Shown in pieces: positions 1 through 32,981 of a stretch of 32,981 nucleotides of DNA. Below the pieces are notes generated by a model. The model was not told the DNA's origin. It did not search any database and saw nothing but the letters and a program-made list of their open reading frames with translations. The DNA is from Muribaculaceae bacterium (GTDB lineage: Bacteria > Bacteroidota > Bacteroidia > Bacteroidales > G3-4614): positions 1-32,981 of the forward strand of contig JAFYRT010000021.1 of NCBI GenBank assembly GCA_017546805.1, read 5' to 3'. The translations under genes and the position numbers were made by a program. The number at the start of each line of letters is the position of its first letter. Within the stretch, counting starts at the first letter, position 1.

Positions 1-35
1 ATCGGCTGTCCGATAAAATGTGTACTTTTACTCAT
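1..35 (-). CDS. Transposase N-terminus, partial (IS4-type, DUF4372-like)
   Basis: Eleven codons are visible before the contig ends: MSKSTHFIGQP, with ATG at 33-35 on the minus strand. From memory this resembles the first residues of Bacteroidales IS4-family transposases with a DUF4372 domain, which often begin with an S-T-x-F-x-G-Q-P pattern. The same start appears at 32946 on the plus strand. No catalytic DDE residue is in view, so the family call is tentative. Codons F-I-G-Q are spelled by the internal copy of the terminal repeat. Confidence 0.6.
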   Translation of the reverse strand, partial: MSKSTHFIGQP

Positions 36-73
36 GGTTATACATGTTGGAGCAAAAACAAAAATAACCTAAA

Positions 74-105
74 AGGACTGATTCCTGCAATATGGAACCA
101 GTCCT
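74..105. terminator. Hairpin inside the IS leader (left copy)
   Basis: A 12-base arm AGGACTGATTCC pairs with GGAACCAGTCCT (one A-C mismatch) around an 8-base loop. It is followed on the plus strand by AATTTTTT and, in the transposase direction, by TTTT. It lies between the IS tip and the transposase start, so it may block read-through transcription into the transposase and outward transcription from the element. The function is inferred. Confidence 0.6.
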
Positions 106-140
106 AATTTTTTATTCTCTCAAAAAAGTTTTATCGGACA

Positions 141-394
141 CTAATAATTTTTTAATATTACTCTGATTCAAATACGTCTTTATTTCTCTTTTTGATTTTT
201 ATCGGACAGCAATAACAGAAAATAAATGAATTCATCAATAATCATATAAGATTAAAAGGAAGGATTAATTTAATTCAACTTAATGATATAGAAATACATA
301 CATTATTATAATCTACCTACAAATAAAGAGTGTGCCAATCGGTACACTCTTTGTCTATATAAAGATTCTAATATGAGTAGAAGTCCGGAATATT
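141..394. other. AT-rich intergenic strip with a solo IS-end repeat
   Basis: No gene is seen here. The strip contains TTTTATCGGACA again at 197-208, followed by GCAATAA, the same bases that flank the right-hand IS end. It is probably a relic or solo end of the same element. The only other structure is the rloB terminator at 325-352. Confidence 0.6.
325..352 (-). terminator. Terminator of the rloA-rloB unit
   Basis: AAAGAGTGTGCC (325-336) pairs with GGTACACTCTTT (341-352) around the loop AATC, a 12-bp stem with one G-U pair. On the minus strand it is followed by ATTTG, giving a short T-rich tail. It lies 43 bases past the rloB stop, where the two-gene transcript should end. Confidence 0.7.
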
Positions 395-988
395 CTATTC
401 TTTTATTCCAAGTTCTTCTATTAATTTTCCCATTTCAGTATATATGAAGTTATAATTTGAATCATCCCTTGATGCAATAGATTTCTTTGAATTTTCTATG
501 GCTCTTTTAAGACAGCCTCCATTTTTCTTGAATAATCCATGTAAGGAATGTTTTCCTAGAAATTTGTCAGATACATCATATCCACATTTATGTTTTAACC
601 AAGTTTTTAAACCATCGTTACTCTTTAATGCGGTTGAATATTCAAAATAATAGTAAAAGAATACTTCAATAGAGGGAAATGATTCGTAGAAGTATACTTT
701 ACAATTTGTCCCATATAGCTTGTTAGAGATTGTTTTATTATGAAATTTGTTTTTGAGTTCTCTATATTTGGGGTTGTTAACCTTGTTATCCATATCTATA
801 AGACAGTGAATTTTTGTATACCCTTCATTTGCATATTTTCTTATAGCCCTATCTAATTCGTCTAAATTATAAGGTTTTAGTTTCATGTGTGAAGGTTTTG
901 TCTTTAAGACATCTCGCATAGATTCCATGTAATACTTTTCAGTAATACCTTCCCCAATAAAAATCTCTATATCTCTTAACTTTTTCAT
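395..988 (-). CDS. rloB: RloB-like TOPRIM-type protein
   Basis: This is the small partner of the AAA ATPase upstream. An acidic set typical of TOPRIM folds is visible: IGEGITEKYY near residues 12-20 (Glu in GEGITE), then LIDMD with Asp-x-Asp about 50 residues later, then a hydrophobic ESFPSIEVFFYYYF stretch matching the S-N-P-x-F-E-x-W-F segment of RloB proteins. RloB-type proteins sit next to RloA ATPases near type I restriction genes. Related ATPase/TOPRIM pairs (OLD, GajAB, PARIS) act in phage defence, so nucleic acid cleavage is a reasonable but unproven role. ATG at 988 lies 2 nt past the rloA stop; an in-frame GTG at 997 would overlap rloA. The two are almost surely translationally coupled. 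The length of 197 aa is normal. Confidence 0.8.
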   Translation of the reverse strand: MKKLRDIEIFIGEGITEKYYMESMRDVLKTKPSHMKLKPYNLDELDRAIRKYANEGYTKIHCLIDMDNKVNNPKYRELKNKFHNKTISNKLYGTNCKVYFYESFPSIEVFFYYYFEYSTALKSNDGLKTWLKHKCGYDVSDKFLGKHSLHGLFKKNGGCLKRAIENSKKSIASRDDSNYNFIYTEMGKLIEELGIKE

Positions 989-990
989 AG

Positions 991-2271
991 TTAACACTCT
1001 TTTATGAAATCTAAATATGCTGAACCTAAATCTGGTTTTGCTCCCAATCTGCCAATTTTATATGCATGATAAAGTGATAGATTTTTGTGTAATCCCATAT
1101 CGCTTACTCGAGTATATAATGATGTTGCACTTGACTTCTCCTTATCTACTAGATACACCATATCTCTGCGAATAAACTCCTCCTCTAATAATAATATATT
1201 ATGAGTAGAGAAGAAAAGCTGTGATTGCTCAGAATTGTGTAGCATTAGTGCAATATAATATGTCATTAAATCGTAGTGCATACGATTTCCCAACTCGTCA
1301 AAGAAGTAGATATGATTCTCTCTAACCATATCATACAAGTAATCCATTAGTTCTGTAAATCTTTTTGTTCCATCAGATTGAAAAGCAGAACGAATTTCAA
1401 AATCGCCATTGTCTGAGTGGTTAGTAAAAGAAACATCGTTCAAACGGATGAATTTTTCCTCATCAGGCAATGATGACTGTTTGATTAATTCAACATATTC
1501 AGATGACATATTGCTTGAATTATCGACAATAGACATATTTGTAATATTAAAGTCTGCTTTATTAAGAAGATTTAGATAAAACTCTTTTTTGAGATTGTCT
1601 TTACATACATTATTAATTTCTGCAACCATTGATTTCCCAGCACCATCGCCATTAATATTATGAATTCTTCTTCTAACCCAATTAAATAAGTGCATAATTT
1701 TTGAGGCGTCATCATTTAATGAAACCTTCGCAATTGTACTGAGTACAGTGTGATTGTTGAAAGTAGCATCTTTTATTGAAGTTTGTGTTTTTGCAGACAT
1801 TTCCAATGTTTTACCAAACCTAATATTTGGACGCTTATCTATTCCTACATACTCACGATAATAAAAATCTGCCTCGTTTCTTGTAGGGTTGTATGTTAAT
1901 TTTTCTCTTATGATATGTGTTTTGCAATATGATACTTCATAATTGAATTTAATACCATCTTTATAGAAAGTAACTTCCATACATGTTGGTTTATCATCCT
2001 GTAAAGCAAAGGGTGTATAATGAATTATACTATTTTGTTTATCGTATGTAGGTATGCATAAAAGATTGAATAATGCATCCATTGCATATAGTATATTTGA
2101 TTTACCAGAGGCATTTGCTCCATAGAAGACACTAAGTTTATTAATAAATACATTTGGTTTAACCTCAACCGTAAGTAAGTCTCTATTGGTTTTGTCTTTT
2201 GTTGCCTCAAAACTTATAGTTTGCTTATCCCTAATAGATAAAAAATTCTCAACAGAAAACGAATGTATCAT
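991..2271 (-). CDS. rloA: RloA-like AAA family ATPase
   Basis: A 426-aa P-loop ATPase of the AAA_15/AAA_21 (ABC/SMC-like) type. The N-terminus MIHSFSVENFLSIRDKQTI is the usual first strand of such proteins. Walker A GANASGKS is at 51-58, a signature-like QSDGTKRF at 298-305, Walker B IYFFDEL at 321-327 and the H-loop STHN at 355-358. The roughly 240-residue insert between Walker A and the signature has no recognised domain. All ATPase motifs look intact, so the gene is probably functional. It is the first gene of a two-gene unit with rloB and probably senses or gates the TOPRIM partner, by analogy with GajA and AriA systems. A -7 element TACTTTTG (2306-2313, minus) gives a leader of about 30 nt. 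Confidence 0.85.
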   Translation of the reverse strand: MIHSFSVENFLSIRDKQTISFEATKDKTNRDLLTVEVKPNVFINKLSVFYGANASGKSNILYAMDALFNLLCIPTYDKQNSIIHYTPFALQDDKPTCMEVTFYKDGIKFNYEVSYCKTHIIREKLTYNPTRNEADFYYREYVGIDKRPNIRFGKTLEMSAKTQTSIKDATFNNHTVLSTIAKVSLNDDASKIMHLFNWVRRRIHNINGDGAGKSMVAEINNVCKDNLKKEFYLNLLNKADFNITNMSIVDNSSNMSSEYVELIKQSSLPDEEKFIRLNDVSFTNHSDNGDFEIRSAFQSDGTKRFTELMDYLYDMVRENHIYFFDELGNRMHYDLMTYYIALMLHNSEQSQLFFSTHNILLLEEEFIRRDMVYLVDKEKSSATSLYTRVSDMGLHKNLSLYHAYKIGRLGAKPDLGSAYLDFIKEC

Positions 2272-2305
2272 AATATCAAATTTTTATTATATAGTATATG
2301 TATGA

Positions 2306-2313
2306 CAAAAGTA
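2306..2313 (-). promoter_or_regulatory. Probable -7 promoter element for rloA-rloB
   Basis: On the minus strand this reads TACTTTTG, matching the Bacteroides -7 consensus TAnnTTTG. A clear TTTG is not seen at the expected 19-21 base distance (only ATTG nearby). Transcription would start near 2301, about 30 nt before the rloA start codon. Confidence 0.5.
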
Positions 2314-2555
2314 TGTAAAAAATATTATAAATGCAATTATTAAAGCAAATATCGTAAATTATCTACAAAAACAACGTAAAAAATATAAATTTGTTGTATT
2401 CGGAAGTGTTGTAATAGCGATTTTTTTAGGTTTTCAATTTTGATATGTTTTTTCTTACCTCAGAAAAGGGTATTTTGCTAAAAATAGTATTTGCACCCTC
2501 CTCCCTATATTTTAGAAATTCAATCACTTTTGGCGTAAGCCTCCTATTGTTTTGT
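2314..2555. other. Intergenic, no gene seen
   Basis: This AT-rich spacer separates the rloA promoter from the RhuM-type remnant. It may hold more decayed RhuM sequence, but no convincing similarity could be read by eye. Confidence 0.4.
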
Positions 2556-2693
2556 ATGGATATATTTGAGGATGGAGAATAATTAGTAAAGGAATCAGTT
2601 GTTCGAAAATTCCGAACAGTTCAAATAGAGGGTACGCGTTTTCGCCGTTGGGCTACTCAGAGGCTTCACGAAAATATCCAAAAGGGTTTTGTA
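2556..2693 (+). pseudogene. Remnant of a RhuM-family gene
   Basis: Frame from 2556 reads MDIFEDGE, a TAA stop, then LVKESVVRKFRTVQIEG joined directly to TRFRRWATQRLHENIQKGFV. The pieces FEDGEL, SVxRKFR and RFRRWATQRL are hallmark segments of RhuM (virulence protein RhuM / Fic-associated) proteins in their normal order. The 'FYNLDxIISVGYRV' segment that usually lies between the last two is missing, so there is an internal deletion as well as the stop. The N-terminus and most of the C-terminus are absent. RhuM genes are common passengers of type I restriction loci, which fits the neighbouring RloAB and DUF1016 genes. Confidence 0.75.
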
Positions 2694-2823
2694 TATTTGT
2701 ATTTAATTTTGAATATTTCTAATATTAAATACACTGCATTCCGTTGTAAAGTAAAGCCAGTAATGGTATTGACTCCAGCATTTATGATCTTATTGATTCG
2801 CTTTGCCATTATTGAGGATACTA

Positions 2824-3855
2824 TTACTTTGTTTTCATTGACTTCTTTATTTCATCTGCGACAAGTTCCTGTAACTTGTTTTTGGGTAGCAAATATTGAT
2901 ATTCGGCAACGCCAATTGGTTTGTTAATATCTTGTAGAGCCAATTCTACATCCAGATGGTCTTTTTCGGCACATAAGATGATTCCGATAGATGGATTTTC
3001 ATCGGGAGCCTTTTCTATCTTATCCAGCAGGGATAGGTAGAAGTTCATCTTACCTACATATTCGGGTTTGAATTCGCCAATCTTCAATTCAATGGCAACC
3101 ATAGAACGGAGTCGGCGATGGAAAAAAAGTAAGTCAACACGATACTCCTTATCGTTAAAGGTCAGTGTATGCTGATTACCGATAAAACTAAAACCGCTAC
3201 CCAGTTCCATTATAAAGGTTGTGATTTTCTGAACAAGACGACGTTCCAACTCCAACTCTTTCAATGGTTCAACTGCATCAATGAATCCAAGATTATAACT
3301 ACTGCGGAACACTTCATTGGCGTAATCAGCTTGCTGAGCAGGCAATGTAGAGTCAAAGTTGTTGGACTTCTCTACTGCTTGTATTGAAAGGTGGTATTCG
3401 GACTTCAATGCGTGATTTAACATATCTCGAGACCATCCTTTTGCATATACTTCGTTAGCGTAGAATACGATATATTCAGGAGGCAAATCATAACTCATAA
3501 GGAGTAGATTATGGCTCCATGGCAAAACTGCTACAGCCTGTTGCACTTTTATATCGTATTGACAATAACGAAGATAAAAGCGTTTCATATTCCATAGGTT
3601 TCTTGGAGATAATCCCATGTCGGGATACTTTGTTTTCAAATCTATGGATAGTCTCTTTACGATACTATCGCCATGCTTGCTGTCAACCTTTCTCTCGTCT
3701 AGCAACTTACCTATCTCCCAATAGGAAGACATCGCAATAGTATTCAATTGTTTTGCTATACGTAATCGAGAAGTTTCAATTACTGCTACAGCCTGTTGCA
3801 GTAATTCATTGTAATCTTCTTCGCTGAATGGTCTTGAAACGGTTAAATCCTTCAT
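2824..3855 (-). CDS. YhcG/DUF1016 PD-(D/E)XK nuclease family protein
   Basis: A 343-aa protein with the two parts of the YhcG (DUF1016) family. The N-terminal helical DUF1016_N region covers about 15-160, with SYWEIGKLL and VAVLPWSHNLLLM. The C-terminal PD-(D/E)XK nuclease-like region covers about 190-335, with the catalytic series Asp241 (YRVDLLFF) and Glu256-x-Lys258 (AIELKIGEFKPE). The length is typical and the active-site residues are intact. Family members sit in defence islands and mobile elements and are thought to be nucleases; the natural target is unknown. ATG at 3855 follows a TACCTTTG element by about 30 nt. A 19-bp DNA repeat occurs twice in the gene (3527-3545, 3782-3800), both coding QQAVAV. 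No terminator is seen after the stop. Confidence 0.85.
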   Translation of the reverse strand: MKDLTVSRPFSEEDYNELLQQAVAVIETSRLRIAKQLNTIAMSSYWEIGKLLDERKVDSKHGDSIVKRLSIDLKTKYPDMGLSPRNLWNMKRFYLRYCQYDIKVQQAVAVLPWSHNLLLMSYDLPPEYIVFYANEVYAKGWSRDMLNHALKSEYHLSIQAVEKSNNFDSTLPAQQADYANEVFRSSYNLGFIDAVEPLKELELERRLVQKITTFIMELGSGFSFIGNQHTLTFNDKEYRVDLLFFHRRLRSMVAIELKIGEFKPEYVGKMNFYLSLLDKIEKAPDENPSIGIILCAEKDHLDVELALQDINKPIGVAEYQYLLPKNKLQELVADEIKKSMKTK

Positions 3856-3886
3856 AGTCTTATCTCTCTATTGCTTAAACCTTATG

Positions 3887-3894
3887 CAAAGGTA
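3887..3894 (-). promoter_or_regulatory. Probable -7 promoter element for the DUF1016 gene
   Basis: On the minus strand it reads TACCTTTG (TAnnTTTG consensus). A weak ATTG lies 17 bases upstream in place of TTTG. The predicted start near 3882 leaves a leader of about 27 nt before ATG at 3855. Confidence 0.5.
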
Positions 3895-4090
3895 TAAAAG
3901 ATTTTCGGTTGCAATGTAACTAAACAGGCTTAAATGCCTTTTATATATTGAATTATGATAATATTCTGTTTATTGTAACTTCACTTCCCAATGAAAACAG
4001 TAGGTAGATTCTGTTCCCTTTTTGTAGCTATAGGCTCTTCAACGCCTTTTCTCTTATCAAAATAGAGCTATGACCACTTCAAGATGTAAC
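3895..4090. other. Intergenic, nothing recognised
   Basis: No convincing reading frame, repeat or hairpin was found between the DUF1016 promoter and the decayed gene fragment at 4091. Confidence 0.5.
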
Positions 4091-4311
4091 TCAACTTTCA
4101 GATGTAGCCAAATCATATTGTTGTGTGGTTGCAGAGCAAAGCACCCCATTCTTGTATGTAGCTTTAATGGTGCCTTTGAGTGTCGGGGCTGTTGTTCCGA
4201 ACAATTCCACCAATTCCATTTCAGACATCCATGTCGTATTAGCTCCTTATTTTGAGAAATATGTAAAAACAGACGACTCTAATATTCAATCGGTATGTGT
4301 TGAATAATTGG
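4091..4311 (-). pseudogene. Decayed helix-turn-helix-type gene fragment
   Basis: Read on the minus strand, 4311 downwards gives PIIQHIPIEY and then a stop. A different frame gives LESSVFTYFSK, a TAA, then GANTTWMSEMELVELFG followed by TTAPTLKGTIKATYKNGVL, and an odd tail ending at TGA (4091-4093). The central part resembles small conserved Bacteroidales proteins that begin with a 'TxWMSExELxELFxTxxPTL' helix-turn-helix, distantly like the RhuM N-terminus. One frameshift near 4285 and one in-frame stop near 4252 make it a pseudogene. A plus-strand frame over the same bases looks less coding-like. Confidence 0.45.
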
Positions 4312-4313
4312 AT

Positions 4314-4418
4314 ATGGCAAAGACTGAAAGAGATGAAATTTTACGTCAATTGCAAGAACGAGACAAAAGTATATTTAACCTGTTTCTAAGAATGTTTTTA
4401 TGTTCTTATTTGATTTAA
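4314..4418 (+). CDS. Possible truncated IS66-like N-terminal fragment (34 aa)
   Basis: A short frame reads MAKTERDEILRQLQERDKSI and then a hydrophobic, unrelated-looking tail (FNLFLRMF) before TAA. The first 20 residues look like the coiled-coil start of IS66-type transposases in Bacteroidales. No other IS66 part or terminal repeat is seen. It could equally be chance coding in a decayed strip. Confidence 0.2.
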   Translation: MAKTERDEILRQLQERDKSIFNLFLRMFLCSYLI

Positions 4419-4441
4419 AATCAGGGGAATGTGGGGATAAA

Positions 4442-4478
4442 AAAGAAAGACAAACCATCAAAAATGATGATTTGTCTC
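4442..4478 (-). terminator. Terminator of the tRNA-Gly/tRNA-Leu unit
   Basis: On the minus strand GACAAATCATCA pairs with TGATGGTTTGTC around a TTTT loop (12 bp, one G-U) and is followed by TTTCTTTTTTA. It starts a few bases past the 3' end of tRNA-Leu. Confidence 0.8.
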
Positions 4479-4484
4479 TTTCGG

Positions 4485-4571
4485 TACCCGGAGCGGGACT
4501 TGAACCCGCACAGCCGTATTATAGCCAAAGGATTTTAAGTCCTTCGTGTCTACCGATTCCACCATCCGGGC
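4485..4571 (-). tRNA. tRNA-Leu (anticodon TAA)
   Basis: An 87-nt class II tRNA. The acceptor GCCCGGA pairs with TCCGGGT (G1-U72 wobble), the D arm has TGGTGGAATCGGTAGACA, and the anticodon stem-loop GGACTTAAAATCC gives TAA. A long variable arm follows, then the T arm GCGGGTTCAAGTCCCGC. The discriminator is A and the next bases are CCG, so the CCA end is not fully encoded and must be added. The 3' end borders the accessory strip at lower coordinates. Confidence 0.95.
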
Positions 4572-4579
4572 GAAACCAT

Positions 4580-4655
4580 TGGAGCGAAAAACGGGACTCG
4601 AACCCGCGACCCTAACCTTGGCAAGGTTATGCTCTACCAACTGAGCTATTTTCGC
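4580..4655 (-). tRNA. tRNA-Gly (anticodon GCC)
   Basis: A 76-nt tRNA including an encoded CCA (4580-4582). The acceptor GCGAAAA pairs with TTTTCGC, the D arm reads AGCTCAGTTGGTAGAGC, the anticodon stem-loop ACCTTGCCAAGGT gives GCC, and the T arm is CGCGGGTTCGAGTCCCG. It is the first tRNA of the unit, with 8 bases between it and tRNA-Leu, so they share a precursor. Confidence 0.95.
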
Positions 4656-4672
4656 ATTTGCATTTGCGGGTG

Positions 4673-4703
4673 CAAAGATACTCTTGTTTTTTGTATTTGC
4701 AAA
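4673..4703 (-). promoter_or_regulatory. Promoter of the tRNA unit
   Basis: On the minus strand TTTG (4700-4703) is followed after 19 bases by TATCTTTG (4673-4680), a full match to the Bacteroides TTTG / TAnnTTTG promoter. The start would lie near 4667, about 12 bases before tRNA-Gly. Confidence 0.85.
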
Positions 4704-4741
4704 AAAATATACCTAAAAAATAACTAAATATTTTAAAATAG

Positions 4742-4749
4742 TATCTTTG
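4742..4749 (+). promoter_or_regulatory. -7 promoter element for the GH92 gene
   Basis: TATCTTTG matches TAnnTTTG. No TTTG is seen 19-21 bases upstream. The predicted start near 4755 gives a leader of about 120 nt before ATG 4875, with no clear hairpin. Confidence 0.55.
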
Positions 4750-4874
4750 CTGTGTGCTTATGGTTTTGATTTATAGCTGTATATGCTTATTTTGTGTTGC
4801 TAAATTTACTGTTTTGCGAATACCCCGTTATTTTTATATATTTGCTTTTTCTTTATACTATATATAACATAATA

Positions 4875-7142
4875 ATGAAGAGAGTATTTGTTTTAATATT
4901 ATTGAGTCTGTTTGTAAAGACAGTTTCGGCAAGCGGTTTGGTAGACTATGTCAATCCGCTAATGGGAACAGAGTCGACATACAGTTTTTCGCATGGCAAT
5001 ACATATCCTGCGGTGGCAGTGCCTTGGGGGTTGAACTTTTGGTCGCCTCAAACAGGCGAAAACCGCAATGGATGGATGTATGCATCAACCGATACCGTTA
5101 TCAGGGGCTTTAAGCAGACTCACCAGCCAAGTCCGTGGATTAATGACTATGCAGTGCTGTCGGTTATGCCTCTAAGCGGGGAATTGAAGTTGAACCATAA
5201 AGATAGGGGAGTGGGTTTCTCTCATAATAACGAGGAGGTGCATCCCTACCTATACTCGGTTACTATGGATAATGGGGTAAAGGTTGCGCTTACGGCTTCG
5301 CGAACATCATCGGTTATGGAGGTTGAATACCCTTCGCTCGATGGGCAATATTTTGTGATAGATGCTCAACATGGCGGTTGCAAGGTGGATATTGACCAAA
5401 TGCGACGCAGGGTTACGGGTTATGTAAAGAATCACAATGGCGGAGTGCCTGCAAACTTTACAAACTATTATGTAATGGAGTTCAGCCACCCTATTGCAGA
5501 AAAGGGTGTGATGATTAACGACTTTTTGTTTGCCGGCAGGAGTGTTGGAGAACACGACAGAGTGTGCGGATATTTGCGTTTTATTATACCCGAAGGGGAG
5601 AAACTTACAGTTAAAATATCATCTTCGTTTATCTCTCCCGAACAGGCTCAACTAAACTTCTCTCGCGAGGTAAAGAATAAGAGCTTTGACGAGGTAAAGG
5701 AGAGTTCCGTATCGCAATGGAATTCGCTATTGGGTAGAATAGTGGTTGAGGACGACGATGAGGAGGCAAAGCAAACCTTCTATTCTTGTCTATACAGGGT
5801 GTTGCTATTTCCACGTGAGTTCTATGAGTATGATGCCGATGAAGCTCCATTCTACTACAGCCCTTATGATGGGGAGATTCACGATGGTTATATGTACACC
5901 GATAATGGCTTTTGGGATACTTTCCGAGCCGTTCATCCGCTGTTTACATTGCTCTATCCCGAGGTGTCGGAGAGAGTGATGCAATCGCTTGTAAATGTCT
6001 ATTCCGAGAGTGGTTTCTTGCCTGAATGGGCTTCGCCCGGACATCGCGGATGTATGATTGGCAACAACTCGCTGTCGTTAATAGCCGATGCCTATGTAAA
6101 AGGGATAAGGGGCTTTGATACAGAAAAGGCACTTCAAGCAATGGTGCATCAAACCGAGACACAGGGCGAACCGCTGTCTGTTGGTCGTAATGGATATCAA
6201 GAGTATTTTTCTTTGGGATATGTGCCATACCCCGACTATTACGAGGCAACAGCCAAGACCCTTGAGTATGCCTATGCCGATTGGTGTTTGTCTGCCTTTG
6301 CTTCGGAGTTGGGTAGAGCGGATATAGCTTCTGACTACGAATCCACTTCATATAATTATCGCAACCTGTTCGATAAATCGTATGGTTTTATGCGCGGAAA
6401 AACTCGAAGTGGCGAATGGGTATTCCCGTTCTCACCCGAAGAGTGGGGAGGACCTTTCACCGAAGGTTCGTCATGGCACTACACATGGAGTGTTATGCAC
6501 GATGTTGAGGGTTTGTCGCAACTTATGGGAGGCCACGAAAATATGACCTTCTTACTCGATTCAATGTTTAACGCACCACCTCTCTTTAACTATGGAACAT
6601 ACGGATTTGTAATTCACGAGATTGCCGAAATGGTGGCACTTGATATGGGGCAATATGCACATGGCAACCAACCTGTGCAACATGCGGCATACCTCTATGA
6701 CTATACCCTTTCGCCGTGGAAAACACAATACCATGTGCGCGAGATAATGGACAGATTATACAAACCCACACCCGACGGATATTGCGGTGATGAGGATAAC
6801 GGACAAACATCGGCTTGGTATGTATTTAGTGCAATGGGCTTCTATCCTGTATGTCCCGGACGTGCCGAATATGCCATAGGCTCTCCGTTGTTTGACAAAG
6901 TTACCTTGAATATGCCAACAGGCAAAAGTTTTACTATCTTTGCAGCCGAAAACAAAGCAGAAAACGTATATATCAACTCTGCGAAGTTGAATCAAAAGAG
7001 ATATACCAAAAACTACATACTTCACTCCGATATAGTAAACGGAGGAGAGATAAAATTTGAGATGTCGAATAAACCAAATCTTAAAAGAGGAGTCGAAGTG
7101 ACAGATGCACCAACATCACTGACCAAAGTCTCTAAAAAATAA
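4875..7142 (+). CDS. GH92 family alpha-mannosidase, secreted
   Basis: A 755-aa glycoside hydrolase of family 92, which removes alpha-linked mannose (often 1,2) from N-glycans or yeast mannan using calcium. An N-terminal signal peptide (MKRVFVLILLSLFVKTVSA) points to export, without a lipobox. The GH92 start VDYVNPLMGTES and the HGNTYPAVAVPWG segment are present. Probable catalytic acid Glu530 lies in FTEGSSWHYTW, and the base-side acids are in GDEDNG (638-643), matching the spacing known from B. thetaiotaomicron enzymes. The C-terminal beta part AIGSPLFDKVTLNMPTG is intact. A GTG at 4794 is in frame, but ATG at 4875 puts the signal peptide first. A GH97-type domain protein follows after 57 nt on the same strand. 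No SusC/SusD pair is nearby. Confidence 0.92.
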   Translation: MKRVFVLILLSLFVKTVSASGLVDYVNPLMGTESTYSFSHGNTYPAVAVPWGLNFWSPQTGENRNGWMYASTDTVIRGFKQTHQPSPWINDYAVLSVMPLSGELKLNHKDRGVGFSHNNEEVHPYLYSVTMDNGVKVALTASRTSSVMEVEYPSLDGQYFVIDAQHGGCKVDIDQMRRRVTGYVKNHNGGVPANFTNYYVMEFSHPIAEKGVMINDFLFAGRSVGEHDRVCGYLRFIIPEGEKLTVKISSSFISPEQAQLNFSREVKNKSFDEVKESSVSQWNSLLGRIVVEDDDEEAKQTFYSCLYRVLLFPREFYEYDADEAPFYYSPYDGEIHDGYMYTDNGFWDTFRAVHPLFTLLYPEVSERVMQSLVNVYSESGFLPEWASPGHRGCMIGNNSLSLIADAYVKGIRGFDTEKALQAMVHQTETQGEPLSVGRNGYQEYFSLGYVPYPDYYEATAKTLEYAYADWCLSAFASELGRADIASDYESTSYNYRNLFDKSYGFMRGKTRSGEWVFPFSPEEWGGPFTEGSSWHYTWSVMHDVEGLSQLMGGHENMTFLLDSMFNAPPLFNYGTYGFVIHEIAEMVALDMGQYAHGNQPVQHAAYLYDYTLSPWKTQYHVREIMDRLYKPTPDGYCGDEDNGQTSAWYVFSAMGFYPVCPGRAEYAIGSPLFDKVTLNMPTGKSFTIFAAENKAENVYINSAKLNQKRYTKNYILHSDIVNGGEIKFEMSNKPNLKRGVEVTDAPTSLTKVSKK

Positions 7143-7199
7143 TGATACGTAGCTTTGGATTGAGAAAATAAAATTAAAGAGAAAGAAACATAAAGAGAT

Positions 7200-7898
7200 A
7201 TGAAAAAGACAATCCTATTTATTGCCACAATACTGCTTTCGCAGTTGGCGTTGGCGCAAACTTCTAAAACAATAGCATCGCCAAACGAAAAAGTAAAGTT
7301 CACAGTCTTTACCAACCCATGGGGAATACCGGGATATTATGTGATAGCCGAGGGCGACACCCTGATTTCTGATTCTCAATTGGGATTGAGATATAGCGGT
7401 TCGGAGTCGACAGGGCATCGCATAGACAAAGTAAATTATCACTGGATGCAAACCGATACCCTTAAAAACAGCTATAACGAAATGGTTGTAACCATAACTC
7501 AACCCTATAAGGGAACCCTAAAGATATATGCTCGTGCATACGACAATGCAATAGCAATAAAACAGGGCTATGTGGTGGATGATGCAGAAAAGGTCTTTTT
7601 GCAAGACGACAACACATGTATAACCTTTGTTGAGGAGGCTAAGGTTAATGAAACGCCTGTCGACTCTTTAAGCGAAATATCTTTGCCTGTCGACTTCAAA
7701 TTGAGAAGTGGCAAGGTTTTGTCAGTATCGAGTGGAAAACAAGAAGGGTATCCGCAAATTTCGCTAAACCCTGTTAAGACAATATCAAACATGGTAAAGG
7801 TTAATCTAAAGCCCATGTACGATGGAAACGACAATATAAAGTCGGTTCAACCGGCAAGTTTTGAATCGCCATATATCTATATCAAGATAAAAGAGTAA
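7200..7898 (+). CDS. Free-standing GH97 N-terminal-type domain, secreted
   Basis: 232 aa with a signal peptide (cleavage probably after LALAQ). The whole mature protein resembles the beta-sandwich N-terminal domain of family 97 glycosidases: IASPNEKVKFTV, then SQLGLRYSG, the YNEMVVTI segment, IYARAYDNAIAIKQGY, and the end QPASFESPYIYIKI, where full-length GH97 enzymes normally enter the barrel. The catalytic barrel and the C-terminal domain are absent and not found downstream, so no hydrolase activity is expected. It could bind sugar or assist the GH92 enzyme encoded 57 nt upstream. The gene looks intact rather than freshly broken. Confidence 0.75.
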   Translation: MKKTILFIATILLSQLALAQTSKTIASPNEKVKFTVFTNPWGIPGYYVIAEGDTLISDSQLGLRYSGSESTGHRIDKVNYHWMQTDTLKNSYNEMVVTITQPYKGTLKIYARAYDNAIAIKQGYVVDDAEKVFLQDDNTCITFVEEAKVNETPVDSLSEISLPVDFKLRSGKVLSVSSGKQEGYPQISLNPVKTISNMVKVNLKPMYDGNDNIKSVQPASFESPYIYIKIKE

Positions 7899-7920
7899 TT
7901 GAAAAAAGATATTAAATGAC

Positions 7921-7953
7921 GAGGGTGACCCAAAAGGAAAACGGGTCACCCTC
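7921..7953 (+). terminator. Probable terminator of the GH92 unit
   Basis: GAGGGTGACCC (7921-7931) pairs perfectly with GGGTCACCCTC (7943-7953) around an 11-base loop, followed by TCTTGTCT. The strong stem sits 22 bases past the stop, but the T tract is weak. Confidence 0.6.
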
Positions 7954-8228
7954 TCTTGTCTAAGGGTTGAATAAAAAGAGCTATTTTTAGGCTTGCGAAG
8001 ACTCCAAAACCGCAGTTTGCTAATCGTAAATGAGGATTTTGGATACAAGCATAACGACAAAAGAGCCTTTTTAGTCAGCTTCTTGTTATAAAACTTACAA
8101 TTATTATTAATCCTTCCAATTTCTTGAGGTCAGATAGCAAATATTGGAGCAGTTATACTTGCATAAATTCTGCCTATCACAAGTAGGTTCGAGGAATTAT
8201 TCCTCGACTAACAACTAAAAGCTAACAA
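7954..8228. other. Intergenic with nested hairpins
   Basis: No gene is seen. The strip holds a structured stretch at 7989-8072, a perfect 9+1+9 palindrome at 8189-8207 (TCGAGGAAT, T, ATTCCTCGA) and two copies of CTAACAACT just before the PEGA/FGE-fold gene end. The palindrome could end minus-strand transcription, but there is no T tract. Confidence 0.5.
7989..8072. other. Structured intergenic element, possible RNA or repeat
   Basis: Nested pairings are visible: AGGCT (7989-7993) with AGCCT (8064-8068), or alternatively GCTTG (7991-7995) with CAAGC (8046-8050). Inside lies TCCAAAACC (8003-8011) with GGATTTTGGA (8034-8043, one bulged A). Plus-strand TTTTT follows, like a terminator. It may be a small RNA, a complex terminator or a dispersed intergenic repeat; which one is not decidable here. 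Confidence 0.35.
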
Positions 8229-10250
8229 CTATGGTTCACACACAATGCGGAAGCCCATGCCGTTGTAGCGATCGCCTGGATAGTCGTTGCCACGATACGA
8301 AACTCGGCAGTAGTACGCACCGTTGTACCAGCTACCCCCGCGATACACGCGACGGGAGCCTCTTGTTGGTCCTGTGGGATTGGTTTGTGGTGATGAAGAA
8401 TAATAGGAAGAACTATACCAATCGCTACACCACTCATATACATTTCCACTCATATCGTATATGCCCAATTCATTGGGCTGTTTTTGACCTACAGGGTGAG
8501 TTTTGCTTCCTGAATTTGATGTATACCACGCTACATCTCCTATTGTGTTGCTTCCGCTATATTTATAGCCTTTGCTCTTGTTGCCTTCCCTTGCTGCATA
8601 CTCCCACTCGGCTTCGGTGGGTAAACGGTAATTTTTACCTGTTAATGAGCTTAACTTTTGGCAAAACTCTTGGGCTTCGTGCCAGCTAACTTTTTCCACA
8701 GGGTTATTATCTCCTGTAAAGTTGCTTGGATTTTTACCCATTATGGTTCTCCATTGTGCTTGGGTGACTTCGAACTTGCCTATATAGTATGAACTCAATG
8801 TTACTTTATGAGCAGGTTTTTCGTTACTTTCTGCATCACTTCCTTGCTCAGGTGTTGCGCCCATGGTAAAGGTGCCTCCCTCTACATATACCATTTGTAG
8901 GTTTAGACCTTTTATTGTTTCGGCGTAACCATTGACGCTTGTTGCATCATACTCTTTTTGTTGAGTAACCGCGATAGGTTGTTGCTCTGTCTTTTTGGTC
9001 AATGTAAACTCTTTGGGAGTTGTTTTTCCTTCCTCTATGGTTACTCTATCGGTTTCAGGAGAGTATCCCTCTTTTTTTACTGTTACCTCTCTATCTCCGA
9101 TAAGTATGTTTCTGAATATTCCGGGGGTAGAGCCAATCTCTTTGCCATCAATTAAAATGGTTGCTTTAGTGGGGTTGCTTTGTATGTTTAGCGAACCATA
9201 TTGTGGAGTAGGGGCTTGCAAGGTTACGGTTTGAGCCTTTCCGCACTCCACGTTTATTGTTGTTCTGTATGGTAGGTGCGAAGCTTTGCGTGCCTCCAAT
9301 ATGTGCGCTCCCGAACTTAAATTGCCCGTCCATTTGCCATTGCCCATCTTTTGGTTGTTGACGTATATCTCCGCTTGGTCGGGGGCAGTGATTGTGATTG
9401 TTGCAAAATCGGGTTGCAATGTCTCTGTTATTGTTTGTGTGTTACCACTGCTTAGTACGGTATATGTTACACTCTTTGTGTTGTACATTGGCATGGCAAA
9501 TTTGAAAGTGTGGTTGCCCGATGATACAGGATTTGTTGTAAGAGGAGTTGTTCCGCTCTTTACATTGTCGATATATACTGTTGCTCCTTGTGGGTTGGAG
9601 TTGATTTGTAATATAGAGAAGTCGGGTTCAAGGTTTATCTCCTTTTCTGCCCCCGATTCGTCTGATATGGTTATGAGTCCAATTTCGTTTTTGTACATAT
9701 TGGCAGAGACCTCGTATTGATATGTTCCGTACGATAGCCATTTAGATAGTGCGCCCTCGGCATCCAAACTTACGGTTTTGCCGTCAATGGATACTTCCGA
9801 ATTTTTGGGGTTTACAGTCAAAGTTAAGTAGCCGCCTCCCATATCTTGCTCAACATGGGTTATTACCTTGCCTGTTTTTAATTTCATCAGGTATGTTTTG
9901 CCCGAAAAGATACTTTCTGTATAGTAATAGTCGCGTAATACTCCCAAATCGGCATGTTGAATGGTTATTTTTTTTGCACCTTCGGGTACATATACCCAAA
10001 CCTCACCTATTTTATAGACGGGGTCGCCTACCAAACCTATCATTCCTCCGTCGAAGTGAAGACCCTTGGCTGTTGTCTCTATCTTTATCAGTGCTGCCAT
10101 TTTTCGAGTGTTTTGGTCGAAACGGCTTGAGCCTTCTATATTGGCTGTTAAATCATGTGGTAAAAGACCGAAACTCTCCACCACCATGTTTTGTGCATTT
10201 AGGCAAAACACTATCATCAGATAAAGTAATATTGTATATATTCTTTTCAT
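8229..10250 (-). CDS. PEGA-repeat protein with FGE-sulfatase (SUMF1) fold
   Basis: 673 aa, exported. The signal peptide MKRIYTILLYLMIVFCLNA is followed by a Bacteroidetes-type N-terminal beta domain (about 25-135). Four PEGA-like repeats span about 139-420 (for example SNPQGATVYIDNVKSGTTPL and SNPTKATILIDGKEIGSTPG), and a C-terminal FGE-sulfatase/C-type-lectin-like domain spans about 452-673 (GGTFTMG, FEVTQAQW, YRLPTEAEWEYAAR, NVYEWCSDWY, GGSW, GFR). Of the two copper-binding cysteines of true FGE enzymes only the second is kept (YYCRVSYRG); the first is Asn, so sulfatase activation is unlikely. A binding or surface role is more likely. The last 35 residues are rich in Tyr, Asn, Asp and Gly, like variable regions. 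ATG 10250 is chosen over an in-frame TTG at 10268. It follows murF-alr by 46 nt. Confidence 0.85.
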   Translation of the reverse strand: MKRIYTILLYLMIVFCLNAQNMVVESFGLLPHDLTANIEGSSRFDQNTRKMAALIKIETTAKGLHFDGGMIGLVGDPVYKIGEVWVYVPEGAKKITIQHADLGVLRDYYYTESIFSGKTYLMKLKTGKVITHVEQDMGGGYLTLTVNPKNSEVSIDGKTVSLDAEGALSKWLSYGTYQYEVSANMYKNEIGLITISDESGAEKEINLEPDFSILQINSNPQGATVYIDNVKSGTTPLTTNPVSSGNHTFKFAMPMYNTKSVTYTVLSSGNTQTITETLQPDFATITITAPDQAEIYVNNQKMGNGKWTGNLSSGAHILEARKASHLPYRTTINVECGKAQTVTLQAPTPQYGSLNIQSNPTKATILIDGKEIGSTPGIFRNILIGDREVTVKKEGYSPETDRVTIEEGKTTPKEFTLTKKTEQQPIAVTQQKEYDATSVNGYAETIKGLNLQMVYVEGGTFTMGATPEQGSDAESNEKPAHKVTLSSYYIGKFEVTQAQWRTIMGKNPSNFTGDNNPVEKVSWHEAQEFCQKLSSLTGKNYRLPTEAEWEYAAREGNKSKGYKYSGSNTIGDVAWYTSNSGSKTHPVGQKQPNELGIYDMSGNVYEWCSDWYSSSYYSSSPQTNPTGPTRGSRRVYRGGSWYNGAYYCRVSYRGNDYPGDRYNGMGFRIVCEP

Positions 10251-10296
10251 GGACCTTATATCTATCAATTAATGGGTTGTTTTGTTAACGAAATGC

Positions 10297-12768
10297 TTAC
10301 TCCCTAAAATATATTCTCTTGACGCGAGCCGAAACAGTGGTTAATATTTCGTATGGGATTGTTCCAAGCTTTTCGGCAATCTCCTCAACTCTTATATTTT
10401 CTCCAAACACTTCAACGGTGTCGCCTTCTTGGCAATCAATGTCGGTAACATCAATCAATGTCACATCCATGCAAACATTGCCTACGATTGGTGCTTTTGC
10501 TCCGTTAATCCACATCTCTCCAACTCCATTGCCGAGGTGACGATTCAGTCCGTCGGCATAGCCTATGGGCACTGCGGCAATTCGTGATTTTTTGTTTAAA
10601 ACCCCTTTCCTGCCATACCCTACGGTCTCTGCTGATGATAGCTCTTTTATTTGTAAGATTGTGGTTTTTAGTGACGATACAACCTTTAACCCTTTTACCG
10701 ATTGATGTGGTGCAACTCCGTACAAACCAATGCCCAATCTGACGCCTTCAAACTGATATTGTGTGTAGCGCGATATGCCTGCGCTGTTGAGTATATGGCG
10801 GAATATTGGTTTGCCTATACCCATTTGTAACGACTCGGCACAACGGCTGAAGATGTCGATTTGAGTTTCGGTGTAGTAGTCGAGATTCTCGTCGTCGCTG
10901 CCTGCAAGGTGTGAGAATACCGAGCATGGGGTAAGCTCTTTGTTTTGCGACAGCTCTTTTATCAATTTGGGCATATCCTGAATGGTAAAGCCCAAACGGT
11001 GCATGCCGCTATCAATTTTTATATGTATTGGAAAGTCTGTGATGCCTTGCGAACTTGCAGCCTTTGTAAGTGCCTCCAATAGTCTGAAACTGTATACTTC
11101 GGGTTCGAGGTTATACTTGAAAAGGGTGTCGAATGTTCCCATTTCGGGATTCATCACCATTATTGGCATGGTTATTCCTGCCTTGCGCAACTCTGCTCCT
11201 TCATCTGCTACTGCCACTGCAACATAGTTGCTGCCTGCATCTTGCAGTGTCTTTGTAAGCTCGTACGAGCCAACTCCGTAACCAAAGGCTTTTACCATGC
11301 ATATTAGTTTTGTGTTTGGCAAAAGTTTTTGCCTATAGTGGTTGTAGTTGTGTCGTATGGCATCGAGGTTTACCTCCAACACTGTTTCGTGTTGTTTGAG
11401 CGAAAGTATGTCTGTAATATCATCGAAATTGAATTTTCGTGCACCTTTAATAAGTATCAACTCATTAGTGAAACGCTCTGCCGCTCCCGATGATAGAAAC
11501 TCTGCGGTTGATGAGTAGAAGCTGCTTCCTTCGGGGAAGAGATTGCTATTTGCCATCAGATGTTCTCCAATGCCAACAAACTTGTCTATGCCTTTATCCT
11601 TTAATAGTTGTGCAACTTTTGAGTATAGTTCTACTTCGTTCGATGATGATTGCAATATGTCGGATAGAATGAGTCTTCTTTTAACACCATCGGATATTGA
11701 ACGGCGCGAAAGGAAATCGAGTGCAATCTCAAGTGAGTTAATATCTGAGTTATATGTGTCGTTTATTATGGTGCATCCGTTACGTCCCTCTTTTACCTCC
11801 AATCGCATAGCAACAGGTTCTATGTTCAAAAGACGTGTGGCTGCCTCTTTGGGTGTTATGCCAAAGCAGAATAGCATTGTACATAGAGAGTGTATGGCAT
11901 TCTCTATTGAACCGTCTTCGATAAATGGTATTTTGAATCGCTCCTCGTTCTCTTTATATATATATGTTACTGTTGCAACGTTGTTGTCTTTTGATATCTC
12001 TTTGATGTACAGGGGAGCAGAGGTGTCGCTATCTGACCATCCTATCAACTCCTTTTCGGGATATCTGTTTTGGATGTTCTCTTTTATCTCTTTATGAGAT
12101 GCGTTGAATATTATTGTTTTTGAACTCTTGAAGAGTTTTAGCTTTTCGTTTAGCTTTTCGGTGGTTGATTTGAATCCTTCTTGATGTGCGTCACCTATGC
12201 AAGTGAATATTCCAATGGTGGGAGCTATTATCTCGCTTAAAGCTTCCATCTCGTCGGGTTGAGAGATACCTGCTTCGAATATGGCCAATGTGGTGCGTTG
12301 CTCCAATCCCCACACCGATAGGGGAACTCCGATTTGTGAATTGTAACTGCGTGGCGAACGTGTTATGAAAAAATCGGGTTGCAACAGTTGGTTGAGCCAC
12401 TCTTTAACAATGGTTTTGCCATTGCTGCCTGTGATTCCGATTACAGGTATTTTGAACTTTTTGCGATGTGTGGCTGCAATCTTTTGCATTGCCTTTACGC
12501 TGTTGTCTGTTTTTATGATGTTGGCTCCTTTGAAGGTTGCGAAGATGGGAAGGTTTTGCTCTGTTACAAAATTACGCACCCCCTTTTTGTATAAATCTTC
12601 AATAAAACGGTGTCCGTCGTTGCTTTTGCTCTTTATGGCAAAAAAGAGGGTTTCGGCAGGCGATTTAAGCGATCGGCTGTCTGTTAAAAGCAATGAGATG
12701 TTCAAATCTTCAAAAGGAACTTCAATGCCATTTAAAATAGTGGTTATATCTTTTATGGAGTATTCCAT
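10297..12768 (-). CDS. murF-alr: Bifunctional MurF ligase / alanine racemase
   Basis: 823 aa, joining two steps of peptidoglycan precursor synthesis, as is usual in Bacteroidetes. Residues 1-455 are MurF, which adds D-Ala-D-Ala to UDP-MurNAc-tripeptide: ATP loop GITGSNGKT at 111-119 and EAGISQPDEM near 165-174. Residues 460-823 are the PLP-dependent alanine racemase: Lys493 in MVKAFGYG as the cofactor lysine, SGMHRLGF at 587-594, and Tyr737 in PIGYADG as the second catalytic base. KAFGYG replaces the more common KANAYG. ATG 12768 lies 2 nt after the GSCFA stop, implying translational coupling. A cytoplasmic enzyme, and probably essential. Confidence 0.95.
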   Translation of the reverse strand: MEYSIKDITTILNGIEVPFEDLNISLLLTDSRSLKSPAETLFFAIKSKSNDGHRFIEDLYKKGVRNFVTEQNLPIFATFKGANIIKTDNSVKAMQKIAATHRKKFKIPVIGITGSNGKTIVKEWLNQLLQPDFFITRSPRSYNSQIGVPLSVWGLEQRTTLAIFEAGISQPDEMEALSEIIAPTIGIFTCIGDAHQEGFKSTTEKLNEKLKLFKSSKTIIFNASHKEIKENIQNRYPEKELIGWSDSDTSAPLYIKEISKDNNVATVTYIYKENEERFKIPFIEDGSIENAIHSLCTMLFCFGITPKEAATRLLNIEPVAMRLEVKEGRNGCTIINDTYNSDINSLEIALDFLSRRSISDGVKRRLILSDILQSSSNEVELYSKVAQLLKDKGIDKFVGIGEHLMANSNLFPEGSSFYSSTAEFLSSGAAERFTNELILIKGARKFNFDDITDILSLKQHETVLEVNLDAIRHNYNHYRQKLLPNTKLICMVKAFGYGVGSYELTKTLQDAGSNYVAVAVADEGAELRKAGITMPIMVMNPEMGTFDTLFKYNLEPEVYSFRLLEALTKAASSQGITDFPIHIKIDSGMHRLGFTIQDMPKLIKELSQNKELTPCSVFSHLAGSDDENLDYYTETQIDIFSRCAESLQMGIGKPIFRHILNSAGISRYTQYQFEGVRLGIGLYGVAPHQSVKGLKVVSSLKTTILQIKELSSAETVGYGRKGVLNKKSRIAAVPIGYADGLNRHLGNGVGEMWINGAKAPIVGNVCMDVTLIDVTDIDCQEGDTVEVFGENIRVEEIAEKLGTIPYEILTTVSARVKRIYFRE

Positions 12769-12770
12769 TG

Positions 12771-13766
12771 TTATGCAATGTTGTTAATTTTTTCTTTAAT
12801 TTCGGCAATCTCTTGCTCTACATTTATATATTTATATTTGTTGGCAAAAGCATTGGCTGAGTTCAGAAGGTTATTTAAAAAGAGTTTATAACCCTCTGTG
12901 TCGGCGCTCATTAATCGGTGGTTTATACCTTGTCTTATTTTTCCCCACTCCTTGATTATTGTCTCCGATTCGGCTGAGAGAACCTCTTCTCTTATGCGTT
13001 CCCATACATACTCCACCGCTTTTTTTGATGGGTGTGCCATGTCGTCGGCATAAAAACGGTAGTCGCGAAGTTCGTCGAGCAGTATCTCGTATGTGGGTAA
13101 ATATGTGATGTTTTTGCCGAACATCCCTTGCAACTCCTCACACATGAGTAATAGTGTGCTTTTGCTTAATGAGTTTTCGTGAATGCCGTCTTTAAGATGT
13201 CGTATGGGGCTTACCGTTAGTACAATATTTATATTGGGGTTAACCGATAGCAATTTTTCAATAACCTCTGCGCTCCTTTGAGTAAGTTCTGTAACCGATG
13301 CTCTTCTTCTGTTGAATTTGTTTGCCGGCAACTTGTGACAGTTGGCAACAACTTCGCCACTCTCTTTTAGCTCGTACACCCATGCTGTTCCGAATGTAAT
13401 AAACAGGTAATCTGCTTTTTTAAGTTTGCAAGAGCATTTACTTAGTTCGGTATTGATGTTTTGAAGCATATGCTCTTTGTCGGTGTGAGAATATAGCGAG
13501 TGGTGTGAAAAACTGTGATAGAGGTTGCCAACTTTTATAAGTTCGTTGCCAGAGAAGGGAAGCCCGTCTAACGAACGCTCTATGGCATTTGCTATTGATA
13601 GCGGATTGTACAGAACTCCGAATGGGTTTTGCATTACATTAAATTTATTTGCGCCAAACATAGCTCCTACCTCATCGGCAAAGCATGAACCGAAGAAGAT
13701 GAGCGAATGATGGTGATTTATTCTTTCGCCTAACCAATCGAGTGAAACTTTTGTTCTGAAATCCAT
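12771..13766 (-). CDS. GSCFA domain protein
   Basis: 331 aa. It starts with the family pattern MDFRTKVSLDW and carries the naming motif FGSCFADEVG at 25-34, where the serine could be the nucleophile of an SGNH-type hydrolase. TFGTAWVYE lies near 124-132, TVSPIRHLKDG near 183-193, and a late DDMAHPSKKAVEY supplies Asp and His. The family is common in Bacteroidetes and its substrate is not established; an esterase acting on cell-wall or surface glycans is plausible next to murF-alr. It is the first gene of a minus-strand unit with murF-alr 2 nt downstream. No signal peptide is seen. TAATTTTG lies only 5 bases before ATG, hinting at a leaderless start. Confidence 0.85.
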   Translation of the reverse strand: MDFRTKVSLDWLGERINHHHSLIFFGSCFADEVGAMFGANKFNVMQNPFGVLYNPLSIANAIERSLDGLPFSGNELIKVGNLYHSFSHHSLYSHTDKEHMLQNINTELSKCSCKLKKADYLFITFGTAWVYELKESGEVVANCHKLPANKFNRRRASVTELTQRSAEVIEKLLSVNPNINIVLTVSPIRHLKDGIHENSLSKSTLLLMCEELQGMFGKNITYLPTYEILLDELRDYRFYADDMAHPSKKAVEYVWERIREEVLSAESETIIKEWGKIRQGINHRLMSADTEGYKLFLNNLLNSANAFANKYKYINVEQEIAEIKEKINNIA

Positions 13767-13770
13767 AATG

Positions 13771-13778
13771 CAAAATTA
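13771..13778 (-). promoter_or_regulatory. -7-like element right before the GSCFA start
   Basis: On the minus strand it reads TAATTTTG (TAnnTTTG). Start codon ATG 13766-13764 lies only 4 bases away, so transcription from here would begin at or next to the A of ATG. No TTTG is seen at the expected distance. Confidence 0.35.
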
Positions 13779-13822
13779 TAAAAATAATTTGTTAAAAATT
13801 ACACCATAAGAACTTTTTAAAG

Positions 13823-13830
13823 TAACTTTG
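13823..13830 (+). promoter_or_regulatory. -7 promoter element for the lipoprotein gene
   Basis: TAACTTTG matches TAnnTTTG. A start near 13836 leaves a leader of about 16 nt before ATG 13852. The nearest TTTG (13788-13791) is too far upstream. Confidence 0.55.
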
Positions 13831-13851
13831 TCGCGATAAACTAATAGATTG

Positions 13852-14427
13852 ATGAAAAAGATAATAGCTATATTATTCCCCTTTGTGCTTTTATTTTTGT
13901 TTTTCTCGTGCAACAAGGTAAAAGTAGCCTCTTTGAGTCAGGAAGAGAAGGACACGATTATGGTCTTTGAAATAGATGGCGAACTAATGGAGGAGGAGTT
14001 TGAAAAAGGGTACTCGTCAATAGTGGAGATGTCTCCTTTTAATATGTGTTCTCCAATAGGTAGTATGGCTTATGGAAAGGATTATAATATAGATGTTTTA
14101 ATGTTGCCCCTCACGGATTCGGCTTACATAGTGTTGTCGGAGATGTTCAATAAAGATGAAAAGGGTAATCCGTTGTGGCGTTTGACTGACTCGATAAAAA
14201 TATATTTCCCCGTGGGGGCATCTATAGGTTGGCCCGGAACGGTTGTTCGTGGCGATGCCATAGATTACGAACTGATGGCTCTGTTACCCGAAGATAATGA
14301 TTGGGTGAATACCGAGGTTTATGACAACCCGTTGGGGGTATGGAACCTTGACAAAGAGGAGAAAATTATAAATACGGTTTCGGTAGAAAACGTTTCGTGT
14401 ATAAACGAATCGTATGGGGTTTATTAA
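13852..14427 (+). CDS. Hypothetical lipoprotein
   Basis: 191 aa with no recognised family. The N-terminus MKKIIAILFPFVLLFLFFSC is a lipoprotein signal with Cys20 as the probable lipidated residue (LFFSC lipobox), so it should sit in the outer or inner membrane. The mature part is acidic and beta-rich in appearance, with FEIDGELMEEEF, PLTDSAYIVL and FPVGASIGWPGTVVRGDAIDYELM. No catalytic motif stands out. A TTG at 13849 is in frame, but ATG 13852 fits the lipoprotein signal. It stands alone between the GSCFA gene (divergent) and the str promoter. The function is unknown; the coding call itself is good because of signal peptide, promoter and length. Confidence 0.7.
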   Translation: MKKIIAILFPFVLLFLFFSCNKVKVASLSQEEKDTIMVFEIDGELMEEEFEKGYSSIVEMSPFNMCSPIGSMAYGKDYNIDVLMLPLTDSAYIVLSEMFNKDEKGNPLWRLTDSIKIYFPVGASIGWPGTVVRGDAIDYELMALLPEDNDWVNTEVYDNPLGVWNLDKEEKIINTVSVENVSCINESYGVY

Positions 14428-14654
14428 AATCAAAGAACCGCTCTATATTAATGTATTAAATTGATTTTCTTTGAAAAAAGTTTGGTCAATTGCTAAAAAA
14501 TTAGTACTTTTGCGAAGTTTTTAGCGGCATAAGGTATGCACTTTGTATTATACGGTATTGAGTTACAGTTGATTAAGTGTGTATTTTACTGTAGATAAAA
14601 CGAGAAGAATTAATTAATATAAGTATAAACAAAACGATTAAAAAGTTCTAAAAA
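14428..14654 (+). promoter_or_regulatory. str operon promoter and long leader
   Basis: TTTG (14481-14484), a 20-base spacer and TACTTTTG (14505-14512) form a full Bacteroides promoter. The start near 14518 gives a leader of about 135 nt before rpsL, long for this group. No strong terminator hairpin is visible in the leader, so control would have to come from weaker structure or protein binding. TCAAAGAA (14431-14438) and TTCTTTGA (14467-14474) could pair after the lipoprotein gene, but no T tract follows. Confidence 0.8.
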
Positions 14655-15038
14655 ATGCCTACAATTCAGCAATTAGTAAGAAAAGGAAGGGTAGTTTTGG
14701 AGGATAAAAGTAAATCTCCTGCATTGGATTCATGTCCTCAAAGACGTGGTGTATGTGTGAGAGTTTATACAACAACTCCTAAAAAACCTAACTCTGCTAT
14801 GCGTAAAGTGGCAAGGGTTCGTTTGACAAACGGAAAAGAGGTTAACTCTTACATTCCCGGAGAAGGACACAACTTGCAAGAGCACTCTATCGTAATGGTA
14901 CGTGGTGGTCGTGTTAAAGATCTTCCCGGTGTTCGTTATCACATCGTTCGCGGTACATTAGATACTGCAGGTGTTGCTAACCGCACCCAACGCCGCTCGA
15001 AATACGGAGCAAAACGTCCTAAAGCAGGTAAAAAGTAA
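14655..15038 (+). CDS. rpsL: 30S ribosomal protein S12
   Basis: 127 aa, the first gene of the cluster. S12 sits at the decoding centre of the 30S subunit and monitors codon-anticodon pairing. The conserved [17 protein letters not shown] segment (41-57) and [14 protein letters not shown] (83-96) are intact. Both lysines tied to streptomycin resistance (Lys44 and Lys88 in this numbering) are wild type. Asp89 is the usual methylthiolation site. It follows a strong promoter and precedes a 173-nt gap to rpsG. Confidence 0.98.
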
Positions 15039-15211
15039 TTAAGTTGCACCCTGCATAAACATTGATGCAACGCCCAGAGAAATTAAAACTTAGTTGTAAA
15101 ACTATTTTCTAGTTTCTTGGATAGGCTGATTCGGTTGAGTAAACGGTATTAGAGAATACTGTTGAAGATGAGAAAAGAAAGCAACCAAGAACAAGAACAA
15201 AAAAAATTAAG
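15039..15211 (+). promoter_or_regulatory. rpsL-rpsG leader with mutually exclusive stems
   Basis: This gap is much longer than the others in the cluster. GTTGCA (15043-15048) can pair with TGCAAC (15066-15071), or TGCAT (15052-15056) with ATGCA (15065-15069), but not both. TTCTTGG (15114-15120) can pair with CCAAGAA (15185-15191) close to the rpsG start. In E. coli S7 represses its operon by binding this intercistronic region; a similar role here is an inference. No TAnnTTTG promoter is seen. Confidence 0.4.
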
Positions 15212-15685
15212 ATGAGAAAAGCAAAACCAAAGAAAAGGGTCGTATTACCAGATCCTATCTTCAGTGATGTAAAGGTTTCAAAATTTGTAAACCACTTGAT
15301 GTATGACGGAAAGAAAAATACCGCATACACTATTTTCTATTCCGCTCTTGATATGGTTAAATCTAAAATGACCACAGAAGAGACAGCCCTTGATATATGG
15401 AAAAAGGCTTTGGAAAACATTACACCTCAAGTAGAGGTTAAATCACGTCGCGTGGGTGGAGCAACATTCCAAGTTCCTACGGAAATCCGCCCTGATCGCA
15501 AAGAGTCAATCTCGATGAAAAATTTAATTTTGTACGCACGTAAACGTGGAGGCAAAACCATGGCAGACAAATTGGCTGCAGAGATTATGGATGCTTATAA
15601 TAACCAAGGTGGTGCGTTTAAACGTAAAGAGGATATGCACAAAATGGCAGAAGCTAACCGTGCGTTTGCTCACTTTAGATTTTAA
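15212..15685 (+). CDS. rpsG: 30S ribosomal protein S7
   Basis: 157 aa. S7 nucleates assembly of the 30S head by binding the 3' domain of 16S rRNA and contacts the E-site tRNA. It opens with [20 protein letters not shown] and carries [15 protein letters not shown] (75-89) and [10 protein letters not shown] at the end. The length is normal. It is the primary rRNA binder most likely to control this part of the cluster through the long leader just upstream. fusA starts 7 nt after the stop. Confidence 0.98.
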
Positions 15686-15692
15686 TTGAAAG

Positions 15693-17816
15693 ATGGCAAA
15701 AGGAGACGAATTACTAAAATATACCAGAAACTTAGGTATTATGGCGCACATCGATGCTGGTAAAACTACCACATCAGAGCGTATTCTATTTTACACCGGT
15801 TTGACACACAAAATTGGTGAGGTACACGATGGTGCTGCCACAATGGACTGGATGGAGCAAGAGCAAGAGCGTGGTATTACTATCACTAGTGCAGCTACTA
15901 CTACATGGTGGAACTACAACAGTGAGAAGTATAAAATCAACCTTATTGACACTCCGGGACACGTTGACTTTACAGCAGAGGTAGAGCGTTCACTTCGTAT
16001 TTTGGATGGAGCAGTTGCTACTTTCTGTGCAGTAGGTGGTGTTGAGCCACAATCTGAAACAGTTTGGCGTCAAGCTGACAAATATAACGTACCACGTGTA
16101 GGTTATGTAAACAAAATGGACCGTTCAGGTGCTAACTTCTTTGAGGTTGTTCGCCAATTGAAAGAGGTTTTGGGTGCAAATCCATGTCCTATTCAAATTC
16201 CTATCGGAGCAGAGGAGAACTTCAAAGGAATCATCGACTTGGTTCGTATGAAAGCTCTTTACTGGCCTAACGAGGCTATGGGTGCTGACTACACTATCGA
16301 GGAAATCCCTGCTGATATGGTAGCAGAAGCAGAAGAGTGGAGAGAGAAAATGTTGGAGTGCGTTGCTGATTTCGATGACACTTTGATGGAGAAATTCTTC
16401 GACGATCCTTCAACTATTACAGAAGATGAAATTAAAGCTGCTATCCGCAAAGGAACACTTGCAATGGAAATGGTGCCAATGACATGTGGTTCATCATTCA
16501 AAAACAAAGGTGTTCAAACATTGCTAGATGCAGTATGTGCATACTTGCCAAGTCCAACAGATACTCCAGCAGTAATCGGACACGAAGTAGATAACAAAGA
16601 GGTAGAACTATCTCGTAAACCTTCTTCAGGCGAGCCTCTATCTGCACTAATCTTTAAAATTGCGGTAGACCCCTATGTAGGTCGTCTATGTTTCTTCCGC
16701 GTTTATTCAGGAGATCTTGCAGCAGGTTCATACGTATTGAATACTCGTTCTGGTAAAAAAGAGCGTATCTCACGTTTGTTCCAAATGCACTCAAGCAAAC
16801 AAAACCCAAAAGAGGTTATCGGTTGTGGTGATATAGGTGCAGCAGTAGGTCTTAAAGACGTTCGTACAGGAGATACAATCTGTGCTGAGGATGCACCAAT
16901 CGTATTGGAGTCTATGGACTTCCCCGCACCAGTTATCGGAATCGCAGTTGAGCCTAAAACTCAAAAAGACTTGGATAAACTTGGTATCGGATTGCAAAAA
17001 TTGGCTGAAGAGGATCCAACATTTACAGTTAAATCTGATGAGGATACAGGTCAAACAATCATTAGCGGTATGGGTGAGCTTCACCTTGAAATCATTATCG
17101 ACCGTTTGCGTCGTGAGTTCAACGTAGAGTGTAACCAAGGACGTCCTCAAGTATCATACAAAGAGGCTATCACACAATCTATCGAGTTGCGTGAGACTTA
17201 CAAAAAACAAACCGGAGGTCGCGGTAAATACGCTGATATGATTGTTCGCGTAGAGCCAGTTGACGCTGATTTTGAAGGAAGCTTGCAATTTGTTGATGAG
17301 GTTAAAGGTGGTAACATTCCTAAAGAGTACATACCTTCAATTCAAAAAGGTTTCACAACTGCTATGAAAAATGGTGTACTTGCAGGTTACCAAGTTGATC
17401 AACTAAAAGTAACAGTTATCGACGGATCTTATCACCCAGTCGATTCAGACCAATTATCATTCGAGGTTTGTGCAATCCAAGCATTCAAAAAAGCTTGTGA
17501 GAAAGCAGGACCAACTCTTCTTGAGCCTATCATGAAGATTGAGGTAGTAACTCCAGAGGAGAGCATGGGTGATGTAATTTCTGACCTTAACAAACGTCGT
17601 GGACAAGTTGAGGGTATGGAGTCAAGCCGTAGCGGTGCTCGTATCGTAAAAGCAAAAGCTCCTTTGGCAGAGATGTTCGGATATGTAACATCATTGCGTA
17701 CAATCACTTCAGGACGTGCAACATCAACTATGACATTCTCGCACTATGCCGAGGTTAGCACAGCAATTGCTAAAAACGTACTAACAGAGGTTAAAGGTAG
17801 AGTGGATTTATTGTAG
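15693..17816 (+). CDS. fusA: Elongation factor G
   Basis: 707 aa. This GTPase drives translocation on the ribosome and, with RRF, recycling. GTPase motifs are complete: AHIDAGKTT (18-26), [10 protein letters not shown] in switch I, DTPGHVDF, and NKMDRSG. Domains II to V follow, including [10 protein letters not shown] and the domain V glycine-rich [10 protein letters not shown]. This is the canonical copy in the str cluster, as opposed to the GTPase-poor EF-G2 found elsewhere in some Bacteroides. No tuf gene follows, which is normal for the phylum. Confidence 0.98.
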
Positions 17817-17840
17817 TATTCAAAAAATCATAAACGCGAT

Positions 17841-18152
17841 ATGAATTCAAAAATAAGAATCAAATTAAAATCTTACGATCACACTTTGGTTGACAAATCA
17901 GCTGAGAAGATCGTAAAAACAGTAAAAGCAACAGGTGCTGTTGTAAAAGGTCCTATACCTCTACCAACTCGCAAACGTATCTTTACTGTAAACCGTTCAA
18001 CATTCGTTAACAAAAAATCTCGCGAGCAATTCGAACTTTCATTCTACCGTCGTTTGATAGAAATTGAAATTTTGAACGGATCGTCTAAAGCAGTTGAGGC
18101 ACTTATGAAACTTGAGTTGCCTAGCGGTGTTGATGTAGAAATAAAATTGTAA
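17841..18152 (+). CDS. rpsJ: 30S ribosomal protein S10
   Basis: 103 aa, the standard length. S10 belongs to the 30S head and in many bacteria also serves as NusE in antitermination. [15 protein letters not shown] at the start and [19 protein letters not shown] (35-53) are diagnostic; the loop near VKGPIPLPT is where tetracycline-associated changes occur in other bacteria, and it looks ordinary here. It starts 24 nt after fusA with no separate promoter seen, so str and S10 genes appear to be one transcript. Confidence 0.98.
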
Positions 18153-18176
18153 TAAACCATTTAATAACAAAAAGAA

Positions 18177-18794
18177 ATGCCAGGATTATTAGGAAAAAAA
18201 ATCGGAATGACATCCGTGTTCAGTGCTGAGGGCGTAAACATGCCATGCACTGTTATCGAAGTAGGTCCTTGCGTTGTCACTCAAATCAAAACCGTTGAAA
18301 CAGACGGTTACGCTGCAGTGCAAGTAGGTTTCGAGGATAAAAAAGAGAAACATACTTCAAAACCCGAAATGGGACACTTCAACAAAAGCGGTGTGACACC
18401 CAAGAGACACTTGGCCGAGTTCAAAGGTTTTGAAACAGAGTACAACCTAGGAGATGTAATCTCTGTAGATTTGTTCACAGAGGAGGATTATGTTGACGTA
18501 ATCGGAACATCAAAAGGTAAAGGTTTCCAAGGTGTAGTTAAACGCCACGGATTTGGCGGAGTTGGTCAAACAACTCACGGTCAACACAACCGTCTTCGTG
18601 CTCCCGGTTCAATTGGTGCATGTTCATACCCTGCACGTGTATTCAAAGGAACTCGCATGGCCGGACAAACAGGAAACGCAAAAGTTACTGTTCAAAACTT
18701 GCAAGTGATTAAAGTTATCCCCGAGCATAACCTTTTATTAGTAAAAGGATCTATCCCCGGAAGTAAAGGTTCAATCGTAATAATAGAGAAGTAA
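18177..18794 (+). CDS. rplC: 50S ribosomal protein L3
   Basis: 205 aa. L3 reaches the peptidyl transferase centre with its central loop and is an early assembly protein. It begins [14 protein letters not shown], carries [19 protein letters not shown] and then [15 protein letters not shown], the segment with the conserved methylated Gln region. The length matches Bacteroidetes L3. rplD starts 2 nt after the stop, so the two are translationally coupled. Confidence 0.98.
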
Positions 18795-18796
18795 TC

Positions 18797-19417
18797 ATGG
18801 AACTTAGTGTATTAAACATCAAAGGTGAGGATACCGGTAAAAAAGTTACGTTGAACGATGCTGTTTTCGGTATAGAGCCAAACGAACACGCAATCTATCT
18901 AGACGTGAAACAATTCATGGCGAACAATCGTCAAGGAACTCACAAATCAAAAGAGAGAAGCGAAATATCAGGAAGTACTCGCAAACTTAAAAGACAAAAA
19001 GGAACAGGTGGAGCTCGTAGTGGAGATATCAACTCACCAGTTATGGTTGGTGGAGGTCGCGTATTCGGACCAGTACCTCGCGATTACAGCTTCAAACTAA
19101 ACAAAAAAGTTAAAGCTTTGGCTCGCAAATCTGCATTGAGCAGCAAATTCGCTTCAAACGCTATAACAGTAGTAGAGGACTTCACTTTTGAGGCACCAAA
19201 AACTAAAGAATTTATAGAGTTTACAAAAAATTTGCAAGCTGCTGATAAAAAGTTACTTTTAGTTTTATCAGATCAAAATAAAAATGTATATTTGTCAGCT
19301 AGAAATCTTCCAAAAGCGAAAGTTATAACTGTTTCAGAATTAAACACTTACAAAATTCTTGATTGTGAGAATTTAGTAATTTGTGAGAGTTCTGTAGCAT
19401 CAATTAATGAATTTTAA
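18797..19417 (+). CDS. rplD: 50S ribosomal protein L4
   Basis: 206 aa. L4 lines the upper exit tunnel. The tunnel loop [17 protein letters not shown] is intact, with the lysine and glycine positions linked to macrolide resistance unchanged. In E. coli L4 also represses the S10 operon through the leader; no comparable S10 leader is visible here because rpsJ follows fusA directly. The stop lies just before a strong Shine-Dalgarno for rplW. Confidence 0.98.
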
Positions 19418-19420
19418 TAG

Positions 19421-19427
19421 AAGGAGG
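19421..19427 (+). promoter_or_regulatory. Strong Shine-Dalgarno of rplW
   Basis: AAGGAGG lies 7 nt before ATG 19435, between the rplD stop and the rplW start. Such sites are rare in Bacteroidota, whose ribosomes mostly ignore them, so its presence is notable. Confidence 0.75.
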
Positions 19428-19434
19428 CACGAAA

Positions 19435-19725
19435 ATGGCAATAATAATTAAACCGATCGTAACGGAAAAGATGACCAGCATTTCGGAGAAATACAACCGT
19501 TTTGGTTTTCGTGTAAATCCAGATGCTAACAAATCACAGATTAAAAAAGCTGTGGAAGAGATGTACAATGTAACAGTTGTTTCGGTTAACACTATGAACT
19601 ATAAAGGCAAAAACAAAAGCCGTTATACAAAATCAGGTCTTATCCAAGGCAAAACAGCTTCTTACAAAAAAGCTTTGGTTACATTGAAAGAAGGAGATAC
19701 AATAGATTTTTTCAGCAATATTTAA
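19435..19725 (+). CDS. rplW: 50S ribosomal protein L23
   Basis: 96 aa. L23 sits at the tunnel exit and docks trigger factor and SRP. IIKPIVTEKMT at the start, FRVNPDANKSQIKKAVEEMYNVTVVSVNT and the late KKALVTLKEGDTIDF are the family hallmarks. It is one of four genes here with a strong Shine-Dalgarno (19421-19427). rplB follows after 7 nt. Confidence 0.98.
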   Translation: MAIIIKPIVTEKMTSISEKYNRFGFRVNPDANKSQIKKAVEEMYNVTVVSVNTMNYKGKNKSRYTKSGLIQGKTASYKKALVTLKEGDTIDFFSNI

Positions 19726-19732
19726 TTAAACA

Positions 19733-20557
19733 ATGGCAGTACGTAAATTAAAGCCCACAACACCGGGGCAAAGACACAAGATTATTGGTGCGTTTGATAA
19801 AATCACTGCTACCGCACCAGAGAAATCACTTGTAGTCGGTAAAAAAAGTACCGGTGGACGCAACAACGAAGGACATCTAACGATGCGCTATATCGGAGGC
19901 GGACACAAACGTAAGTACAGACTTATCGATTTCAAGAGAAATAAAGACGGTGTACCCGCAACAGTAAAGACAATAGAGTATGACCCTAACCGTTCATCTC
20001 GCATTGCACTACTTTATTATGTTGATGGAGAGAAGCGTTATATAGTTGCGCCCAATGGTCTTGAAGTAGGAATGACAGTAATGTCAGGAGAGAAAGCAGC
20101 TCCCGAAGTAGGAAACGCTTTGTTCCTTTCTGATATACCCGTCGGAACAGTTATTCACAACATTGAGTTGCGTCCTGGACAAGGAGCAGCGTTGGTTCGT
20201 TCGGCAGGTGTATTTGCACAATTAACTTCGAGAGAAGGAAAATATGCAATTATCAAATTACCTTCAGGAGAGACACGCAAGATTCTTTCTGCATGTAAAG
20301 CAACCATCGGAACAGTAGGTAACTCAGACCACGCACTTGAGAGATCAGGAAAAGCAGGTCGTTCTCGTTGGTTAGGACGTCGTCCTCGCAACCGTGGTGT
20401 TGTTATGAACCCAGTTGATCACCCAATGGGTGGAGGTGAAGGACGTGCATCAGGAGGACATCCTCGTTCACGTAAAGGTCTTTACGCAAAAGGTCTTAAA
20501 ACAAGAGCTCCTAAAAAGGCTTCTTCACAATATATAATAGAAAGAAGAAAAAAATAA
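19733..20557 (+). CDS. rplB: 50S ribosomal protein L2
   Basis: 274 aa. L2 is needed for subunit joining and peptidyl transferase activity. [10 protein letters not shown] at the start, [17 protein letters not shown], and the C-terminal [19 protein letters not shown] with the functionally important His are all present. The length is normal and nothing is odd. It is followed by rpsS after 18 nt. Confidence 0.98.
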
Positions 20558-20575
20558 TTTGAATAATTAATAACT

Positions 20576-20842
20576 ATGAGTCGTTCATTAAAAAAAGGAC
20601 CATTTATCAGTGTGAAACTTCAAAAGAAAGTTGACGCAATGGAGGCTACCGGAAAAAAATCGGTAATCAAAACTTGGTCACGTGCATCTATGATTTCTCC
20701 TGACTTCGTAGGACACACTTTCGCCGTTCACAATGGTAATAAGTTTATTCCCGTATATGTAACAGAGAACATGGTAGGACACAAACTAGGAGAATTCGCT
20801 CCTACACGTATCTTCCGTGGACACGGAGGTAACAAAAAATAA
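20576..20842 (+). CDS. rpsS: 30S ribosomal protein S19
   Basis: 88 aa. S19 pairs with S13 in the 30S head near the A-site finger. [32 protein letters not shown] and [16 protein letters not shown] are typical. The 51-nt spacer that follows contains ACCTCCT (20848-20854), which resembles the 16S anti-Shine-Dalgarno; this may be chance. Confidence 0.98.
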
Positions 20843-20893
20843 TCGACCTCCTGGGAATTTTTAAAACTAATAAAGTAAAAAAAGAAAAATAAA

Positions 20894-21304
20894 ATGGGTG
20901 CAAGAAAAAGACAATCAGCCGAAAAAAGAAAAGAGGCCTTGAAAGAGAAGAGCTTCGCTAAGCTGAACAATGTACCTACCTCACCCCGTAAAATGCGTTT
21001 AGTTGCAGATATGGTAAGAGGCATGGAGGTGTTCAGAGCACTTGGCGTATTAAAATTCTCTACAAAAGAGGCATCGGCAAGATTAGAAAAATTGTTGCGT
21101 TCTGCAATTGCCAACTGGGAACAGAAAAACGAACGCAAAGCTGAGACTGGTGAGCTTTACATATCAGAAATCTTCGTAGATGGAGCTGCTATGTTGAAAC
21201 GCCTTCGTCCAGCGCCACAAGGTCGCGGATACAGAATTCGCAAACGTTCAAACCACGTAACCTTGTTTGTTGATACAATTAGTAAAAACGAAAATCAAGA
21301 TTAA
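20894..21304 (+). CDS. rplV: 50S ribosomal protein L22
   Basis: 136 aa. L22 lines the exit tunnel opposite L4. The body includes [18 protein letters not shown], the [18 protein letters not shown] segment and [21 protein letters not shown], the beta-hairpin that reaches the tunnel and where macrolide insertions arise; it looks unaltered. The N-terminus is slightly longer than in E. coli, as usual in Bacteroidetes. rpsC begins 7 nt after the stop. Confidence 0.97.
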
Positions 21305-21311
21305 TAATAAG

Positions 21312-22046
21312 ATGGGACAAAAAGTAAATCCGATAAGCAACCGTTTAGGAATCATCAGAGGCTGGGATTCTAACTGGTACGGCGGCGATAAGTACGGTGA
21401 CAAGTTATTCGAAGATAGCAAAATCCGTAAATATCTTAATGCCCGTCTTTCAAAAGCAAGTGGAGTATCACGCATCATCATTGAGCGTACTCTAAAACTA
21501 ATAATTATAACTATTTGCACATCACGTCCCGGTATGGTTATCGGTAAAGGTGGACAAGAGGTTGATAAACTTAAAGAAGAGTTAAAGAAAATCACCGACA
21601 AGTCTGACAAAGATATCCAAATCAATATCTACGAGATAAAGAAACCGGAACTTGACGCCGTTATTGTTGCTAATAGCATTGCTCGTCAGCTTGAAGGAAA
21701 GATGGCTTACCGTCGTGCAATCAAAACTGCAATCTCAAACACAATGCGTGCCGGAGCAGAGGGTATCAAAATCCAAATCTCAGGACGTCTTAACGGAGCA
21801 GAGATGGCACGTTCAGAGATGTACAAAGAGGGACGTACTCCTCTTCACACATTGCGTGCAGACATCGACTACGCATTGGCAGAGGCACTAACAAAAGTTG
21901 GTTTGTTAGGAATCAAAGTTTGGATTTGTCGCGGAGAGGTATATGGTAAGAGAGATCTTGCTCCTCAATTTACAGCACAAAAAGAGACTCGCGGAGCAGC
22001 CGCAGGTCAAGGAGCTAAAAAAAGCTTCAAGAGAAACAAAAAGTAA
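21312..22046 (+). CDS. rpsC: 30S ribosomal protein S3
   Basis: 244 aa. S3 forms the mRNA entry site with helicase-like action together with S4 and S5. ATG 21312 ([18 protein letters not shown]) is the true start, although the frame is open for 45 bases before it inside rplV. The KH domain loop [15 protein letters not shown] and the C-terminal [17 protein letters not shown] are clear. A basic tail rich in Gly, Lys and Arg ends the protein. Confidence 0.98.
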
Positions 22047-22070
22047 TTAACGAAAAGAACTGACTGAAAA

Positions 22071-22502
22071 ATGTTACAACCGAAAAAAACTAAATTTAGA
22101 AGGCAGCAAAAAGGCCGCATGAAAGGTGTGGCACAACGCGGCAACGAGTTGGCATTTGGCTCTTTTGGTATCAAGTGTTTGCAATCAAAGTGGATTACAG
22201 GCCGTCAAATTGAGGCTGCCCGTATTGCCGTTACCCGCTATATGCAACGTCAAGGACAAGTTTGGATCAGAATTTTCCCTGACAAACCAATTACTAAAAA
22301 GCCTGCCGAAGTACGTATGGGTAAAGGTAAAGGATCACCCGAAGGATTCGTAGCACCTGTAACACCAGGAAGAATTCTAATAGAGATAGATGGCGTATCT
22401 TTAGAGGTGGCAAAAGAAGCTTTGCGCCTTGGAGCACAAAAACTTCCCGTTACCACTAAACTAATTATCCGTCGTGACTACGACGAAACTCAAAACGCAT
22501 AA
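22071..22502 (+). CDS. rplP: 50S ribosomal protein L16
   Basis: 143 aa. L16 positions the A-site tRNA and is a late assembly protein. [18 protein letters not shown], the [32 protein letters not shown] segment and [16 protein letters not shown] (with the Arg that is hydroxylated in some bacteria) are present. Its stop codon TAA overlaps the Shine-Dalgarno of rpmC, so the two genes are tightly linked. Confidence 0.98.
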
Positions 22503-22507
22503 GGAGG
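22501..22507 (+). promoter_or_regulatory. Strong Shine-Dalgarno of rpmC
   Basis: AAGGAGG overlaps the rplP stop (its first two As are the end of TAA) and lies 7 nt before ATG 22515. It decides the rpmC start and couples it to rplP. Confidence 0.75.
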
Positions 22508-22514
22508 ATAAGAT

Positions 22515-22709
22515 ATGAAGATAGCAGAAATTAAAGAACTCCAAACAAAGGAGTTGGTTGAGAGAATCGAAGCACAAGAAGTAGCTCTTAACCGCATGGT
22601 TATCAATCACAGCATCTCTCCGCTAGATAATCCCTCGCAAATTAAACAATTGCGTAGAGAGATAGCGCGTATGAAGAGTGAGTTAAATCAAAGAGATCTA
22701 AACGCTTAA
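22515..22709 (+). CDS. rpmC: 50S ribosomal protein L29
   Basis: 64 aa, a helical protein at the tunnel exit next to L23. MKIAEIKELQTKELVERIEA and the second helix QIKQLRREIARMKSEL fit L29. The start is supported by a strong Shine-Dalgarno. rpsQ follows after 13 nt. Confidence 0.96.
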   Translation: MKIAEIKELQTKELVERIEAQEVALNRMVINHSISPLDNPSQIKQLRREIARMKSELNQRDLNA

Positions 22710-22722
22710 TCAATAACGCCTA

Positions 22723-22980
22723 ATGGAAACTAGAAACTTTAGAAAAGAGAGAGTAGGGGTTGTTACTAGCAACAAAATGGAGAAAACTATCACAGTTGCA
22801 GTAAAATGGAAAGAGAAACACCCCATTTATGGTAAATTCGTGAACAAAACGAAAAAATACCATGCTCACGATGAGAAAAACGAGTGCGGTATTGGTGATA
22901 CCGTTAGATTGATGGAAACTCGTCCTTTGAGCAAAATGAAGAGATGGAGAGTAGTTGAAATCGTTGAAAAAGCTAAATAA
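22723..22980 (+). CDS. rpsQ: 30S ribosomal protein S17
   Basis: 85 aa, an OB-fold protein that binds 16S helix 11 early in assembly. [40 protein letters not shown] and the late [18 protein letters not shown] are hallmarks. rplN starts 2 nt after the stop. Confidence 0.97.
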
Positions 22981-22982
22981 TT

Positions 22983-23348
22983 ATGATACAACAAGAGTCA
23001 AGACTTACAGTCGCTGATAACAGTGGCGCAAAAGAGGCACTTTGTATCCGTGTACTTGGTGGAACCGGAAGACGCTATGCAAGCGTAGGCGATATAATCG
23101 TTGTAGCTGTGAAAGGCGTGGTTCCTTCAAGTGATATGAAAAAAGGTGCAGTGTCAAAAGCTGTTGTCGTACGCACAAAAAAAGAGATTCGTCGTGCTGA
23201 CGGTTCTTACATTCGTTTCGACGACAACGCATGTGTATTATTAAACGGAGCAGGTGAAATTAGAGGTAGCCGTATATTCGGACCTGTTGCTCGTGAATTG
23301 CGTGCAACAAACATGAAAATAGTTTCACTAGCACCTGAAGTACTTTAA
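22983..23348 (+). CDS. rplN: 50S ribosomal protein L14
   Basis: 121 aa. L14 lies at the subunit interface and contacts 16S helix 14. [40 protein letters not shown] and [24 protein letters not shown] are all standard. The length is normal and there is no oddity. Confidence 0.98.
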
Positions 23349-23367
23349 TAGATAAAAAGGTAGATTA

Positions 23368-23688
23368 ATGAGTAAGTTACACATTAAAAAAGGAGATACC
23401 GTTTACGTAAACGCCGGAGAGGACAAAGGAAAAACCGGACGTGTGCTTAAAGTTCTTGTAAAAGACAACAAAGCAATCGTAGAGGGTGTAAATATGGTGT
23501 CAAAACACACCAAACCCAATGCAAAAGCACCTCAAGGTGGCATTGTGAAAAAAGAGGCTCCAATACATCTATCAAACCTTAACGTGTTAGATCCTAAAAC
23601 TAAAACAGCTACACGTATCGGTCGTAGAATGAATGAAGAGGGCAAATTAGTACGTTATTCTAAAAAATCAGGAGAGGAGATTAAATAA
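23368..23688 (+). CDS. rplX: 50S ribosomal protein L24
   Basis: 106 aa with a KOW domain: [20 protein letters not shown] then [21 protein letters not shown]24 helps start 50S assembly and sits near the tunnel exit. A weaker AAAAGG (23355-23360) stands 7 nt before ATG. The stop TAA shares its last base with the rplE start (TAATG), a direct coupling. Confidence 0.97.
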
Positions 23689-24239
23689 TGGCAGCAAATC
23701 TCAAAAAAGAATACCAAGAGAGAATCGTCCCCGCTTTGATGAAAGAGTTTGGTTACTCAACAGTGATGCAAGTACCAGTTTTGAAAAAAATCGTACTTAA
23801 TCAAGGTTTAGGTGATGCAACTCAAGACAAAAAAATCATCGACACAGCGTTGGCAGAGCTAACAGCAATTGCAGGACAACAAGCTGTAGCAACACTTTCA
23901 CGCAAAGATATCTCAAACTTCAAGGTTCGTAAAAAAATGCCTATCGGTGTATCAGTAACCTTGCGTCGTGAAAGAATGTATGAGTTCCTTGAGCGTTTGG
24001 TACGTGTGGCATTGCCTCGTATCCGTGACTTCAAAGGAATCGAAAGCAAATTAGATGGTAGAGGAAACTACACACTCGGAATCCAAGAGCAAATCATCTT
24101 CCCCGAGATTAACATCGACTCTATCAACAAAATCAATGGTATGAATATCACATTCGTAACAAGTGCTAACACTGACGAAGAAGGATATGCATTGTTAAAA
24201 GAGTTTGGATTACCTTTTAAAAACATCAAAAAGAGCTAA
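23688..24239 (+). CDS. rplE: 50S ribosomal protein L5
   Basis: 183 aa. L5 binds 5S rRNA and contacts the P-site t[42 protein letters not shown] and [17 protein letters not shown] are typical. It overlaps rplX by one base. In E. coli S8 represses this operon by binding at the rplE start; no such site is evident here. Confidence 0.98.
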
Positions 24240-24242
24240 ACT

Positions 24243-24512
24243 ATGGCAAAAGAATCAATGAAAGCTCGCGAGGTAAAAAGAGCTAAATTAGTTGCAAAAT
24301 ACGCTGCGAAAAAAGCACAACTTAAAGCAGAGGGCGACTACGAAGCTCTTCAATTGATCCCTCGTAATGCCTCAAGTGTAAGACTACACAACCGTTGCAA
24401 ATTGACAGGCCGTCCAAAAGGATATATGCGTCAATTCGGTATTTCGCGTATACAATTCCGCGAAATGGCATCACAAGGATTAATCCCCGGAGTTAAAAAA
24501 GCAAGTTGGTAG
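24243..24512 (+). CDS. rpsN: 30S ribosomal protein S14 (zinc-free type)
   Basis: 89 aa, the longer form without the CxxC zinc ribbon. [19 protein letters not shown], then [20 protein letters not shown] and [26 protein letters not shown]14 belongs to the 30S head. The last codons lie inside a perfect 8-bp hairpin (24500-24521). A 75-nt gap to rpsH follows. Confidence 0.97.
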
Positions 24513-24571
24513 AAACTTGCTAAAGCAAAAAAAAGAGTGAGTTAAATATTGTTCGGGTAGTCCGAATCAAT
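24500..24571 (+). promoter_or_regulatory. Two hairpins between rpsN and rpsH
   Basis: AGCAAGTT (24500-24507) pairs with AACTTGCT (24514-24521) over the rpsN stop. A second stem, ATTG-TTCGG (24548-24556) with CCGAA-CAAT (24562-24571, one bulged T), lies 17 nt before ATG 24588. No T tract follows either, so they are not simple terminators. A bulged stem just before the S8 gene suits a possible S8 feedback site (inference). Confidence 0.45.
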
Positions 24572-24587
24572 TTAAAATTTATTTAAT

Positions 24588-24983
24588 ATGACAGATCCAA
24601 TAGCAGATTATCTTACAAGGTTAAGAAATGCAATTAAAGCTCAACACAACGTAGTTGAAGTACCAGCATCAAACCTTAAAAAAGAGATCACAAAAATCCT
24701 TTTTGACAAAGGTTACATACTTAACTATAAGTTTGTAGAAGAGGGTCCTCAAGGAACAATCAAAATTGCCTTGAAATACGATCCAGTGAACAAAGTGAAT
24801 GCAATCAAAAAGTTGGAGAGAGTTTCTTCTCCCGGTTTGCGTAAATACGCCGGACACAAAGAGTTGCCACGTGTACTTAACGGTTTAGGAATAGCAATTA
24901 TTTCTACTTCAAAAGGAGTTATGACCGACAAAGAGGCTCGCAACTTGAATGTAGGAGGTGAAGTGTTGTGTTACGTATATTAA
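24588..24983 (+). CDS. rpsH: 30S ribosomal protein S8
   Basis: 131 aa. S8 binds 16S helix 21 early in assembly and represses the spc operon in E. coli. [40 protein letters not shown] and the C-terminal [20 protein letters not shown] are hallmarks. The start is preceded by a bulged hairpin, unlike most genes here. Confidence 0.98.
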
Positions 24984-24988
24984 TAAAG

Positions 24989-24995
24989 AGGAGGT
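24989..24995 (+). promoter_or_regulatory. Strong Shine-Dalgarno of rplF
   Basis: AGGAGGT stands so that AGGAGG ends 7 nt before ATG 25002, the same spacing as at rplW, rpmC and rpmD. Confidence 0.75.
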
Positions 24996-25001
24996 AAATT
25001 T

Positions 25002-25556
25002 ATGTCAAGAATTGGAAAATTGCCTATCGCTATCCCCGCAGGCGTAACAGTAACAGTAAAAGATAACGTAGTATCGGTAAAAGGACCAAAAGGGGAAATG
25101 GAGCAAACAATTACCGGTGGAATCGCAGTAAACGTTGAGGATGCACAAATCGTAGTGACACGTCCTAACGATGAGAAAGCATCACGTTCATTGCATGGAC
25201 TATACCGCGCTCTAATCAACAACATGGTAACAGGAGTATCGGTAGGTTACAAAAAAGAGTTGGAATTGGTAGGTGTAGGATACCGTGCAGAGAATAATGG
25301 TCAAGTACTAAAACTATCTCTCGGTTTCTCACACGATATATATGTAAAATTGCCAAATGAGGTTAAACTTGAGACAAAAAGTGAGAGAAATAAAAACCCA
25401 CTTATCTTGTTAGAGTCATGCAACAAAGAGTTACTTGGCCTTATCTGTGCAAAAATCCGCACATTCCGTAAACCCGAACCATACAAAGGAAAAGGTATTA
25501 AATTTGTTGGCGAGTATATTCGCAGAAAATCAGGTAAATCGGCTGGTGCTAAATAA
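25002..25556 (+). CDS. rplF: 50S ribosomal protein L6
   Basis: 184 aa. L6 lies near the sarcin-ricin loop and the factor site. SRIGKLPIAIPAGVTV, SVKGPKGEMEQTI, and the second-domain GVGYRAENNGQVLKLSLGFS and PEPYKGKGIKFVGEYIRRKS are conserved. The start is fixed by a Shine-Dalgarno. Confidence 0.98.
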   Translation: MSRIGKLPIAIPAGVTVTVKDNVVSVKGPKGEMEQTITGGIAVNVEDAQIVVTRPNDEKASRSLHGLYRALINNMVTGVSVGYKKELELVGVGYRAENNGQVLKLSLGFSHDIYVKLPNEVKLETKSERNKNPLILLESCNKELLGLICAKIRTFRKPEPYKGKGIKFVGEYIRRKSGKSAGAK

Positions 25557-25578
25557 TTCACGTTAAAAGGTAAATATC

Positions 25579-25920
25579 ATGATGACTAAAATAGAAAGAA
25601 GAATAAAGATTAAAACCCGCATACGTGGTAAAATATCAGGAACAGCTGAAACTCCTCGTATGACAGTCTTCAGAAGCAACAAGCAAATTTACGTACAAAT
25701 CATCGATGATTTGGCTGGAAAAACTTTAGCTTCTGCATCATCAAAAGGATTAGCAGACGGCGATAACAAAGCAGCTGCAGCACAAGTAGGAGAATTAATC
25801 GCGAAAAAGGCTCAAGAGGCAGGAATCACATCGGTAGTATTCGACCGTAACGGTTACCTATATCATGGCCGAGTAAAAGAGCTAGCAGAAGCAGCTCGTA
25901 AGGGTGGACTTAAATTTTAA
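25579..25920 (+). CDS. rplR: 50S ribosomal protein L18
   Basis: 113 aa. L18 binds 5S rRNA with L5. [39 protein letters not shown] and [22 protein letters not shown] fit. Two ATGs are adjacent (25579, 25582); AAAAGG at 25565-25570 is 8 nt before the first, which favours it slightly. rpsE follows after 6 nt. Confidence 0.97.
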
Positions 25921-25926
25921 ACGACA

Positions 25927-26445
25927 ATGGCAGTAAAATATAACAGAGTAAAGTCAACTAACGACTTGGAATTAAAAGACAGATTGGTACACATCAATCG
26001 TGTAACAAAAGTTACAAAAGGAGGTCGTACATTCAGCTTTTCAGCCATCGTAGTAGTAGGTGACGGCAAAGGAATCGTTGGTTACGGATTAGGAAAAGCC
26101 AGCGAGGTAACAGCTGCTATTGCAAAAGGTGTTGAGGCAGCTAAAAAGAACCTTATCAAAGTACCAGTATACAAAGGAACAATTCCTCACGAGCAATTTG
26201 CAAAATTCGGAGGTGCACAAGTTCTAATCAAACCAGCATCACACGGTACCGGAGTAAAAGCAGGAGGTGCGATGCGTTCAGTATTGGAGAGCGTAGGTGT
26301 AACAGACGTATTGGCAAAATCAAAAGGTTCATCAAACCCTCACAACTTGGTAAAAGCTACATTCGTAGCATTAGCAGAGTTGCGTGATGCAGCAATGGTA
26401 GCACGTAACCGTGGAGTGTCAGTAGAAAAAGTATTTAAAGGTTAA
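25927..26445 (+). CDS. rpsE: 30S ribosomal protein S5
   Basis: 172 aa. S5 helps form the mRNA entry and affects accuracy. The double-stranded RNA-binding part has [20 protein letters not shown], then [17 protein letters not shown]; the loop [10 protein letters not shown], where spectinomycin changes map, is ordinary. The C-terminal [20 protein letters not shown] is conserved. Confidence 0.98.
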
Positions 26446-26448
26446 TTT

Positions 26449-26455
26449 AAAGGAG
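26449..26455 (+). promoter_or_regulatory. Strong Shine-Dalgarno of rpmD
   Basis: AAAGGAG ends 7 nt before ATG 26463 and confirms this short gene's start. Confidence 0.7.
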
Positions 26456-26462
26456 CAGAAAA

Positions 26463-26639
26463 ATGAAGACAATTAAGATCACACAAGTAAAAAGCAGGAT
26501 CAAATGTCCAGCTGTCCAAAAGAAAACCCTTGAAGCTTTGGGATTGCGTAAACTAAACCAAACTGTAGAGCAAACAGCTACTCCTCAAATATTGGGAATG
26601 GTTGAGAAAGTAAAACACTTGGTAGTAGTTTCTGAATAA
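26463..26639 (+). CDS. rpmD: 50S ribosomal protein L30
   Basis: 58 aa, a gene easily missed for its size. It reads MKTIKITQVKSRIKCPAVQK then TLEALGLRKLNQTVEQ and ends VEKVKHLVVVSE. The pattern I-K-I-T-Q-V-K-S-x-I and the L-x-A-L-G-L-R-K-L-x-x-T-V core identify L30. It lies between rpsE and rplO, as in other bacteria, with its own Shine-Dalgarno. Confidence 0.95.
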   Translation: MKTIKITQVKSRIKCPAVQKKTLEALGLRKLNQTVEQTATPQILGMVEKVKHLVVVSE

Positions 26640-26670
26640 TTTGTTTTTTGAACAAGAAAAATTAAAAGAT

Positions 26671-27117
26671 ATGAATTTAAGTAATTTAAAACCTGCTGCA
26701 GGTTCTACAAAAAGCCGTAAAAGAATAGGTCGCGGACCCGGTTCAGGAATGGGTGGAACTTCAACAAGAGGACACAAAGGAGCAAAACAACGTTCAGGTT
26801 ACAGCCGTAAACTTGGATTCGAGGGAGGACAAATGCCCCTTCAACGTCGTTTGCCTAAATTTGGATTCAAAAATCCTAATCATGTTGAGTACAAAGCAAT
26901 CAACTTGACAACCATTCAAGCTCTTGCAGAGGCAAAAGGTTTAGAGAAAATAGATGTAAACACTCTAATCGAGGCTGGATTTGTAACCAAAAATCAAATG
27001 GTTAAAATATTAGGAAACGGAACATTGACTGCAAAATTAGAAGTAGCAGCAAACGCTTTCTCAAAATCAGCTGAAGCAGCAATCACTGCTGTAGGAGGAA
27101 CAATCGTTAAACTCTAA
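26671..27117 (+). CDS. rplO: 50S ribosomal protein L15
   Basis: 148 aa. L15 is a late assembly protein with an extended basic N-terminus: MNLSNLKPAAGSTKSRKRIG followed by RGPGSGMGGTSTRGHKGAKQ. The C-terminal globular part is TTIQALAEAKGLEKIDVNTL onward. An in-frame TTG at 26641 would add ten unrelated residues, so ATG 26671 is taken. secY starts 5 nt after the stop. Confidence 0.97.
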   Translation: MNLSNLKPAAGSTKSRKRIGRGPGSGMGGTSTRGHKGAKQRSGYSRKLGFEGGQMPLQRRLPKFGFKNPNHVEYKAINLTTIQALAEAKGLEKIDVNTLIEAGFVTKNQMVKILGNGTLTAKLEVAANAFSKSAEAAITAVGGTIVKL

Positions 27118-27122
27118 TCAAT

Positions 27123-28457
27123 ATGAGAGCGATAGAGACTATAAAAAACATTTGGAAGATAGAAGACTTAAGATATAGAATTCTAACTACCCTATTGCTA
27201 ATAATGGTGTACCGCGTAGGATCTTACGTGGTACTACCTGGCATAGACGTAGAAACACTATCACAACTAGAAAATCAAACACGTGAAGGTTTGATGGCAT
27301 TGTTGGATATGTTCTCAGGAGGTGCGTTCTCAAATGCATCAATATTTGCATTGGGAATCATGCCCTATATCTCTGCATCTATCGTGATTCAACTTTTGGG
27401 AATGGCAATACCCTATTTTCAAAAATTGCAACGTGAAGGCGAGAGCGGACGTCGCAAGTTGAATCAATATACCCGTTACTTGACAGTAGCGATACTTCTA
27501 ATTCAAGCACCTTCATATTTGGTTAACCTAAAAACACAAATAGGAAGTGCAGCCTTCCCAGAAGGAGTGATGTTTATGATAACATCAACAATCATATTGG
27601 CAGCAGGCAGTATGTTTGTATTGTGGTTAGGAGAGCGTATCACAGATAAGGGTATAGGAAACGGAATATCGTTCATAATCTTGATCGGTATTATAGCACG
27701 ATTACCACAAGCATTAGGATTTGAGTTCCTTAATAGAACAGAAACAGCAGCAGGAGGATTAGTAATGTTCCTTGCAGAGATAGTATTCCTATTGTTTGTT
27801 GTAGCAGCATCTATCCTATTGGTACAAGGAACCAGAAAAATACCTGTACAATACGCAAAACGCATTGTAGGTAACAAACAATACGGAGGAGCAAGACAAT
27901 ACATCCCTCTAAAAGTTAACAGTGCGGGAGTAATGCCAATCATCTTTGCACAAGCATTGATGTTCATTCCTATCACAATCGTAGGATTCTCAGCAAGCAA
28001 TGCTTCAAGCTCATTTGTACAAGCATTCACTGACAACACAGGATTCTGGTATAATTTCGTATATGCAATATTGATCATTGTATTCACATATTTCTATACA
28101 GCAATCACTATCCAACCCAATCAAATGGCAGAGGATATGAAACGCAACAATGGATTCATTCCGGGAATCAAACCAGGAAAGAAAACAGCAGAGTACATTG
28201 ATTCAGTAATGTCACGTATAACACTACCCGGTTCACTATTCTTGGCGTTGGTAGCAATCATGCCAGCATTTGCGCAAATAGCAGGAATCAGCGGACAATT
28301 CGCACAATTCTTCGGAGGAACATCGTTGTTGATTCTAGTAGGAGTAATCTTGGATACACTACAACAAATCGAGAGTCACTTGATGATGCACCACTACGAT
28401 GGATTGATGAAATCAGGTAGAATTAAAGGACGTCAAGGTTCTGTTTCAGCATACTAG
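27123..28457 (+). CDS. secY: Preprotein translocase subunit SecY
   Basis: 444 aa, the channel of the Sec translocon in the inner membrane with SecE and SecG. Ten membrane segments are expected. Visible marks are YRVGSYVVLPGID in the first segment, the plug-side LDMFSGGAFSNASIFALGIM, PYISASIVIQLL, ERITDKGIGNGIS and the cytoplasmic loop AEDMKRNNGFIPGIKPGKKT. The length is normal. It sits between rplO and map. Confidence 0.98.
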   Translation: MRAIETIKNIWKIEDLRYRILTTLLLIMVYRVGSYVVLPGIDVETLSQLENQTREGLMALLDMFSGGAFSNASIFALGIMPYISASIVIQLLGMAIPYFQKLQREGESGRRKLNQYTRYLTVAILLIQAPSYLVNLKTQIGSAAFPEGVMFMITSTIILAAGSMFVLWLGERITDKGIGNGISFIILIGIIARLPQALGFEFLNRTETAAGGLVMFLAEIVFLLFVVAASILLVQGTRKIPVQYAKRIVGNKQYGGARQYIPLKVNSAGVMPIIFAQALMFIPITIVGFSASNASSSFVQAFTDNTGFWYNFVYAILIIVFTYFYTAITIQPNQMAEDMKRNNGFIPGIKPGKKTAEYIDSVMSRITLPGSLFLALVAIMPAFAQIAGISGQFAQFFGGTSLLILVGVILDTLQQIESHLMMHHYDGLMKSGRIKGRQGSVSAY

Positions 28458-28472
28458 TCGAAGGCAGATAAA

Positions 28473-29255
28473 ATGATTTATCTTAAAACAGACGAAGAGA
28501 TAGAGTTAATGAGGGATAGTAACCTATTGTTGGCGCAAACAATGGGCGAAATAGCCAAGTGGGTTGCACCAGGAGTTACTACCCTGAAACTCGACTCGAT
28601 AGCCGAACAATATATCAGAGACAACGGAGGAGTACCAAGTTGTTTAGGATATAGCGGATATCCAAATTCGATATGTGCATCCGTAAACGAGCAAGTCGTA
28701 CACGGAATACCATCATCCAAAGAGTTGAAAGATGGAGACATAGTATCGATAGACTTTTGCGTATTGAAGAACGGATTCCATTCCGACTCAACATACACCT
28801 TCCCTGTAGGAGAAGTAAGCTACGAAGTAAAACGCTTACTAAAGACCACAAAAGAGTCGTTGTATGTAGGAATAGAACAAGCAGTAGAAGGTAAGCGTAT
28901 AGGCGATATAAGCAATGCAATACAAACCTATTGCGAAAAACGAGGCTACTCATTAGTTCGTGAGATGTGCGGACACGGCATAGGTCGTCAGATGCACGAA
29001 GCACCCGAGGTGCCAAACTTCGGACGAAGAGGATGCGGTCCCGTATTACGTTCAGGAATGGTAATAGCCATAGAACCTATGGTAAATATGGGCTCACGCA
29101 ATATAGTAATAGAGCGTGATGGGTGGACAGCTCGCACAAAAGATCGCAAACCTGCAGCACACTACGAGTTGTGCGTAGCAGTACGAGAAGGAGCCCCCGA
29201 CATATTATCAACATTCAAATATGTAGAAGAAGTTTTAGGAGATAGATTCATTTAA
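28473..29255 (+). CDS. map: Methionine aminopeptidase type I
   Basis: 260 aa. It removes the initiator Met from new proteins at the ribosome and needs two divalent metals. Metal ligands are visible: Asp in IVSIDFCV and in FHSDSTYTF, His in [14 protein letters not shown], Glu in VIAIEPMV, and Glu in [10 protein letters not shown]. It has no N-terminal zinc extension. It is placed between secY and infA as is typical for Bacteroidetes. Confidence 0.97.
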
Positions 29256-29269
29256 TTAAAGAAAAACTT

Positions 29270-29488
29270 ATGGCAAAACAAGCAGCAATAGAACAAGACG
29301 GAACAATAGTTGAAGCATTGTCTAATGCTATGTTCAGGGTTGAGTTGGAGAATGGACACGAAATTACCGCCCATATCTCAGGCAAGATGCGCATGCATTA
29401 TATAAGAATACTCCCCGGAGACAAAGTACGAGTAGAGATGTCACCCTACGATTTGTCAAAGGGACGTATAGCGTTTAGATATAAATAA
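29270..29488 (+). CDS. infA: Translation initiation factor IF-1
   Basis: 72 aa, a single OB-fold that blocks the A site during initiation. [40 protein letters not shown] and [20 protein letters not shown] are hallmarks. It is followed by rpmJ after 17 nt. Confidence 0.98.
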
Positions 29489-29505
29489 AAAAACGAAATA
29501 AGAAA

Positions 29506-29622
29506 ATGAAAGTAAGAGCATCATTAAAAAAGCGCACACCGGAGTGTAAAATAGTTAGACGCAACGGAAAGTTGTATGTAATTAACAAGAAAAATCCAAA
29601 GTATAAACAACGTCAAGGATAA
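29506..29622 (+). CDS. rpmJ: 50S ribosomal protein L36
   Basis: 38 aa, too short for most gene finders. It reads [20 protein letters not shown] then [18 protein letters not shown]. The KVRAS start and KQRQG end identify L36. Of the four usual zinc ligands only Cys14 remains: the first Cys is Thr, the third Lys and the His is Tyr, so this is the zinc-free form common in Bacteroidetes. It is the last gene before a probable internal promoter. Confidence 0.96.
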
Positions 29623-29628
29623 TTTTAT

Positions 29629-29636
29629 TATCTTTG
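29629..29636 (+). promoter_or_regulatory. Probable internal promoter before rpsM
   Basis: TATCTTTG matches TAnnTTTG, with a likely start near 29642 and a leader of about 19 nt to rpsM. No TTTG is at the usual distance. This would let the alpha part (rpsM to rplQ) be made at its own level. Confidence 0.55.
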
Positions 29637-29660
29637 CAAAATATTTATCAGTTATAATTT

Positions 29661-30041
29661 ATGGCAGTAAGAATCGTCGGTGTTGACCTACCGCAAAATA
29701 AAAGAGGTGAAATCGCTTTGACCTACATATTCGGTATAGGTCGTAGCGCGTCAAAAACCATCTTGGAGAAAGCTGGAATTGACAAAAACATTAAAGTAAA
29801 AGATTGGACAGACGACCAAGCAGCAAAAGTTCGTGAGATAATTGGTGCAGAGTACAAAGTAGAAGGAGATCTTCGTACAGAAGTACAACTAAATATCAAA
29901 CGATTGATGGATATTGGTTGTTATCGTGGTGTACGTCATCGTAACGGACTTCCCGTTCGTGGACAAAGTACAAAAAACAATGCCCGCACACGTAAGGGTA
30001 AAAAGAAAACCGTTGCAAACAAGAAAAAAGCTACTAAATAA
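29661..30041 (+). CDS. rpsM: 30S ribosomal protein S13
   Basis: 126 aa. S13 bridges to the 50S subunit and contacts the P-site t[43 protein letters not shown] and [20 protein letters not shown] are conserved. The basic tail [14 protein letters not shown] is normal. It is the first gene after the proposed internal promoter. Confidence 0.98.
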
Positions 30042-30050
30042 TAAGTAAGT

Positions 30051-30440
30051 ATGGCAAAAAAAACAGTCGCAGTAAAGAAGAGAAAAGTACATGTAGGCGT
30101 TGTGGGACAAGCTCACATCCACTCTTCATTTAACAACATCATCGTCTCAATAGCCAACGAAGACGGACAAGTAATCTCTTGGTCTTCTGCAGGTAAAATG
30201 GGATTTAGAGGATCAAAGAAAAATACTCCTTATGCAGCACAAATGGCAGCACAAGACTGCGGAAAAGTTGCATTTGATTTGGGACTTCGCAAAGTAAAAG
30301 CATATGTAAAAGGTCCCGGTAATGGTCGTGAATCAGCAATACGTACAATTGCACAATTAGGAATTGACGTAATTGAGATAATTGACGTTACTCCATTGCC
30401 ACACAATGGATGTCGTCCTCCAAAAAGAAGGAGAGTATAA
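30051..30440 (+). CDS. rpsK: 30S ribosomal protein S11
   Basis: 129 aa. S11 lies on the platform near the E site. [59 protein letters not shown] and [15 protein letters not shown] at the end are standard. A 130-nt structured gap follows before rpsD. Confidence 0.98.
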
Positions 30441-30570
30441 GAGTATTTATTAACAGTATTTTTGAGCCACCATCACAAGATGAAATAAAGATTGCCTTTT
30501 ATAATCCTCTCGCAATCGCGGCTGCATCTTAATGGTCAAGATCAAAAAACACAAAAATTAAAAAGTTAAA
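30441..30570 (+). promoter_or_regulatory. Structured leader before rpsD
   Basis: AAGATG (30477-30482) pairs with CATCTT (30525-30530), enclosing GATTGC (30490-30495) with GCAATC (30512-30517). No T tract follows. The gap is far longer than most in the cluster. S4 represses the alpha operon in many bacteria through a pseudoknot leader, so S4 feedback on its own gene is a reasonable guess. Confidence 0.45.
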
Positions 30571-31179
30571 ATGGCAAGATATACAGGCCCTAAATCAAGA
30601 ATTGCACGTAAATTTGGTGAGGCAATTTTTGGAGCAGACAAAGTGTTGTCAAAGAAGAACTATCCTCCAGGACAACACGGACAAAACAAAAGAAGAAAAA
30701 CTTCTGAGTATGGAACTCAACTTGCTGAGAAGCAAAAAGCAAAATACACTTACGGTGTATTAGAGCGTCAGTTCCGCATCCTATTTGAGAAAGCATCTCG
30801 CACAAAAGGTATTACCGGTGAGGTATTGCTACAACTTTTGGAGTCACGTCTTGATAACGTAGTTTACCGTTTGGGTATCGCTCCAACACGTGCAGCTGCT
30901 CGTCAATTAGTATCACACCGTCACATCGTGGTAGATGGTAAAGTAGTAAACATTCCTTCTTACCAACTAAAACCAGGACAAGTAGTAGGTGTTCGTGAGA
31001 AATCAAAATCATTAGAGAACATTACCGATTCACTTGCAGGATTCAACCACAGCAAATATCCTTGGATAGAGTGGGATGAGGCTTCAAAAAGCGGAAAATA
31101 TCTTAACATTCCCGAAAGAGCAGATATTCCTGAGAATATCAAAGAGCAATTAATCGTTGAGTTGTACTCTAAACAATAA
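30571..31179 (+). CDS. rpsD: 30S ribosomal protein S4
   Basis: 202 aa. S4 is a primary 16S binder. [20 protein letters not shown] lacks the N-terminal zinc cysteines of some homologs. [20 protein letters not shown] and the S4 RNA-binding domain [20 protein letters not shown] then [20 protein letters not shown] are clear. It sits between rpsK and rpoA, as in other bacteria. Confidence 0.98.
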
Positions 31180-31187
31180 TAAGAATT

Positions 31188-32177
31188 ATGGCGATATTAG
31201 CATTTCAAAAACCCGAAGAGGTAGTCATGGTAGAGGCTACACAGTTCTTTGGAAAATTCGAATTCCGTCCTTTGGAGCCTGGCTACGGTGTTACAGTAGG
31301 CAATGCGTTACGCCGTATTCTCCTCTCTTCATTAGAGGGATTTGCAATCACCTCAATTCGCATTGAGGGAGTTGATCATGAGTTTGCTACCATTCCCGGA
31401 GTAATGGAAGATGTATCAAACATCATCCTAAACCTTAAAAAGGTACGTTTGAAAAGAATCGTAGATGACGTAGAGACAGAAAAAGTATCATTGTCATGTT
31501 CAGGTTCAGAGTTCAAAGCCGGAGATATTAGCAAAGCCTTGTCAAGCTTTGAAGTATTGAATCCCGAGTTGGTAATATGCCATCTTGATTCAAGTGCTAA
31601 ATTTAACATTGAGTTAAACATCAATAAAGGACGTGGATATGTACCTGCAGAGGAGAATGCACAACCTACAGATGCGATAGATGTAATTCCCATCGACTCA
31701 ATTTACACACCAATCAGAAATGTTAAATACTACTACGATCCATATCGTGTAGAGCAAAAAACAGACTATGAGAAGTTGACACTTGAAATCTCAACAGATG
31801 GATCAATACATCCAAAAGATGCATTAAAAGAGGCTGCAAAAATTCTAATACATCACTTTATGATGTTCTCTGATGAGAAAATCACATTGGAGTCGTCAGA
31901 TGGCGATGGAAATGAAGAATTTGATGAAGAGGTATTGCACATGCGTCAGTTGTTGAAGAGCCGTTTGACAGACATGGACCTATCAGTTCGTGCATTGAAC
32001 TGCTTAAAATCAGCAGATGTTGAGACATTAGCAGAATTGGTGGTATTCAACAAAAACGACCTATTAAAATTCCGAAACTTCGGTAAAAAATCACTAAACG
32101 AGTTAGATGACCTTTTGGCAGGATTGAACCTATCTTTCGGAATGGACATCTCTAAGTATAAATTAGATAAAGAATAA
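31188..32177 (+). CDS. rpoA: RNA polymerase alpha subunit
   Basis: 329 aa. The N-terminal domain (about 1-230) dimerises and starts polymerase assembly: [40 protein letters not shown], and [20 protein letters not shown]. The C-terminal domain (about 260-320) has [20 protein letters not shown] and [17 protein letters not shown], the surface that contacts UP elements and activators. It starts 8 nt after rpsD. An apparently typical protein. Confidence 0.98.
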
Positions 32178-32182
32178 CAACG

Positions 32183-32659
32183 ATGAGACATAATAAAAAA
32201 TTCAACCACTTGAGCAGAACAGCTTCTCACAGAGCAGCCATGTTGTCAAACATGACTTGTTCATTGATAATGCACAAGCGTATCTTCACAACTTTGGCAA
32301 AAGCTAAAGCATTGAGAATTTATGCTGAGCCTATCATCAACAAGGCAAAAGAAGACACTACAGCATCTCGCCGTGTAGTATTTAGCTACCTACAAGATAA
32401 AAACGCTGTTAAAGAACTTTTCGGAGACATAGCTACTAAAATAGCAGAGCGTAACGGAGGTTACACTAGAATCATTAAAACAGGAACACGTCTTGGAGAC
32501 GGAGCTAAAACTTGTTTCATTGAGCTAGTTGACTACAACGAAAACATGCTAAAAGAGAAAGCTGCTAAAAAAGCAACACGCACTCGCCGTTCTAAAAAGA
32601 GCGCAGAGGCTGCTCCCGCAGTAGAGGCACCAGTTGCTGAAGCACCTGCAGCAGAGTAA
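32183..32659 (+). CDS. rplQ: 50S ribosomal protein L17
   Basis: 158 aa. The core [20 protein letters not shown], the [20 protein letters not shown] segment and [26 protein letters not shown] is L17. About 35 residues beyond the core form a low-complexity Lys then Ala/Pro/Glu tail ([20 protein letters not shown], ending VAEAPAAE), common in Bacteroidetes L17. It is the last gene of the cluster. Confidence 0.97.
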
Positions 32660-32686
32660 TATAGAGTAATAAAAACCTATATACAG

Positions 32687-32720
32687 AAAAAGAGAACGAA
32701 AATTTTCGTTCTCTTTTTTT
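32687..32720. terminator. Strong terminator of the ribosomal cluster
   Basis: A perfect 16-base inverted repeat (AAAAAGAGAACGAAAA and its complement, 32687-32718) with a run of Ts continuing to 32721 on the plus strand. The A run on the other side makes it work in both directions. It lies 27 nt past the rplQ stop. Confidence 0.9.
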
Positions 32721-32721
32721 T

Positions 32722-32840
32722 GTTCGTAGATTTTAAAAGCTATAAAATAACAAGTATAACTTAAATACAATAAAATATGCTTTCGAAATAAGACATTTGC
32801 TATATAAAATTATATGACACCAATAATTTAAAATTATTGC
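32722..32840. other. AT-rich spacer with palindrome at the IS edge
   Basis: No gene is seen. CAATAATTT (32821-32829), A, AAATTATTG (32831-32839) is a perfect palindrome whose last base is one nucleotide from the IS tip at 32841. Confidence 0.6.
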
Positions 32841-32875
32841 TGTCCGATAAAACTTTTTTGAGAGAATAAAAAATT

Positions 32876-32907
32876 AGGACTGGTTCCATATTGCAGGAAT
32901 CAGTCCT
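32876..32907. terminator. Hairpin inside the IS leader (right copy)
   Basis: The same 12-bp stem as at 74-105: AGGACTGGTTCC with GGAATCAGTCCT, then TTTT in the transposase direction. It probably damps transcription entering the element from the ribosomal cluster side. Confidence 0.6.
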
Positions 32908-32945
32908 TTTAGGTTATTTTTGTTTTTGCTCCAACATGTATAACC

Positions 32946-32981
32946 ATGAGTAAAAGTACACATTTTATCGGACAGCCGATG
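32946..32981 (+). CDS. Transposase N-terminus, partial (right copy)
   Basis: ATG at 32946 opens a frame of 12 codons, MSKSTHFIGQPM, cut by the contig end. It is the same protein as at the left edge, reading outwards. The likely family is IS4 with DUF4372, based only on this N-terminus. Confidence 0.6.
   Translation, partial: MSKSTHFIGQPM

Follow-up and report, generated by a model that had tools for sequence, protein, structure and literature searches.

An intact AbiL-type (RloA-RloB) gene pair beside tRNA genes in a Bacteroidales genome, predicted to act in anti-phage defense

Two coupled genes near one end of a gut Bacteroidales contig, one encoding an ATPase and the other a small nuclease-like protein, raise the question of which known family they belong to, whether both are maintained, and what the smaller protein would attack if set free. 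We examined them within the window, that is, the whole stretch of 32,981 nucleotides analyzed, and compared them with related loci, structure models, and published systems.

Identity and limits of the gene pair

The genes form a two-gene operon on the minus strand. The first, rloA (abiLi; 991-2271, minus strand), encodes an ABC-type (OLD/PtuA/Rad50-like) ATPase of 426 aa, and the second, rloB (abiLii; 395-997, minus strand), encodes a small TOPRIM-type, nuclease-like putative effector of 200 aa when read from a GTG or 197 aa when read from an ATG. Both assignments draw on reading frames, Pfam, PADLOC, motifs, and structure models. With both reading frames intact and their motifs conserved, the original prediction of an intact RloA-RloB ATPase/TOPRIM pair was borne out. 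Its 2-nt coupling fits the ATG start at 988, which leaves a gap of 2 nt after RloA, and not the 200-aa frame, whose GTG start at 997 creates a 7-nt overlap.

RloB matched the Pfam family RloB (PF13707) with E = 2.7e-18, above the family cut-off, while RloA matched AAA_21 (E = 4e-24) and also AAA_15; these E-values for RloB and AAA_21 indicate that the motifs described below are not due to chance. PADLOC assigned RloA to AbiLi (E 6e-62) and RloB to AbiLii (E 9.6e-13), which identifies the system as AbiL. Both AbiL profiles are thus matched by adjacent, coupled genes in the ATPase-then-effector order of AbiL, and relatives are arranged alike. Judged by sequence, the pair is an intact, ordinary member of the known AbiL-type (RloA-RloB) family. 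AbiL has been known since 1999, and its name (AbiLi/AbiLii) was overlooked in the original prediction. The description of RloAB as little characterized holds for its mechanism only, since AbiL is a named and experimentally studied system (PMC10440598, PMC3985639).

DNA comparison delimits a cassette block at 215-2426 that is common with the sister species (G004/L059) at 87% identity. A separate promoter for the pair is plausible: a putative -7 element, TACTTTTG, lies at 2306-2313 on the minus strand and follows the Bacteroides pattern TAnnTTTG, with a TTG about 20 nt further upstream at 2334-2336. The element reads TAATTTTG in the sister species, where TAnnTTTG is kept and one N position differs. 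A terminator belonging to the cassette is likewise probable, as a conserved stem-loop occurs downstream of rloB at about 324-353 on the minus strand (z = -3.5 for the stretch 300-394), although it has no clean U-tract and is absent from the list produced by the terminator scan.

RloA is an ABC-type ATPase

RloA carries a Walker A motif (G51-A-N-A-S-G-K57-S), a signature (S299-D-G301-T302), a Walker B motif (D325-E326), H332, and an H-loop histidine, H357. An alignment of 41 RloA proteins shows little or no variation at these residues, which confirms the complete ATPase motif set previously described; the numbering given for RloA Lys57 and RloB Glu16 is also correct. The structure model (pLDDT 86.8) has as its best characterized neighbors Rad50 (Z 19.8) and retron PtuA (Z 19.4, aligned over residues 1-413). 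Motifs and fold together place RloA among the OLD/PtuA/Rad50-like ABC-type ATPases. The 240-residue insert that had been regarded as not assignable turned out to be part of a continuous PtuA/Rad50-like fold, and this middle region contains E123, R139, and D240, again invariant or nearly so across the 41 proteins. A sequence search of the PDB with the single RloA and RloB proteins gave no match.

RloB carries a predicted two-metal TOPRIM site

Across 110 RloB proteins, the conserved residues include E16 (98/110), E20 (107/110), D68 (110/110), D70 (99/110, with Glu in the other 11), and E111 (105/110), and position 109, a serine here, is most commonly C or S. In the model (pLDDT 90.5), E16 lies just past strand 1, whereas D68 stands where a strand ends and E111 where a helix begins. 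The two-metal residues of Bp OLD are E400, E404, D455, D457, and T506-x-E508, with E508 in a helix (PMC6755086), and the RloB set E16-x3-E20, D68-x-D70, and S109-x-E111 follows the same order and context. RloB therefore carries the full residue set predicted for a two-metal TOPRIM enzyme. The TOPRIM-like Glu and Asp-x-Asp named in the original prediction correspond to the conserved metal-A residues E16 and D68-x-D70; the present analysis adds E20 and E111 as the metal-B residues.

Comparisons of fold were less specific. The top structural match of the RloB model was the uncharacterized protein PH0156 (Z 8.8), and the nearest characterized neighbors were OLD C-terminal regions, with a Z of 7.1 for Bp OLD and of 6.5 for Xcc OLD. 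The former value lies within the common-fold range, and other, unrelated alpha/beta folds score up to Z 6.2. Foldseek returned no PDB match to the model below E 0.001, a PDB search with the RloB profile yielded chance matches only, and AriB was absent among the structural matches listed, an absence that excludes nothing. A weak hhalign alignment of RloB with the OLD TOPRIM domain (E 0.004, probability 3%; RloA control 0.2) brought the EGxTE and DxD motifs into register, and an HHpred link between RloB and OLD_TOPRIM has been published independently (PMC10440598). Motifs and fold, neither sufficient on its own, together make a TOPRIM domain very likely.

Maintenance and distribution

Relative to the sister species (G004), RloA has a dN/dS of 0.07 and RloB one of 0.14, values that indicate purifying selection on both genes and hence the maintenance of both. 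Their linkage is equally consistent: an RloA gene stands beside RloB at 29 of 30 RloB loci in the wider Bacteroidota, the single exception being cut by a contig end, and the RloB profile matched at 48 of 60 RloA loci on viral contigs, nearly always immediately downstream. RloB was present in 67 of the 395 Bacteroidota genomes sampled, or about one in six, which makes this compact and intact Bacteroidales copy, with its named predicted catalytic residues, a usable test object; it opens no new kind of system.

Homologous pairs are carried by plasmids and prophages. ORF55/56 of the lactococcal prophage proPhi7, annotated as abortive phage resistance, are homologous to both genes and keep the RloB residue set, with 24% identity between RloA and its counterpart, and a Phocaeicola plasmid carries a pair homologous to RloA and RloB adjoining TIR, SIR2, and retron-type genes. 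In a collection of phage records, RloA matched eight records and RloB had no homologue at E 1e-5.

Two further loci merit description. In another Bacteroidales genome (L192, 480-6147), RloAB directly adjoins a Gabija-like pair, named from sequence only, that consists of an OLD-like ATPase (673 aa) and a GajB-like protein (559 aa). A weak RloB-like match at G016:C99:6092-6391 falls in a reading frame of 1018 aa, counted with one internal TAA, and may represent an RloA-RloB fusion or a broken gene.

A tRNA-flank hotspot

The cassette is situated on the downstream side of two tRNA genes, tRNA-Leu(TAA) and tRNA-Gly(GCC) (4483-4655, minus strand). All eight congeneric genomes possess this pair, one of them with its tRNA-Leu gene truncated by the end of a contig. 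What follows the tRNA genes differs from species to species: the sister species (G004, same contig as L002/L059) has RloAB directly and AbiH beyond it, G006 has RhuM, G002 and G005 have other genes, and the present genome has RloAB plus a DUF1016/YhcG nuclease. Among the species read, this downstream flank is an integration or turnover hotspot for AbiH, RhuM, DUF1016, and RloAB. The DUF1016/YhcG gene, which encodes a PDDEXK protein (PADLOC candidate PDC-S02) and is located between RloAB and the tRNA genes (2824-3855, minus strand), is missing here in the sister species and therefore represents a separate hotspot unit. A 59-bp remnant at 2633-2691 is 81% identical to the RhuM gene found at the same tRNA flank in G006.

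The proportion of silent differences from the sister species is 0.37 in RloA and 0.43 in RloB, compared with 0.77 (saturated) in a glycoside-hydrolase-like flank gene (4794-7142). This smaller silent divergence in the cassette than in its neighbor suggests that RloAB moved horizontally between species. Both contig ends (1-214 and 32822-32980) carry an IS-like repeat with the ends TGTCCGATAAAA/TTTTATCGGACA, which has 26 matches in the genome, many of them at contig ends; no transposase was identified for it. Enrichment of defense genes around RloAB was not significant (7/48 vs 0/18, p = 0.18), a crude estimate based on few single-sequence probes.

Proposed mechanism and alternative explanations

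The pair is most likely anti-phage, and we favor, with a probability of roughly 0.7, its reading as a chromosomal AbiL-type abortive-infection module. RloA would form dimers or higher oligomers and bind RloB, presumably sequestering it in an inactive state by analogy with PARIS; a phage component sensed by RloA would free or activate RloB, which, as a two-metal TOPRIM nuclease, could cleave host nucleic acid, with tRNA a likelier target than DNA by analogy with AriB, so that growth would stop ahead of phage release. Behind this proposal stand the gene pair observed here, its motifs and AbiL profile matches, the conserved linkage, the purifying selection, the hotspot position, and the confident models.

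The literature contributes the physiological side. AbiL was isolated for the phage resistance it provides, and in Lactococcus it acts by abortive infection. Homologous RloB/AbiLii proteins are toxic in E. coli (PMC10440598, PMC3985639), and a toxicity-neutralization assay in that host served to validate a Clostridium RloB:AAA pair (PMC10440598). However, Fusobacterium AbiLii was toxic without being neutralized by its AbiLi, and lactococcal AbiLii showed no toxicity in E. coli (PMC3985639), which argues against simple antitoxicity as a general rule. A trigger or substrate of AbiL is reported in none of the papers found. In PARIS, an AriA hexamer holds AriB, a phage protein triggers its release, and AriB cuts tRNAs (PMC12409363). 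On this model, we tentatively suggest that RloB may be a TOPRIM enzyme that cleaves tRNA or other RNA with a specificity of its own and that RloA may set free on detecting a trigger protein, for instance a phage anti-restriction protein. If so, AbiL would join PARIS as a second system of this kind, aimed independently of it, and the present genome would hold it together with a separate PARIS-type fusion.

The same defense pair could instead deploy RloB as a DNA nuclease in the manner of OLD and Gabija, nicking or degrading phage or host DNA upon release by RloA. We consider this possible rather than probable: RloB shares its residue set with the OLD nuclease, which cleaves DNA (PMC6755086), and OLD C-terminal regions are the nearest characterized structural neighbors of RloB, but AriB, the closest functional analogue with split genes, cleaves tRNA (PMC12409363), and a spatially equivalent set of residues occurs in RNase M5 (PMC6755086). 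Since equivalent residues serve both a DNA-cutting OLD enzyme and RNase M5, the residues alone cannot decide the substrate of RloB.

An unlikely alternative is that RloAB, like PARIS, senses anti-restriction proteins and thereby backs up restriction-modification (RM) systems. Type I operons are a known setting of RloB (PMC10440598), and in two of the closest relatives the pair is placed either within such an operon, flanked by HsdS and HsdR (L004), or downstream of a ResIII-domain protein (L003). Against this, no RM gene was identified adjoining the window copy, and an RM gene was detected within about 8 kb at 3 of 48 loci in the wider sample, a count that underestimates the association because few single-sequence probes were used; a restriction-guarding role is possible but not general.

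Least probable is a toxin-antitoxin module that mainly stabilizes its island or plasmid, with phage defense a side effect or absent: homologous pairs do occur on plasmids and prophages, and a homologous RloB:AAA pair acts as toxin and neutralizer in E. coli (PMC10440598), but AbiL was isolated for phage resistance, neutralization failed for Fusobacterium AbiL (PMC3985639), and RloB went undetected in six of the eight congeneric genomes, so the cassette is not strongly self-retaining.

Comparison with known systems

The original prediction likened the layout to PARIS and OLD and proposed an anti-phage role; the resemblance of the ABC-ATPase/TOPRIM-type pair was rightly judged, and the role is probable. 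The fold of RloA is close to PtuA of Septu and retron PtuAB systems (Z up to 19.4). The partner differs from that of Septu, as RloB is of the TOPRIM type and neither Pfam nor PADLOC gave an HNH match, and no retron was identified with RloAB.

OLD nucleases and GajA of Gabija combine the TOPRIM residues E, E, DxD, and [T/S]xE with an ABC ATPase, as RloAB does. In RloAB, however, the domains are split over two genes and no GajB helicase is adjacent. Class 1 OLD was accordingly rejected, as the ATPase and TOPRIM-type parts lie on separate genes rather than in a single polypeptide, and Gabija was rejected because the two parts are not fused and the pair is flanked by the DUF1016/YhcG protein on one side and the contig-end repeat on the other.

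PARIS (AriA/AriB) likewise joins an ABC ATPase to a separate TOPRIM-type effector, and the logic of restraint and release is likely the same. Membership in PARIS was rejected, since RloB belongs to PF13707 and its Pfam matches do not include DUF4435 (PF14491). In this genome, DUF4435 was found only on contig C60, where a 529-aa protein (L184, 691-2280; G000) carries both ATPase motifs and DUF4435 on a single chain; it represents a PARIS-type fusion separate from RloAB.

Compared with lactococcal AbiL, the present pair is distant in sequence, chromosomal, and located beside tRNA genes in a member of the Bacteroidales. With AbiL of Lactococcus lactis and the RloA/RloB pairs of type I restriction loci, it shares the two-gene order, the AbiL profiles, the ATPase motifs, and the effector residues.
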